Below the pieces are notes generated by a model that was given only the letters and a program-made list of their open reading frames with translations, did not search any database and had not been told where the DNA came from. This document shows, one piece after another, positions 1-64,000 of a stretch of 64,000 bases of DNA. Made by a program: the position numbers and the translations under genes. Numbering within the stretch: the first letter of the stretch is position 1; each line of letters starts with the position of its first letter. Source of the DNA: Enterobacter cloacae subsp. cloacae ATCC 13047 (GTDB taxonomy: Bacteria; Pseudomonadota; Gammaproteobacteria; Enterobacterales; Enterobacteriaceae); NCBI RefSeq assembly GCF_000025565.1, contig NC_014121.1, positions 3,534,001 to 3,598,000 of the forward strand, read 5' to 3'.

Positions 1-608
<608 letters not shown>

Positions 609-699
609 TCCTTCTGGCGGGCAGACATGCCCGCCCGTTTTGCTGAAAAAGCCTTCAGTTGATGCGCTGTTTCTTGCGCTAACCAGGCGGGTACAGTAG

Positions 700-1455
<756 letters not shown>

Positions 1456-1471
1456 TGGCAGGAGCCAGGTT

Positions 1472-1750
1472 ATGCAAACAGATTATGTATTATTTACGGC
1501 TGCCGTAGAGATCGTCGGTTTCTGGTTGCTTTTCCAAAATTTCAGAGCCTGGAAAAAAGGTATCACTCACATCCGTTACTACCCTTTTTTTGGTGCCAGG
1601 AGACTTGAACCCATTTATCGTCGTGATGAACCAATAATTTTTTGCCTCATCCTGATATGGGAAACGTTGTTGATAGTTGGACTGATGGCAACGATGCTTT
1701 ATTGCACCTTGTGGTTATACCTTCACGAAATAGGCTTTTTGCACGAGTAA
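1472..1750 (+). CDS. small two-span membrane protein in the yeiS position
   Basis: 92 aa with two hydrophobic segments, about residues 5-22 and 55-84, separated by a basic loop containing AWKKGI and EPIYRRDEP. Size, layout and position right after sanA resemble E. coli YeiS (DUF2542), which also has an AWKGW-type basic stretch and an EPVY motif, but the identity is low and I assign it only by position and pattern. The function is unknown. It is probably co-transcribed with sanA (16-bp gap) and ends at the hairpin at 1769-1794. Confidence 0.6.
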   Translation: MQTDYVLFTAAVEIVGFWLLFQNFRAWKKGITHIRYYPFFGARRLEPIYRRDEPIIFCLILIWETLLIVGLMATMLYCTLWLYLHEIGFLHE

Positions 1751-1768
1751 ATATATATCCAAAAAAAA

Positions 1769-1794
1769 CTCGTCGCAGCACAAACTACGACGAG
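1769..1794. terminator. bidirectional terminator hairpin between the small membrane gene and mglC
   Basis: Arms CTCGTCG and CGACGAG enclose a 12-base loop, with an A-run on the left and a T-rich run on the right. It can end both sanA-side transcripts and the mgl operon, which converge here. Confidence 0.75.
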
Positions 1795-1810
1795 CTTCTT
1801 TTTACTTCTA

Positions 1811-2821
1811 TTACTTCTTACGCGCGTATTTCAGTGAGTCCAGCGCAACCGCGAAGATGATAATGGCGCCCTTGATGATGTACTGCCAGTACGGGTTCAC
1901 GCCGATGTAGGTCAGACCATAGTTGATGACCGTAAAGATGATCACACCGGTGACCACGCCGAGCACAGTACCCACACCGCCGCTGAAAGAGACCCCGCCC
2001 ACCACGCAGGCGGCAATCGCATCCAGTTCGTACATAAAGCCGAGGTTGTTGGTGGCAGAGCCGATACGGCCCGCTTCCAGCATCCCGCCGAAGGCATAGA
2101 ACACACCGGACAGGGCATAAATCATCAGCAGGTTCAGGGCCACGTTCACGCCGGACACTTTCGCTGCTTCCGGGTTACCCCCGATAGCGAAGATGTTCTT
2201 ACCAAAGCGGGTTTTGTTCCACAGGATCCAGACGAACGCCACCGCAATCAACGCGTAGAAGGTGATATACGACAGGCGGAAGCTGCCCAGCGCAATAAAT
2301 CCTTGCGTGAAGGTCGAGAAGCCGCTGTCGAAGCCCGAGATGGGGGACGCACCGACGAAGTCGTAGTACAGGGAGTTGATACCGTAAACGATGATCATCG
2401 TACCCAGGGTGGTGATAAATGGCGTCACGTTCAGGTAAGCGATGATAATACCGTTGATCAGACCAATCACCGCACCGATGGCGCAGACAATCAGGATCAC
2501 CACGAAAATGGGCATGGTCGCCATTTCCGGGAACACCTTGTTGGCGTTTTCCATCGACTGCAACAGGGTTGCCGCGATCACCGCCGCGAGGCCGACCTGG
2601 CGCCCTGCAGAAAGGTCAGTCCCCTGGGTGACGATGAGCCCCGCCACGCCCAGAGCGATGATAATACGCACGGAAGACTGAGTCAGAATGTTACTCAGGT
2701 TCAGCAGACTTAAGAACGTAGGGTCCTGGAAAATGATAATGGCCAGCAATACTAAAAGAACAACGTAAATACCGCCTTCTTTCAGATAAGTGAGAAAACT
2801 TTTTTTATTTAACGCACTCAT
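1811..2821 (-). CDS. mglC: galactose/methyl-galactoside ABC transporter permease MglC
   Basis: 336 aa, the usual length of MglC. It forms the membrane channel of the high-affinity D-galactose/methyl-beta-galactoside importer MglBA2C2 in the inner membrane. About ten hydrophobic segments are visible, with the family signature region GTDLSAGRQVGLAAVIAA near residue 65-83 and a conserved C-terminus ending in DSLKYARKK. It is the last gene of the galS-regulated operon mglB-mglA-mglC, 15 bp after mglA, and is followed by the bidirectional hairpin. Confidence 0.97.
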   Translation of the reverse strand: MSALNKKSFLTYLKEGGIYVVLLVLLAIIIFQDPTFLSLLNLSNILTQSSVRIIIALGVAGLIVTQGTDLSAGRQVGLAAVIAATLLQSMENANKVFPEMATMPIFVVILIVCAIGAVIGLINGIIIAYLNVTPFITTLGTMIIVYGINSLYYDFVGASPISGFDSGFSTFTQGFIALGSFRLSYITFYALIAVAFVWILWNKTRFGKNIFAIGGNPEAAKVSGVNVALNLLMIYALSGVFYAFGGMLEAGRIGSATNNLGFMYELDAIAACVVGGVSFSGGVGTVLGVVTGVIIFTVINYGLTYIGVNPYWQYIIKGAIIIFAVALDSLKYARKK

Positions 2822-2836
2822 GAGGAGCCCCTGATC

Positions 2837-4357
2837 TTAAAGGTGCAAAGACGCTAAACGCAAAATTTCGTTTTGCGTTGTCGTTTTCGTGTCAACAATA
2901 CCGGCAACGAGACCATTGCTCATAACCAGAATACGGTCTGTGATCCCTAACAATTCCGGCATTTCGGAAGAGATAATAATGATCCCTTTATCCTTTTTCG
3001 CCAGTTCAGCGATCAGCTGATAAATTTCAAACTTCGCGCCGACGTCAATACCGCGGGTTGGTTCATCCAGCATCAGAATTTCTGGCTGCGTTAATAACCA
3101 ACGACCGATAATGACTTTTTGCTGGTTGCCGCCCGACAACGAACCAATTTGCGTACGATGCCCCGGCGTTTTTACGCGCATGGAGTCAATAACCCACTGG
3201 GTATCACTCTTCATGCGGGAGTTATCCAGCAGACCCACTTTGTTTTTATAGTTGCGGATATTAGAAATTAACGAGTTAAAGTTAATATCCAGATAGGCAT
3301 AAATACCGGTCGAACGACGCTCTTCCGTCACCAGTGCAAAACCATTATTAATGGCTTCGTTGGCGTTGTGGTTGTTAATTTTCTTACCGTGCAGCGTGAT
3401 GGTGCCTTCGGCTTTCTCGCGAATACCAAACAGGGTTTCGACGATATCGGTACGTTTTGCCCCGACCAGGCCTGCAATGCCCAGAATTTCGCCCTTGTGC
3501 AGGTCGAAGGAGACGTCGCGAATAGAGGGCTGACGCAGCGAGGTCAGATTACGCACCTCAAGGATCACCTCACCCGGCTTGTTCTCTTTGTCCGGGAAAC
3601 GCTGGTTCAGGGAACGGCCCACCATCATGGCGATGATCTTGTCCATGTCCAGCCCTTCGAGAGGCTGAGTGGCAATCCACTGACCGTCGCGCAGGATGGT
3701 TATCTCATCACACAACTGGAAGATCTCTTCCATTTTATGGGAGATATAAACAATGCCGCAGCCGCGATCTTTTAGCTTACGAATAATGGTAAAAAGGTGG
3801 TTAACCTCTTTTTCCGTTAATGACGATGTCGGTTCATCCATGATGACAATTTTGGCATCATAGGAGAACGCTTTAGCAATTTCGATCATCTGCATTTGCG
3901 AGACGGATAATGTTCCCACGCGGGCGCGCGGATCGATATCAATATCCAGCTCATCGAAAATGGCTTTGGTGTCACGGTACATTTTGTCCTGATCGACAAA
4001 AACACCTTTGGTTGGATAACGCCCCAACCACATATTATCCATTACCGAGCGTTGCAGTACCAGGTTCAATTCCTGGTGAACCATAGAGATACCGTTTTCC
4101 AGTGCTTCTTTCGCTGAATGGAAATCGATCTCTTTCCCCTGAAAAAGAATGCTGCCAGAATCTTTTTGATAGATCCCAAAAAGACATTTTAATAATGTTG
4201 ATTTACCGGCACCGTTTTCACCCATTAAGGCATGAATTGAATGAGGCCGAACTTTTAAATTAACATTATCGAGTGCCTTAACACCGGGAAACGACTTGTT
4301 GATGCCGTTCATTTCCAACAAGAATTCACCGGACGACGGAGTAGTTGTGCTGACCAT
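2837..4357 (-). CDS. mglA: galactose/methyl-galactoside ABC transporter ATPase MglA
   Basis: 506 aa when started at the Met of MVSTTTPSS, which has an AAGG ribosome site 8 bases upstream and matches E. coli. The frame stays open 8 codons further up, but nothing supports that start. It contains two fused ABC domains. The first has Walker [10 protein letters not shown] (about residue 43), signature LSVSQMQ and Walker B MDEPTSS. The second has a degenerate Walker A (GLVGAKRTD) with intact LSGGNQQ and LDEPTRG, normal for monosaccharide importers. It powers galactose import through MglC. The operon is mglB-mglA-mglC. Confidence 0.97.
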
Positions 4358-4395
4358 AATTATACCTTGTTGGCCTCGCATATCGCGTTATAAAA

Positions 4396-4415
4396 GGGCG
4401 CAACATGTTGCGCCC
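4396..4415 (-). other. perfect 20-bp palindrome between mglB and mglA
   Basis: A perfect palindrome with arms GGGCGCAACA and TGTTGCGCCC lies in the 80-bp gap between mglB and mglA. In RNA it would form a strong stem without a T-run. This fits a stabilising or attenuating stem that keeps mglB mRNA in excess over mglA and mglC, as is known for periplasmic-binding-protein operons. Confidence 0.65.
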
Positions 4416-4437
4416 TGTGGAGACATAACTAACTATC

Positions 4438-5436
4438 TTATTTACCGATAAACTCAGCCAGGTTGGACTGGTCTACGCCCACGTAAGGTACGCGAACGAT
4501 TTTATTGTCGATTTTCCAGTTGGTGCCATCTGCCGCACCTTTACCGTCGGCCAGGTTTTTCGCCAGATCGAAGGTGGCTTTCGCCTGGTTGTTGGCATCG
4601 TTCAATACGGTACCGGCCATCGCACCTGATTTCACCAGTGCCAGCGCTTCTGGCAGCGCATCCACGCCGAACACAGGGATAGAGGATTTGTTGTGTGCTT
4701 TCAGGGCTTCTACCGCACCCATTGCCATCGCGTCGTTGTTAGCGATGACCACTTCAATTTTGTTCGCGTTAGGACCAGACAGCCACGCGTCCATTTTATC
4801 TTTCGCCTGAGCGGTATCCCACATCGCGGTATCTAAAGCCAGCTGCTGGGTTTTCAGACCTTTGTCGTTCAACTCTTTGACAACGTAAGTGGTACGCGCT
4901 TCAGCATCCGGGTGGCCTGGCTCGCCTTTCAGCAGCACAAACTGGATCTGGCCGTCTTTGTTCAGATCCCAGTTCGGGTTGGCCGCCCAGTGTTTCGCGA
5001 TCAGATCGCCCTGGATAATACCGGACTCTTTGGAGTCAGTACCGACGTAATACGCTTTGTCATAGCTGTCCAGCGCTTTACGGGAAGGTTCTTTGTTGAA
5101 GAAGACGATTGGCACGTTCTGGCCGCGCGCTTTCTCGATAACTGTGCCTGCAGCAGCCGGGTCAACCAGGTTGATTGCCAGTGCCTTCACGCCTTTTGCC
5201 AGCAGGACGTCAATCTGATCGTTCTGTTTGGACTGGTCGTTCTGGGAGTCATTCATCAGCAGCTGAACATCTGGCGCTGCTTTAGCATTTTTCTCGATCG
5301 CTTTACGCACAACAGACATGAAGTTGTCGTCGTATTTATAGATAGTCACACCAATACGGGTATCCGCAGCGTGCGCTGCTGCACCAAAAAGCATGCTTGC
5401 CATTACAGCAGACAGAGTCAACACCTTCTTATTCAT
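4438..5436 (-). CDS. mglB: periplasmic galactose/glucose-binding protein MglB
   Basis: 332 aa. A clear signal peptide ([19 protein letters not shown]) is cleaved after AHA, leaving mature [15 protein letters not shown]. This is the periplasmic galactose/glucose receptor that feeds MglAC and the Trg chemoreceptor. The sugar-binding Asp/Asn-rich stretches ([18 protein letters not shown]) and the calcium-loop region DLNKDGQIQ, about residues 157-165, are all present. It is the first gene of the mgl operon, downstream of the CRP and GalS sites near 5700. Confidence 0.98.
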
Positions 5437-5685
5437 GGTATCTCCGGTTTTTTTTATGCAGGGTAGTTCTTGTGAATAACGATCGGCGGGCAGGTGTTAA
5501 TAAAACGTTACTGACAGCCGAAGTTCACTTATAAAATTTCTATCTTCCGTGTTCGGTAACGCTCCAGAAATGCGTTTTATTCGTTGTTTGCGGCACGTTG
5601 GCTATAGTGAAAGTGAATAATCACTGTTACATAGCGTTTCAGCCCCTAAAACGCTGACATCATAGTCAGCGCCTTGTTAAGATAC

Positions 5686-5718
5686 TGTGAATTTACTCAC
5701 AGATTGAAAACGGTTACA
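5686..5718 (-). promoter_or_regulatory. mgl control region: CRP site and GalS/GalR operator
   Basis: The 295-bp gap between mglB and galS holds a perfect CRP consensus, TGTGA-6-TCACA, at 5686-5701. Immediately beside it, at 5705-5718, is TGAAAACGGTTACA, whose reverse strand fits the GalR/GalS operator TGnAAnCGnTTnCA at every fixed base. This predicts glucose repression and galactose induction of mglBAC. No promoter hexamers were assigned with confidence in the rest of the gap. Confidence 0.85.
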
Positions 5719-5731
5719 TCAGCTGGCTTTA

Positions 5732-6754
5732 TCAGTTAGTGATCGGAACCACAATTTGCCGGGCAGAGACCGAATGGCGGCGCACTAATGTCGGCATGAA
5801 ACAGTGTGTTGCTCCCGTATCAAGCAGCCCTGCCGCGCCCTGTAACGCCAGCTCAGTCGCCAGTTTGGCCATCGAGACAATGGGATAGCGTACCGTTGTC
5901 AGCTGCGGGTCGGTGTAACGGGCAATGGGAATATCGTCAAAACCGATCAACGACAAATGCTGTGGCACCGCAATGCCGTTATCTTTTAACGCCGTCAGTG
6001 CTCCGGCAGCCATGCTGTCGTTGTAGGCAAACACCGCGGAGAGCTGCAGGTTACGGCCCAGCAGCTCGACCATCGCAGCCTCCCCTCCCTGCATGTCCGG
6101 GGTACCGGTGCCTACCCAGCTTTCAGCAGGCGCAATGCCGTGTTCTTTCAGAGCATTTTGCCAGCCTTCGCGACGCAGTTCGTCGTCCTCAATCGCGTGG
6201 CTGGAGGCCAGATAACCGATTCGCTGGTGCCCGTTATTAATCAGCATGCGCGTGGCCATCATGGCGCCACTCACGTTATCCAGCCCCACGCAACGGTGGG
6301 CATAGCCGGGCACAATCCGGTTGATGAGCACCATGCCGGGGATTTGCTCCATAAATCCGGCAAGTTCCTCATCACTCAGGGCTTTTGAATGCACAATCAG
6401 CGCGTTACAACGCTGGCGGATCAGCACTTCGATGGCATAGCGCTCTTTTACTGCTTCATGATAGCTGTTGCCGATCAGCACATACTTTTGGTGCTGCTGG
6501 GCGACAACGTCCACCGCTTTCACCAGCGCGCCAAAAAACGCATCCGACACGTCCATCACTACCACGCCAATGGTGTCACTGACCTGCGTAGCCAGCGCCT
6601 GCGCGTTAGCATTGGGGCGGTAACCCAGTTGGGTCACGGCTTTCATTACGGTTTCACGGGTTTCAGGGCTGACCAGCGCGCTGTTGTTCAGCACGCGAGA
6701 GACGGTGGCCACAGAAACGCCCGCCTGACGGGCGACGTCACGAATGGTGATCAT
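5732..6754 (-). CDS. galS: mgl operon repressor GalS (galactose isorepressor)
   Basis: 340 aa from the Met of [10 protein letters not shown], which has AAGGA 8 bases upstream. An in-frame ATG three codons earlier is too close to that site. The N-terminus is a LacI-type helix-turn-helix with hinge ([15 protein letters not shown], residues 15-29), followed by a periplasmic-binding-protein-like inducer domain. It represses mgl in the absence of galactose and is autoregulated, as an identical operator lies upstream at 6865-6878. It is a few residues shorter at the C-terminus than E. coli GalS. Confidence 0.95.
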
Positions 6755-6864
6755 ATTCACCATCCTTAAAAGGATTGCAGCAACTCACAGACACCCCCTG
6801 TGTTTAGCAAGGTGGCTATTTTGGCAGCGAGAGAAAGGGGACTACGTGAAGAAGGTCACACTGA

Positions 6865-6900
6865 TGAAAACGGTTACATCCATTTTGTTAATGATTGTGA
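6865..6900 (-). promoter_or_regulatory. galS upstream operator with CRP half-site
   Basis: TGAAAACGGTTACA at 6865-6878 is identical to the operator before mglB, including the next two bases. A CRP-like half-site TGTGA lies at 6896-6900 with only a weak second half. Together they fit autoregulated, cAMP-responsive galS transcription. Confidence 0.75.
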
Positions 6901-6909
6901 TCCAGATCG

Positions 6910-8067
6910 TTATCTGGATGTATTATTCAATGAAACACCTGACGCTTTTGCGGTTAACTGACGCCACCCCCACTCCAGGGGCCCCTGGCGGAAATACCGC
7001 AGCCAGATAACTGAAAACGCCAGGTTTATCGTCCAGACCGGAAGAACAAACGCCACCAGCGTAAGGCGGTCGAATTTCATAAACAGGCCGAATCGATAGA
7101 ACAGCGTGGTGCAGATGAGGGTCTGCAGAATGTAATTGCTTAACGCCATGCGGCCAACGCAGGCCACGGCACTGACAATCCAGAGGCGGGAGAGCTGCGG
7201 CCAGAAGCCATAGATGAGCGCGGCGTAGCCGATGGTCTGGAACGGGGCACCGAGCTCGCGCGGAACCTGCAGCAGGAAAGCGCACCAGCGGTAATCCCAG
7301 TGTAGATGCCACTGCGCAATCACCGCCGGAAGATTGATCGCCACGCCCAGCAGCACCAGCAAGACGCCTGTGCGACGATAGTGGCGCAGGCTAAATTCCC
7401 CTTTCAGCCAGCCGGTGCGCATCAGGGATGCGCCCATCAGCATCATCCCCGCCAGCTGCCAGCCGTATTGCGCTCCCAGTGCCAGCAGGTTATCGCCCAG
7501 CATATCCGCGCGATTGCTTATCGCTTCCGCGCCGCCTTTTAGCTTCCAGAACTGCTCATACTGCAGGTTGGCGGCGTCCGGTATCCATGAGCGGCTTGTT
7601 GCGTCGCCGGCGATCATACCCAGCAACAGCAGCACGCCAAGCCCCATGACATAAAGCATCACGCCGGTGTTAAACAGGCTTTTGACGCTATGCGCATCAC
7701 GGATGAGTCGCCAGCAAATCAGCCCGACTAATCCATAGGCGAGAAGAATATCACCGTCCCAGAAGAACAGGCCGTGAATAAAGCCAAGGAGCACCAGCAG
7801 GGTCAGACGTGACTGGATCCAGCGGGTGCCGCGTTTGAGCAGGAGTTGCAGACCGGCGCCAAACAGCAGCGCAAAGAGGGTGAGGAATTTCACCTGAGCA
7901 AAGAGATCGAGGATTGCCCACGTCCAGGCATCGCGACGGGTGATCTCGCCATACCAGGCGGGGTTGAGATAAGCGGCCTTCGGCAGACCGAAGGCGCTGA
8001 TATTAAGCAGCAGGATACCGAGAATGGCGACGCCGCGAACAAAATCGAGCGTGACGTTTCGCTCCAT
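6910..8067 (-). CDS. yeiB: DUF418 multi-span membrane protein YeiB
   Basis: 385 aa. The N-terminal motif LDFVRGVAILGILLLNI and the C-terminal DUF418 motif QGPLEWGWRQL are typical of the family. About ten hydrophobic segments place it in the inner membrane. The function is unproven; an acyltransferase-like or transporter role has been suggested for related proteins. It starts 18 bp after the folE stop and is probably co-transcribed with it, as in E. coli. Confidence 0.93.
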   Translation of the reverse strand: MERNVTLDFVRGVAILGILLLNISAFGLPKAAYLNPAWYGEITRRDAWTWAILDLFAQVKFLTLFALLFGAGLQLLLKRGTRWIQSRLTLLVLLGFIHGLFFWDGDILLAYGLVGLICWRLIRDAHSVKSLFNTGVMLYVMGLGVLLLLGMIAGDATSRSWIPDAANLQYEQFWKLKGGAEAISNRADMLGDNLLALGAQYGWQLAGMMLMGASLMRTGWLKGEFSLRHYRRTGVLLVLLGVAINLPAVIAQWHLHWDYRWCAFLLQVPRELGAPFQTIGYAALIYGFWPQLSRLWIVSAVACVGRMALSNYILQTLICTTLFYRFGLFMKFDRLTLVAFVLPVWTINLAFSVIWLRYFRQGPLEWGWRQLTAKASGVSLNNTSR

Positions 8068-8085
8068 GGTCCCTGCCCTGTCTGA

Positions 8086-8754
8086 TTAGTTGTGGTGACG
8101 CACGGCGCGCAGGAACTCCTGGCGGGTGTTCTGGCTGGATTTAAACAGACCGCCCAGCGACGTGGTGGTGGTCGCACTGGTGGCATCACGTACACCGCGC
8201 GCCTTCACGCAGTAGTGAACCGCGTCAATGGAGACCGCGACGTTATTGGTGCCCAGCAGCGTTTGCAGCGCAGTCAGGATCTGCTGCGTCAGACGCTCCT
8301 GCACCTGTGGGCGTTGGGCAAAGAACTGCACGATACGGTTGATTTTGGACAGACCAATCACCGTATCTTTTGGAATGTAAGCCACGGTCGCTTTACCGTC
8401 GATGGTCACGAAGTGGTGCTCGCAGGTGCTGGTCAGCGTGATATCGCGCACCGTCACCATCTCATCCACCTTCATTTTGTTTTCAATGACGGTGATTTTC
8501 GGGAAGTTGGCGTAGTCCAGGCCGGAGAAAATTTCGTCGACATACATTTTTGCGATGCGATGCGGCGTTTCCATCAGACTGTCGTCGCTCAGATCGAGAT
8601 TCAGCAGTTGCATGATCTCGGTCATGTGCCCGGCAATCAGACGTTTACGGGTTTCATTATCCACTTCCTGAACGGGTGGACGCAGTGGCGTTTCAAGACC
8701 GCGCGCAACCAGGGCTTCGTGGACAAGGGCCGCTTCTTTACTGAGTGATGACAT
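8086..8754 (-). CDS. folE: GTP cyclohydrolase 1
   Basis: 222 aa from [10 protein letters not shown]. An AGGAG site 7 bases upstream and the E. coli length decide the start, although the frame is open 26 codons earlier. It converts GTP to 7,8-dihydroneopterin triphosphate, the first step of folate and queuosine-precursor synthesis in the cytosol. Zinc ligands are visible in TSTCEHHF and VHYCVKARG. The catalytic-site motif [10 protein letters not shown] region and C-terminal TSLGGLFKS are conserved. It is first in a probable folE-yeiB operon. Confidence 0.98.
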
Positions 8755-8856
8755 TCTTTTCTCCTGCAGGTGTGGCGTCTTTTGCCCTCGTTGTGGCAAA
8801 AGTGTGCGCTCATTGTGCGTGAGGCCGCGCACATAATCCAGTATTCACGACGATAA

Positions 8857-10005
8857 TTATTGCAATTGCTGCTGCCTTTCGGCCTGACGGTTCCACACCA
8901 GCGCGCCCGCAATGAACAGCGCAATGCCCGCCAGCCCCAGCGCAGGCTCAAGCTTGTGGGTAAGCCAGGTGGATAACGCCGAGGTCATCGGCCCCACCAG
9001 CTGTCCAATGGCATAACCGGTAGTCAGTAGCCCCGCCATATAGCGGGTATGTTCGGGTGCCAGCTCGCGCCCGTAGAGTAAAGAGAGCTGAACGGCACAC
9101 AGGAATCCGCCGCCGACCAGCAGGCCGCCCGTCAGCAAGCCGCCAATTCCCGGCAGTAGCCACGCCGCCAGCACACCCGCCCCCTGTAACCACAGCACGA
9201 TAGCCAGCCTGCGGTTCGAGGTAGAGGTGTGACGCAAAACGATACTGAGCACGATGCCCACAACAGCGGCAGCGCCAAATATCGGCCAGACAAACTGTGC
9301 AAACAGGCTGCCGGGAAAACGCACGGCCGCCATTTGTGATAAAAATGTTGCAGGCAGGATGTAGCCAAATCCGGCCAGGCTGTAGCTCCAGACCAGGCAC
9401 TTCAAATCTTTCGTCAGAATAAGGGGTTCAGGCGCGCTGCCCGGCCGGTGCAGTTGCCCGGCACGCGGTAAATAGCGGGCAACCAGTGCGATAAGCACCA
9501 GCGCCAGCACGCCGTAAATCTGCCATGCGGCCCCGGCCGACAACGCTTTTGCGTGAATATAGACCGCAAGCAGTCCGCTCAGGGCGATACCTGCGCCCGG
9601 CCCGGCAAACACGGCCGCGCTCAAACCCGGTTTACCCAGTTGCCCCAGCCGCTCGTTGGTCCAGGCGGCAATCAGCACCATCGACCAGCCGCTCATGCAG
9701 CCAATCACAAAGCGCAGCAGACCATGTACCAGCGCGTTATCCGCTGCGGCGGAAAGCAGCGTCAGCGCCACAGCGCCAGTAATACCCAGCCAAAGGCGGG
9801 TTTCAACGAAGCGATGGGCGCGCATCGCATCCCATGCGCCCACCAGATAGCCCAGATAGTTCATCGCCGCCACCAGACCTGCGCTGGTGAGCGTGAGTTG
9901 CCCGGCGGCAATCATCAGCGGCACCTGAGGGGTAAACGCGAAGCGCCCAATTCCCATCGCTACCACCAGAACCACAAATCCACTGAGCGCAATTCGCAGC
10001 GCCAT
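8857..10005 (-). CDS. MFS transporter, YbfB/YjiJ-like
   Basis: 382 aa, about twelve hydrophobic spans, beginning with a conserved GIGRFAFTPQVPLM motif and carrying GYLVGAWDAMRAHR between spans 2 and 3, features of the YbfB/YjiJ branch of the major facilitator superfamily. The substrate is unknown. E. coli has no gene between folE and yeiG, so this is an extra gene in the otherwise conserved order. It is divergent from fghA (138 bp between starts), so the two may share a control region, but I see no clear operator. Confidence 0.85.
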   Translation of the reverse strand: MALRIALSGFVVLVVAMGIGRFAFTPQVPLMIAAGQLTLTSAGLVAAMNYLGYLVGAWDAMRAHRFVETRLWLGITGAVALTLLSAAADNALVHGLLRFVIGCMSGWSMVLIAAWTNERLGQLGKPGLSAAVFAGPGAGIALSGLLAVYIHAKALSAGAAWQIYGVLALVLIALVARYLPRAGQLHRPGSAPEPLILTKDLKCLVWSYSLAGFGYILPATFLSQMAAVRFPGSLFAQFVWPIFGAAAVVGIVLSIVLRHTSTSNRRLAIVLWLQGAGVLAAWLLPGIGGLLTGGLLVGGGFLCAVQLSLLYGRELAPEHTRYMAGLLTTGYAIGQLVGPMTSALSTWLTHKLEPALGLAGIALFIAGALVWNRQAERQQQLQ

Positions 10006-10143
10006 GACCGCTCCAGTTGTTAATAAAAAGTAAATTTATGATGCAGGATCTCGCAGTCTTGCGAAAGTGAAAGTTGCTCACAGGTAAATGAAAACTCTGT
10101 ATTATGGGTTGAATGAATAGCAATTCGCATTAAGGAGCCCTGC

Positions 10144-10980
10144 ATGGAACTGCTCGAAGAGCATCGTTGTTTTGAAGGTCGACAGCAGCGCTGGCGCCAC
10201 GACTCCACTGTCCTGAACTGTGCCATGACGTTCAGCATTTTCCTACCGCCCACTGAAGAGGGTGCTAAGCCCCCGGTTCTGTTCTGGCTCTCGGGATTAA
10301 CCTGTAACGATGAGAATTTCACCACCAAAGCGGGCGCGCAGCGTGTGGCGGCCGAGCTGGGTATCGCCCTGGTGATGCCAGACACCAGCCCGCGTGGCGA
10401 TGAGGTGGCGGACGATGCCGGATATGATCTGGGCAAAGGGGCCGGGTTCTATCTGAACGCCACAGAGCAGCCGTGGGCGAGCCATTACCGCATGTACGAC
10501 TATATTGCCGACGAGCTGCCAGCCCTGATACAGCGTGAGTTTGCAGTAAGCAACCGGTGTGCCATCAGCGGGCATTCCATGGGTGGGCACGGCGCGTTGA
10601 TCATGGCGCTAAAAAATCCTGGCAGATACACCAGCGTTTCCGCGTTTGCGCCAATTGTAAACCCCACCCAGGTACCGTGGGGGCAGAAAGCCTTTACGAA
10701 CTATCTGGGCGATGACGCACAACGCTGGCAGGAGTGGGACAGCTGTGCCCTGATGCTGGCGAGCCAGCCTGGAAATGCGATCCCGACGCTTGTCGATCAA
10801 GGTGATGCGGATCAGTTCCTGGCCGGACAGCTACAGCCCGCCGTGCTGGCTGAAGCCGCACGTCAGAAAGACTGGCCGCTGACGCTGCGTATTCAGCCCG
10901 GATATGACCACAGCTACTATTTCATTGCATCCTTTATTGAGGATCACCTCCGCTTCCATGCGGAGCATTTGTTCGGGTAA
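10144..10980 (+). CDS. fghA: S-formylglutathione hydrolase
   Basis: 278 aa, the family length. It is an esterase-D-type alpha/beta hydrolase that splits S-formylglutathione to formate and glutathione, the last step of glutathione-dependent formaldehyde detoxification. The nucleophile elbow GHSMGGHGA (Ser about 144), the Asp in DQGDADQFL (about 223) and the His in GYDHSYYF (about 256) form the triad. The oxyanion region [11 protein letters not shown] is present. It corresponds to yeiG in E. coli. A partner formaldehyde dehydrogenase gene is not adjacent. Confidence 0.95.
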
Positions 10981-10994
10981 GTGCGGTCTTTTTT

Positions 10995-11020
10995 GCCCGG
11001 TAAGCGAAGCGCCACCGGGC
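10995..11020. repeat. REP-like palindrome, GCCCGGTAAGCG type
   Basis: Outer arms GCCCGGT and ACCGGGC with inner AGCG..CGC form an imperfect hairpin between the convergent fghA and cirA. The same unit, differing by one base, is at 34587-34612. It may also protect or end the transcripts. Confidence 0.8.
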
Positions 11021-11032
11021 ATGAAAACCACA

Positions 11033-13003
11033 TCAGAACTTATAATCCACACCCACAAAGTAGCGGCGGCCATCTTCCGTGTAGCTGTAATCGTCGCGGC
11101 TCAGATCTTTATCCAGCAAGTTCTGCACGCCCGCGCGCAGCTTCACGCTTTTCGTTGCCTGCCATGCCGCGCCGGTATTCCAGATGACATAGCCGCCCGG
11201 CGTTGCGTCTGCGCTGGTTAACGCACGTTTCTCGCCGGTGTAGTGGCCCTGGACGTAGAACGACCAGTCCTGCGTCGCCTTCCAGTCCACGGTACCGTTG
11301 GCGGTATGGAACGGCAGTTCGGACAGCGGTTTGTTGCCGCCGTTGCTGATATCACGCCCGTCGTTGTAGGTATAGTTCAGCGTCAGCTTCCAGTCTTCAG
11401 CCACCGGGATCTTCAGCTCGGTTTCCACACCACGAATACGCGCCTTGTTGACGTTGTAATAGCGGAAGATCGGTTCACCGTCAGCATTCAGCCCCACGTA
11501 GTTCGGGTAGCTCTTAGCCTGGTTAACGTTCGCCGTACGGCTGATGCTGATACGGTCATCAACATTGTTCTGGAAGGTGGTAATGCTGGCCTGCACGCCC
11601 TCTAACCATCCCTCTTCCCCGCTGTAGTACAGCCCGAGTTCAAAGCTTTCGCTGGTTTCCGGTTTCAGGTTCGGGTTACCGACAATCTCGCACGCACCGC
11701 GACACGATCCGGTGATCCAGTCCGGACTCAGTTGCAGCAGGGATGGCGCTTTAAACGCGGTTGCCCAGCCCCCTTTCACCGTGACGGTATCGGTCGCGTT
11801 ATAGACCAGATACGCTCGCGGACTCCAGTGATCGCCGTAGGTGTCGTGGTCGTCCATACGGATGCCGGTAGTCAGCGCCAGCGGTTCAAATATCCGCCAT
11901 TCATCTTCAAGGAAGAGAGCATACTGGCTGGTAGAGGTCGCGCTGCCGGAGCCGCCGGTCAGGTTTACCGGATCTTTCAGCTTGTCGTGACGCCATTCGC
12001 CGCCGAAGGTCAGCAGCTGATTGATTTCACCCAGCGGCAGCACGTATTTACCATCAACGGCGTTGCTCTCGGAAGTGATGGTATGGCTGTTACCCGGGTT
12101 TTTGTTGTCCACCTTTTCGCCGTAAACTTTTAGTTCGCTGTTGCCTGTCCCCCATCGGCCGTTGTGGCTCACGGAGTAGTTCTGGCGCTCAAGGCGATTT
12201 TTATCGAGGGAATCGGAATCACGATCCTGGCGGTCGAAACCATAGCCTGCGGTAAAGTCATGATCTTCCGTCGGCGTCCAGGCGAATTCCACGTTGGCAT
12301 CGCGGCTGGTGAAGCCCTCAATGCGCGGCGTTTCACCGCTCGTTGTGGTAGACGATTCTTGCTGTTTGTCTTTTGCACGCTTAGACACGCTGCCGTAGGC
12401 CTTCAGCCCCAGCACGCCATCCACCAGCGGGCCGCTGGTGTAGAACTGGCCGTTGTTGGTGTCCCCGCGATCGCGGTGTTCCTGAATGGTGGAGTCGGCG
12501 CTCAGGGTGCCCGTCCACTTCTGACCGATTTTTTTGGTGATGATATTCACCACGCCGCCCAGTGCATCTGAACCGTAGAGCGAGGACATTGGCCCGCGCA
12601 CCACTTCGATCCGCTCGATCGCATCGACCGGAACCCAGTTCAGATCGAAATCGTTATGGCGGAAGACGGCGTTGCGGGAGTTAACACGCTTACCGTCGAT
12701 CAGGATCAGCGTATAGCTGCTGTCCAGACCGCGAATACTTACCCCTTTACGGTTGTCCCCTTCATTAGTGAGCTGCACGCCCGGTACGTCCTGCAACACA
12801 TCTTTCAGGTTCTGAACGGGTTTACGCTGCAGGTCTTCCTGGGTGATGACGCTGATGCTCGCCGGCGCGTCCTTCAGGTTTTGCTCAGTCGCTGACGCCG
12901 TGACAACCAGTGTGTCGCTGGATTCCGCAGCGATGACAGGCAGTGCCAGGGACATTGCGGACGCACAGAGTCCTCCCCTGACGAAGGGATTCAACCTAAA
13001 CAT
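11033..13003 (-). CDS. cirA: TonB-dependent catecholate siderophore receptor CirA
   Basis: 656 aa outer-membrane receptor. Signal peptide about residues 1-25 (ending VIAA), TonB box DTLVVTAS just after it, plug domain to about residue 150 ([40 protein letters not shown]), then a 22-strand barrel ending in GVDYKF with a terminal Phe. It imports linear catechol siderophores such as DHBS-iron and is a port for colicin Ia and siderophore-linked beta-lactams. Upstream is a Fur-like box, consistent with iron repression. Confidence 0.96.
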
Positions 13004-13110
13004 TCCATATCTCCATGAGGTAAATACAACTAAATCAAAAGATTATTGCCCACAATGCCTTTTGCTCCGCCCGCATCTCCGGCGGGTCGGTGGTCTGCTT
13101 ATTTTGACGT

Positions 13111-13140
13111 AATGATAAAGCAAACGATTATTATTATCAA
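13111..13140 (-). promoter_or_regulatory. Fur-like box upstream of cirA
   Basis: The reverse strand at 13123-13138 reads GATAATAATAATCGTT, close to the GATAAT repeat pattern of the Fur consensus, within a run of A/T-rich hexamers about 110 bp before the cirA start. Confidence 0.7.
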
Positions 13141-13188
13141 TTAAATTGTTAAAAATTATATCCGTTCTGCATAATGTGGAGATAAAAA

Positions 13189-13210
13189 AGCCCGCTCAAA
13201 TGAGCGGGCT
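13189..13210 (-). terminator. terminator of lysP
   Basis: A perfect hairpin with arms AGCCCGCTCA and TGAGCGGGCT is followed, in the lysP direction, by a T-run (the A-run at 13184-13189 on the plus strand). It ends lysP before the cirA promoter. Confidence 0.85.
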
Positions 13211-13229
13211 AAAAGAGAGGAAGTGCGGT

Positions 13230-14699
13230 TTATTTGTTAAATCGTTCAGGGAATTCCATTTCACTGTAGCGAACGAAGTGCGTTCCTTTCATCAGCTTGT
13301 AACCAAACCAGATCACCAGGAACAGCGGAATACCAATGTAGGTGGCCGTTACGGCGCCCCAGTCAATGGTGTCCGCCAGGAACGCTTCATAGTTCTGGCC
13401 CAGGGTGATAATCAGACACAGAATGAAGGCGAAAATCGGCCCCAGCGGGAAGAACCCGGAACGGTACGGCAGGTTGTTCAGATCGTGTCCCTGCATCACA
13501 TAGCCGCGACGGAAGCGGTAGTGACTGATGGCAATCCCCAGCCAGGCAATAAAGCCCGTCATACCAGAGGTGTTGAGCAGCCACAGGTAGACCGTCTGGT
13601 TACCGAACATGGAGGTCAGGAAGCACAGACCAGCAATGACCGTTGTGGCATACAGTGCGTTACGCGGCACACCACCACGAGACAGTTTTGCGAAAATACG
13701 CGGCGCTTTACCGTCACAGGCCAGGGTATAGAGCATACGGGTTGAGGCGTACATACCGGAGTTACCCGCAGACAGCACCGCTGTCAGGATAACGGCGTTC
13801 ATCACCGCCGCCGCAGAGAGCAGACCGGCATGCTGGAAGACCAGCGTGAACGGGCTGACGCTGATGTCTTTGACATCGTTTCGCAGCAGGCTTGGGTCAG
13901 TGTACGGGATAATCAGGCTGATAATCAGGATCGCGAACACATAGAACAGCAGAATACGCCAGAATACCTGACGCACCGCGCGCGGAATGTTCTTCTCCGG
14001 GTTTTCAGACTCACCGGCAGCAATACCAATCAGCTCGGTGCCCTGGAAAGAGAAGCCAACAATCATCGCCACGCCAATCATCGCCGAGAAACCACCGGCA
14101 AACGGCGCATCGCCAATCGTCCAGTTGCTCCACCCGGCCGGTTCCGCCCCTTTGAAAATACCAACGATCATCGCCACACCGACGACGATAAAGATGATGA
14201 CGGTTGCCACTTTGATCAAAGAGAACCAGTATTCCGCTTCGCCAAAGCCGCGAACGGAGATGTAGTTGAGCAGGAAGATGACCGCGAGGAACAGCGCACT
14301 CCAGATCCAGCCTGGCGTGTCCGGGAACCACCAGGTCATAACCAGCTGTGCGGCGACAAGGTCAACGGCGATGGTGACCGCCCAGTTGTACCAGTAGTTC
14401 CAGCCCAGCGCGAAGCCAAAGCCTTCTTCAACGTATTTCTGACCGTAGGTCGAAAACGAACCGGATACCGGCATATACGCGGCCAGTTCGCCCAGGCTGG
14501 TCATCAGGAAGTAGACCATCAGGCCAATCAGGATGTAAGAGAAAAGTGCCCCACCCGGGCCAGCTGCCGAAATGGTTGCCCCGGAGGCAACGAAAAGACC
14601 TGTACCGATTGAGCCGCCGATGGCGATCATCGTCAGGTGACGCGCCTTGAGTTCGCGGCGTAGCGCGGGCGCTTCTGTGGTTTTAGTTTCTGAAACCAT
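13230..14699 (-). CDS. lysP: lysine-specific permease LysP
   Basis: 489 aa, the same as E. coli. An APC-family proton symporter with twelve spans in the inner membrane. It starts with the cytosolic ELKARHLTMIAIGGSIGTG motif and has the substrate-helix motif GFSFQGTELIGIAAGESENP. LysP imports lysine and, in E. coli, senses external lysine to restrain CadC. The terminator lies directly downstream. Confidence 0.97.
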   Translation of the reverse strand: MVSETKTTEAPALRRELKARHLTMIAIGGSIGTGLFVASGATISAAGPGGALFSYILIGLMVYFLMTSLGELAAYMPVSGSFSTYGQKYVEEGFGFALGWNYWYNWAVTIAVDLVAAQLVMTWWFPDTPGWIWSALFLAVIFLLNYISVRGFGEAEYWFSLIKVATVIIFIVVGVAMIVGIFKGAEPAGWSNWTIGDAPFAGGFSAMIGVAMIVGFSFQGTELIGIAAGESENPEKNIPRAVRQVFWRILLFYVFAILIISLIIPYTDPSLLRNDVKDISVSPFTLVFQHAGLLSAAAVMNAVILTAVLSAGNSGMYASTRMLYTLACDGKAPRIFAKLSRGGVPRNALYATTVIAGLCFLTSMFGNQTVYLWLLNTSGMTGFIAWLGIAISHYRFRRGYVMQGHDLNNLPYRSGFFPLGPIFAFILCLIITLGQNYEAFLADTIDWGAVTATYIGIPLFLVIWFGYKLMKGTHFVRYSEMEFPERFNK

Positions 14700-14828
14700 G
14701 TGAAAATGCTGTCCATCTAATAAATGAGGCGCGATTGTAGCAGACGATCCGCGTTCCTTCCGGCAGAAATACTGAGTTATAAGAGAGCTTCATGACTCGG
14801 CCAGGATTATAAGTAAAGCATAATTTTT

Positions 14829-14852
14829 CCCTCTCCCCATTGGGGTGAGGGG
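14829..14852. repeat. CTCTCCCC-type palindrome
   Basis: Arms CCCTCTCCCC and GGGGTGAGGG around ATT lie between lysP and yeiE. Related copies are at 58537-58557 and 63244-63264, so this is a dispersed intergenic element. Confidence 0.75.
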
Positions 14853-14857
14853 CGCTT

Positions 14858-15724
14858 TTATATGGCGCAATAGCGCAGAAAACGCTGCAGCGAGCTGGAA
14901 AGGTGTTTCTGACGATGGTGAATACACCACAACGTGCGCACCAGTTTGGGCAGCGGAAGCGGAACTTCAACCAGCGTTCCGGCCTCAAGCTGTTCAATAA
15001 TGACCCGTCGTGAAAGGCAGCTGATCCCAAGGCCATGTCGCACCGCATGCTTGATCGCCTCTGAGTTGCCCAACTCCATCCCCAGCTGGAAATGCGGCAA
15101 ATGGGAGAGCAGCAGATAATCAACAATTTCCCGCGTGCCGGAGCCCTGCTCACGCAGGATCCACTGCGCCTGTGCCAGACGTTCCAGGGTTACTTCACCC
15201 TGCAATAACGACGAGGCGGGTGAGGCGAAGACCACCAGCTCATCTTCCAGCCAGGGTTCCGCAATAATATCGACGTTATGGCACGGCCCTTCGATAAGAC
15301 CGATATCCACGCGAAAATCGATTACCGCGTTAATCACATCCTGACTGTTCCCCACGCTCATCTCCAGAGGCAGGGTCGGGAAATCCCGGCGATAGCGGGC
15401 AATCACTTCCGGCAAGATATAGTTCCCAATGGTACTGCTGGCATACACGCGGATGGCACCGTTCTCTTCCCGGAAGAGTTGTTCAATTTCCGTTGCCTGT
15501 TCCAGCAGCGCCAGCGCGCGGGGATAAAGCAGGCGGCCATGTTCGTTAACCACCAGCCGCTTCCCTACCCTGTCGAAGAGCTGCACGCCCAACTGGCCCT
15601 CAAGATCGGTTAACGCGGCGCTGACCGCAGACTGGGAAAGCGAAAGCATCTGCGAGGCCTGGGTCGTCGACCCGCTTTTCAGCACTTCGGCAAAAACTTC
15701 CAGCTGACGCAAAGTAATGTGCAT
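14858..15724 (-). CDS. yeiE: LysR-type regulator YeiE
   Basis: 288 aa. The N-terminal winged helix ([22 protein letters not shown]) and linker helix are followed by a CysB-like effector domain from about residue 90. In related bacteria YeiE controls genes for sulfite response and motility. The gene is divergent from yeiH, and a strong palindrome in the shared 97-bp gap is a likely binding site. It is slightly shorter at the C-terminus than E. coli YeiE. Confidence 0.93.
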
Positions 15725-15745
15725 GGTTGCTTACCACTTATATAG

Positions 15746-15769
15746 ATTGATTATAAGTATATAATCAAT
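15746..15769. promoter_or_regulatory. palindromic operator between yeiE and yeiH
   Basis: Arms ATTGATTATA and TATAATCAAT are exact reverse complements separated by 4 bases, in the divergent promoter gap. The position fits a LysR-type site for YeiE controlling itself and yeiH. Confidence 0.75.
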
Positions 15770-15821
15770 TTTATTTTTAAACCAGCGCGCCGTAACCTTT
15801 AGCCAGACAAAGGAGAAGGTT

Positions 15822-16868
15822 ATGTCAGAAATCACCTTACAGCATCATCGTACATTGTGGCACTTCGTGCCGGGTCTTGCGCTCAGCGCGGTCGTCACCG
15901 GAGTGGCATTATGGGGCGGCAGCATTCCCGCCGTCGCCGGTGCCGGTTTTAGCGCCTTAACGCTGGCGATCCTGCTCGGCATGGTCGTGGGTAACACCGT
16001 TTACCCGCACATCTGGAAATCCTGTGATGGCGGCGTTATTTTTGCCAAGCAGCATCTGCTGCGCCTCGGGATCATTCTTTACGGCTTTCGCCTCACCTTT
16101 TCACAGATTGCGGATGTCGGCATTAGCGGTATCGCCATTGATGTCCTGACCCTGACCAGCACCTTTTTACTGGCCTGCTTTATCGGGCAGAAAATCTTTG
16201 GCCTGGATAAACAGACCAGCTGGCTGATCGGTGCCGGGAGCAGTATTTGCGGTGCGGCGGCGGTACTGGCAACCGAACCTGTGGTCAAGGCGGAATCCAG
16301 CAAAGTTACGGTGGCGGTCGCGACCGTGGTGATCTTCGGTACGCTGGCTATTTTCCTCTACCCGGCCATGTATCCGCTGGTGGCCCACTGGTTTAGCCCG
16401 GAAACCTATGGCATCTACATTGGCTCAACCATGCATGAAGTGGCGCAGGTCGTGGCGGCGGGTCATGCCATTAACCCGGAAGCAGAAAACGCTGCGGTGA
16501 TTGCTAAAATGCTGCGCGTCATGATGCTGGCACCCTTCCTGATTATCCTGGCCGCCCGCGTGAAACAGCTTGCGCCCGCGGGTGGTAATCAGAAGAGTAA
16601 AATCACCATACCGTGGTTTGCGATCCTGTTTATCGTGGTGGCGATTTTCAACTCCTTCCACCTGCTGCCAAAAGCGGTGGTCGATATGCTGGTGACGCTG
16701 GATACCGTGCTGCTGGCAATGGCGATGGCGGCGCTGGGGGTGACCACGCACGTCAGCGCGCTGAAAAAAGCCGGTGCGAAACCGCTGCTGATGGCGCTGG
16801 TGCTCTTCATCTGGCTGATTGTGGGTGGCGGTGCGATTAACCTCGTGGTTCACAGCCTGATGGCATAA
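15822..16868 (+). CDS. yeiH: YeiH family membrane protein (UPF0324)
   Basis: 348 aa with about ten hydrophobic spans, containing the family motifs LRLGIILYGFRLTFSQI and IGAGSSICGAAAVLAT and the STMHEVAQVVAAG stretch. UPF0324 proteins are putative sulfate or sulfite exporters; in E. coli yeiH is regulated by YeiE. The start at 15822 follows an AAGGAGAAGG ribosome site. nfo follows on the same strand after 64 bp. Confidence 0.92.
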   Translation: MSEITLQHHRTLWHFVPGLALSAVVTGVALWGGSIPAVAGAGFSALTLAILLGMVVGNTVYPHIWKSCDGGVIFAKQHLLRLGIILYGFRLTFSQIADVGISGIAIDVLTLTSTFLLACFIGQKIFGLDKQTSWLIGAGSSICGAAAVLATEPVVKAESSKVTVAVATVVIFGTLAIFLYPAMYPLVAHWFSPETYGIYIGSTMHEVAQVVAAGHAINPEAENAAVIAKMLRVMMLAPFLIILAARVKQLAPAGGNQKSKITIPWFAILFIVVAIFNSFHLLPKAVVDMLVTLDTVLLAMAMAALGVTTHVSALKKAGAKPLLMALVLFIWLIVGGGAINLVVHSLMA

Positions 16869-16932
16869 ACCACTACATCCTTCCCCTGTTAACCCGTTAT
16901 GATACGCATTTCGGGTTAACAGGAGTCCCTTT

Positions 16933-17790
16933 ATGAAATACGTTGGAGCGCACGTCAGCGCTGCCGGTGGCCTTGCGAATGCCGCCATTCGCGCCGCCGA
17001 AATTGAGGCGACCGCTTTCGCCCTGTTCACCAAAAACCAGCGCCAGTGGCGCGCCGCGCCGCTTACCGCTGACGTCATAGATGATTTCAAAGCCGCCTGT
17101 GAGAAGTACCATTACGGGCCGGGTCAAATCCTTCCCCACGACAGCTATCTGATCAACCTCGGTCATCCGGTTCAGGAAGCGCTGGAGAAGTCCCGCGAAG
17201 CGTTTCTGGATGAAGTCCAGCGCTGCGAGCAGCTTGGGCTGACGCTGCTGAACTTCCATCCGGGTAGCCATCTGATGCAAATAGACGAAGAGGCCTGCCT
17301 GGCACGCATTGCGGAGTCCATTAACATCACGCTGGATAAAACCCAGGGGGTGACCGCGGTGATCGAGAATACCGCCGGTCAGGGCAGCAACCTCGGCTTT
17401 AAGTTTGAACATCTGGCCGCCATCATTGACGGCGTGGAAGATAAATCCCGCGTGGGCGTATGTATCGATACCTGTCACGCGTTTGCAGCCGGTTACGATC
17501 TGCGTACAACCGAGGCCACGAAAAACACCTTCGATGAGTTCGAACGCGTGGTGGGCTTTAAGTATCTGCGCGGAATGCACTTAAACGATGCCAAAAGCGC
17601 CTTTGGCAGCCGCGTAGACCGTCACCACAGCCTGGGTGAAGGTAATATTGGCCATGATGCGTTCCGCTTTATCATGCAGGACGCCCGTTTCGATGGTATC
17701 CCCATGGTGCTGGAAACCATCAATCCGGATATCTGGGCGGAAGAGATCGCCTGGCTGAAGGCACAGCAGACCGCTGAACAGGCGGCATAA
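16933..17790 (+). CDS. nfo: endonuclease IV (AP endonuclease)
   Basis: 285 aa, the standard length. A zinc-dependent TIM-barrel nuclease that cuts 5' of abasic sites in base-excision repair. The metal-binding motifs are visible: [35 protein letters not shown] and HLNDAK with [12 protein letters not shown] strong AGGAG lies upstream of the start. In E. coli nfo belongs to the SoxRS regulon; I did not assign a SoxS box here. Confidence 0.98.
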
Positions 17791-17796
17791 AAAAAA

Positions 17797-17820
17797 GCCG
17801 GATCGCGTTAAGCGTCCGGC
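17797..17820. terminator. terminator after nfo
   Basis: Arms GCCGGA and TCCGGC enclose a 12-base loop, followed by TTTTTT and preceded by an A-run, so it can work for nfo and for the convergent fru operon. Confidence 0.85.
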
Positions 17821-17830
17821 TTTTTTATAG

Positions 17831-17858
17831 GTCGGGTAAGGCGAAACCGCCACCCGAC
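17831..17858. repeat. REP-like palindrome, GTCGGGT type
   Basis: Arms GTCGGGT and ACCCGAC with inner GGCG/CGCC lie between the nfo terminator and the fruA 3' end. Relatives are at 34517-34542 and 58475-58502. Confidence 0.8.
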
Positions 17859-17865
17859 ACCACTT

Positions 17866-19551
17866 TTAGGCTACTTTTGCCACCGCTTCCGCTTCAGGGC
17901 GTTTCAGCACCGCGTAAGAGAGCCCCGCCACCAGCGTACCAGCAACAATCGCCAGCAGGTAACCCAGTACCGGGGTGATAGCGCCTGGGATCAGCAGAAC
18001 GAACAGACCACCGTGCGGTGCCATCAGCTTCGCGCCAATCGCCATTGAGATAGCCCCGGTCACCGCGCCGCCAACGATACAGCAAGGCAGAACACGCATT
18101 GGGTCACGGGCAGCAAACGGAATCGCCCCTTCGGTGATAAAGCACAGGCCCAGTACCAGCGCCGCTTTGCCGCCTTCCTGCTGCGCTTTGTCGAATTTAC
18201 GACGCGCAATAATCGTTGCCAGGCCGAGCGCCAGCGGTGGCACCATACCGGCCGCCATAATGGCCGCCATTGGCGCGTAGGTCTGGGTACTCAGCAGGCC
18301 AACACCGAATGCATAGGCCGCTTTGTTTACCGGACCACCCATGTCGGTACACATCATGCCACCGAGGATAGCACCCAACAGCACCGCGTTTGCCGTGCCC
18401 ATGGTTTGCAGCCAGTGGGTCAGACCCGCCAGGATACCCGCCACCGGCTTACCAATCAGGTAAATCATCGCCAGACCGACCACCAGGCTGGAAATCAGCG
18501 GAATGATCAGAATCGGTTTCAGGGCTTCCATACTTTGCGGCAGCTTCAGCTTCGAGCTGATAAGCTTCGCGACGTAACCCGCCAGGAAACCGGCAATGAT
18601 ACCGCCAATAAAGCCGGAACCGGTGCTCACGGCCAGCATACCGCCGATAAGACCCGGCGTCAGGCCCGGACGGTCAGCGATGGAGAAGGCGATAAAGCCT
18701 GCCAGCACCGGCACCATCAGCGCGAACGCGGAGCCGCCACCAATCTGCATTAACGCCGCAGCCAGCGTTCCTTCTTCTTTAAATGCGGTGATACCAAACG
18801 CGAATGACAGTGCGATACACAGACCGCCCGCCACCACCATCGGCAGCATATAAGACACACCGGTCAGCAGGTGACGATAGGCGCCCGCAGATTCTTTTTT
18901 CCCTTCGGTAGCCGGTTTCGCCGCACCGGTTGCCTGATAAGGCTGGGCTTCCACCAGCGCTTTATCAAACTCCTGCGCGGTCTTTTTCAGCGCCAGGCCG
19001 GTAGAGGTGCGGTACATCGGTTTACCCGCGAATTTCGCCAGATCCACTTCGATATCCGCCGCAACGATCACCAGATCGGCTTCCGCCACTTCTTCCGGGG
19101 TGATGGCATTGCCCGCACCCACCGAGCCACGGGTTTCAACTTTCACCCACCAGCCGCGTTTTTTCGCTTCGGTTTCAATCGCTTCAGCCGCCATAAAGGT
19201 ATGCGCGACGCCCGTCGGACAAGCTGTCACCGCCACAATGCGTTTCGGGCCCGTGGCAGCAACCGGTGCTGCCGCAGCCGGTGCGCTGTAGACAGACGCG
19301 TGGCCTTTCGCTTCGCTCAGGAACAGTTCCGGATGTGCCACCGCGCGATTAATATCGCCCAGCCACACTTTTTTGCCGTTCAGCGCGCTGTCAGCCGGGA
19401 CCTTATCACCCAGCACAATCGCCAGTTCAGCGTCGCCCGGGTTATCGGTCATTTCCAGATGTGCTTTGTTCGCCGCCGCTCCCAGCAGGGTCTTCGCCAT
19501 ATAGGCGCGAGCCTGTCCGAGACCGGAGTCAATAATCAGCAGCGTTTTCAT
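17866..19551 (-). CDS. fruA: PTS fructose-specific EIIB'BC component
   Basis: 561 aa. An N-terminal IIB' domain (to about 100), a IIB domain with the phosphorylated Cys in AVTACPTGVAHTF (about residue 112), and a IIC membrane domain from about residue 225 (eight to ten spans). It imports fructose as fructose 1-phosphate using phosphate from FruB. It is the last gene of fruB-fruK-fruA, 16 bp after the fruK stop. The fruK break upstream means its product would enter a cell that cannot phosphorylate fructose 1-phosphate by this route. Confidence 0.97.
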   Translation of the reverse strand: MKTLLIIDSGLGQARAYMAKTLLGAAANKAHLEMTDNPGDAELAIVLGDKVPADSALNGKKVWLGDINRAVAHPELFLSEAKGHASVYSAPAAAAPVAATGPKRIVAVTACPTGVAHTFMAAEAIETEAKKRGWWVKVETRGSVGAGNAITPEEVAEADLVIVAADIEVDLAKFAGKPMYRTSTGLALKKTAQEFDKALVEAQPYQATGAAKPATEGKKESAGAYRHLLTGVSYMLPMVVAGGLCIALSFAFGITAFKEEGTLAAALMQIGGGSAFALMVPVLAGFIAFSIADRPGLTPGLIGGMLAVSTGSGFIGGIIAGFLAGYVAKLISSKLKLPQSMEALKPILIIPLISSLVVGLAMIYLIGKPVAGILAGLTHWLQTMGTANAVLLGAILGGMMCTDMGGPVNKAAYAFGVGLLSTQTYAPMAAIMAAGMVPPLALGLATIIARRKFDKAQQEGGKAALVLGLCFITEGAIPFAARDPMRVLPCCIVGGAVTGAISMAIGAKLMAPHGGLFVLLIPGAITPVLGYLLAIVAGTLVAGLSYAVLKRPEAEAVAKVA

Positions 19552-19567
19552 TATTCCTCTCCTGCTG

Positions 19568-20507
19568 TTAGTTAAAAGGTTTTAAGTCAACGCGCGCCAT
19601 CATCGCGGCTAACTGGGTACGATCGGTAATGCCGACATTGCTCTGACTCACGGCCAGGGCTGCAACGGCGGTGGCAAGACGTAAAGTATGTTCACTGGAT
19701 TCGCGCATCAGCAGACCATAGATCAGACCGCCAACCATCGAATCCCCTGCGCCAACGGTGCTGACAACGTCAACCGACGGCGGTTTGGCGATCCATTCGC
19801 CAGACGCGTTAACCCACAACGCCCCTTCTGCACCAAGCGAAATCACCACGTGAGCGATACCCCTGCTCGCGCAGCGCATGGGCAGCGTCAATCACATCTT
19901 TTAATTCTGGCAGCTTCCGGCCAGCCCAGATCTCCAGTTCACGGCGATTAGGCTTCACCAGCCACGGGGACGCTTTCAGGCCGGCGACCAGCGCATCACG
20001 GCTGCTGTCAAAGATGATGCACGGGCACTGGCTGCGCAGGCGCGTCATCCAGTCGGTGAAGGCTTCCGGGCTTACGCCAGATGGCAGACTGCCGCTGACG
20101 CACACCATGTCGAACTGGCCCAGCCAGGTCAGAGAATCATTAACAAAACGCTCCCAGTCAGACGGCGTCACTTCAAAGCCAGAGAAGTTCAGATCGGTCA
20201 CTTCCCCGTCTTTCTCCGTCAGTTTGACGTTGATACGGGTACGGCCCTGAACAACCTGGAAACGGTTAGCAATGCCCAGCTCGCTGAACAGCTGCTGGAA
20301 ACCATCCTGGTTATCTTTACCGAGGAATCCCCCCACGGTGACATCGATACCGAGATCCTTGAGCACTTTCGCGACGTTAATCCCTTTGCCCGCAGCATGC
20401 AGGCCAGTGGTACGCACGAGGTTTACTTCGCCGCGCTCAATCTCCGGGCAAAACCCCACCAGGTCATAAGCCGGGTTCAGCGTAATAGTCGCAACACGTC
20501 TGCTCAT
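19568..20507 (-). pseudogene. fruK: 1-phosphofructokinase, frameshifted
   Basis: The PfkB-family kinase that makes fructose 1,6-bisphosphate from fructose 1-phosphate. Residues 1-216 read normally from 20507 (GKGINVAKVL, DSSRDALVAG) to AHALREQG. The frame then shifts, and the remaining 95 residues (starting IAHVVISLGAEGA, with the catalytic loop TVGAGDSMVGG) continue in another frame to 19568. The shift is explained by one extra C in a CCCC run at 19860-19863. The read-through product would lack the anion-hole and catalytic Asp motif. Start overlaps the fruB stop as TAATG. It could be a sequencing error in a homopolymer; otherwise the strain should accumulate fructose 1-phosphate. Confidence 0.88.
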
Positions 20508-21637
20508 TATGCGCCCTCCCCCAGACCCGCCGCGATGGCATCGCCAATCGCTTTCAGCGCCTGTTCAGCATCCGCACCCTGCGCGGTGAAACGCAGACGG
20601 TGACCCTTCTTCACGCCCAGCGCGACAACTTTCATCAGACTACGACCATTGGCCGCTTTGCCCGTGCCATCCAGGTTAGCCACGGTGATCTCACTTTCAA
20701 ATTGTTTAATGGTATTCACCAGCATGGTGCCCGGACGGGCATGCAGGCCGTGCTCGTTACGTACAACGAACTCTGCGCTCAGCACGTCATCCGTCAGCGC
20801 ATCATCACTGGTCAGCAGAGCCAGCACGGTGGCGGCATCCGCGTTCAGCAGTTTTTCAGCTTTGTTGTTCAGCAGCAGATCGCCCAGACGCTTCAGCACG
20901 GCAACCGGCTGGTCATCGGTCATGGCGACGGTCACCAGCAGGGCAGCGCTTTCACCGTCTACGTCAAAGGCGTTTGCGGCACGGCTCACCGCGATAGCAC
21001 TCCGCAGGTTGCCTTCAGCACTGTCGTTCAGCCAGATACCCTGGCCCAGATTGAGAGGCTTATCGTTAATGACGCGGGTAACAAAGGTAGCGTCTGCTGC
21101 CCCGGCTTCTTTCAGGCGTCCGGCATTCAGAGCCTGCAGCGTCACCAGATCGGTCGCGACAACGTCCAGCGTCAGCGTGTCGTTATCCAGTTTCAGCGCT
21201 TCGCTCTGTTTTTCGCCCATCAGCAGAGCGCGCAGCTCTTCAGCGGTGGTGGCAGATTTCAACTGCTCGGCCACGGCGTCATCGCTCAGCACATGGGTCA
21301 GCTGACGCAGCAAACCTAAGTGCTCGTCGCTGCTGGCCGCGATACCGATGGCCACGTAAGCCACCTGCCCCTCGCCCCACACAACGCCCTGCGGGAACTG
21401 ATAAACCTTAACGCCGGTTTTCAGCACCTGATCGCGGGTGTCTGTGGTGCCGTGCGGAATGGCGATGCCATTGCCGAGGAAGGTCGAGGTCTGCTGCTCA
21501 CGCGCCAGCATGCCGTTGACGTAGCCTTCAGCCACATTGCCGGCCTGCACAAGGGCAGCGGCAACCTGGCGAATGGCCTCTTCTTTGTTCCCGGCCTGAG
21601 CGCCCGGGTGGATATCCTGTACAGATAACTGGAACAT
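20507..21637 (-). CDS. fruB: PTS fructose diphosphoryl transfer protein (EIIA-M-HPr)
   Basis: 376 aa. An N-terminal EIIA domain with the active His in AIPHGTTD (about residue 62), a linker M domain, and a C-terminal HPr domain from about residue 285 with the phosphorylated His in [10 protein letters not shown]. It passes phosphate from enzyme I to FruA. It is the first gene of fruBKA, and its stop overlaps the fruK start by one base. Two Cra sites lie just upstream, predicting induction by fructose 1-phosphate. Confidence 0.97.
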
Positions 21638-21659
21638 GGTTCTCCTCTCCTGCTGAAAG

Positions 21660-21738
21660 TGAATCGTTTCAGCTTCACTGAGAAAAAATGCGCTAGCCTG
21701 CTCCGTTTGTTAAAACAAGATAGCGCTGAAACGTTTCA
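21660..21738 (-). promoter_or_regulatory. two Cra (FruR) operators of the fru operon
   Basis: TGAATCGTTTCA at 21660-21671 and the perfect palindrome TGAAACGTTTCA at 21727-21738 fit the Cra consensus. They sit 23 and 90 bp before fruB, matching the two-operator layout known in E. coli. Confidence 0.88.
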
Positions 21739-21994
21739 AAAAGTCTTGCGCTTTCTGCAAGACGTTGCAAGGAAAGTTACATTTCTGATTGCAGAATTTA
21801 GAGATGCAGCACATTTCTTCCTCGTTCAGCTGAATTTTGCTGACGTTCAGCAAATCAGTTTCAACTAAGGTCAGCTGCACGCGAATATGAAATGCCATTT
21901 TGATTATTCGTGGCGAAATTGACCTCACCCTCTGTTTATTTTCTGACTCGCGACGTACACTCCGCGTCTCCTGGAAACTCACCGACTGTGAAAC
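21739..21994. other. fruB-setB intergenic remainder
   Basis: Between the outer Cra site and the setB start (the whole fruB-setB gap is 357 bp) there is moderately AT-rich sequence expected to hold the divergent promoters. An open frame on the minus strand here has no recognisable protein features. I see no RNA gene or repeat. Confidence 0.5.
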
Positions 21995-23176
21995 ATGCAT
22001 AACACGCCCGCCGCCGTCTCGCCGAAGCCCTTTGATTTCACCTCAACGGCATTTTTAATTGTTGCCTTCCTGACCGGCATCGCCGGTGCGCTGCAGACCC
22101 CTACGCTGAGCCTGTTCCTGACCAATGAAGTCCATGCGCGTCCGGCGATGGTGGGCTTCTTCTTTACCGGAAGCGCCATTATCGGCATCCTGGTGAGCCA
22201 GTTTCTGGCGGGGCGTTCAGATAAAAAAGGCGATCGTAAAAGCCTGATCGTCTTTTGCTGTCTGCTGGGGGTGTTCGCCTGCGTCCTGTTTGCCTGGAAC
22301 CGCAACTATTTTGTTCTGCTGTTTATCGGGGTGTTTCTGAGCAGTTTCGGTTCAACGGCGAATCCGCAGATGTTCGCCCTTGCCCGTGAGCATGCCGACC
22401 ATACCGGGCGAGAAGCGGTGATGTTCAGCTCTATTCTGCGTGCGCAAGTATCGCTGGCGTGGGTTATTGGCCCGCCGCTGGCTTACGCGCTGGCGATGGG
22501 GTTTGGCTTTACGGTGATGTACCTGAGTGCGGCAGTGGCCTTTGTGGTGTGTGGCGCCATGGTGTGGTTCTTTCTGCCGTCGATGCGTAAAGAGCCAAAA
22601 GTGGCAACAGGCGTGCTGGAGGCACCGCGTCGTAACCGTCGTGACGCCCTGCTCCTCTTTATTATCTGTACGCTGATGTGGGGCACAAACAGCCTGTATA
22701 TCATTAATATGCCGCTGTTTATTATTGATGAGCTGCATCTGCCCGAGAAGCTTGCTGGCATCATGATGGGGACCGCGGCCGGGCTTGAAATCCCCACCAT
22801 GCTGATTGCTGGCTATTACGCGAAGCGTTTCGGGAAACGTTTTCTGATGCGTATCGCCGCCGTCGCCGGGCTACTGTTCTATGTTGGAATGCTGACGGTT
22901 CATACGCCGGGGCTGCTGCTGGCTTTACAGCTGCTGAATGCCATCTATATCGGCATACTCGCCGGAATTGGCATGCTCTATTTCCAGGATCTGATGCCGG
23001 GCCAGGCAGGCTCTGCCACCACCCTTTATACTAATACCACCCGCGTGGGCTGGATTATCGCAGGCTCAATGGCCGGCGTGGTGGCTGAAATCTGGAACTA
23101 TCACACGGTGTTCTGGATTGCGCTGGTGATGTGCACCCTGACGATAGCGTGCCTGACAAGAATTAAAGACGTTTAA
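21995..23176 (+). CDS. setB: sugar efflux transporter SetB
   Basis: 393 aa, twelve-span MFS protein of the SET family, which exports lactose, glucose and IPTG-like sugars. The span 2-3 loop motif [12 protein letters not shown] and the signature [20 protein letters not shown] are visible. It is divergent from fru, as in E. coli. The stop TAA overlaps by two bases the stop of the convergent yeiW 3' remnant, marking the last intact backbone gene before the island. Confidence 0.95.
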
Positions 23177-23352
23177 GGTGCGGTGAGTGCTTCCAGATTA
23201 AGCAGGTACGTCATCGCCTGCGCGCGCGTGTTGCCGCACATCTCGGCGGAGGGCTGCAGCCCGGAGCAGACCTTCGGGCGCAGAGGCGAGCCAAAGATCA
23301 TGCACAGGTTGGTTTCAGAAAGCTGAACGCAGCGGGTATTCGCAGGCTTGCC
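23173..23352 (-). pseudogene. yeiW: yeiW 3' remnant left of the island
   Basis: C-terminal part of the small cysteine-cluster protein YeiW, from [15 protein letters not shown] to LNLEALTAP. It joins in frame, through the shared GGCTTGCC, to the 5' remnant at 33687-33769, rebuilding a protein of about 84 residues with the CxxC-type cysteines of the YkgJ-like metal-binding family. In the present arrangement an ATG inside the element (23370) or at 23358 could give a 61-65 residue N-truncated product lacking the DCGACC cluster. Interrupted by the island. Confidence 0.9.
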
Positions 23353-23380
23353 TAACATATAATTATTCACTGTTTAAAAT
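23345..23380. other. attL of the yeiW island
   Basis: Core GGCTTGCC at 23345-23352, then the element arm with AATTATTCAC at 23361-23370. The right end has the same core, and the inverted copy GTGAATAATT at 33669-33678. The arms are equally spaced (12 bases) from the central TT of the core when the ends are joined, as expected for a serine-integrase attP half-site. Confidence 0.87.
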
Positions 23381-23447
23381 TCACATTCCTGCTGTTAGCA
23401 TCAGGTCTATCTGATCAATCAATACCATCCGAAGGGAATCACACTCA

Positions 23448-23645
23448 ATGAAACCCAAGCTATATTCGTACGTGCGTTTTTCATCTGTGAAACAACGGGA
23501 AGGTAACTCCCTGGAGCGTCAGCAAGATACCGCTCTAAAAATTGCGGCCCGTTATAATCTCGAACTTGATACAACGGCTTTCCACGATCTCGGCATGTCT
23601 GCGTTCAAAGGAAAAAATGCTCATGAAGGGAAGCTATCGGAGTTC
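23448..23645 (+). pseudogene. large serine recombinase, N-terminal fragment
   Basis: About 66 residues of a resolvase-type N-terminal domain. It starts MKPKLYSYVRFSSVKQREG with the catalytic Ser at about residue 12 in YVRFSS, followed by NSLERQQDTALKIAARYNLEL. The frame runs straight into IS1. The rest of the catalytic domain and the whole recombinase and zinc-ribbon region (about 450 residues in intact family members) are missing. Its place just inside attL is the usual one for the integrase of such an element. It probably inserted the island and is now dead. Confidence 0.9.
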
Positions 23646-23700
23646 GGTAATGGTGCCAACTTACTGATTTAGTGTATGATGGTGTTTTTGAGGTGCTCCA

Positions 23701-23976
23701 GTGGCTTCTGTTTCTATCAGCTGTCCCTCCTGTTCAGCTACTGAAGGCGTGGTGCGTAACGGTAAAAGTACTGCCGGACATCAGCGCTATCTCTGCTCTC
23801 ACTGCCGTAAAACATGGCAGCTACAGTTCACTTACACCGCTTCTCAACCCGGTACGCATCAGAAAATCATTGATATGGCCATGAATGGCGTCGGATGTCG
23901 CGCCAGTGCACGCATTATGGGCGTTGGCCTCAACACGATTTTACGTCACTTAAAAAACTCAGACCGCAGTCGGTAA
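23701..23976 (+). CDS. insA: IS1 InsA
   Basis: 91 aa zinc-finger plus helix-turn-helix DNA-binding protein ([17 protein letters not shown]). Made alone it represses IS1. An A6C slippery run near 23950 allows -1 frameshifting into insB to make the active InsAB' transposase. Confidence 0.95.
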
Positions 23977-24398
23977 CCTCACGCATACAACCGGGCAGTG
24001 ACGTCATTGTTTGCGCGGAAATGGACGAACAGTGGGGTTATGTCGGCGCTAAATCACGCCAGCGCTGGTTGTTTTACGCGTATGACAGGATACGGAGGAC
24101 GGTTGTGGCGCACGTATTCGGTGAACGCACGTTGTCCACGCTGGAGCGTCTTCTGGGCCTGCTGTCGGCCTTTGAGGTCGTGGTATGGATGACGGATGGC
24201 TGGCCGCTTTATGAATCACGCCTGAAGGGAGAACTGCACGTTATCAGCAAGCGATATACGCAGCGCATTGAGCGGCATAACCTGAATCTGAGGCAACATC
24301 TGGCAAGGCTGGGCAGGAAGTCACTGTCGTTCTCAAAATCGGTGGAGCTGCATGACAAAGTCATCGGGCATTATCTGAACATAAAACACTATCAGTAA
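23895..24398 (+). CDS. insB: IS1 InsB / transposase catalytic part
   Basis: 167 aa, with the DDE-type catalytic region ([43 protein letters not shown]). It is intact and normally expressed as the InsAB' frameshift fusion. Confidence 0.94.
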
Positions 24399-24413
24399 GT
24401 TGGAGTCATTACC

Positions 24414-24526
24414 CTTCTTAGGATGTGATTGCAATAACGGCAACACAGCGCACACATCGCGGCTGATCAGTGAGTATGAAGTGGTTTACTGAATTTGACC
24501 GCCTGAATCGATAGACAAAATGTCCG
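24414..24526. other. island segment between IS1 and the IS407-group element
   Basis: 113 bp with no clear gene. One plus-strand frame is open for about 25 codons (FLGCDCNNGNTAHTSRL) and could be a scrap of the deleted recombinase, but I cannot show this. Confidence 0.35.
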
Positions 24527-24597
24527 TGACCTGCTCCCCGTTGATTAGTACACCCCGATGTTAGTAATGTCTTCATAAGCCACATGAGGACATCCCC

Positions 24598-24861
24598 ATG
24601 AAGAAGCGTTTTTCCGACGAACAGATCATCAGTATTCTCCGCGAAGCCGAAGCTGGGGTACCCGCCCGTGAACTCTGCCGCAAGCATGCCATTTCCGATG
24701 CCACGTTTTACACCTGGCGTAAGAAGTATGGCGGTATGGAGGTGCCTGAAGTTAAGCGCCTGAAGTCGCTTGAGGAAGAGAACGCCAGACTCAAGAAGCT
24801 GCTTGCCGAAGCCATGCTGGATAAAGAGGCGCTTCAGGTGGCTCTTGGGCGAAAGTACTGA
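24598..24861 (+). CDS. IS407-group transposase OrfA
   Basis: 87 aa, helix-turn-helix ([34 protein letters not shown]) followed by a leucine-zipper segment [20 protein letters not shown]. It is expected to form the OrfAB fusion by frameshifting near its 3' end. Confidence 0.93.
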
Positions 24862-24884
24862 CGACAGACCAGAAGCGGGAAGCC

Positions 24885-25718
24885 GTGATGTTGATGTGTG
24901 ATGCGACCGGTCTGTCGCAACGTCGTGCCTGCAGGCTTACAGGTTTATCCCTGTCGACCTGCCGCTATGAGGCTCACCGTCCGGCTGCTGATGCGCATTT
25001 ATCAGGGCGCATCACTGAGCTGGCACTGGAGCGCAGGCGTTTTGGCTACCGTCGTATTTGGCAGTTGCTGCGCCGTGAAGGGCTTCATGTTAATCATAAG
25101 CGCGTGTACCGGCTTTATCACCTCAGTGGCCTGGGCGTAAAACGCAGAAGACGTCGTAAAGGGCTGGCAACAGAACGTCTGCCGCTGCTCCGTCCGGCGG
25201 CGCCCAATCTGACCTGGTCGATGGATTTCGTCATGGACGCACTTTCCACCGGTCGCAGGATCAAGTGTCTTACCTGCGTCGATGATTTCACAAAGGAATG
25301 CCTGACGGTCACTGTTGCCTTTGGGATTTCAGGCGTTCAGGTCACGCGTATTCTGGACAGCATTGCACTGTTTCGAGGCTATCCGGCGACGATAAGAACT
25401 GACCAGGGGCCGGAGTTCACTTGCCGTGCACTGGATCAATGGGCCTTTGAGCATGGTGTTGAGTTGCGCTTAATCCAGCCGGGCAAGCCAACGCAGAACG
25501 GATTTATTGAGAGCTTTAACGGACGATTTCGCGATGAATGTTTGAATGAGCACTGGTTCAGCGATATCGTTCATGCCAGGAAAATTATTAATGACTGGCG
25601 GCAGGATTATAACGAATGCCGCCCGCACTCCACGCTGAATTATCAGACACCGTCTGAATTTGCAGCGGGCTGGAGAAAGGGTCATTCTGAGAATGAAGAT
25701 TCCGACGTTACTAACTGA
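24885..25718 (+). CDS. IS407-group transposase OrfB
   Basis: 277 aa, rve-type integrase core with the DDE triad in [20 protein letters not shown] and [16 protein letters not shown]. The HTH_21-type N-terminal region ([16 protein letters not shown]) is present. Intact. Confidence 0.93.
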
Positions 25719-25784
25719 GTGTTGTATCTAATCGTGGGGGCAGGTCATCCGCACCTGGCACGGAGCGAGCTGTCAGATAGAGTT

Positions 25785-25828
25785 CGGCCCTGCGCCACAC
25801 CTTTGTCAGGCCAAATCTGAGCTAATAC
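25785..25828. repeat. 44-bp direct repeat, left copy
   Basis: It matches 27196-27239 in 38 of 44 positions; the last part, GTCAGGCCAAATCTGA, is identical. The two copies bracket the 389-aa orphan gene. They may be ends of a lost mobile unit or a duplicated regulatory segment. Confidence 0.8.
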
Positions 25829-25836
25829 AAATAAAG

Positions 25837-27006
25837 TTATCGTTTGACGGTCGCTGGAAGAACCTCATCCTGTGCCAGTAAAGTAATCACATCTCTGGCG
25901 ATATCCGGTATTATGCCAGGCGTTTTGTAAGTGGCATACACCGCAACCGATAATGGACTCCATTTGTGCTTATCAGCAATACGTTTTACCTCCTCGATAA
26001 CCTTAAACGTATCGTTTTCCAAAGCCAGTCCTAAACGAGCTGTATCCAGATAAACGCGCTGAACTGCGGAGATATACGCGAGCTTTTTAAGTTCTGTGGT
26101 AATAATGCGCTGCGCTTCAACACCGATAGAGGAGCCTCCCTCAACGACCCCTGTCAATCCAACAAGCTTGCCTCCATCACTACGAGTATTGTCATCTTTG
26201 TCTCTGTGGAGCGGTACTAAGGCATTCAACTCTACATCCTGCTGAAGTAACTCCAGCAGTTCGGGCAAAAGCTCAGTTTTGATGACACCTTTTAAAGCGG
26301 CTGCTCTTTTAGCCAGGCTAACAGGGTATTGCCCCAACCGAGCCGACATTGAAATAATGCAACTAGCGATTATGAAAATATCGTTTTCCCCGATTAGTGG
26401 GGCACACTCGGCACGAAAGGATTGTTCTTCACGAAGGAGAGGATTTGCTTTTTCAGGCTTCCTAATTTTTGATTTTGGCTGCTTCTTGCTATAGCCACGC
26501 AAAGCATCCTGTGCGCTTCGGGTTAGAATGCTGATACTTTTAATGAGCCCCTCATTACCCTTGAGGTTGGCAATCATTTGCTGCATATTTTCGAGCCTGC
26601 CAAGCATCTCGGGAACAGCTTTACCCGCTGCGATCTTCTCGCTGATATCATTAAGATTTCTCAGAACACCAGTAACAAGCTGTGAGGGTGCAGGAACCGA
26701 GGCATTCAGTTGGTGGCTTTTTTTGATTTCTTTTTCCATCAACTGGATCGCATGCTTCCAGTCGGTTTGTACACCAGCTTTAAGGGTCTCAAGATTAAGA
26801 ATAGCAGTTCGAAGACTTTCGCATTTATCTAACGGAATAGGTTCACCATTCTGTTTACCTGTTTTCAGCCAGTGAACTAAGGATACGAAGTCAGCTTTAG
26901 CCGTCGCAACGAGTCCATTGATAACACGCTGCCTCGCTTCAGGCGTAAAGTGATTTGTTCTCGGCACTGGCAGACGATCATTTTTGCGCGCTATTGGTCT
27001 CTTCAT
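25837..27006 (-). CDS. 389-aa protein of unknown function
   Basis: I do not recognise a family. The N-terminus is basic (MKRPIARKNDRLPVP), followed by predicted helical, Leu/Ile/Lys-rich sequence, a very basic linker near residues 172-190 (SKKQPKSKIRKPEK) and a C-terminal helical part. No signal peptide or membrane span and no catalytic motif is seen. The helical character and charged linker would suit a DNA- or protein-binding adaptor, which is a guess. A weak GAG ribosome site precedes the ATG. It is bracketed by the 44-bp direct repeats. Confidence 0.75.
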   Translation of the reverse strand: MKRPIARKNDRLPVPRTNHFTPEARQRVINGLVATAKADFVSLVHWLKTGKQNGEPIPLDKCESLRTAILNLETLKAGVQTDWKHAIQLMEKEIKKSHQLNASVPAPSQLVTGVLRNLNDISEKIAAGKAVPEMLGRLENMQQMIANLKGNEGLIKSISILTRSAQDALRGYSKKQPKSKIRKPEKANPLLREEQSFRAECAPLIGENDIFIIASCIISMSARLGQYPVSLAKRAAALKGVIKTELLPELLELLQQDVELNALVPLHRDKDDNTRSDGGKLVGLTGVVEGGSSIGVEAQRIITTELKKLAYISAVQRVYLDTARLGLALENDTFKVIEEVKRIADKHKWSPLSVAVYATYKTPGIIPDIARDVITLLAQDEVLPATVKR

Positions 27007-27195
27007 AACGGATATCTCAACTTGGCCCCATCACGATAAACCCCATCTGGGTTATTGGCGGCAATTATCCCCAGTTACATATCATGTTTTAAGGTAGTAA
27101 TACCCGCTACACCATCAAAGTATTGTCATATTTTGATCGCACAGATGGTTGTTCAACTTACGCTTCTGGCAAGGGGCGGAATGTCAAATTGCCTC

Positions 27196-27239
27196 CGGCT
27201 CTGCGGCAAAGCTGTGTCAGGCCAAATCTGATCTAATAC
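27196..27239. repeat. 44-bp direct repeat, right copy
   Basis: Partner of 25785-25828, ending GCCAAATCTGATCTAATAC. It lies 190 bp upstream of the 389-aa gene start, so it could contain part of that gene's control region. Confidence 0.8.
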
Positions 27240-27486
27240 TTTTTTCTCGATTCCGACCGGACAATAATCATCGAACAAAACATTCTGCGGGCTGTGAATA
27301 CATTAAACACTCACTACGTTCGTGTACTTGCTTCAAATGCTGAAGTGATGTCCTGAATTACGAGCGAAGCGAGTTTCGTCAAGCGAAGCGAAGACGGATA
27401 GCCAAACTGGTTAAAAAGTATACGGATATGTCTACTTTTCTCTATATATAAAATATAAAAATATAATAGTAGACATTAGACACTCA

Positions 27487-27712
27487 CTACGTTCGTGTCC
27501 CTCGCTTCGCTCGGAATTTTGAAGAAATGTATGAATCTATAAGCAAAGCAACTATCGTTGAACTATCATGCAATTGACCGAAGCTAAAGTTAATCAGGTT
27601 CAAATCATGCCTTAAAACGCTCTGAGCGAAGCTGTAAGCGCTTTTTATGATATGGGTAATACGATTCATGCCTTGGAAAGAAAAAACGCTCTACGGGCTT
27701 CCAGTGCGACAT
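27487..27712 (-). CDS. two doubtful overlapping small ORFs
   Basis: A 35-codon frame (27712 to 27605, MSHWKPVERFFFPRHES...) begins in TAAATG, directly at the ancestral stop of the Gp2-like gene, so translational coupling is possible. A 60-codon frame (27669 to 27487, MNRITHIIKSAYSF...) overlaps it. Neither has a clear ribosome site or a family I recognise, so either may be noise. Confidence 0.25.
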
Positions 27713-27752
27713 TTACGAATTCAGTGCTTTACCACTCAATTTCGATGTTGAA
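27713..27752 (-). pseudogene. orphan 3' end of the Gp2-like gene left of the IS2-group element
   Basis: Removing the IS and one 16-bp repeat continues the reading frame of the gene at 29086-29652 from ...LYSTSKL into SGKALNS and a TAA at 27713-27715. In the present sequence the IS end supplies an early TGA, so only about seven residues are lost at that end. Confidence 0.75.
27737..27752. repeat. 16-bp direct repeat flanking IS2-group element, left copy
   Basis: CAATTTCGATGTTGAA abuts the left end of the element and recurs at 29089-29104 directly after the right end. It is much longer than the 5 bp expected for IS2. Confidence 0.9.
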
Positions 27753-27789
27753 TGATCTTGACCCGCCATTTCCGGACAGCTTTTGTATC

Positions 27790-28671
27790 TTAAGTTAACG
27801 ATGCCCGCTGCCGCCGGTATTCTCTCGGAGAGTGATATCCCAGCGCACTATGCGGGTGATTTTCATTGTAATGCGTGAACGCCGCTGCAAGGTTTCGCAG
27901 GGCTGTTCTCACATCCGGTTTCGGCATGAACGCGATATAGTCTTCCTTCATCGTCTTCACGAACCGTTCGGCCATGCCATTGCTCTGCGGGCTGCTCACC
28001 GCTGTTGTACATGGCTCCAGATTCAGCTCTTTGGCGAACCTCCGCGTTTCATGCGCGGTATATGCTGAACCGTTGTCCGTCAGCCACTGCACCGCTGTGT
28101 CGGGCAGCCTGTCGCCGAAGCGCTTTTCCACCGACCTCAGCATCACATCCTGCACGGTCGAACTGTCATAGCCTCCCGTGCTTGCTGCCCAGTCTATGGC
28201 CTCACGGTCGCAGCAGTCCAGCGCGAACGTTACCCGCAGTTTTTCGCCGTTGTCGCAGCCGAACTCGAAGCCATCTGAACACCAGCGCATATCGCTTTCT
28301 GCCACCGCTATCTTGCCCTTATGTTCACGCTTCGGTCGCTCTGGTTTGTGATGCAACAACAACAGGTTATGCTCGCTCATTATCCTGTAAAGCCGTTTGG
28401 CATTCACAGGTGGCTGTCCCTCTGTGCGACGTTGCTTGCGCAGGATGCCCCACACGCGTCGATAACCATAACTCGGCATATCGCTGATAATGTTGAGGAT
28501 AGCCGACAGTATTTCTGCGTCTGCTTCTTCATTACGCCGGTTACAGCGCCTGTCCTGCCAGTCGGCAGAACGGTTAATCCGCAGTGACAGTTGCGCACGC
28601 GACACGCCCATGGTCCGGCTGACCATGGCTATTCCCCGTCCTTTGGCAACAAGGGCGCGTGCGCTATCCAT
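27790..28671 (-). CDS. IS2-group transposase OrfB (InsD-like)
   Basis: 293 aa. It starts [19 protein letters not shown] like IS2 InsD. It carries the rve core with DDE residues in [19 protein letters not shown] and [12 protein letters not shown] and ends in [17 protein letters not shown]. Intact, and normally made as an OrfAB fusion. Confidence 0.94.
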
Positions 28672-29024
28672 TTTCGCGACTGACCGTACTCCACGGCTTC
28701 TTTCAGGATCTCAACTTCCATCGTCTTCTTGCCCAGAAGGCGCTGAAGCTCCCGGACCTGCTTCAGAGCAGCAGTAAGCTCAGAAGCAGGAACGACTTCC
28801 TCTCCAGCCGCAACGGCGGTGAGGCTGCCTTCCTGATATTGCTTCTTCCACTTAAACAGCAGGCTGGGCTGGATACCATGCAGGCGGGCGACATGGGAGA
28901 CATTCATACCCGGCTCCATCGTCTGCTGGATAATGGCGATCTTCTCCTGAGGAGTTTTACGTTTACGGACTTCTTGCCCTAACAGGATCCCGGTCATCTC
29001 AAAATTGGTGTTAGTGTTAGACAT
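28629..29024 (-). CDS. IS2-group transposase OrfA (InsC-like)
   Basis: 131 aa with an N-terminal helix-turn-helix ([37 protein letters not shown]) and a C-terminal leucine-rich helix ([19 protein letters not shown]). It overlaps orfB by 43 bp, the arrangement used for -1 frameshifting in IS2. Confidence 0.93.
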
Positions 29025-29085
29025 ATATTCAAGCCTATCTCTTATCTGGAGATACAGCTACTGTCTGGTGTTTCAGGGGGCTACA

Positions 29086-29652
29086 TCACAATTTCGATGT
29101 TGAATACAAGCGCGTTCCCTTCCCTGTCTGCGACTTCCCGCGTTCTTTTGCCAGGTAAGAAAGCCAGAATACCGGACCTTCGAGTGTCGAAGGATCATCA
29201 CGATGAATGACGTAGTGATCGGGATAGTCTTTAGTGGCTTTAGACAAGTTCACAAGTGTTGCTTTCCCACCAGTCAGTTTCATCCAGATTTCCGTAATAA
29301 CACCAGCAATACCTCTTTCAGGAGTTCCAAACCACCTTACCGAACGATGTGGAAGTGCAATCCAGCAATGGTAATGGGGCTGTGATGCCTTTTCCTGTTC
29401 GCAAACCCAACCGTACGCAAAATCGATAATAGGTTCCGATAAACCGTTGTTCCCTGACTCCAGGCGGGCACGTAATCGTTTGAACAGTTTGCGTATGTAT
29501 TCGTTAGAGCGAAAAGGTTGAGCCAATCGAAGACTGTATCCTCTTTGAAATTGGGGAGCACAGCAATGAAACGATACAGGAAAACCAGTGTGTAAGATCT
29601 GGAAGGATGATGAATCACGAACGAAGAACATTACAGCTTTAAACAAATACAA
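29086..29652 (-). pseudogene. YagK/YfjJ C-terminal (inovirus Gp2-like) protein, decayed
   Basis: The C-terminal half carries typical family sequence: FAYGWVCEQEKASQPHYHCW, the IAL-PHRS segment, ATKDYPDHYVIHRDDP and FWLSYLAKERGKSQTGKGTR. Proteins of this type occur in phage satellites and inoviruses and resemble replication-initiation proteins (the HYHCW histidines recall the HUH motif). The N-terminal part does not fit in this frame. A neighbouring frame gives HHPSRSYTLVFLYRFIAVL and KEDTVFDWLNLF, which would join RSNEYIRKLFKRLRARL, so a frameshift near 29515 is likely. No upstream N-terminus is seen and the 3' end is cut by the IS2-group element. Confidence 0.72.
29089..29104. repeat. 16-bp direct repeat flanking IS2-group element, right copy
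   Basis: CAATTTCGATGTTGAA, identical to 27737-27752. It codes in frame for part of the Gp2-like protein C-terminus, which indicates that this copy is in the native position. Confidence 0.9.
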
Positions 29653-29713
29653 TTAACGTATATTCAGATCACTGTCTTTTACCTTACCAAATCTACCGAC
29701 CTAATTATTACCG

Positions 29714-29843
29714 ACGAGTCGCGTAGCGACGAAGTTTCACGAGGCGAAGCCGAAGTGACACACAGCATTTTTGAATGTTAACAGTAAGACTATCACTTGT
29801 TCGCTTCGCTCACTGCGTGATACTTCGTCGCTACGCGACTCGT
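29714..29843. repeat. 22-bp perfect inverted repeat pair
   Basis: Arms at 29714-29735 and 29822-29843 are exact reverse complements in an otherwise AT-rich stretch. Each arm is itself partly palindromic (GTCGCGTAGCGAC). It could form a long stem or cruciform upstream of the Gp2-like gene. Confidence 0.88.
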
Positions 29844-30119
29844 AGTAGTTATATTATGTTATTAAAAGTTCTGATTAGGCTGATCCCTGTCATCCGTTCG
29901 CTACGCTCACGTCTGAACTCGCTTCGCTCGAAACCTTTCAGAATTATTGCTTGGGTATGATTTCAACGAGGCGCAGCCGAAGTTGCTATATATTATAGGT
30001 AAAAATAAAACCCATGCAAACCAATGAGTTACAAGTATACACGTCTTTTTCATGTCTCTTTTAAGGCGTTTTAATGCAAATAAAAACTTATATATATCAA
30101 CAAGTTAAAAATACATATC

Positions 30120-30150
30120 TTTGCATGTCGCGTTTTTTGGGACATGCAAA
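30120..30150. promoter_or_regulatory. inverted repeat upstream of the 199-aa gene
   Basis: Arms TTTGCATGTC and GACATGCAAA with an 11-base T-rich spacer. The position before the start at 30214 suits an operator, or a stem-loop ending leftward or rightward transcription. Confidence 0.5.
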
Positions 30151-30213
30151 TTTTGATTGTCCACGAAAGATGATAAATAATGGCATCAACAACGAATCTA
30201 GGTAGACGAAACC

Positions 30214-30813
30214 ATGAATTTACACTTTACAATTTTTCCCAAAAGAATACAAAAAGAACCCTATTTCCTTCGCGAATCCACGGTAAAACTGAACCGAGTT
30301 GGCAATAACCGAGTAAAATCGCAATTCATTTTTAAACGTTCTTTCAGCCAAATAGCACTCATTCTGGACCTCGATAAAAGTGAAGTAGACCGGGTCAGAA
30401 AAATTAAACAACGGCTTCCTGATCATAAATTGATAGGGATTGCCCGCTGGATCATTGCACCACTTGAAAACAGCCAATCGGCTTTATGTTATCTTTTTGT
30501 CTGTGAAGACAATGTCGCGTACCTATCTGCACCTGAGATGGTTTTTACTAATGACATCATATCAATAGACTCATCAACCAGACGTTCGGTCTATAAAACA
30601 ACTTACAACCTAACTAACCCCGATACGAAATATGGGTATATTAACCTTCGTTTTCATTCTGAATACAAACTGGTTACAAAAAGACGTGGTCCATCAAAAA
30701 CTAAAAAATTATCCGAAGGTAAACCGCCTTCTGACTATGCATCTTTGTTGGTTGAGTATGAAGCTTTACGCAAGGAAGTCGAGCGGTTAAAAAAATATGA
30801 TAACGCAGAATGA
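30214..30813 (+). CDS. 199-aa protein of unknown function
   Basis: I recognise no family. The protein is basic and AT-rich in codon use, with predicted mixed alpha/beta sequence (LIGIARWIIAPLENSQSALCYLFVCEDNVAYLSAPEMVF split over residues 72-110) and a C-terminal coiled-coil-like helix (SLLVEYEALRKEVERLKKY, residues 176-194). No signal peptide or membrane span is seen. It ends two bases from the stop of the convergent yeiW-like gene. Such coiled-coil tails often mediate dimerisation, but no role is evident. Confidence 0.7.
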   Translation: MNLHFTIFPKRIQKEPYFLRESTVKLNRVGNNRVKSQFIFKRSFSQIALILDLDKSEVDRVRKIKQRLPDHKLIGIARWIIAPLENSQSALCYLFVCEDNVAYLSAPEMVFTNDIISIDSSTRRSVYKTTYNLTNPDTKYGYINLRFHSEYKLVTKRRGPSKTKKLSEGKPPSDYASLLVEYEALRKEVERLKKYDNAE

Positions 30814-30815
30814 AA

Positions 30816-31094
30816 TTATAGATGGAAACTGTTCCCAATCGAAGGTGCTGTTGCTTCCTCTAACTGGATAAGGTAAATAAAAGCTTCTTCACGGTTCGTA
30901 GAACACATATCTATCGACGGTTGTAGACTGCCGCATACTTTAGGGCGCAGGGGTGAGCCAAAGATGCTACATAGGTTATCCTCCGATAACTGAACACATC
31001 TTACATTAGCTGGTTTCCCCTGTGGCATTCCCGGAATTGGACTTGAAATCGAAGGTGCAGTACAACAAGCCCCGCAATCGATACGACACTTCAT
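30816..31094 (-). CDS. island-borne complete YeiW-like cysteine-cluster protein
   Basis: 92 aa from [11 protein letters not shown], chosen because AAGGA lies 7 bases upstream and the chromosomal protein starts at the same place ([11 protein letters not shown]); an ATG six codons earlier is also in frame. It shares about 63 of 84 positions with the rebuilt chromosomal YeiW, including all cysteines ([28 protein letters not shown]). The C-terminus is ten residues longer. This YkgJ-like zinc/iron-cluster family is uncharacterised. The codons over the att core differ from the host gene (GGTTTCCC for GGCTTGCC on the plus strand), which would destroy the integrase site while keeping Gly-Lys-Pro. Confidence 0.9.
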
Positions 31095-31326
31095 TATAGA
31101 ATCCTTGCTCATCCCCCACTCAATTATTGACAGTAACAGAATGTCCTACTGACTGGTAGCCTGCCATCTATATCTATGCTTTCAGAATGTAGCCGTTAAC
31201 TTCTAATGTATTGAAAAAATAAGTAAAAACATAAATTCGTTCCCATGCATTTCTTAATCTATTCTTTTTTTCAGTGTAAAATCTTGCTCAGAAGTACTGT
31301 CATGCAACTTATTACATGGAGTTACT

Positions 31327-32304
31327 ATGGGCTTTTATGTTAAGAAGAGCATTCGCGTTGGACCGATGAGATTCAACCTATCCAAATCAGGAGTCGGTGC
31401 ATCTATTGGTATAAAAGGACTGAGGATTGGTACTGGCCCAAGAGGAAATTACATCCACATCGGCGCTGGCGGGGTCTATTATCGTGCTTCGCTTTCACCA
31501 AGTATGATCCCACAGGACGGCAAGAAGGTTCAACGTGTACCTGATGAATCCCCAGTAGAACATGACAATACGCATGCACCTCTTGAGGAAATCGAGTCAT
31601 CTCATATCTCGGAAATCGTTGATTCCAATTCCCGAGAACTGCTTGAAGAGTTGAATAACAAACGTAAAAAGTTACAAATATGGCCCTTCGCTATTTTCCT
31701 TTCGATTGCAATTTTACTTTACGGTTTTTCACAGGCATGGCCTGAGTGGTGCCTGGCAATAGGATTTATCGCAGGGGGAGCTGTTTCCGTTTTTGCTTAC
31801 ATGTACGATCAGCTAAGAAAGACCACTGTTCTTTTTTATGACTTTGATGACGAAATGATGGCATGTTACCAGCAACTTCATGATAGTGGGGCTATGCTTG
31901 CAAGCTGCTCAAAGGTATGGCATGTAGAAGCTTCTGGAGCTGTTTATGACCCTAAATATCATGCCGGAGCAAGTAACTTGCTACGTAGAAAAACAACCTC
32001 TATCAGCAAATCAAATCCTCCCTTCGTTAAAACAAATATTGAGACGATTGCCATCAATGTAGGTCGTCAAACATTACATTTCTTTCCAGATAGAGTACTC
32101 GTTTTTGACCGTGACGGTGTCGGTGCTGTTAGTTATGACCAACTATTCATTAACGTTGGTAATAGTCAGTTCATTGAAAGCGAAAGTGTGCCCGGAGATG
32201 CCTTAGTCGTTGGCAGGACATGGAAGTATGTTAACAAATCGGGTGGTCCTGACAGACGATTTAAAGACAATACAGAAATTCCTATATGTCTATATGAAAA
32301 TCTT
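31327..32304 (+). pseudogene. DUF4236 membrane protein, 3' end split off by an IS
   Basis: The N-terminal 55 residues form a clear DUF4236 domain (MGFYVKKSIRVGPMRFNLSK, GVGASIGIKGLRIGTGPRGNYIHIG, GGVYYRASL). Two hydrophobic spans follow at about 117-135 and 140-160, then a soluble region of about 160 residues. GGAG precedes the start. The current stop TGA is the first three bases of the IS at 32305. The original frame continues past the IS at 33534-33650 for 38 more codons, so about 326 of about 364 residues remain. The function is unknown. A truncated product may still be made. Confidence 0.85.
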
Positions 32305-32322
32305 TGAATCGCCACGGATAAT

Positions 32323-33135
32323 CTAGACACTTCCGAGCCGTTGATAATACTGGTTTTCATATTCTGTCGGTGACATCTGTTCGCTAGAACCATGCCGACG
32401 CTTACTGTTATAAAACATTTCGATGTAATCAAAAATATCACTGCGGGCTTCTTCCCGCGTTCCGTAGATCTTTTTCTTTATCCGTTCACGTTTCAACAAC
32501 TGGAAAAAACTTTCTGCAACCGCATTATCATGGCAGTTACCGCGACGGCTCATGCTACCCTCCAGGCCGTGTGATTTCAGGAACGACTGCCACTCATGGC
32601 TTGTGTACTGACTGCCCTGATCCGAATGAACCAGCACCTGTTTTTCGGGATTACGCCGCCATACAGCCATCAGCAGTGCGTTCAGGACAATGTCCTTTGT
32701 CATCCGGGATTGCATGGACCAGCCGATAATTTTGCGTGAGAACAGATCAACAACAACGGCAAGATACAGCCAGCCTTCGTGGGTCCTGATGTAGGTTATG
32801 TCCGTTACCCAACGCTTATCCGGAGCATCCGGATTGAACTGTCGCTGGAGCCTGTTGGGCGACACGATACTGGCCTCGCCTTTACGTGCCCGCGGGCTCC
32901 GGTATCCGACCTGAGCCTTTATCCCGACACGTTTCATCAGTCGCCAGACTCTGTTTACTCCGCACTGTTGCCCGCTGTCACGCAGATCCAGATGGATTTT
33001 GCGATAACCATAGACGCATCCCGATTCCAGCCAGAACTGTTTAATCTGTCCTGTCAGTCTCAGGTCTGCCTGATGGCGTTGTGAATGCGGCTGCTGAAGC
33101 CAGGCGTAAAAACCACTGGGATGAACATCCAGCAC
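32323..33135 (-). CDS. IS3-group transposase OrfB
   Basis: 270 aa as an independent frame, probably made mainly as an OrfAB fusion that adds residues upstream (CCWPVRLLCR). HTH_21 region GCVYGYRKIHLDL and the rve core with DDE residues in WVTDITYIR, HSDQGSQYTS and HDNAVAESFFQLLKRE are complete. Confidence 0.94.
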   Translation of the reverse strand: MLDVHPSGFYAWLQQPHSQRHQADLRLTGQIKQFWLESGCVYGYRKIHLDLRDSGQQCGVNRVWRLMKRVGIKAQVGYRSPRARKGEASIVSPNRLQRQFNPDAPDKRWVTDITYIRTHEGWLYLAVVVDLFSRKIIGWSMQSRMTKDIVLNALLMAVWRRNPEKQVLVHSDQGSQYTSHEWQSFLKSHGLEGSMSRRGNCHDNAVAESFFQLLKRERIKKKIYGTREEARSDIFDYIEMFYNSKRRHGSSEQMSPTEYENQYYQRLGSV

Positions 33136-33191
33136 CCGACAGAGCAGGCGAACAGGCCAGCAACAGGAGTTGTCACGGATAAAGGCGTACC

Positions 33192-33476
33192 TCAGTCGGA
33201 CAGCTTTGCGAAGTACGCCGCGGCTTTTTTTAATATGTCCCGTTCGTCGGTAACCCGTTTCAGCTCTTTCTGGAGACGGCGGATCTCGGCCTGAGCATCT
33301 GACTGTTCTTTATTAGTGGAAGAATCCGGACCGTACTTCTTTATCCAGGCATAAAGGCTGTGGGTGGTGATATCGAGACGTGTTGCAACGCTGGAAACAG
33401 AATAACCGCGATCAACAACCTGTTTGACTGCTTCAGTTTTAAACTCTTCGGGATAACGCTTACCGCTCATGGGCAC
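33192..33476 (-). CDS. IS3-group transposase OrfA
   Basis: 94 aa with an N-terminal helix-turn-helix (GKRYPEEFKTEAVKQVVDRG, TTHSLYAWIKKYG) and a C-terminal zipper (AEIRRLQKELKRVTDERDIL). A run TTAAAAAAAGCC near 33225 is the likely -1 frameshift site. Confidence 0.94.
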   Translation of the reverse strand: MPMSGKRYPEEFKTEAVKQVVDRGYSVSSVATRLDITTHSLYAWIKKYGPDSSTNKEQSDAQAEIRRLQKELKRVTDERDILKKAAAYFAKLSD

Positions 33477-33533
33477 CTCTCTTTAAGCCATCTTAAATGA
33501 CTCTGAGGTGTCTGTTAAACCCGTGGCGATTCA

Positions 33534-33650
33534 CTTTCGTTCACAAGTCATTCTGGACTAAATGAGTTATTACAGCTGTCTAAAATTGGGTATGGGGAAT
33601 GTTTTTCACATGCAATTGAAACACTTAGCAAGAAAGTCATATCTTCTTAG
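33534..33650 (+). pseudogene. orphan 3' end of the DUF4236 gene
   Basis: Joined to 32304 without the IS and one CTT, it reads ENL then SFTSHSGLNELLQLSKIG, YGECFSHAIETLSKKVISS and TAG. It ends only 11 bp before the right att arm, so this gene was the last cargo gene of the island. Confidence 0.85.
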
Positions 33651-33660
33651 TTAAGTCGTT

Positions 33661-33694
33661 TTTATACTGTGAATAATTGACTATTGGGCTTGCC
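33661..33694. other. attR of the yeiW island
   Basis: Element arm GTGAATAATT at 33669-33678, then the shared core GGCTTGCC at 33687-33694, followed by native yeiW sequence. It mirrors attL. Joining the two element arms gives a 44-bp site symmetric about the central TT. Confidence 0.87.
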
Positions 33695-33769
33695 CTCCGG
33701 CATTCCTGGAATGGGGCTGGAAATGGACGGTGCGGTACAGCACGCGCCGCAATCGGGACGACAATCCAT
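33687..33769 (-). pseudogene. yeiW: yeiW 5' remnant right of the island
   Basis: N-terminal 28 residues, [20 protein letters not shown] then PGMPEGKP, starting at 33769 with GAGAG upstream. It then runs into the island and stops at 33662 after NSQLFTV. With 23173-23352 it restores one uninterrupted gene. The host promoter of yeiW should still lie upstream, between here and yeiP. Confidence 0.9.
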
Positions 33770-33931
33770 AAATGCTCTCTATTGGTGAAAGACCCGCGCA
33801 GTCGGGTATCGGGCGCACAGTAACACCTTTTGTGTATTGATAGCAAAAGCCACGAATTCGGCTTGCCTGAAAGGCCGCGCACGAGTAATTTGGCGCGATA
33901 TTTTTTACCTCCCGTAGACAGGATTACTGCA

Positions 33932-34504
33932 ATGCCAAGAGCGAACGAAATTAAGAAAGGTATGGTACTGAATTACAACGACAAACTGCTGATTGTAAAA
34001 GATATCGATATTCAGGCCCCGAGCGCCCGTGGTGCAGCAACGCTGTACAAAATGCGTTTCGCCGATGTACGTACCGGCCTTAAAGTGGAAGAACGTTTTA
34101 AAGGTGACGATATCGTTGATACCGTCACTCTGACCCGTCGCTATGTTGATTTCTCCTATATCGACGGCAACGAATATGTATTCATGGATAAAGAAGATTA
34201 CACCCCGTACATCTTCACCAAAGATCAGATTGAAGAAGAGCTGCTGTTCATTCCTGAAGGCGGTATGCCGGATATGCAGGTTCTGACCTGGGACGGCGTG
34301 CTGCTGGCGCTGGAACTGCCGCAGACGGTTGATCTGGAAATCGTTGAAACGGCACCGGGTATCAAAGGCGCGTCCGCCAGTGCGCGTAACAAACCCGCGA
34401 CGCTGACCACCGGTCTGGTGGTGCAGGTGCCTGAATACCTGTCCGCGGGTGAGAAAATCCGCATCCATATCGAAGAAAAACGCTATATGGGTCGTGCTGA
34501 CTGA
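33932..34504 (+). CDS. yeiP: elongation factor P-like protein YeiP (EfpL)
   Basis: 190 aa from [11 protein letters not shown]; the frame is open 34 codons earlier but homology fixes this start. It has the three beta-barrel domains of the EF-P/eIF5A family, with the tip loop [11 protein letters not shown] in place of the EF-P Lys loop (the Arg is the candidate functional residue). It helps ribosomes through proline-rich motifs. It is the first intact backbone gene right of the island, as in E. coli after yeiW. Confidence 0.95.
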
Positions 34505-34516
34505 GTGCGGCTTTTG

Positions 34517-34542
34517 TCGGATGGCGGCTTCGCCTTACCCGA
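34517..34542. repeat. REP-like palindrome, TCGGGT type
   Basis: Arms TCGGAT/ACCCGA and inner GGCG..CGCC (GGCGGCTTCGCC). It shares the core with 58475-58502. Located 13 bp after the yeiP stop. Confidence 0.8.
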
Positions 34543-34560
34543 TCTACAAAAACACAAAAA

Positions 34561-34576
34561 CCGGCTCTCAGGCCGG
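34561..34576. terminator. terminator between yeiP and uxuA
   Basis: CCGGC / GCCGG stem with a TCTCAG loop, an A-run before and a T-run after, able to serve both convergent genes. Confidence 0.85.
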
Positions 34577-34586
34577 TTTTTTGTAG

Positions 34587-34612
34587 GCCCGGTAAGCGTA
34601 GCGCCACCGGGC
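34587..34612. repeat. REP-like palindrome, GCCCGGTAAGCG type
   Basis: One base different from the unit at 10995-11020. It lies 8 bp before the uxuA 3' end, beside the terminator and the other REP type. Confidence 0.8.
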
Positions 34613-34620
34613 AACAGCAC

Positions 34621-35811
34621 TTACAGAAGTTCAGGATACTTCGTCATCTTCAGCGCCAGCTCTACGCCGCGCACTTCTGCCATCCCTTTCAGGCGGCCAA
34701 TCGCCGAATAGCCCGGGTTCGTTTTCTTACGCAGATCGTCCAGCATCTGGTGTCCGTGATCCGGGCGGAACGGGATAGGACGTAAATCGCCAGCCAGTTT
34801 ACGACGTGCCTCTTCCGCCAGAATGGCATCCACCACCGCCACCATATTCACATCACCGCTCAGGTGCGCCGCTTCGTGGAAGGTTTTCGGGTTCTCTTCA
34901 CGGCAGGTTGCACGCAGATGCGTGAAGTGAATACGATCGCCAAAGGTTTCAATCATCCGCACCAGGTCATTATCCGCACGCACGCCATACGAGCCCGTGC
35001 ACATGGTAAAGCCGTTATAGATGCTATCGACCGTCTCTTTCAGCCACTGCATATCTTCAATGGTTGAGACGATACGCGGCAGGCCGAGGATGGGACGCGG
35101 AGGATCGTCCGGGTGTACGGCCAGACGCACGCCCGCCTCTTCCGCGACCGGCACAATCGCGCGCAGGAAGTACGCCATGTTTTCGCGCAGCTGATTTTTA
35201 TCAATGCCGCCGTACTCTGCCAGACGGGCGCGGAACTGATCCAGCGTGTAGCCCTCTTCTGCACCCGGCAGGCCCGCGATGATATTGCGGGTCAGCTTTT
35301 CAATGTCTGCTTCGCTTGCTGCGTTAAACCATTCGCGCGCCTGCTGCTGCTCGTCGGCCGTGTAATCGGCTTCCGCGCCAGGGCGTTTCAGAATGTGTAA
35401 CTCAAAGGCCGCGAAGGCGATCTGATCAAAACGCAACGCTCGGGAACCGTCTGGCAGCTGATACTCAAGGTCAGTACGCGTCCAGTCAAGAACAGGCATG
35501 AAGTTATAGCAAACGGTATCGATGCCGCAGGCCGCCAGGTTGCGGATGCTCTGCTGATAGTTAGCAATCCAGGTCTGATACTCCCCAGAATGGGTTTTGA
35601 TATCTTCGTGAACGGGAATACTTTCCACGACAGACCAGGTTAAGCCTTTTTCTGCCAGCAGCGCCTGACGCTGTTGAATCTCCTCTACCGGCCACACCTG
35701 GCCATTCGGAATATGATGCAGCGCCGTGACGACACCCGTTGCGCCAGCCTGACGCACATCATCTAGAGAAACTGGATCGTTCGGCCCGTACCAACGCCAG
35801 GTTTGTTCCAT
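34621..35811 (-). CDS. uxuA: mannonate dehydratase
   Basis: 396 aa from [15 protein letters not shown] 7 bases upstream decides the start, although the frame stays open 20 codons earlier. A TIM-barrel enzyme that dehydrates D-mannonate to 2-keto-3-deoxygluconate in hexuronate breakdown. Conserved motifs are [34 protein letters not shown] and [10 protein letters not shown] (metal-binding His/Cys/Asp). It is divergent from yeiQ, with a UxuR-like operator in the gap. In E. coli uxuA lies elsewhere, beside uxuB. Confidence 0.96.
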
Positions 35812-35827
35812 TGCCCACCCTCCAAAG

Positions 35828-35839
35828 TTGTTATACCAA
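35828..35839. promoter_or_regulatory. UxuR/ExuR-like operator
   Basis: TTGTTATACCAA differs at one position from the palindrome TTGGTATACCAA recognised by the hexuronate regulators UxuR and ExuR. It lies just upstream of uxuA in the uxuA-yeiQ gap (205 bp), so hexuronate control of one or both genes is likely. Confidence 0.65.
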
Positions 35840-36015
35840 TATGTGTTACTGCGATGACGACTACCATACATGTTTAATGAAGGGGGTCAACACAGCGCCA
35901 CAGATTGATTGATCGAACTCACAGAACGGCGATATTTACGGCTTACCAATTCTCTTTGTTGTCATATAACTTTACACTGGCATTGTTAATTAATGGTTAA
36001 TCAGGTGTGTATTTC

Positions 36016-37482
36016 ATGAAGACAATTGCCTCCACCTCGCTTCCTGCCCATGTTCAGCAGCCGCGCTACGATCGCTCGCTTCTGCGCTCGCGCATCGTTC
36101 ACTTCGGCTTTGGTGCTTTTCACCGTGCGCATCAGGCGTTATTAACCCATCGGGTGCTGAATGCCAAAGGAGGCGACTGGGGCATTTGTGAGATTAGTCT
36201 GTTCAGCGGCGATGTGTTGATGAGCCAGCTGCGGGCGCAGGATCACCTCTTAACCGTGCTGGAGAAAGGCGCGGAGGGCAACCAGCCGATTATCACTGGA
36301 GCCGTGCATGAATGCCTGAACGCAAAACTGGACTCGCTGGCCGCCATCATTGAGAAATTTTGCGAGCCGCAGGTGGCAATTGTTTCCCTCACCATTACTG
36401 AAAAAGGCTATTGCATCGACCCCGCAACCGGGAAACTCGATTTGCAAAACACCCGGATCGTTCACGATCTGGAAAACCCGACGGAGCCCCATTCCGCCCC
36501 AGGGATCATAGTCGAAGCGCTCCACCGCCGCCGTGAACGCGGCTTACCCGCCTTTACGGTGCTTTCCTGCGATAACATCCCGGATAACGGCCACGTGGTG
36601 AAAAATGCCGTGCTCGGCATGGCGCAGAAACGCTCTGAAGACCTGGCCGGATGGATTGATACCCATGTGAGTTTCCCGGGCACAATGGTTGACAGGATTG
36701 TGCCCGCCGCCACCGATGCCTCGCTGGCGGAGGTCGCGCAGGAACTCGGTGTGGAAGATCCGTGCGCCATCAGCTGCGAGCCCTTTATTCAGTGGGTCGT
36801 GGAAGATAACTTTGTCGCCGGACGCCCGGAGTGGGAAGTGGCAGGCGTGCAGATGGTGCAGGACGTTCTGCCGTGGGAACAGATGAAATTACGTATGCTG
36901 AACGGCAGCCATTCCTTCCTGGCGTATCTGGGCTATCTCGCCGGGTATGCGCACATTAATGAATGTATGGAGGATAAGGCGTTTCGTCAGGCCGCGCGGC
37001 GTTTAATGCTGGATGAACAGGCCCCTACGCTACGTATCACCGACGTTGATCTGACGGCTTACGCCGACAGCCTGCTCGACCGTTTTGCCAACCCGGCACT
37101 GCAGCACCGTACCTGGCAAATTGCGATGGACGGCAGTCAAAAGCTGCCCCAGCGCATGCTGGATGGGATCCGTATTCATCTGGAGCGTCAAAGCGCGTGG
37201 CCCCTGCTGGCGCTGGGTGTGGCGGGCTGGATCCGCTACGTCAGCGGTACAGATGAACAAGGCAATACGATTGATGTCCGCGATCCGCTCAGCGACAAAA
37301 TCCGTGCGAAGGTTGAAGCCAGCAATGACGCAAACCGCGTAAACGCTCTGCTGACGCTGAGCGAAGTCTTTGGTCACGATCTCGCACAAAACCACGTTTT
37401 TGTCGAGTCGGTGAACCAGGCATACCAACGTATTGCCCGCCGCGGGGCGCGCCAGGCTGTTATCGAAACGTTAAAACTTTAA
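36016..37482 (+). CDS. yeiQ: mannitol dehydrogenase family oxidoreductase YeiQ (fructuronate reductase-like)
   Basis: 488 aa from MKTIASTSLP, matching E. coli YeiQ in length and sequence. Long-chain polyol dehydrogenase with an N-terminal NAD motif (VHFGFGAFHRAHQA) and the catalytic Lys region LRMLNGSHSFLAYLGYLAG. The E. coli role is unproven. Here it faces uxuA, so reduction of fructuronate to mannonate, the step before UxuA, is the natural reading. No transporter or uxaC is adjacent. Confidence 0.92.
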   Translation: MKTIASTSLPAHVQQPRYDRSLLRSRIVHFGFGAFHRAHQALLTHRVLNAKGGDWGICEISLFSGDVLMSQLRAQDHLLTVLEKGAEGNQPIITGAVHECLNAKLDSLAAIIEKFCEPQVAIVSLTITEKGYCIDPATGKLDLQNTRIVHDLENPTEPHSAPGIIVEALHRRRERGLPAFTVLSCDNIPDNGHVVKNAVLGMAQKRSEDLAGWIDTHVSFPGTMVDRIVPAATDASLAEVAQELGVEDPCAISCEPFIQWVVEDNFVAGRPEWEVAGVQMVQDVLPWEQMKLRMLNGSHSFLAYLGYLAGYAHINECMEDKAFRQAARRLMLDEQAPTLRITDVDLTAYADSLLDRFANPALQHRTWQIAMDGSQKLPQRMLDGIRIHLERQSAWPLLALGVAGWIRYVSGTDEQGNTIDVRDPLSDKIRAKVEASNDANRVNALLTLSEVFGHDLAQNHVFVESVNQAYQRIARRGARQAVIETLKL

Positions 37483-37564
37483 CGTTTATTGCGCTTAAGG
37501 CGAACGGACATGCGCTCCGTTTGCCCTTCCTCTTCTCATTGCGCCCTTTTTTCGTCAGGATAAG

Positions 37565-37593
37565 AGATAATTGTTACATCATCACAATTATCT
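37565..37593. promoter_or_regulatory. inverted repeat before yeiR
   Basis: Arms AGATAATTGT and ACAATTATCT are perfect reverse complements with a 9-base spacer, 12 bp before the yeiR start. It suits a repressor site. It does not match the Zur consensus well, so the regulator is unknown. Confidence 0.6.
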
Positions 37594-37605
37594 ACCGGAG
37601 CGCAC

Positions 37606-38592
37606 GTGACCAGGACCAACCTTATTACCGGTTTTCTCGGTAGCGGGAAAACCACCTCAATTCTCCACCTGCTGGCCAATAAAGATCCGGCAGAAAAATG
37701 GGCCGTACTGGTCAATGAATTCGGTGAAGTCGGTATTGACGGCGCGTTACTGTCTGACAGCGGCGCCATGATCAAAGAGATCCCAGGCGGATGCATGTGC
37801 TGTGTGAATGGCCTGCCCATGCAGGTGGGGCTGAACACGCTGCTGCGTCAGGGTAAACCCGACCGCCTGCTGATTGAACCGACGGGGCTTGGTCACCCGA
37901 AGCAAATTCTTGATTTACTCACCGCACCGGTTTACGAGCCGTGGATAGACTTACGCGCCACGCTTTGCCTGCTCGACCCGCGACAGCTGCTGGATGAAAA
38001 AGCGGTAGCCAACGACAACTTCCGCGATCAGCTCGCCTGCGCAGATATTATCGTCGCAAATAAAGAGGATCGGGCTACGGCTGAAAGCCAGGCGGCATTC
38101 GATGCCTGGTGGCAACATTTCGGGGGCAACCGTCAGCGGGTGCAAACCACTCAGGGGAAGATGGATGTCGCCCTGCTCGACCTGCCTCGCCTGAACCTCA
38201 CCGAGCTGCCAGCCAGTGCGGAGCATGCGCATAGTCATCCCGCAAAGCAGGGTCTGGCGGCGTTGAGCCTGCCGGAACACCAGCGCTGGCGACGTAATCT
38301 CAACAGCGGTCAGGGTCATCAGGCCTGCGGGTGGATCTTTGATGCCGACACCGTTTTCGACACCATAGGCGTGCTTGAGTGGGCAAGACTGGCGCCGGTC
38401 GATCGCGTTAAGGGGATTATGCGCACCCCCGACGGCCTGGTGCGCATCAACCGTCAGGGTGAAGATTTCTTTATTGAAACGCAGAATGTTGCGCCCCCGG
38501 ATAGCCGAATAGAGTTAATTAGTGCGGTTAACGCCGACTGGAATGCCCTGCAGTCCAGCCTGTTGAAGCTTCGTTTAAGTTCGGGCGGCTAA
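37606..38592 (+). CDS. yeiR: zinc-binding GTPase YeiR (COG0523)
   Basis: 328 aa with a GTG start preceded by CCGGAG. G3E-family GTPase with Walker A GFLGSGKTT (residues 9-17), the metal-binding GGCMCCVNG motif (CxCC, about 61-69), LIEPTGLGHP and NKED. A C-terminal CobW domain begins about residue 225, with a His-rich linker (AEHAHSHP). In E. coli YeiR binds zinc and its GTPase is zinc-stimulated; it is thought to be a zinc chaperone. Confidence 0.94.
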   Translation: MTRTNLITGFLGSGKTTSILHLLANKDPAEKWAVLVNEFGEVGIDGALLSDSGAMIKEIPGGCMCCVNGLPMQVGLNTLLRQGKPDRLLIEPTGLGHPKQILDLLTAPVYEPWIDLRATLCLLDPRQLLDEKAVANDNFRDQLACADIIVANKEDRATAESQAAFDAWWQHFGGNRQRVQTTQGKMDVALLDLPRLNLTELPASAEHAHSHPAKQGLAALSLPEHQRWRRNLNSGQGHQACGWIFDADTVFDTIGVLEWARLAPVDRVKGIMRTPDGLVRINRQGEDFFIETQNVAPPDSRIELISAVNADWNALQSSLLKLRLSSGG

Positions 38593-38625
38593 CGTTGCCC
38601 CTGATTTCCCTGTATGCTGAATGTT

Positions 38626-39339
38626 ATGACAACTCGAATTCCCCTGATTTTGCTGCTCAATGTCGCCGGACTGGCGCTCTTTTTCTCCTGGTATATCCCG
38701 GTGGATCACGGTTTCTGGTTTCCGCTGGATTCTGCCATCTTCCATTTCTTTAACCAGGCTCTGGTGAAGAGTGATGCCTTTCTGTGGCTGGTGGCGATTA
38801 CCAACAACCGCGCGTTTGACGGCTGTTCGCTGGTGGCGATGGGCTGCCTGATGCTCTCTTTCTGGCTGAAAGAGGACAAAACCGGGCGTCGCCGCATTAT
38901 GATTATTGGTCTGATGATGCTGCTGCTGGCTGTCGCCATTAACCAACTTGCTACGGCTATTATTCCGGTCAAACGCTCAAGCCCAACGCTGTTCTTTACC
39001 GATATTTATCGCGTCAGCGAATTGCTGCATATTCCAACGAAAGATGCCTCGAAGGCCAGTTTCCCTGGCGATCACGGCATGATGCTGCTTATTTTTTGTG
39101 CGGTCATGCTGCGCTATTTCGGCAGGAAGGCGTTCGCCATAGCCCTGATTATTTTTGTGGTTTTCGCCTTCCCTCGCGTAATGATTGGCGCACACTGGTT
39201 CACCGATATTGCCGTGGGCTCGCTCTCTGTTGCGCTGGTCGCGTTACCGTGGTGCCTGATGACACCGCTGAGCGACCGGATAATAGCCCTGTTCGATCGC
39301 TATCTGCCGGGTAAAAAGCAACAAGCATTAAACAAATAA
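38626..39339 (+). CDS. lpxT: lipid A 1-diphosphate synthase LpxT
   Basis: 237 aa from MTTRIPLIL, the start that aligns with E. coli; an ATG four codons earlier is also possible. PAP2-family inner-membrane enzyme that transfers phosphate from undecaprenyl diphosphate to lipid A at the periplasmic face. Phosphatase motifs are IPVKRSSPT, SFPGDHGMM and RVMIGAHWFTD with the catalytic His residues. Six spans are visible. Confidence 0.94.
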   Translation: MTTRIPLILLLNVAGLALFFSWYIPVDHGFWFPLDSAIFHFFNQALVKSDAFLWLVAITNNRAFDGCSLVAMGCLMLSFWLKEDKTGRRRIMIIGLMMLLLAVAINQLATAIIPVKRSSPTLFFTDIYRVSELLHIPTKDASKASFPGDHGMMLLIFCAVMLRYFGRKAFAIALIIFVVFAFPRVMIGAHWFTDIAVGSLSVALVALPWCLMTPLSDRIIALFDRYLPGKKQQALNK

Positions 39340-39754
39340 TTAACCAAAATTAACGTCCGCTATCAGGGATCATTGCGATCCCTGATAGATCTCCCGCCAC
39401 GATCGTTTCGCACTGTCATCTTCCCGTCATCTCTTTCATGATAAAAATGAATCAATTGCGTGATTAAGCGCCGGATCTGACTGCATTTTAAGCAATGTCG
39501 GATTTTTACTTTCTGTATCACAATTTCTTATAAAAAAAAGGCTTTTTTTACTCGCAATAGCCCTGGCAATCGGTTAATCTCGAACTCGTTTTGCCCCATA
39601 GAGATAATTATTTCCTTGGTGAATAAATTTGTGCGCTGCGCCACAAATGTGACCAGAAAGAATTGTCTCATTGTGAACAGATAATTAGTCTCGTCACGTT
39701 TGGCATTTTTATAACGATATTTGTCGTTAAGGACTTCAAGGGAAAATAAACAAA
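39340..39754. other. lpxT-mepS intergenic region
   Basis: 415 bp without a gene. A hairpin with arms TATCAGGGATC and GATCCCTGATA lies at 39361-39387 with no following T-run, likely marking the end of lpxT mRNA. The rest is AT-rich leader and promoter DNA for mepS. I see no small RNA that I can name. Confidence 0.6.
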
Positions 39755-40324
39755 ATGGTCAAATCTCAACCGATTTTGAGATATATCTTGCGGGGGATCC
39801 CGGCGATAGCAGTTGCGGTACTGTTGTCTGCATGTAGTACATCGAACACCGCAAAGAATATGCATCCTGAGACGCGTGTTGTGGGAATGGAAGATTCCTC
39901 GTCACTGCAAGCCTCTCAGGATGAATTTGAAAATATGGTACGTAATCTGGACGTGAAGTCCCGTATTATGGACCAGTATGCTGACTGGAAAGGCGTGCGT
40001 TACCGTCTGGGCGGCAGCACCAAAAAAGGTATCGATTGTTCCAGCTTTGTACAGCGTACCTTCCGTGAGCAGTTTGGGTTAGACCTGCCGCGTTCAACTT
40101 ACGAACAGCAGGAAGTGGGTAAGTCGATTTCACGTACAAAACTGCGCACCGGTGATTTAGTTCTGTTCCGTGCCGGTTCAACGGGTCGACATGTCGGTAT
40201 CTATATTGGTAATGACCAGTTTGTGCATGCCTCCACCAGCAGCGGTGTGACCATTTCCAGCATGAACGAGCCATACTGGAAGAAGCGCTACAACGAAGCG
40301 CGTCGCGTACTGACCCGCAGTTAA
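39755..40324 (+). CDS. mepS: murein DD-endopeptidase MepS (Spr)
   Basis: 189 aa lipoprotein. The signal region ends in the lipobox LLSAC (Cys about 27). NlpC/P60 domain with the catalytic Cys in [12 protein letters not shown], His in GRHVGIYIG and His in FVHASTSS. It cuts D-Ala-mDAP crosslinks to allow cell-wall growth from the outer membrane, and in E. coli is degraded by Prc-NlpI. Ends at the terminator below. Confidence 0.97.
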
Positions 40325-40373
40325 TATGATGATTGTATCGTTGGTTATCCCTTGGCTGGCGATATGATGAAAA

Positions 40374-40393
40374 AACACTGCTTCGGCGGTGTT
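40374..40393 (+). terminator. terminator of mepS
   Basis: ACACTGC-TTCG-GCGGTGT hairpin with a stable tetraloop, preceded by an A-run and followed by a run of nine T. Confidence 0.9.
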
Positions 40394-40449
40394 TTTTTTT
40401 GCCCGTTACACTGAATACATCCAGCGGCAATTCAGGAATCACGACGTCT

Positions 40450-42006
40450 ATGTTCACCCGCTACTTTTCCAGTCATCGCAAGATACTGTTCCTCAGTATT
40501 ATTACAGGTCTGGTCACTGCCCTGCTTTTGGGTTCATTGCAATTTTTCTGGAGTTACCACAAGCGGGAAGTCCGGTTCGACACCCTGATTACCGATGTGA
40601 GCCTCTACATGGAGAGCTATTTCGAAGAGTTGAAAACCTCTATCGATGTTCTTCAGCCCCTTACGCTGAACAGCTGCCATGACGTCAATGCCGAGCTGAC
40701 GTCGCGCGCGGCCTTCAGCCTCAATGTGCGCGCGTTCTTACTGGTCAGGGACAAAATCGCCTTCTGCTCGTCGGCCACCGGGCCGATGGATACGCCGATG
40801 GAAGCCCTTATACCTGAGCTGCACATCAACAAGAAGATTGATATGGCATTACTGCCGGGCACGCCTATGCTGCCGAATAAACCCGCCATTGCCATCTGGT
40901 ACCGAAACCCCTTGGTTAAAGACGGCGGGGTGTTTACGTCAGTTAATCTCAATCTGACCCCCTACCTGCTTTATACCGCGCGCCAGGACGACTTCGCAGG
41001 GATTGCCATCATCATCGGTGATATGGCGCTGTCCACCATGTCCAGTACCCTGGTCAGGGCGCAAGATTTACATGCCGTGCCCGAGCGTACCGCCACGCTT
41101 AAGGCCGTGCCGCTGACCATTAAGCTGTACGCTGAAAAGTGGACGAGCGACGAAATCCTCTACGCCCTCTTCTTTGGGCTGGTGTGCGGCATTGCGGCAG
41201 GATCGCTGAATTTCTATATCCTCACCATCCGCGTAAATCCCGGCAAAGAGATCCTCAGCGCCATTAAGCGCGGCCAGTTTTATGTGGTCTATCAGCCCGT
41301 GGTGGATGCAAAAGATCTGCAAATGCGGGGGGTTGAGGTCCTGATGCGCTGGAAGCACCCCACCATGGGTGAGATCCCCCCTGATGCGTTTATCAATTTT
41401 GCTGAAGCGCAGCAGCTAATTGTTCCGCTCACGCTGCATCTGTTTGACCTTATCATTCACGATGCGCCGGTATTACAGACCCAACTGCCGCCGGGCGCAA
41501 AACTCGGTATCAACATTGCGCCAGGGCATCTGCACGCCGACAGCTTTAAAGATGATATGCGCACGTTTAAAGAGTTACTGCCGCCGGATCACTTCCAGCT
41601 GGTACTGGAAATTACCGAGCGCGACATGCTCAACCACCGTGAAGCCAACAACCTGTTCGAATGGCTGCACAACGAAGGGTTTGAGATAGCGATCGATGAT
41701 TTTGGAACCGGCCACAGTGCGCTGATCTATCTTGAACATTTCACCATGGATTACATCAAAATCGACCGGGGTTTTGTTAACGCCATCGGAACAGAAACCG
41801 TCACCTCACCGGTGCTTGATGCCGTACTGATGCTGGCAAGACGGCTGAACATGTCCACCGTCGCAGAGGGCGTGGAAACGCCGGAACAGGCGGCCTGGCT
41901 GCGCGAACATGGCGTTAACTTCCTGCAGGGATACTGGATTAGCCGTCCGATGCCGCTGGAGCAGTTCCGTGAGTGGCGGCCCGACCTGACGCACGCTGGC
42001 GAATAA
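40450..42006 (+). CDS. pdeN: cyclic di-GMP phosphodiesterase PdeN (Rtn)
   Basis: 518 aa from MFTRYFSSHRK; the frame is open 39 codons earlier, but the E. coli length and the N-terminal span favour this start. Two membrane spans (about 10-30 and 235-255) enclose a periplasmic CSS domain with CSSATGPMD. The C-terminal EAL domain has EVLMRWKHP (EVLLR in most; Met in place of Leu), EITERDML and IDDFGTGHSALIYL and DRGFV. It degrades c-di-GMP, with activity set by periplasmic disulfide state. Confidence 0.94.
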   Translation: MFTRYFSSHRKILFLSIITGLVTALLLGSLQFFWSYHKREVRFDTLITDVSLYMESYFEELKTSIDVLQPLTLNSCHDVNAELTSRAAFSLNVRAFLLVRDKIAFCSSATGPMDTPMEALIPELHINKKIDMALLPGTPMLPNKPAIAIWYRNPLVKDGGVFTSVNLNLTPYLLYTARQDDFAGIAIIIGDMALSTMSSTLVRAQDLHAVPERTATLKAVPLTIKLYAEKWTSDEILYALFFGLVCGIAAGSLNFYILTIRVNPGKEILSAIKRGQFYVVYQPVVDAKDLQMRGVEVLMRWKHPTMGEIPPDAFINFAEAQQLIVPLTLHLFDLIIHDAPVLQTQLPPGAKLGINIAPGHLHADSFKDDMRTFKELLPPDHFQLVLEITERDMLNHREANNLFEWLHNEGFEIAIDDFGTGHSALIYLEHFTMDYIKIDRGFVNAIGTETVTSPVLDAVLMLARRLNMSTVAEGVETPEQAAWLREHGVNFLQGYWISRPMPLEQFREWRPDLTHAGE

Positions 42007-42080
42007 TTTCACATTGCCCGTGACGTCACTTATTATTCAGCTTAACTGAGCCGGTCTGTTAAAGAGGGAGCTGTCGCGAG

Positions 42081-43886
42081 ATGTTTATGCGCTTCATACT
42101 GTTGCTGTTGGCACTGACGGCCCTGTCCAGCCAGGCGCAAACCATCAAAGAAGACGTTGCGTTTGCGGTGATTGGTGAACCGAAATACGCGGTGAATTTC
42201 ACCCATTATGATTACGTCAACCCTGCCGCGCCGAAAGGCGGGAATGTCACGCTCTCCGCCACCGGCACGTTCGATAACTTCAACCGCTTTGCCCTGCGCG
42301 GTGTGGCCGCGGCGCGCACAGAATCTCTCTACGATACCCTGTTTGTCACCTCTGATGATGAGCCCGGAAGCTACTATCCGCTGATCGCCGAAAACGTGCG
42401 GTATGCGGATAATTTTGCCTGGGCGGAAATTTCGCTTAACCCGCGGGCGCGTTTTCATGACGGTTCGCCGGTCAGGGCAAGCGATGTCGCCTTTACGTTT
42501 CATAAATTTATGACTGAAGGCGTTCCCCAGTTCCGTATTGTCTACAAAGGCGCGTCGGTCAGGGCCATCGCACCGCTCACCGTGCGCATTGAGCTGAGCG
42601 AGCCGAATAAAGAGAATATGCTGAGCCTGTTCTCCCTGCCCGTAATGCCTGAATCGTTCTGGAAAGCCCATAAGCTGAGCGACCCGCTCTCCACACCGCC
42701 GCTGGCAGGAGGCCCGTACCGCATCACCGACTGGCGCATGGGGCAGTATGTGGTCTATTCCCGTGTAAAAGACTACTGGGCCGCCAACCTGCCGGTAAAC
42801 CGGGGGCGCTGGAATTTCGACACCCTTCGCTATGATTACTACCTGGACGATAACGTGGCTTTTGAGGCCTTTAAGGCCGGAGCCTTCGATTTACGCCTGG
42901 AGAGCAGCGCTAAAAACTGGGCTACGCGCTATATCGGTAAAAACTTTGCCAAAGGCTACATCGTCAAGGACGAGCAAAAAAATAGCTCTGCCCAGGACAC
43001 GCGCTGGCTGGCGTTTAATATTCAGCGTCCGGTATTTAACGACCGCCGGGTACGTCAGGCCATTACCCTGGCCTTTGACTTTGAGTGGATGAACAAGGCG
43101 CTGTTTTATGGCGCCTACAGCCGCGCTAACAGCTATTTTCAGAATACCGAATACGCGGCGCGCGCTTACCCCAATGCCGACGAGTTGACGCTGCTGGCCC
43201 CCTTCAAAGCACAATTGCCGCCGGAAGTGTTTACCACCGTGTTTGATCCCCCCACCTCCGATGGCAACGGCTTTGATCGTGACAATTTGCTGAAAGCCAG
43301 CAAACTGCTGGATGAGGCCGGTTGGGTCCTGAAAAATCAAAAACGGGTCAATGCCCAAACGGGAAAACCGTTGAGCTTCGAGCTACTGATCGCGTCAGGG
43401 GCAAACGATCAGTGGGTTTTGCCGTTTAAGCACAACCTGGCCCGGCTGGGGATCACAATGAACATACGCCAGGTGGATATCGCCCAGCTGACCAACCGCA
43501 AGCGCAGCCGGGATTACGATATGATGCAGAGCCTGTGGCCCGCGCAGCCCTGGCCAAGCTCCGACCTGCAGATTTCCTGGGCGTCCAGTTACATCGACTC
43601 CTCGTACAATGCGCCGGGGGTAAAAAGCCCGGTCGTTGACGCGCTAATTGCAAAGATCGTGGCGGCACAGGGCGATAAACAGAAGCTCCTGCCATTAGGA
43701 CGCGCACTCGACAGAGTGTTAACCTGGAACTACTACATGCTGCCCATGTGGTATATGGGTGAAGATCGTCTTGCCCGCTGGGACAAATTTTCGCTGCCTG
43801 CCGTGCGCCCGATCTATTCGCTGGGCTTCGATACCTGGTGGTATGACGTTAACAAAGCCGCCAGACTCCCAGCTGAGCGGCGATAA
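42081..43886 (+). CDS. yejA: peptide ABC transporter substrate-binding protein YejA
   Basis: 601 aa; an N-terminal signal peptide ends near SSQAQ (residues 1-19), then an SBP_bac_5 fold. In E. coli YejABEF imports microcin C and in Salmonella related peptides. Typical segments are YVNPAAPKGG, ARFHDGSPVRASDV and LAFNIQRPVFNDRRVRQAI. A second Met two codons in (42087) could be the start. It is first in yejA-yejB-yejE-yejF. Confidence 0.95.
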   Translation: MFMRFILLLLALTALSSQAQTIKEDVAFAVIGEPKYAVNFTHYDYVNPAAPKGGNVTLSATGTFDNFNRFALRGVAAARTESLYDTLFVTSDDEPGSYYPLIAENVRYADNFAWAEISLNPRARFHDGSPVRASDVAFTFHKFMTEGVPQFRIVYKGASVRAIAPLTVRIELSEPNKENMLSLFSLPVMPESFWKAHKLSDPLSTPPLAGGPYRITDWRMGQYVVYSRVKDYWAANLPVNRGRWNFDTLRYDYYLDDNVAFEAFKAGAFDLRLESSAKNWATRYIGKNFAKGYIVKDEQKNSSAQDTRWLAFNIQRPVFNDRRVRQAITLAFDFEWMNKALFYGAYSRANSYFQNTEYAARAYPNADELTLLAPFKAQLPPEVFTTVFDPPTSDGNGFDRDNLLKASKLLDEAGWVLKNQKRVNAQTGKPLSFELLIASGANDQWVLPFKHNLARLGITMNIRQVDIAQLTNRKRSRDYDMMQSLWPAQPWPSSDLQISWASSYIDSSYNAPGVKSPVVDALIAKIVAAQGDKQKLLPLGRALDRVLTWNYYMLPMWYMGEDRLARWDKFSLPAVRPIYSLGFDTWWYDVNKAARLPAERR

Positions 43887-43895
43887 GGAATCATC

Positions 43896-44990
43896 ATGGG
43901 TGCGTATCTAATCCGCCGTCTCCTGCTGATCATCCCAACCCTGTGGGCCATCATCACTATTAACTTTTTTATTGTGCAAATCGCCCCCGGCGGGCCGGTC
44001 GATCAGGCGATTGCGGCGATTGAATTTGGCACCAGCGGCGGGATGCCCGGCGGTGGCGGAGAAGGAATGGGCGCAAGCCATGCCAAAACGGGCGTGGGGA
44101 ATATCAGCGAAAGCCATTATCGCGGCGGCCGCGGGCTGGATCCGGAGGTGATTGCCGAGATCACCCATCGCTATGGTTTTGATAAACCGATTCACGAGCG
44201 CTATTTCAAAATGCTGTGGGATTACGTCCGGTTTGATTTTGGCGATAGCCTGTTCCGCAGTGCCTCGGTCTTAACCCTGATCAAACAAAGCCTGCCGGTG
44301 TCGATCACCCTGGGACTGTGGGGAACACTGATTATCTACCTGGTTTCCATTCCGCTTGGGATCCGCAAAGCGGTCTACAATGGCAGCCGTTTTGATATCT
44401 GGAGCAGCACGTTCATTATCATCGGCTATGCCATTCCGGCGTTTCTGTTCGCTGTGCTGTTGATTGTCTTTTTTGCCGGCGGCAGCTATTTCGATCTCTT
44501 CCCGCTGCGGGGGCTGGTATCCGCCGATTTCAGCACCCTGCCGTGGTATCAGAAAGTCACCGACTATCTCTGGCACATCACGCTGCCGGTGCTGGCAACG
44601 GTGATTGGCGGATTTGCCGCCCTGACCATGCTGACCAAAAACGCCTTTCTTGATGAAATCCGCAAACAGTATGTCGTCACCGCCCGCGCGAAGGGCGTGG
44701 GTGAAAAACAGATCATGTGGAAGCACGTGTTCCGCAACGCCATGCTGCTGGTGATTGCCGGATTTCCTGCCACGTTCATCAGTATGTTTTTTACCGGCTC
44801 GCTGCTTATTGAGGTGATGTTCTCGCTTAACGGTCTGGGGCTGTTGGGCTATGAAGCCACCGTGTCGCGGGATTATCCGGTGATGTTTGGCACACTCTAC
44901 ATTTTTACCCTGATTGGCCTGCTGCTTAATATCGTCAGTGATATCAGCTATACGCTGGTCGATCCCCGAATCGATTTTGAGGGCCGATGA
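43896..44990 (+). CDS. yejB: peptide ABC transporter permease YejB
   Basis: 364 aa, six-span DppB-type permease with a Gly-rich periplasmic insert ([15 protein letters not shown], about 46-60) and the EAA loop region [20 protein letters not shown]. It begins 9 bp after yejA and overlaps yejE by four bases (ATGA). Confidence 0.96.
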
Positions 44991-46015
44991 TGCCGCGTAT
45001 AAGCCCCGTCAATCAGGCCCGCTGGGCCCGTTTTCGCCATAACCGTCGTGGCTACTGGTCGTTATGGATTTTTGCCGTCCTGTTTGTGTTAAGCCTGTGC
45101 TCAGAGCTGATTGCCAACGATAAACCCCTGCTGGTGCATTTCAACGAGCGCTGGTATGTTCCCGTGCTTAATAACTACAGTGAAAGTGACTTTGGCGGCC
45201 CGTTTGCAACACCGGCGGAGTATCAGGATCCGTGGCTGCGCCAGCAGATTGATCAACACGGCTGGGCACTGTGGGCCCCGATCCGTTTTGGCGCCAACAG
45301 TATCAATTTCGCCACCACGACCCCCTTCCCTTCTCCCCCGTCCACGCAAAACTGGCTGGGAACGGATGCCAACGGTGGCGACGTGCTGGCGCGCATCCTC
45401 TACGGTACCCGAATCTCGATCCTCTTTGGGCTGATGCTGACGCTCTTCTCCAGCGTGATGGGCGTGGTGGCAGGTGCCGTCCAGGGCTACTATGGCGGTA
45501 AAATTGACCTCTGGGGTCAGCGCGTGATTGAGGTGTGGTCAGGTATGCCAACGCTGTTTCTGATCATCCTGCTGTCGAGCGTGGTGCAGCCAAACTTCTG
45601 GTGGTTGCTGGGGATCACCGTATTGTTTGGCTGGATGGCGCTGGTGGGCGTCGTGCGCGCAGAATTTCTGCGCACCCGTAATTTTGACTATATTCGTGCC
45701 GCGCAGGCACTGGGCGTGAGCGACCGTGGGATCATCTTCCGCCATATGCTGCCGAACGCCGTGGTGGCGACACTGACCTTTCTGCCGTTTATTTTGTGCA
45801 GCTCCATCACCACCCTCACCTCGCTCGATTTCCTGGGCTTCGGGCTACCGCTCGGTTCCCCCTCGCTCGGCGAGCTGTTGCTGCAGGGCAAAAACAACCT
45901 GCAGGCACCGTGGCTGGGCATTACAGCCTTTCTTTCCGTGGCGGTACTGCTTTCGCTGCTGATTTTTATTGGCGAAGCCGTGCGCGACGCCTTCGATCCC
46001 AACAAGGCGGTGTAA
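44987..46015 (+). CDS. yejE: peptide ABC transporter permease YejE
   Basis: 342 aa, DppC-type permease. N-terminal span (about 25-40), a periplasmic stretch, then five spans. [20 protein letters not shown] is the family signature and [22 protein letters not shown] is the EAA loop. It overlaps yejB and ends just before yejF. Confidence 0.96.
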
Positions 46016-46016
46016 C

Positions 46017-47606
46017 ATGACGCAGCCCCTTCTCAGTATCGATAATCTGTCGATTGCCTTTTCGAAACAGGGTGAGACGCGCACCGTGGTCAGCGATCTG
46101 TCGCTGCAGATCCAGCGTGGCGAAACGCTGGCGCTGGTGGGGGAATCCGGCTCCGGCAAGAGCGTCTCGGCACTCTCCATACTGCACCTGCTCCCGTCTC
46201 CGCCAGTGAGCTACCCGCAAGGAGATATTCTGTTTCACGGCAGCTCGCTGCTGCACGCCGACGAACAGACCCTGCGGGGCGTCCGCGGCAATAAGATTGC
46301 GATGATTTTCCAGGAGCCGATGGTCTCACTCAACCCGCTGCATACCCTGGAAAAACAGCTTTACGAGGTGCTCTCCCTGCACCGGGGCATGCGCAAAGAG
46401 GCCGCGCGCGGGGAAATCCTCGACTGCCTCGACAGAACCGGCATCCGCAACGCGGCAAAACGGCTGAGCGATTTCCCGCATCAGCTTTCCGGCGGTGAAC
46501 GTCAACGTGTGATGATTGCCATGGCGCTACTGACGCGCCCGGAACTGCTGATCGCTGATGAGCCCACCACCGCGCTGGACGTCACGGTGCAGGCGCAGAT
46601 TTTGCAACTGCTGCGGGAGCTACGTAGCGAGCTGAACATGAGTCTGCTGTTTATCACCCATAACCTGAGCATAGTGAAAAAGCTGGCCGACAGCGTCGCT
46701 GTAATGCAAAACGGACGCTGTGTAGAGCAGAACACCGCCGCCGCACTGCTGAACGCGCCTCAGCACCCCTATACGCAGCGGCTGCTCGACAGTGAACCCG
46801 CTGGCGATCCTGTGCCTCTTCAGAGGGACAGCGCGCCGTTGCTCAACGTCGAGGGGCTGTCTGTCTCCTTCCCCATCCGTAAAGGTATTCTGCGCCGCGT
46901 GGTCGACCAGAACGCCGTGCTGAAGAACATCCGTTTTTCACTGCGCCCGGGTGAGTCGCTGGGACTGGTGGGCGAGTCGGGTTCAGGCAAAAGCACCACC
47001 GGCCTGGCACTACTGCGTTTAATTGCCTCGCAGGGCGAGATCCTGTTTGACGGCATGCCGCTGCACCGCTGGAACCGTCGGCAGATGCTGCCGGTACGTC
47101 CCCGCATGCAGGTGGTGTTTCAGGATCCCAACTCCTCGCTCAATCCAAGGCTGAGTATTTTGCAGATCATCGAAGAAGGATTGCGCGTCCATCAGCCTAC
47201 CCTGACGGCTCTGCAACGTGAAAATGAGGTCAGGCGTGTGATGGCAGAGGTAGGGTTAGATCCCGAGACGCGCCACCGCTACCCGGCTGAATTTTCTGGC
47301 GGACAGCGCCAGCGTATCGCCATTGCCCGCGCGCTGATCCTCAAACCTGAGCTGATCATCCTGGATGAACCGACCTCCTCGCTGGACAGAACCGTGCAGG
47401 CACAGATCCTGACCCTGTTGAAAGGGTTACAGGAAAAGCACCGGCTGGCCTATATTTTTATCAGCCACGATCTACAGGTAGTACGGGCGTTATGCCATCA
47501 GGTGATTGTGCTACGGCAGGGAGAAGTGGTCGAGCAAGGTGAGTGCCAGCGCGTATTTACTGCACCGACGCAGAGCTACACGCGCCAGCTGTTATCGGCA
47601 GACTAG
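46017..47606 (+). CDS. yejF: peptide ABC transporter ATPase YejF (two ABC domains)
   Basis: 529 aa from [10 protein letters not shown], one base after the yejE stop; an open frame 16 codons earlier is ignored. Two ABC modules with Walker [10 protein letters not shown] and GESGSGKST, signatures LSGGERQR and FSGGQRQR, and Walker [10 protein letters not shown] and LDEPTSSLD. It powers peptide import. Its stop is 3 bp from the stop of the convergent yejG, with no visible terminator between. Confidence 0.96.
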
Positions 47607-47609
47607 CAC

Positions 47610-47954
47610 TCAGAAGGGATACTGGCCCGAGAAAGGCTCAGCAATGGCCACGCCGAAGTTTTTCAGGCGGCAGGTTGCGGCAAATTCATCCTGACTTTTA
47701 ACAAACAGGCACGGCTCGCCTTCACACTCCAGTACGGAGCTGTCCACTTCGATATCCGACAGCGCCTGGCTTAAGCGTTCCATTACCGGCCATGCATCTT
47801 CGTCGCTCGGGCTAAGCAGTTTGAGCGCGACCAGACAATTCTCGCAACCTGCAACGTTTTGCGGAATCGGTTCAACTTTCGAACCTGCAAAACCCGCCGA
47901 CCAGCGATAGCTCTGGGGCAAGCGATGGACTATGGAGAGTTGTAATGTATTCAC
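47610..47954 (-). CDS. yejG: YejG family protein
   Basis: 114 aa conserved cytosolic protein with no known reaction; in E. coli it is linked to aminoglycoside response. It starts [20 protein letters not shown] and ends in GQYPF. AT-rich promoter DNA lies upstream (47955-48205, no other feature seen). Confidence 0.9.
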
Positions 47955-48205
47955 GTTCGATCCCCGGAAGCAAATTTACTTCACAATTTATTTACATTTA
48001 TAGTAACACATCATCGCCAACCTGCACTATTCAGCGCTTTTTTATCGGTATCCAGGCTCGCGTCGGCGCTATATGTACCCGTTTCTGCGATCTAACTCAA
48101 CCTTTTTAAATATAATGATGTGACTTTTTACACAAATAGATTTTACATAAAAGAAACAAACACAGGGTAAACGAACGCAAGTTTGGTTGATATGGGTCAA
48201 CAAAA

Positions 48206-48222
48206 AGGCCCGTATCGGGCCT
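48206..48222 (-). terminator. terminator of bcr
   Basis: AGGCCCG-TAT-CGGGCCT stem; read on the minus strand it is followed by a T-run. It lies just after the bcr stop. Confidence 0.85.
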
Positions 48223-48232
48223 GATGTGCAGA

Positions 48233-49429
48233 TTAATGAGCGGCTTTTCGCGGTCGGCTGGCATAAAGACAGAAGAGAATGGAGCTGGTGGCACAGAACG
48301 CCATCGCCCACAGCATTGGCCAGGCCGTGTTAAAGGTCGCCATTGAGAGTAACGCCCCCACCACGGCACCAATCCCGAAGCGGAACGTCCCCGCCAGCGA
48401 TGACGCGGTGCCAGCCATATGCGGGAACTCATCAAGGATAACCGCCATCGCATTGGATGAGATCATCGAGACGCAGCCAACAAAAGCGGCAACCCCCACC
48501 ACCAGCGCCCAGAAGCCCACGCCGAAAAACGCGCTGACCACCAGCCAGATAGCCATCACAAACTGGATCCACAGCCCGGCACGGAACATGTTCAGTGCTC
48601 CAATCCGGCGAACAAAGCGGCTGTTGATGATGGTCATGATGAACAGGAACACAATGTTCAGCGCAAAGTAATACCCAAAGTGCTGAGGGGAAACGTGGTT
48701 CAGCTCAATATAGACAAACGGCCCGGCGCTCAGGAAGGAGAACATGCCGGCAAAGCTGAAGCCGCTTGCCAGCATGTAGCTCAGCACGCGCTTGTGGCGG
48801 AACAGCGAGGCAAAATTCCCCATTGTGGTACGGATGTGGAATTTCTGGCGGCGCTCGACGGCTAACGTTTCATCAATAAAGAAGAAAATCATCGCCGAGG
48901 CCAGCAGTGCGGCAAGCGCCAGGATCCAGAAAATGGCATGCCAGCTGAACCATACCAGCACCGCGCCACCGGCCATCGGCGCCACCAGCGGCGCAATGGT
49001 GGTCACCAGCATGACAAATGACATCATGCGGGAGAACTCTTCTTTCGGGTAGATATCACGCATCAGGGCGTTAATCACCACACTTGCCGCCGCCGCCGCG
49101 AGACCGTGGAATAAACGCATCACGATCAGCTGATCGATACTCTGTGCCAGCGCACAGGCCACGGCTGCGGCTGCAAAGATCAGCGTTCCGCCCAGAATAA
49201 CCGGCTTACGCCCGAGGCTGTCGGCCATCGGGCCATAAAACAGCTGGCCGAGGGCAAAACCGAGAATATAGGTACTGAGCGTCATCTGTGCGCTGCCTGC
49301 CGGTACGCCAAACTGCGCCGAAATCACCGGCAGCGCAGGCAGATACATATCAATCGACAGCGGCATCAACATGGCCAGCAGGCCAAGAATGAACACGATT
49401 TTGAAAGACGAGTGTGGCCTGGTGGTCAC
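48233..49429 (-). CDS. bcr: Bcr/CflA family multidrug efflux MFS transporter
   Basis: 398 aa, twelve spans, DHA1 drug:H+ antiporter. Motif A is [16 protein letters not shown] (about 64-79); [11 protein letters not shown] lies in span 1 and [15 protein letters not shown] near span 5. In E. coli it confers bicyclomycin and sulfonamide resistance and exports cysteine. It begins 15 bp after the rsuA stop and is probably co-transcribed with it. Confidence 0.95.
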
Positions 49430-49444
49430 AGGGTTCTCCTGAAA

Positions 49445-50152
49445 TTAATGCGAGGGCAGACCGACGCTGGCGATCTCTTCTTCTGTCAGCGGGCGATATT
49501 CGCCAGGCGCCAGATCGGGATCGAGTTCAATTGCCCCAATACGTTCACGATGCAGACCCACAACGTGGTTACCCACCGCGGCGAACATACGTTTCACCTG
49601 ATGATAACGCCCTTCGCTGATGGTCAGACGGACTTCGGTCGGGGTAATGACTTCCAGCACCGCCGGTTTGGTGAGGTCTTTTTCATTATGCAGCTGAACG
49701 CCTTTGGCAAATTGTTCTGCCGTGTCATCTGCCACCGGCGATTCCAGCGTCACCAGATAGGTTTTTTCACAGTGATGTCGCGGAGAGGTAATGCGGTGGG
49801 ACCACTGACCGTCATCGGTCATCAGCACCAGCCCCGTGGTGTCGATATCGAGGCGGCCAGCCGCATGCAGCTTGTGCGCAACCGGTTCGTCGAGGAAATA
49901 GAGCACCGTCGGGTGATCCGGATCGTCCGTAGAACAGACGTAGCCTTCCGGCTTATTGAGCATGAAATAGCGCGGGCCGTGCTGCTGGGTGAGCGGGTTG
50001 CCGTCATACTCCACCTGATGGTCAGGTTGCAGTTTGAACGCGCTGTCTCTCACAATGTCGCCATCCACGGTAACGCGGCTGGCGCGGATCTCGCGCCCGG
50101 CAATAGCACGGCTTACGCCGAGTTGCTGAGCGATAAACTTATCAAGTCGCAT
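49445..50152 (-). CDS. rsuA: 16S rRNA pseudouridine(516) synthase
   Basis: 235 aa with an N-terminal S4 RNA-binding domain ([20 protein letters not shown]) and a catalytic domain with the Asp in [13 protein letters not shown] (about 102). Also KTYLVTL and [18 protein letters not shown]. It modifies U516 of 16S rRNA. It is divergent from radD (151 bp). Confidence 0.96.
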
Positions 50153-50303
50153 GAAATCTTTTTAGCCTTAATGGTGCTGGAAGTCGGACAATGCGTCCGA
50201 AAAAGAAGCAGTCAGGAACGGTTCAGTATAATGGTCTGGTTGCGCCACTCAAGGGAAAAAGTTTCGTGGCATACTATATGCGGAATAACGATACAGAGAC
50301 CCC

Positions 50304-52061
50304 ATGACTTTTACACTTCGCCCCTATCAGCAGGAAGCCGTTGACGCCACCCTGGCCTGGTTTCGCAAACACCGTGAGCCCGCGGCCATTGTGCTCCCGA
50401 CTGGCGCAGGCAAAAGCCTGGTGATCGCCGAACTTGCCCGCCTGGCGCGCGGCCGCGTGCTGGTGCTGGCGCACGTCAAAGAGCTGGTTGCGCAAAACCA
50501 TGCCAAGTATTGTGCGCTTGGTCTGGAGGCCGATATCTTCGCCGCCGGGCTAAAGCGGAAAGAGAGCCACGGCAAAGTGGTGTTCGGCAGCGTGCAGTCT
50601 GTTGCCCGCAACCTTGACCTGTTTCGCAGCGAATTTTCGCTGCTGATTGTCGACGAGTGCCATCGCATCAGTGATGACGACGATAGCCAGTATCAGCAAA
50701 TCCTCACTCACCTGAAAGAGGTGAACCCTCACTTACGCCTGCTGGGCCTGACGGCAACCCCATTTCGCCTGGGTAAAGGCTGGATTTACCGCTTTCATTA
50801 TCACGGTATGGTGCGAGGGGATGAGAAGGCGCTGTTCAGCGACTGTATCTATGAACTTCCGCTGCGCTATATGATTAAACACGGCTACCTGACCCCGCCT
50901 GAACGGCTGGATATGCCGGTCGTCCAGTACGATTTCAGCCGCTTACTGGCGCAGAGCAACGGCTTATTTAGCGAAGCGGATTTGAACCAGGAGCTGAAAA
51001 AGCAAAAGCGCATCACTCCGCACATTATCAGCCAGATTGAAGAGTTCGCTGAAACGCGCAAAGGGGTAATGATTTTTGCCGCCACCGTTGAACATGCGCG
51101 CGAAATCACCGGCTTACTGCCCGCTGGCGACGCGGCGCTGATCACCGGCGAGACGCCCGGCCCGGAGCGCGACAGCCTGATTGAGGCGTTTAAAGCGCAG
51201 CAGTTTCGCTATCTGGTAAACGTCTCGGTGCTCACCACCGGGTTTGATGCCCCCCACGTCGACCTGATTGCTATTCTGCGTCCGACCGAATCGGTCAGCC
51301 TGTATCAGCAAATCGTTGGCCGCGGTCTGCGTCTGGCTCCCGGTAAAACCGACTGCCTGATCCTGGATTACGCCGGTAACCCGCACGATCTCTACTCGCC
51401 TGAAGTGGGTACGCCGAAAGGAAAAAGTGACAACGTGCCGGTACAGGTCTTCTGTCCTGCCTGTGGCTTTGCCAACACCTTTTGGGGCAAGACGACGGCT
51501 GACGGTACGCTGATCGAACATTTTGGCCGCCGCTGTCAGGGCTGGTTTGAAGATGATGAAGGGCATCGCGAGCAGTGCGATTTCCGTTTCCGCTTTAAAA
51601 ACTGCCCCCAGTGCAACGCTGAAAATGATATCGCCGCCCGCCGCTGCCGCGAATGTGACACGGTTCTGGTCGACCCTGATGACATGCTGAAGGCCGCGCT
51701 GAAGTTAAAGGATGCCCTGGTGCTGCGCTGCTCTGGCATGGCGCTGCAACCGGGAGCGGATGAAAAAGGCGAATGGCTGAAAATCACCTATTACGATGAG
51801 GACGGCGCCGACGTCAGCGAGCGCTTCCGGGTGCACACTCCGGCTCAGCGCATCGCTTTCGAACAGCTCTTTATCCGCCCGCATACCCGCACACCGGGCG
51901 TACCGCTGCGCTGGATAACCGTAGCGGATATCGTGCATCAGCAGGTGCTGCTGCGCCATCCGGATTTTGTTGTCGCCCGCAAGAAAGGCCAGTACTGGCA
52001 AGTCCGTGAAAAGGTTTTTGACTATGAAGGCCGTTTTCGTCGGGCCAACGAACTGCGTTAA
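50304..52061 (+). CDS. radD: DEAD/DEAH-type helicase-like protein RadD (YejH)
   Basis: 585 aa superfamily 2 protein. Walker A PTGAGKSL (about 32-39), Walker B/DECH at VDECHRIS, motif [11 protein letters not shown], motif [17 protein letters not shown]. The C-terminus has Cys-rich zinc-type clusters ([32 protein letters not shown]). In E. coli RadD aids RecA-mediated strand exchange and survival of radiation damage. Confidence 0.95.
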
Positions 52062-52077
52062 CGACAGACAGGCCTTG

Positions 52078-52101
52078 AATAGGAAACGATTGTTTCCTAT
52101 T
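52078..52101. promoter_or_regulatory. TetR-type operator 1
   Basis: Perfect palindrome, arms AATAGGAAAC and GTTTCCTATT around GATT, 31 bp before the tetR start. It nearly repeats at 52740-52765. Confidence 0.88.
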
Positions 52102-52132
52102 ATGCATTATCGCATTACAACAGGACTCACTC

Positions 52133-52726
52133 ATGTCACGTCTTCCCGGTCGCCCGCGTGAATTTGACACCGACGCCGCCATCGACAGCGCCCTGCTCGT
52201 TTTCCGCGAGCGCGGCTACCATGCTACCTCAATCAAAGAGCTGAGTGACGCGACGGGCCTTACGGCGGGAAGCCTGTATAAAGCCTTTGGCAGCAAGAAT
52301 GGCCTGTTTCTCGCGGCGTTCGATCGTTACACCCGGACGCGCAGCGCCGCCCTGCGCCAGCGTACCGAGGCGGCACGCAGCGGGCGAGATAAAATCGCGG
52401 CGGTGTTACGTTTCTACGCCGAGAGCAGCCACGGTCCAGAGGGCATACGCGGCTGTCTGGTGGTCGCCAGCGCGACCGAGCTGGCGGTTTTTGATGAGGC
52501 AACCGCGCAGTACATCAAAGCCGCCATGCAGCGTACCGAGCAGCTGTTGCTCGAACTGGTTCAGGAGGGCCAGCGGGACGGTAGCCTTTCCCGCGCGCTG
52601 CCCACGGAGCAAACGGCACGTAATCTTTTCGCGCTGCTGCAGGGTTACCGCGTGATCGGCAAAAAAGGCCTGTCTGAGGACGAAATCAATAGCGCCGTTA
52701 ACGCGGCACTCAGCCTGCTCGGCTGA
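52133..52726 (+). CDS. TetR/AcrR family regulator
   Basis: 197 aa. An N-terminal TetR helix-turn-helix (ATSIKELSDATGLTAGSLYK, about 31-50) and a C-terminal ligand domain with GCLVVASATELAVFDEATAQ. The ligand is unknown. It lies between two matching palindromes, the first in front of itself and the second in front of the hydrolase gene, so it probably represses both. Not present in E. coli at this place. Confidence 0.88.
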   Translation: MSRLPGRPREFDTDAAIDSALLVFRERGYHATSIKELSDATGLTAGSLYKAFGSKNGLFLAAFDRYTRTRSAALRQRTEAARSGRDKIAAVLRFYAESSHGPEGIRGCLVVASATELAVFDEATAQYIKAAMQRTEQLLLELVQEGQRDGSLSRALPTEQTARNLFALLQGYRVIGKKGLSEDEINSAVNAALSLLG

Positions 52727-52739
52727 GTTTTTTTAACCA

Positions 52740-52765
52740 ATTAGGAAACGATTATTTCCTATTAT
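52740..52765. promoter_or_regulatory. TetR-type operator 2
   Basis: TAGGAAACGATTATTTCCTA shares 19 of 20 bases with operator 1 and sits 14 bp before the hydrolase start, so repressor binding would overlap the promoter or ribosome site. Confidence 0.85.
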
Positions 52766-52778
52766 TCCGGAGATCGTT

Positions 52779-53651
52779 ATGACCATGTCCATCGCCCCGC
52801 AGCACCACTTCACGCTCATCAATGGCATCCGCACGCACTACGTCACCGCCGGAGAACAGCACGCGCAGACGGTTGTCCTGCTGGCAGGTTTCCCCGAAAG
52901 CTGGTACGCCTGGCGCCATGTTATCCCTTTGCTGGCCGAGCGTTATCATGTCATCGCCCCGGACTTACCCGGACAGGGTGATACCGATTGTCCGTCAGAG
53001 GGGTATGACACCCACACCCTCGCCAGCCATGTTCATGAACTGCTGACCCAGCTTGGCGTGCATCGCTACTATCTGGCCGGTCACGACGTGGGAGCCTGGG
53101 TTGCCTGGCCTTATGCGGCGATGTACAGCGATGAGGTAATAAAGCTGGCGCTGCTGGACGCCGGCATTCCGGGTATTACCTTACCCGATGCCCTCCCCGT
53201 CACCGCGGACCGCGCCTGGCGCACCTGGCATTTTGCCTTTCACGTGATTGCCGACCTGCCTGAATTCCTCATCAGGGGCAAAGAGCGCGGCTATCTGGAG
53301 TGGTTTCTGCGTCGCAAAGCGGCGAATCCCCTCACCTTCAGCGAGGCGGATCTTGACGAGTATCTGCGCATTTTTACGCGCGAAGGTGGCTTGAGCGCAG
53401 GGCTGGCTTACTATCGCGCTGCCGCCCTCTCCGCTGCGCAAAACCGGGCGCTTAGCGAACGGGGTAAACTCTCTGTTCCTGTTCTGGCACTCAGTGCCGA
53501 TCAGGGTTCGATTCCTGATATGGCCTCGCCGCTGAGGGCGTTTGCAGAACGCGTTGACGGGTGCTTGATCCCCCGTTGCGGCCATTTTCAGCCAGAAGAG
53601 CAGCCTCAGGCCGTCGCCGACGCCCTAAGCGGTTTTTTTAGTGGGGATTAA
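52779..53651 (+). CDS. alpha/beta hydrolase, epoxide hydrolase/dehalogenase type
   Basis: 290 aa, start preceded by GGAG. The nucleophile elbow is GHDVGAWVAW (about residue 104), with Asp rather than Ser, as in soluble epoxide hydrolases and haloalkane dehalogenases. The oxyanion/HGxP-like segment is AGFPESWYAWRHVIP, and a late His in CGHFQPEEQP is the likely base. A cap domain lies about 135-215. The substrate is unknown; the operator suggests induction by the compound it clears. Confidence 0.85.
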   Translation: MTMSIAPQHHFTLINGIRTHYVTAGEQHAQTVVLLAGFPESWYAWRHVIPLLAERYHVIAPDLPGQGDTDCPSEGYDTHTLASHVHELLTQLGVHRYYLAGHDVGAWVAWPYAAMYSDEVIKLALLDAGIPGITLPDALPVTADRAWRTWHFAFHVIADLPEFLIRGKERGYLEWFLRRKAANPLTFSEADLDEYLRIFTREGGLSAGLAYYRAAALSAAQNRALSERGKLSVPVLALSADQGSIPDMASPLRAFAERVDGCLIPRCGHFQPEEQPQAVADALSGFFSGD

Positions 53652-53769
53652 TTCATTGCCCTGAGGTGGATTGGGGGCTATAATGCCGCCCGCTTTTGCA
53701 TCCGCAAAGCAGAACACTCACCTGCTGCTGGGTCGCCTGTAGTAGGGTTTTAAATACAGAGAGAAATCA

Positions 53770-54054
53770 ATGTTCACTATCGAAGCAGAAGTACGTAACG
53801 TGCAGGGTAAGGGTGCGAGCCGCCGCCTGCGTACCGCTAACAAGTTCCCGGCTATCGTTTACGGTGGCGAAGCTGCTCCAGTTTCTATCGAACTGGATCA
53901 CGACAAAGTATGGAACATGCAGACCAAAGCTGAATTCTACAGCGAAGTTCTGACCATCGTTGTTGGCGGTAAAGAAGAAAAAGTGAAAGTTCAGGCTGTT
54001 CAGCGTCACGCGTTCAAGCCAAAACTGACTCACATCGACTTCGTTCGCGCGTAA
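53770..54054 (+). CDS. rplY: 50S ribosomal protein L25
   Basis: 94 aa, the short form of L25 that binds 5S r[23 protein letters not shown] and the C-terminal [16 protein letters not shown] are nearly identical to E. coli. A strong AGAGAG ribosome site and a terminator follow the single-gene unit. Confidence 0.98.
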
Positions 54055-54074
54055 TCGCAAACATGTCGAAAAAA

Positions 54075-54094
54075 AGCCCCGCTTCGGCGGGGTT
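54075..54094 (+). terminator. terminator of rplY
   Basis: AGCCCCGC-TTC-GGCGGGG hairpin, A-run before, seven T after. It also serves the convergent yejK. Confidence 0.92.
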
Positions 54095-54106
54095 TTTTTA
54101 TGGCGG

Positions 54107-55114
54107 TTATTTACCGCCAGCGGTGCGACGCTGCAGCTGATCGCGCAGGTTGGGTGGCGTACCTTTAATGGTCAGCGTGTCGGTGGCCGGATCCCAGAAG
54201 ATACGTTCCCCCAGCAGCATGGCATCAAAGTTGATGGTTAACCCGCCGCCGCTTCCGGCAAATTTGGTTAACTGACGCAGCGTACTGCGATCCGCCGGGA
54301 AGCTCTCTTCCAGCTCATACCCTTTCTCAGCAGTAAATTCCTGGAAACTGACTTCACTGACGCCGGCCAGCTCTTTTGACAGCGACTCCAGCTCAATCTC
54401 TTCCCCCGCCTGCAGCTGTTCGTTGCAGTAGCTGTAAACCTGCTGACGCACGTTCTGGCGCTCAGATTTATCGAGCTGCGCTTCCGCCGTGAAGTCATCC
54501 ACCGCCTGCAGCAGCCCTTTGTTCTGCGCTTTGGCGTTGAGACCTTCGCTGGCACCGAGGAAGTCCATAAAGAAATCGGCCACTTTACGGCCAACACGCC
54601 CTTTGAGGAAGGTCAGGTAGCGCGTCGACTCTGGATTGGTTTCCCACTCGGTCAAATCAATACGCGCAACGATATCCGCATGATTGATATCCAGATAATG
54701 GGTGGAGCTGATATCCAGCTGCTCATTCACGCGCATACTGCTTAAATTGTTCAGCACGGTGACCAGCAGATACTCAACCGCCAGGTAGCGATAGTGGCAG
54801 AACAGAACGATACCGCCGTCGGCAAACGGGTATTTTGCCAGTTCGTCGCGCAGACGCCCGGTTGCCGCGCGGCTAAACGCCAGGAAATCTTCTTCACCCT
54901 GGCGTTGCAGGCGCAGGCTATCAGCCAGTTCACTCTCGTCGCTGAACAGACCATAGGCTTTATTTTTTGCACTGTAGACGCGGTGCAGTTCCGCCATCAT
55001 TTCCACAACGGTTGCCGTGGGTTCCAGTAACGAATCGCGCAGCACCACTTCAAGGGTTTGCTCATCACGCTTGATAAGCTGGTGCAAGGCAATCTGGTTG
55101 ATTTCCAGACTCAT
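54107..55114 (-). CDS. yejK: nucleoid-associated protein YejK (NdpA)
   Basis: 335 aa. It starts [22 protein letters not shown] and ends [17 protein letters not shown], nearly as E. coli. It binds the nucleoid and interacts with topoisomerase IV and gyrase. It is divergent from yejL (134 bp). Confidence 0.96.
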
Positions 55115-55248
55115 GATAAACTCTCCTTTTAGACCGGGCGGTATTCAACCACCACCAGGACATGTGTGCAACAACTGATAAAAAAGGGGAAAAAAAGCTG
55201 TTGCTACGGTAATATGTTGCCCTTTCATCAACAAACTGATTTTGATTT

Positions 55249-55476
55249 ATGCCACAACATTCCCGCTACAGTGATGAACACGTTGAACAATTGCTCAGTG
55301 AGCTGGTCAACGTACTGGAAAAACATAAAACACCGACCGATCTCTCCCTGATGGTTTTGGGAAATATGGTCACCAACCTTATCAATACCAGCGTTGCTCC
55401 GGCTCAGCGTCAGGCGATCGCCAAATCTTTCGCCCAGGCTTTACAGTCTTCCGTTAGCGACGACCAGGCCCATTAA
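55249..55476 (+). CDS. yejL: YejL family protein (UPF0352)
   Basis: 75 aa helical protein of unknown function, [20 protein letters not shown] at its start. It precedes yejM by 19 bp and is probably in its operon. Confidence 0.94.
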
Positions 55477-55495
55477 GGGAAACGAACAACAGTTT

Positions 55496-57256
55496 ATGGT
55501 GACGAATCGTCAGCGCTACCGTGAAAAAGTCTCCCAGATGGTCAGCTGGGGGCACTGGTTTGCCCTGTTCAACATTCTGCTGGCGACGCTTATCGGCTGT
55601 CGTTATCTGTTTGTCGCAGACTGGCCGACGACGCTAACCGGGCGTATTTACTCCTGGATAAGCGTTGTAGGGCACTTTAGCTTTTTGGTTTTCGCCACCT
55701 ATCTGCTGATCCTCTTCCCGCTGACGTTTATCGTCATGTCGCAGCGTCTGATGCGATTTTTATCCGCCATCCTTGCAACGGCAGGGATGACGCTGCTGCT
55801 TATCGACAGTGAAGTGTTCACCCGCTTCCACCTGCATCTCAATCCCATCGTTTGGGAGCTGGTGATTAACCCCGATCAGAACGAAACGGCCCGTGACTGG
55901 CAGCTGATGTTTATCAGCGTTCCGGTGATCCTTCTGATAGAGATGCTGTTTGCCACCTGGAGCTGGCAAAAACTGCGCAGCCTGACCCGCCGACGCCATT
56001 ACGCGAAACCGGTGGCCGCGATCTTTTTCATCTCCTTTATCAGTTCGCACATCATGTATATCTGGGCGGATGCGAACTTCTATCGTCCGATCACCATGCA
56101 GCGGGCGAACCTGCCGCTCTCTTATCCAATGACGGCGCGTCGTTTCCTTGAGAAGCACGGGCTGCTGGACGCGCAGGAGTACCAGCGTCGTCTGATTGAG
56201 CAAGGGAATCCGGAAGCGGTTAGCGTGCAGTATCCGCTGAGCGATCTGCGCTATCGCGATATGGGACGCGGACAGAACGTCCTGCTGATCACCGTCGATG
56301 GTCTGAACTACTCCCGTTACGAGAAGCAGATGCCCGCGCTGGCCGAATTCGCCAGCAAGAACGTGACGTTCACCCAGCATATGAGCTCCGGCAACACCGC
56401 CGATGCGGGCATTTTTGGCCTGTTCTATGGCATTTCAGCCGCCTACATGGACGGCGTGCTTTCTGCGCGCATTACTGCCGCGCTGATCACCGGGCTCAAT
56501 CAGCAGGGATATCAGTTAGGGTTGTTCTCCTCAGACGGCTTTAACAGCGCGCTGTACCGCCAGGCGCTGCTGTCTGATTTCTCCCTGCCAGCCGCAGAAA
56601 GCCAGTCGGACGAGCAGACCGCCAGTCAGTGGATTAACTGGCTGCAGCGTTATGCGCAGGAAGATAACCGCTGGTTCTCCTGGGTTGCCTTTAATGGCAC
56701 CACGCTCGATGACAGCAATCAGAAAGGCTTTGCGCGCCGCTACAGCCGTGCAGCAGGCAATGTTGATGACCAGATTAGCCGCGTGCTTGATGCCTTACGC
56801 GAATCCGGCAAGCTCGAAAACACCGTGGTGATCGTGACGGCAGCCCACGGCGTACCGCTGGGCGACGAAGCGAAGAGTATGAGCTGGTCGCGGCCGAATC
56901 TGCATGTTCCGCTGGTGATCCACTGGCCGGGCACCCCCGCTCAGCGCATTAACATGCTCACCGAACATAAAGATGTGATGACCACGCTGATGCAACGGCT
57001 GCTGCACGTCAGTACACCGGCAAATGAGTATTCACAGGGGCAGGATCTCTTCAGCGCCACGCGTCGCCACAACTGGGTCACGGCAGCGGGCAATGATACG
57101 CTGGCGGTCACCACGCCAATGCTGACGCTGGTATTGAACAATAACGGAAACTACCAGACGTATAATCTGCAGGGTGAACGGCTGAAAGACCAGAAACCGC
57201 AGTTGAATCTGCTGCTACAGGTTCTGACGGATGAGAAACGGTTTATCGCTAACTGA
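55496..57256 (+). CDS. yejM: LPS assembly regulator YejM (PbgA/LapC)
   Basis: 586 aa from MVTNRQRYREK; the frame is open 34 codons earlier, overlapping yejL, but this start gives the exact E. coli length. Five N-terminal spans (to about 190) and a periplasmic sulfatase-like domain with VLLITVDGLNYSRYEKQMP. It binds LPS and blocks LapB, protecting LpxC from FtsH. Inverted arms GCTAACTG / CAGTTAGC overlap its stop. Confidence 0.96.
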   Translation: MVTNRQRYREKVSQMVSWGHWFALFNILLATLIGCRYLFVADWPTTLTGRIYSWISVVGHFSFLVFATYLLILFPLTFIVMSQRLMRFLSAILATAGMTLLLIDSEVFTRFHLHLNPIVWELVINPDQNETARDWQLMFISVPVILLIEMLFATWSWQKLRSLTRRRHYAKPVAAIFFISFISSHIMYIWADANFYRPITMQRANLPLSYPMTARRFLEKHGLLDAQEYQRRLIEQGNPEAVSVQYPLSDLRYRDMGRGQNVLLITVDGLNYSRYEKQMPALAEFASKNVTFTQHMSSGNTADAGIFGLFYGISAAYMDGVLSARITAALITGLNQQGYQLGLFSSDGFNSALYRQALLSDFSLPAAESQSDEQTASQWINWLQRYAQEDNRWFSWVAFNGTTLDDSNQKGFARRYSRAAGNVDDQISRVLDALRESGKLENTVVIVTAAHGVPLGDEAKSMSWSRPNLHVPLVIHWPGTPAQRINMLTEHKDVMTTLMQRLLHVSTPANEYSQGQDLFSATRRHNWVTAAGNDTLAVTTPMLTLVLNNNGNYQTYNLQGERLKDQKPQLNLLLQVLTDEKRFIAN

Positions 57257-57328
57257 TTAATTATAAACCAGTTAGCCTCAGATTCCCTTGCATTCAAAAC
57301 GGAATCGAGTAGTATTCATTTCATGCGT

Positions 57329-57405
57329 CGGCACGTAGCGCAGCCTGGTAGCGCACCGTCATGGGGTGTCGGGGGTCGGAGGTTCAAATCCTCTCGTGCC
57401 GACCA
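57329..57405 (+). tRNA. proL: tRNA-Pro (anticodon GGG)
   Basis: 77 nt including CCA. The acceptor stem CGGCACG pairs with CGTGCCG, D arm AGCGCAGCCTGGTAGCGC, anticodon stem CCGTC/GTCGG... with loop holding GGG, T arm GGAGGTTCAAATCCTC. Matches E. coli proL. No integrase or repeat lies nearby, so the site is not occupied. Confidence 0.98.
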
Positions 57406-57417
57406 AAACTATTTAAA

Positions 57418-57437
57418 AACCAGCCATATGGCTGGTT
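57418..57437 (+). terminator. terminator of proL
   Basis: Perfect palindrome with arms AACCAGCCAT and ATGGCTGGTT, followed by T-run. Confidence 0.9.
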
Positions 57438-57452
57438 TTTTTGTGCACAAAA

Positions 57453-57476
57453 AAAGCCAACCCGCAGGCTGGCTTT
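57453..57476 (-). terminator. terminator of the 86-aa membrane gene
   Basis: Arms AAAGCCA and TGGCTTT; on the minus strand it ends in a T-run. Located 20 bp after that gene's stop. Confidence 0.85.
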
Positions 57477-57495
57477 TGAGATCGCAAGTGAACGC

Positions 57496-57756
57496 TTAGT
57501 GCTTGTCGCGCCCGCCAAGGAAGAAAATACCCAGCGGAATGGCAAGCAGGACGGTGAACACCAGGCTGTAAACGAAGATCATCGCCGACTGCAGGACATA
57601 CATGCTGGTCGTCCACGCAGAGAGTGGAATGTTGTACTGTTCGATGACGCCGACAATAGTTGCCCGGCCCACGCACGCGGCCGCAATCATAAACACAACC
57701 AGCAGCGCCAGGAGGAACTTACGGCCTTCAGGTGTTTTCAGTTTTGCACGAATCAT
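57496..57756 (-). CDS. small membrane protein (DUF2534-like)
   Basis: 86 aa with a basic N-terminus (MIRAKLKTPEGRKF) and two strong hydrophobic spans, about 15-33 and 50-80, ending FFLGGRDKH. It resembles DUF2534 proteins of enterobacteria from memory; I cannot confirm that here. The function is unknown. It occupies the place of yejO-narP-ccm-nap in E. coli. Confidence 0.75.
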   Translation of the reverse strand: MIRAKLKTPEGRKFLLALLVVFMIAAACVGRATIVGVIEQYNIPLSAWTTSMYVLQSAMIFVYSLVFTVLLAIPLGIFFLGGRDKH

Positions 57757-57958
57757 CTCTCTTCCCTTTACAGATGAATAACATTATGTATGCCTTAAAA
57801 TAACACGATCTGCCGCCAGACTCCACAGAAGTACAAACCACCACAAAAATGGCACTTAATTAGCTCATTACACTGCTTTTATTGAAAATATAAGTAAATC
57901 ACGCTAATCATTCATGGGCGTTATGCTAATCTCATCAGGATGGTTTTGACATAAAGGA

Positions 57959-58468
57959 ATGACTGTGAAAAACGCACCTAAATTTGCCCTTGCCCTGATC
58001 GCCGCCGCGTGCGTCAGCACCAGCGCCTTCGCAACTGAAAACCAGAAGGTGCAGCCTCTGGAAAAAATCGCGCCTTATCCGCAAGCGGAAAAAGGCATGA
58101 AGCGTCAGGTGATCCAGTTACCGGCTCAGCAAAATGAAGCGAATTTCAAAGTGGAACTGTTGATCGGCCAGACGCTGGAAGTGGATTGCAACCAGCATCG
58201 TCTCGGCGGACAGCTGGAAAGCAAAACGCTGGAAGGCTGGGGCTACGACTACTTTATCTTTGATAAAGTGACGTCACCGGTTTCCACCATGATGGCCTGC
58301 CCGGATGGCAAGAAAGAGAAGAAATTCGTGACCGCGTATCTGGGTGATAATAGCCTGTTACGCTACAACAGCAAACTGCCAATCGTGGTGTATACGCCGG
58401 AAAACGTGGAAGTGAAATATCGCGTGTGGAAGGCGGATGAAAATATCGGACAAGCGGTAGTACGTTAA
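57959..58468 (+). CDS. eco: ecotin, periplasmic serine protease inhibitor
   Basis: 169 aa. Signal peptide to STSAFA, then mature TENQKVQPL. Reactive loop [10 protein letters not shown] with P1 Met, and the conserved disulfide Cys pair (VDCNQH, ACPDG). A dimeric inhibitor of trypsin-fold proteases that protects the cell from host enzymes. The C-terminus QAVVR matches E. coli. A GGAATGACT start context is seen. Confidence 0.97.
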
Positions 58469-58474
58469 GAATAA

Positions 58475-58594
58475 GTCGGGTGGCGGCTTCGCCTTACCCG
58501 ACCCGGAATGGGTGTGCTCTGGTGCCCTCATTCCAACCCTCTCCCGGTGGGAGAGAGAGAAAACACTAAAAACGGTAACGGATGTTACCGTTTT
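58475..58594. repeat. eco-mqo intergenic: REP, CTCTCCC palindrome and terminator
   Basis: 58475-58502 is a REP (arms GTCGGGT/ACCCGAC). 58537-58557 is a CCCTCTCCC/GGGAGAG palindrome of the 14829 type. 58569-58594 is a hairpin, arms AAAACGGTAAC and GTTACCGTTTT, acting as terminator for both convergent genes. Confidence 0.8.
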
Positions 58595-58603
58595 GCTTTT
58601 ACC

Positions 58604-60253
58604 TTACAGCGCGATATCCGCCACCGGTTTGTTTTCTGCCTGCGGCTTCAGCTCCGCTTTTGGTGCAGCATCAGCAGCCTGCGGCTTAACGTATTGCAGT
58701 TGCAGTACGCGGCTGGTGTATTCCAGCTCCTGCTCCGTCGCGTCCACGTTACCGTTCAGCTTCGTACCGTAGGATGGAATAATCGTTTTCAGCTTCGCCT
58801 GCCATTCCGGCGTGGCGACTTTATCTTTAAACACTTTTTCCATCAGGTGCAGCATGATAGGTGCAGCGGTAGAGGCACCAGGGGAAGCCCCCAGCAGGGC
58901 GGCAATAGTGCCGTCTTTATCGCTTACCACTTCGGTACCCAGACGCAGCACACCGCCCTCTTTCGGATCGCGTTTGATGATCTGTACGCGCTGACCCGCC
59001 TGCCACAGACGCCAGTCTTCTTTCTTCGCCTGCGGATAGTACTCTTTCAGCGCCTCGAAGCGTTCTTCATCAGAAAGCATCACCTGGCTAATCAGGTATT
59101 TCACCAGATCGAAGTTATCCAGCCCGACATCCATCATTGGCTTCACGTTTGAGGTGGTGGTTGCGCTCAGCAGATCCCACAACGAGCCGTTTTTCAGGAA
59201 CTTAGTGGAGAAGGTTGCAAACGGCCCGAACAGCACCACACGCTTACCATCAAGCATACGGGTATCGATGTGTGGAACGGACATTGGCGGCGCCCCCACG
59301 GAGGCCTGACCATACACTTTTGCCAGATGACGGTTCACCACTTCCGGGTTTTCCGACACCAGGAACTGACCGCCCACCGGGAAGCCCGCGTAGTCGTCCG
59401 CTTCCGGAATACCGGACTCCTGCAGCAGTTTCAGCGCCGCACCGCCCGCACCAATAAAGACAAACTTTGCCTTGATAACGTGCTCGGCTTCGTTGTTTTT
59501 CAGATCGGCAACGGTCACGCTCCAGCTGTTGTCAGCGTTGCGCTTAAAGCCACGCACTTCGGTGCTGAGCTGCAGATTGAAGTTCTCTTTTTTCTTCAGA
59601 GAAGCCACCAGCTGACGGGTGATTTCGCCATAGTTGACGTCAGTACCAATCTCAGTACGGGTTGCCGCCACCTTCTGGTTCGGGTCACGACCTTCCATCA
59701 CCAGCGGTGCCCACTCTTTGATCTGCGCGTGATCTTCAGAATATTTCATGCCGCGGAACAGCGTGCTCTGCTGCAGCGCCGCGTAGCGTGCGCGCAGGAA
59801 GTTCACGTTCTGCTCGCCCCACACAAAGCTCATGTGCGGCACGGTGTTGATGAAGGAGTGCGGATCGTGCAACACGCCGCTGTTCACCTGGTGAGACCAG
59901 AACTGGCGAGAAATCTGGAATGCTTCGTTGATCTCTACCGCCTTCTCGATACTAATGGAACCGTCCTTTTTCTGCGGCGTATAGTTCAGTTCCATGAGTG
60001 CCGAATGTCCGGTACCGGCGTTATTCCAGCCGTTTGAGCTTTCCTGCGCCACGCCATCGAGGCGCTCGACCATGGTCATTGACCAGTCCGGCTGAAGCTC
60101 TTGCAGATAGGTTCCCAGCGTGGCGCTCATGATGCCGCCGCCAATTAAAAGGACGTCCGTTTCCTGCTCTTTTGGTGCATCAGCTTTCGCCGTCATGGAG
60201 ACGGTGTTCAGCCCCACGGCCAGAGAAAAGAGCATGGCAGTCATTTTTTTCAT
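58604..60253 (-). CDS. mqo: malate:quinone oxidoreductase
   Basis: 549 aa. FAD-binding Rossmann motif [20 protein letters not shown] (about 32-51). Conserved [17 protein letters not shown] and [15 protein letters not shown]. It oxidises malate to oxaloacetate at the inner membrane and passes electrons to quinone. A signal-like N-terminus ([20 protein letters not shown]) is present, as in other enterobacterial Mqo proteins. Pro/Ala/Lys-rich C-terminus. Confidence 0.96.
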
Positions 60254-60495
60254 AATTTTGCCTTAGTTGAGTAGTGCTTGAAGCGTGGAAATTGCAGGTG
60301 AAAAAAGCTGCGGGGGGAACGGTAGCAACTTTTAAATATTGTTTAAAGGTTACGAAATTATTGTAATTGTGAAATTTAATGATGGATTGTTTGTGTGGGA
60401 TTGCCGGATGAAACTGGCAAGGCGCGTTATTTCTGGTTACTATGCTGCACTTTGTGATCGCGCGCACGGAAGCCCGCCCTAATCTGCGAATTGTT

Positions 60496-61731
60496 ATGTC
60501 ATTACCCCATGCTTCTCTTTCCCGTGAAGACCAGGTCGCCACGGTGCTGCGTTCCCCTCAACTGCTGCTACGCGAAACGCTGGCAGGCGTAATCACCGCT
60601 CTGGCCCTCATTCCTGAGGTGATCTCCTTTTCCGTGGTCGCAGGCGTTGACCCAAAGGTCAGCCTGATTGCCTCTGTGGTGCTGTGTCTGACCCTTTCAG
60701 CGTTCGGCGGTCGTCGTGCGATGGTCACAGCAGCTGCGGGCTCCGTCGCGCTGGTGATTGGCCCGATGGTGCATCAGCACGGCGTGCAGTACATCCTGCC
60801 GGCGGTCCTGATGGCGGGGATAATCCAGATTCTGTTTGGCGTGTTCGGAATGGCGCGCCTGATGCGCTTTATTCCCCAGTCGGTGATGACCGGTTTCGTA
60901 AATGCGCTGGGATTGTTAATTTTCTTCGCACAGGTTCCCCACTTCTGGAGCCGCAGCCCGCTGATTGTGGGCCTGTTCGTGCTGACGCTGCTGATTGTGC
61001 TGTGGGTGCCGCGCTTTGTTAAAAGCATCCCGTCACCGCTTATTGCGATTGTACTGCTCACCCTGTTCACCGTGACCAGCGGACAGGTTCTCCCGACGGT
61101 GGGGGATGAAGGTTCTATGAGCAGTGGTTTGCCAGGGCTGACACAGCTGCTCGTTCCGCTGAACATGGAAACGCTCAGCATCATCTGGCCATGCGCGCTG
61201 AGTATCGCTTTTGTCGGCCTGCTGGAATCACTGCTGACGGCAAAACTGGTGGATGAACTGACCGCGACGACATCCAGCAAACGCCGTGAAAGTATTGGTC
61301 TGGGCGCAGGGAATATTTTTGCCGGGTTGTACGGCGGGATCGCGGGCTGTGCCATGATCGGACAAACCATTGTCAACGTGGAGATGGGCAAAGGTCGCAG
61401 TCGCGTCTCAACTTTTGCAGCGGGCATGGTGCTGCTGGTGCTGGTCACCGCCCTCAGTGAGGTGATGGCAAAAATCCCTATGGCCGTTCTGGCCGGGATC
61501 ATGGCGATTGTTGCCATCAAAACGTTTAACTGGCACAGCCTTCAGCCTGCCACGTTAAAAAGCGCGCCCATTGCCGAAACGGTTGTGATGCTGATTACCG
61601 TTGCAGCAACGGTTTCAACCGGTAACCTGGCCATTGGCGTGCTGGGCGGGATTATTGTGATGGCATTGCTTCCCGCCCGGCTCAAGCGTCGGCTTAAAGA
61701 AGAAAAATCGTTGCAAGCCCAAGAAAAATAA
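60496..61731 (+). CDS. SulP family inorganic anion transporter without STAS domain
   Basis: 411 aa from MSLPHASLSRE, which puts a short polar tail before the first span (RETLAGVITALALIPEVISFSV); an in-frame ATG at 60442 gives 429 aa and neither has a clear ribosome site. About eleven spans with the SulP motif ALALIPEVI and GLLESLLTAKLVDELTATTSSKRRE. It ends soon after the last span with no STAS domain. The substrate, perhaps sulfate or bicarbonate, is unknown. Its last 38 bp overlap the 3' end of mgtE. Not at this place in E. coli. Confidence 0.9.
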   Translation: MSLPHASLSREDQVATVLRSPQLLLRETLAGVITALALIPEVISFSVVAGVDPKVSLIASVVLCLTLSAFGGRRAMVTAAAGSVALVIGPMVHQHGVQYILPAVLMAGIIQILFGVFGMARLMRFIPQSVMTGFVNALGLLIFFAQVPHFWSRSPLIVGLFVLTLLIVLWVPRFVKSIPSPLIAIVLLTLFTVTSGQVLPTVGDEGSMSSGLPGLTQLLVPLNMETLSIIWPCALSIAFVGLLESLLTAKLVDELTATTSSKRRESIGLGAGNIFAGLYGGIAGCAMIGQTIVNVEMGKGRSRVSTFAAGMVLLVLVTALSEVMAKIPMAVLAGIMAIVAIKTFNWHSLQPATLKSAPIAETVVMLITVAATVSTGNLAIGVLGGIIVMALLPARLKRRLKEEKSLQAQEK

Positions 61732-63130
61732 AGAAACCGCCGGTATCGGTGATGGCGGTAATCATCACGCTCGACCCCACCGCGGGGTCGCGCCCCAGTT
61801 TGGTCATCGTCAGAGGGATAATGACCCCCATCATGGAGGCCACCAGCAGATTCAGCACCATCGCCAGCATCATCACCCCGCCTAACGCCATATCATCGTA
61901 CAGCCACCAGGTAATGCCGCCCATAATTCCGCCCCATACGAGGCCGTTAATCAGCGCCACCCCCATCTCCCTGAAGATCAGGAAGGCGAAGTTACCCGGC
62001 TGAATGTTCTCCAGCGCCAGTGCACGGACGATCATGGTAATAGTCTGGTTGCCGGTGTTGCCGCCAATGCCGGCCACAATCGGCATCAGCGAGGCCAGCG
62101 CGACCAGTTGTGAAATGGTGTGTTCAAAGCCGTCGATCACCCGGGAGGCGATAAATGCAGTGCAGAGGTTAATGGCGAGCCATGCCCAGCGGGTTTTCAC
62201 TGCCTTGCCGACGGAGGCGTGGACGTCATCTTCGGCGCTGATCCCGCCGAGCGCACGTAAATCGTTATCGGTCTCTTCGTAAACCACGTCAACGATCTCA
62301 TCGATGGTCAGACGCCCCATCAGTTTACCCACAGAATCGACGACCGCCGCGCTCACAAGGTCGTCACGTTCGAAGGTACGGGCCGCTTTTTCCGCGTCGT
62401 CTTCCGGGGAGAAGACCATCGGCTCGGTTTCCATCACCTCACTCACCCGCCGCTGGGTGCTGTTGAGCAGGATCGTTTTAAGCTCCAGCTCGCCAAGCAG
62501 GGTTTTATCCCGGGAGGTGACGAACAGTTTATCGGTGTTGTCCGGCATGCTGCCCAGGCGGCGCAGATAGCGCTGCACCGTACCGAGAGTCACATCCGGG
62601 CGCACCATGATGACGCCAAACTCCATAATGGCGCCCACGCTGTGTTTGTCATAGTGCATCACCTGACGTACGCGTGCCCGCTCTTCCGCAGGCAGCGAAG
62701 CCAGTAGTCGCCCGGTCAGGTTTCGCGGCAGGTGCTGAACGAGGTAAATCTGCTCGTCAATGTCCAGCGTCTGCAGGGCATCGAGGATATCCCGGTCGCT
62801 CATCTCATCAATGAGATCGTCCCAGACGTTTTCAGAGGCTTCCAGCAACACCTGCCCGCGCTCATGATCCTGCACCAGACGCCACAGGGCGTGACGCTCT
62901 TCCGAGGGGAGGGCTTCCAGAGTATCCGCCAGATCCGGCGGAGGTAAATGAGCAACCAGCGCACCTACCTCAGCAATATCGTCGGCCAGCGTGCCGACAT
63001 CATATTGCTCAGCCAGGGTCAGTTTGCCCAGTAACGCAGAGGTGACCGCTTTATCCGTCGTGAGGAGCCAGATGAGACGCGCACGTTCCTGGTCGCGCTG
63101 CCTGGCACTGTTTTTCTTTAAAACCGACAT
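61694..63130 (-). CDS. mgtE: magnesium transporter MgtE
   Basis: 478 aa. An N domain (about 1-135), two CBS domains (about 136-260), a plug helix and five spans. The channel motif GIGGNTGNQTITMIVRAL (about 350-367) and the C-terminal AITDTGGFFIFLGLATIFL are typical. Magnesium-gated Mg2+ channel. Not present in E. coli K-12. Convergent overlap with the SulP gene. Confidence 0.93.
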   Translation of the reverse strand: MSVLKKNSARQRDQERARLIWLLTTDKAVTSALLGKLTLAEQYDVGTLADDIAEVGALVAHLPPPDLADTLEALPSEERHALWRLVQDHERGQVLLEASENVWDDLIDEMSDRDILDALQTLDIDEQIYLVQHLPRNLTGRLLASLPAEERARVRQVMHYDKHSVGAIMEFGVIMVRPDVTLGTVQRYLRRLGSMPDNTDKLFVTSRDKTLLGELELKTILLNSTQRRVSEVMETEPMVFSPEDDAEKAARTFERDDLVSAAVVDSVGKLMGRLTIDEIVDVVYEETDNDLRALGGISAEDDVHASVGKAVKTRWAWLAINLCTAFIASRVIDGFEHTISQLVALASLMPIVAGIGGNTGNQTITMIVRALALENIQPGNFAFLIFREMGVALINGLVWGGIMGGITWWLYDDMALGGVMMLAMVLNLLVASMMGVIIPLTMTKLGRDPAVGSSVMITAITDTGGFFIFLGLATIFLL

Positions 63131-63243
63131 TAATCATAAATCCATGAAATAAGTTGGCTTTAAGCATAGCGCGGAGATATGTAAATAAGAATAAACAACG
63201 GGGCGGGATGGAGAAAAAATCGGCATAACATGCACGATTTATC

Positions 63244-63264
63244 CCCTCTCCCCGTGGGAGAGGG
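63244..63264. repeat. CTCTCCCC-type palindrome
   Basis: Arms CCCTCTCCC and GGGAGAGGG around CGT, between yojI and mgtE. It belongs with 14829-14852 and 58537-58557. Confidence 0.8.
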
Positions 63265-63278
63265 TTAGAGTGAAGGCT

Positions 63279-64000
63279 TCAGGCCGTGCGCGCCACCGCA
63301 TCGCGAGACGCCGCATCGCGCTCTTCACCGGTCAGTTCGCTCAGCTTGCCGTCACGCATCTCCAGCAGCCGGTCGGCGTGAATGAAGTAGTGATCGTCAT
63401 GGCTGATGGCAAAGATGGTTTTGCCCATCGCCTGCATCAGCGGCAGCAGCACCTGGTAGAACTCGCGGCGGAAATGCGGGTCCTGATCCGCTGCCCATTC
63501 GTCCAGCAGGATGATGTCGCGCTCTTCCGCCAGGGCCAGCAGCAGCGCCACGCGCTTTTTCTGGCCTTTCGAGAGCTTCAGGTTGAGGATCTTGCCGTCC
63601 TGCAGCTCAAGCTTGTGCGACATCTGCAGATGCGCCAGCCACTTCTCCACCAGCGCCGGGTTAGCCTGTTGCCCTTCCGGCCCCAGCAGCTGGTCGAAGA
63701 GCCAGACATCGGTGAATACCGCCGAGAACAGCTTGCGATAATCCTCAGGCTTCTCTGCGCTGAGCGCGCGGCCATCCAGCAGAATGTCACCCGATTGCGG
63801 CTGATATAACCCCGTCAGCAACATCGCCAGCGTCGATTTCCCGCTGCCGTTACCGCCAATGAGAAACAGCAGTTCGCCGCGATGAATCGTCAGATTGACC
63901 GGCCCCACGGAAAAGGTGTTGTCCTGGTAGCGGAATGTGACGTTACGCAGTTCCAGCGTTTGCCAGTTCGGGAAGGCCTGAGGGCGCGGGAACTCGGCTT
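63279..64000 (-). CDS. yojI: ABC transporter YojI, C-terminal part (cut by window edge)
   Basis: About 240 residues, the nucleotide-binding domain of the YojI-type exporter, open to the window end; the start lies outside. Walker [12 protein letters not shown], signature LSKGQKKR (non-standard, LSGGQ replaced), Walker [11 protein letters not shown], His switch ISHDDHYF. In E. coli YojI exports microcin J25 with TolC. The membrane half is beyond the window. Confidence 0.93.

Follow-up and report, generated by a model that had tools for sequence, protein, structure and literature searches.

The locus between setB and yeiP in Enterobacter cloacae subsp. cloacae ATCC 13047 raises the question of why a genomic island that breaks a chromosomal gene should carry a second, complete gene of the same family. 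The window, by which we mean the whole stretch of 64,000 nucleotides that was analysed, contains the small gene yeiW in two halves with an island between them, and within the island an intact yeiW-like gene. The explanation that we consider very probable is that an island encoding a large serine recombinase breaks yeiW and brings along a foreign, complete copy that keeps the function, and that this copy is selected and can outlive the island.

The split gene and its intact counterpart

The gene order in the window is setB, 3' half of yeiW, island, 5' half of yeiW, yeiP, where setB, yeiW and yeiP are homologues of the E. coli genes, yet distinct from them. The host gene is split at codon 27, and its halves, assigned from YeiW matches and a comparison of island ends, lie 10,334 bp apart, which corresponds to an island of about 10.3 kb. 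The features of the locus are the following:

23173..23352, minus strand: 3' half of host yeiW, codons 26-84 and stop
23345..23371, minus strand: attR, island arm and GGCAAGCC core
23448..23645, plus strand: large serine recombinase stub, N-terminal 66 codons, cut by an IS1-like element
30214..30813, plus strand: 199-aa protein, convergent with the replacement gene, also found in L005 and as a piece in G050
30816..31094, minus strand: island-borne complete yeiW-like gene, the proposed replacement; 92 aa, PF03692 CxxCxxCC domain, frame intact
31102..31106, minus strand: AAGGA ribosome-binding site of the replacement gene, 7 nt before its ATG
31130..31138, minus strand: TGTTACTGT, extended -10-like element (TGnTAnnnT) before the replacement gene, from a motif search
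31327..32304, plus strand: codons 1-326 of the DUF4236 gene, which is oriented divergently to the replacement gene and interrupted by an IS3-family element
33528..33647, plus strand: codons 324-363, the remainder of the DUF4236 gene on the far side of the IS element
33666..33694, minus strand: attL, GGCAAGCC core and island arm
33686..33769, minus strand: 5' half of host yeiW, codons 1-28

The initial annotation had described a cargo protein that aligns over the whole rebuilt host protein at about 75% identity, keeps every cysteine and has its own AAGGA ribosome site, and each of these points is borne out by the comparison. The copy shares 25 of 28 residues with the 5' half and 41 of 59 with the 3' half, which amounts to 63/84 (75%) if the three shared residues are counted once, all eight cysteines (positions 3, 7, 10, 11, 33, 42, 54 and 64) are present in both the copy and the host halves, and the ribosome site lies where it was expected. 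A second in-frame ATG is found upstream at 31112; homologues align from MKCR, at which start the L005 equivalent has a GTG. YeiW matches PF03692 with 32.2 bits against a Pfam cut-off of 23, and a PDB search found no relative. At an E-value of 0.01 the genome to which the window belongs contains three YeiW matches, namely the replacement gene and the two halves.

Of 11 genes examined (those of seven islands and of G050, G165, G327 and G045), 10 have the TGnTAnnnT element at 25-65 nt upstream of the start, with G165 as the exception, and so do 28/33 native yeiW genes, compared with means of 0.92 for copies and 1.39 for natives and maxima of 4 and 6 in 500 single-letter shuffles; since the motif was sought only after having been noticed, this is suggestive. 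A general sigma-70 promoter scan upstream of the replacement gene returned nothing at the -10-like element.

The recombinase stub is 100% identical to residues 1-66 of the L002 recombinase, which at full length (L002:24124-26040) comprises 638 aa with the domains PF00239 and PF13408 and adjoins attR. Recombinase and DUF4236 gene are thus both broken in the window and the YeiW copy is intact. Elsewhere in the window, a fruK-like frame of 232 aa (19809-20507) has an end that seems frame-altered relative to E. coli FruK and may contain a frameshift.

A fixed attachment site within yeiW

The split point and the position of the core are identical in all seven islands with a large serine recombinase that were found. 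The GGCAAGCC core is present at attL in 7/7 and at attR in 6/7 islands, the attR of L006 having GGAAAGCC, and the native E. coli sequence at the split reads GGC AAG CCC, encoding Gly26, Lys27 and Pro28. Across the seven islands the attL consensus is ..GGCAAGCCY/AAYAGTCAATTATTC.. and the attR consensus ..AGTGAATAATTATATGTTAGGCAAGCC.., with variants of the latter in L002 and L006. Read by eye, these ends imply an attP in the form of a dyad around a central AA (TTAGGC-AA-GCCTAA) with the arms AGTGAATAATTA and CAATTATTCACAGT. In L006 the AA is preceded by GGA at attR but by the host GGC at attL, so that the exchange took place at or just after that point, and we infer that the AA of the Lys27 codon is the crossover dinucleotide. 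A repeat search across the island junctions found nothing, and matches to the att pattern in G003 and G154 are not att-site-like in their context.

All seven invaded hosts have the GGCAAGCC core (p 0.009 versus natives). The idea that the core has been recoded in the copy as self-protection found no support, as it is kept in 2 of 9 island or relic copies versus 13 of 30 natives (Fisher p 0.44).

Recurrence of the pairing

If the copy belongs to the way in which the island lives with its target, as the initial annotation supposed, other islands of this kind would be expected to carry the same pairing of recombinase and YeiW gene. The seven yeiW islands found, in the genome of the window, three E. 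coli, Cedecea, Citrobacter and one metagenome-assembled genome (MAG), all contain a complete YeiW gene beside a DUF4236 gene together with the recombinase, which is a stub in the window, and none of the seven is without the gene. These islands are non-independent events, and because the recombinase searches reach close relatives only, they may have overlooked islands that carry no copy.

In E. coli the recombinase is present in 3/5426 complete genomes. The cargo YeiW gene has matches in 49 of the 5426; three of them, with 76-90% identity over 65-100% of the gene, are close matches located in islands, and the other 46 (77-81% over 25-30% of the query) are native yeiW by annotation. The three genomes with a close copy are the three with the recombinase, and all three islands are inside yeiW. 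A scan of 84,980 GTDB species genomes with two heptapeptide patterns yielded 189 stretches, three of which were confirmed, in Cedecea davisae, Citrobacter sp. Cu233 and a MAG labelled Neobacillus. Each of these genomes has an intact YeiW together with two halves that are divided at the same residues; one extra small YeiW piece occurs in Citrobacter sp. Cu233, and in the MAG the halves, and hence the two island ends, are on two contigs. The entry P0001, which is 92% identical to the copy, represents 268 contigs. This MAG, assigned to the Bacillales genus 'Neobacillus', holds an enterobacterial yeiW island beside setB (L014, L086), and its label is probably a binning error or contamination.

Viral contigs contained no further yeiW islands. 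The phage collection showed no close relative of the recombinase (at most 34% identity among 15 of 17 matches listed), and the plasmid collection gave one recombinase match at 38% identity and no yeiW island. A search of 394 genomes of the order returned none at E 1e-150 and, having had no positive control, shows nothing.

The islands share a common plan that runs from attL over a DUF4236 gene in reverse orientation, the YeiW copy, variable cargo, a small serine recombinase, short hypotheticals, an LprI-like gene and the large recombinase to attR, with the copy at one island end and the recombinase (in the window, its stub) at the opposite end. The plan is not followed throughout, as the window has retained just a part and L006 adds HNH and AAA genes outside the recombinase. 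Among the variable cargo, L005:4418-10003 contains anti-phage genes, a CBASS operon with ISSen4 between the E1-E2 and JAB genes, and L006:3336-16019 encodes a retron type VI-like RT, a DRT8-like RT and PDC-S15 and PDC-M01AB proteins.

Similar cargo, another integrase

Recombinases 40-42% identical to that of the yeiW islands over most of the length are encoded in the window's own genome (G000) and in G274, G210 and G332, and by ORF reading each of these sister recombinases adjoins a malX-like fragment. In G000 this is a second island, at G000:C3:2335830-2337494 (L088), where the 42% identical recombinase lies beside the fragment. E. coli CX12 and CX08 have a recombinase gene 100% identical to that of this island, and in both strains malX is annotated as split by the island. 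The cargo of CX12 and CX08 is near that of L002 and L005 and includes a CDF transporter, cytochrome b562, cytochrome b, a VIT family protein, an OB-fold lipoprotein, a hypothetical, LprI and a small recombinase. These two whole malX islands have no second malX by annotation and no match to YeiW or DUF4236. For the malX 5' fragment, the next-best match in each of G000, G274, G210 and G332 has at most 44% identity, meaning that there is no close second malX, and there is no YeiW match near the sister recombinase, the YeiW matches of these genomes lying elsewhere. CX12 and CX08 are near-identical strains and thus represent few independent cases, and a Fisher test of copy presence (7/7 versus 0/4) treats related strains as independent, so no conclusion is based on it. 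Because nearly the same cargo comes without YeiW in the malX islands, the replacement gene appears to track the integrase whose insertion disrupts yeiW and not the cargo, malX being left broken. Near-same cargo with two integrases, and a replacement seen with the yeiW one only, constitutes a natural experiment on paying for a broken gene.

This comparison also bears on the strongest alternative, according to which the copy is cargo like any other, of use to the island or to its metal and redox genes (CDF transporter, VIT1, cytochrome b562), and resembles the target by accident. Metal-linked variable cargo is indeed found in several islands (L002, L005 and Cedecea), and Pfam describes PF03692 as a putative zinc- or iron-chelating domain. 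However, L006 has the copy without metal cargo and the two whole malX islands have the cargo without the copy, which in the yeiW islands has a constant position next to the att site, is of the same family as the broken gene and is intact even in relics where metal cargo was not found. We therefore regard this alternative as unlikely.

Decayed islands and surviving copies

In three further genomes (G050, G165 and G201) the island has decayed and an intact copy is left, which in G201 is a chimera of native and island sequence. Both att arms of G050 are recognisable but decayed, each with a score that 0/1000 shuffles reach; of the native 3' half a short remnant at 56% is left, the 5' half was not found, the DUF4236 gene is open over 363 codons and the YeiW copy is intact. 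G165 has an attL arm that is perfect over 26 bp (0/1000 shuffles), the copy about 120 bp inside and the native 3' half; an attR arm was not found (768/1000 shuffles) and there is no recombinase match at the locus. The decayed island of G165 is filled by a 789-aa VgrG-like protein and small ORFs (L079:8486-10855), which by ORF reading have the look of type VI secretion cargo.

In G201 an attR arm (0/1000 shuffles) and the native 3' half remain, and an attL arm was not found (688/1000 shuffles). The 5' part of the chimera matches the native gene of a sister species in 119/120 upstream bases and in 81 of the first 84 nt, nucleotides 85-147 are like the Cedecea copy (60/63 versus 25/63 for the native gene), and the remainder is closer to that copy as well (84/102 versus 63/102). 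The switch falls within about 10 bp after the att core, and the chimera could have been made either by the recombinase or by homologous recombination.

Two other loci touch on the history of the copies. Directly before the copy of Citrobacter sp. Cu233 lie an older second attL arm (0/1000 shuffles) and a decayed yeiW 5' piece (L083:3137-3251), an arrangement that would fit acquisition of the copy along with the junction of an earlier insertion. Genus g46 (G045, G327, G179, G260, G383), in which a decayed 5' piece precedes an intact gene, was considered as a case of a domesticated copy and rejected, since the arm test failed in G327 (212/1000 shuffles upstream, 813/1000 downstream).

A more tentative reading, which we hold at slightly less than even confidence, is that the islands are vehicles that swap a core gene: the native yeiW is broken, the foreign allele is selected, and once the island has decayed the lineage is left with a foreign or chimeric allele as its sole intact yeiW, with G050, G165 and G201 as stages and the G201 chimera perhaps made by the recombinase at the att core inside the copy. 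Such islands would then be a route for exchanging a core gene with a foreign allele. The chimera with its switch just after the core and the retention of the GGCAAGCC core in the Cedecea and MAG copies would also fit a different role, in which the copy chiefly serves as a homology donor or att decoy through which the locus is rebuilt or the allele exchanged after insertion, rather than an expressed rescue gene. As a single chimera was seen and as the other copies have their own start, a -10-like element (except for G165), no stops and signs of constraint (see below), this is very improbable compared with a rescue gene.

Fate of the halves and origin of the copy

Could the insertion itself rebuild the host gene, with the island supplying a new start or end at the junction and the separate copy being redundant? 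The attR side gives an in-frame ATG before the 3' half in 5/7 islands. This ATG is absent in L002 and L006, though, the 3' product would be without the CxxxCxxCC motif, and the 5' half extended into the island meets a stop 7 codons in, giving a 35-aa truncated product, so that we give a repair at the junction hardly any weight.

The initial annotation had also allowed for a host-derived gene that arose by later duplication. Measured against E. coli YeiW, the copies of the three E. coli islands reach 63.1-65.5% identity and the broken halves 96.4-100%; the copy is far from the host protein while the halves are near-identical, and it is therefore not a host duplicate. Same family and same length notwithstanding, a recent duplicate of the host gene is thus practically dismissed, the window copy likewise being no closer to same-genus natives (62, 62, 56 and 60 of 84 aa for four of them) than to two others (57 and 61 of 84).

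The ancestry of the foreign allele itself is complex. At the DNA level L005 and Cedecea share 97.8% identity in the recombinase (dS 0.08), 94.3% in DUF4236 (dS 0.19) and 70.3% in YeiW, where dS is saturated; between the window and L005 the values are 90.3% for YeiW versus 87.6% for DUF4236. Either the presence of the YeiW gene would be conserved but its allele exchanged, or the islands would be mosaics, and as copies diverge strongly between islands with near-identical ends, the islands may recombine here for other reasons. A protein tree of 72 rows has poor resolution and places the copies in several spots. In a DNA tree of 37 genes, from which G201, G327, G045 and the near-identical natives L043 and L050 were excluded, a single clade for nine copies is rejected (p-AU 0.006), while one for eight, without G165, is not (0.43).

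None of the 10 copies checked (seven islands, three relics) has an internal stop. Pairwise dN/dS of nine copies (G201, G327 and G045 left out) has a median of 0.087, from the 13/36 pairs with usable dS, most others being saturated, and that of 30 native yeiW genes is 0.107 (224/435 pairs usable); L037 was not matched by the motif used to build the set. The close pairs agree with this, at 0.14 (window and L005) and 0.11 (Cedecea and MAG). With dN/dS at about 0.09, the island copies are constrained.

How much the host needs yeiW

Native yeiW is covered to at least 80% in 5356/5426 E. coli and is present in 234 of the 392 family genomes sampled, some of them strongly reduced; in G162 and G283 the gene looks frameshifted. 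In E. coli EC12, EC15 and EC18 only codons 1-30 remain, adjoining setB and forming the sole YeiW match per genome, and a replacement copy was looked for in these three genomes and none seen. The remnants (L121:759-865 in EC12, L122:818-924 in EC15, L059:2118-2224 in EC18) end near the att position with no island, and the loss could reflect a deletion by chance or an excision that failed and left a scar. Judging from such genomes, yeiW is dispensable. The suggestion of the initial annotation that yeiW matters to the host thus holds in the sense of selection (dN/dS of about 0.1 and presence in 5356/5426 E. coli) and not in the sense of essentiality, given that EC12, EC15 and EC18 have lost the gene. 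The islands nonetheless flag yeiW as a gene whose loss may cost enough for an element to carry a spare. In the literature the yeiW promoter has served as a vanillin sensor (PMC5291986), and among the six open PMC articles listed as naming yeiW no title concerns an island.

A model for the replacement

The preferred model can be put together as follows. The island would integrate by recombination of attP with attB at one fixed place in yeiW, the GGCAAGCC core at Gly26-Lys27-Pro28, and integration would split the gene and leave the truncated 35-aa product. The foreign complete yeiW at the end opposite the recombinase, with its own ribosome site and -10-like element, would let production of the cysteine-cluster protein continue in cells with an integrated island, so that the bacterium probably keeps a function that the insertion would otherwise destroy. 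Because the allele would supply this function, it would come under purifying selection, could outlive the island and might finally replace the native gene. Expression of the copy, its functional equivalence and rescue as the reason for keeping it are what we infer from the arrangement and constraint of these genes.

Comparison with known systems

The initial annotation had referred to replacement genes for disrupted targets from some tyrosine-recombinase islands and set the present case apart because the copy is separate from the junction and divergent. The copy is indeed complete, separate and divergent, but such copies have a precedent in the recA mobile element (RME) of Vibrio cholerae S24, which inserts in recA and has a divergent recA at one end and a phage integrase at the other (PMC4405046). 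Its authors proposed that the island bears its own functional recA copy to keep the function, and excision and retargeting were shown (PMC4405046); a similar insert is described in recA of V. parahaemolyticus (PMC4334540).

In other respects the yeiW island resembles different elements. As in other large serine recombinase islands (PF00239 and PF13408), the recombinase lies next to attR and insertion occurs at a single core; the yeiW island differs from them in carrying a full replacement of its target. The EcloIMEX elements of the Enterobacter cloacae complex occupy the same setB-yeiP interval (PMC11138976, PMC6783431) and are described as XerC/XerD-dependent (PMC11138976), whereas the yeiW island uses a serine recombinase. 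The main text of a survey of E. coli defence islands contains no word beginning with 'yei' (PMC10121019).

Elements that reconstitute their target at the junction, such as SXT in prfC, compensate for the damage by fusing a new promoter or end to the broken gene. In contrast to these SXT-type elements, which mend the target at the junction, the yeiW island carries a separate whole gene.

The closest likeness is therefore to the RME, with which the yeiW island shares the specific split of a chromosomal gene, a complete divergent foreign copy at one end and the integrase at the other. To judge by its serine recombinase domains, the yeiW island would work like the RME without being a member of the RME family: the RME has a phage-type integrase and recA as its target, the yeiW island a large serine recombinase and a small, dispensable target. 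Beyond what is described for the RME, the yeiW islands number seven, differ in cargo and come from at least three named genera (Escherichia, Cedecea and Citrobacter), and there are relics in which an intact copy outlives the island and sister islands without a copy. Serine recombinase, dispensable target and recurrence are what is new with respect to the RME precedent, and with them the island that carries its own recA turns from an isolated curiosity into one instance of a recurrent and comparable system.
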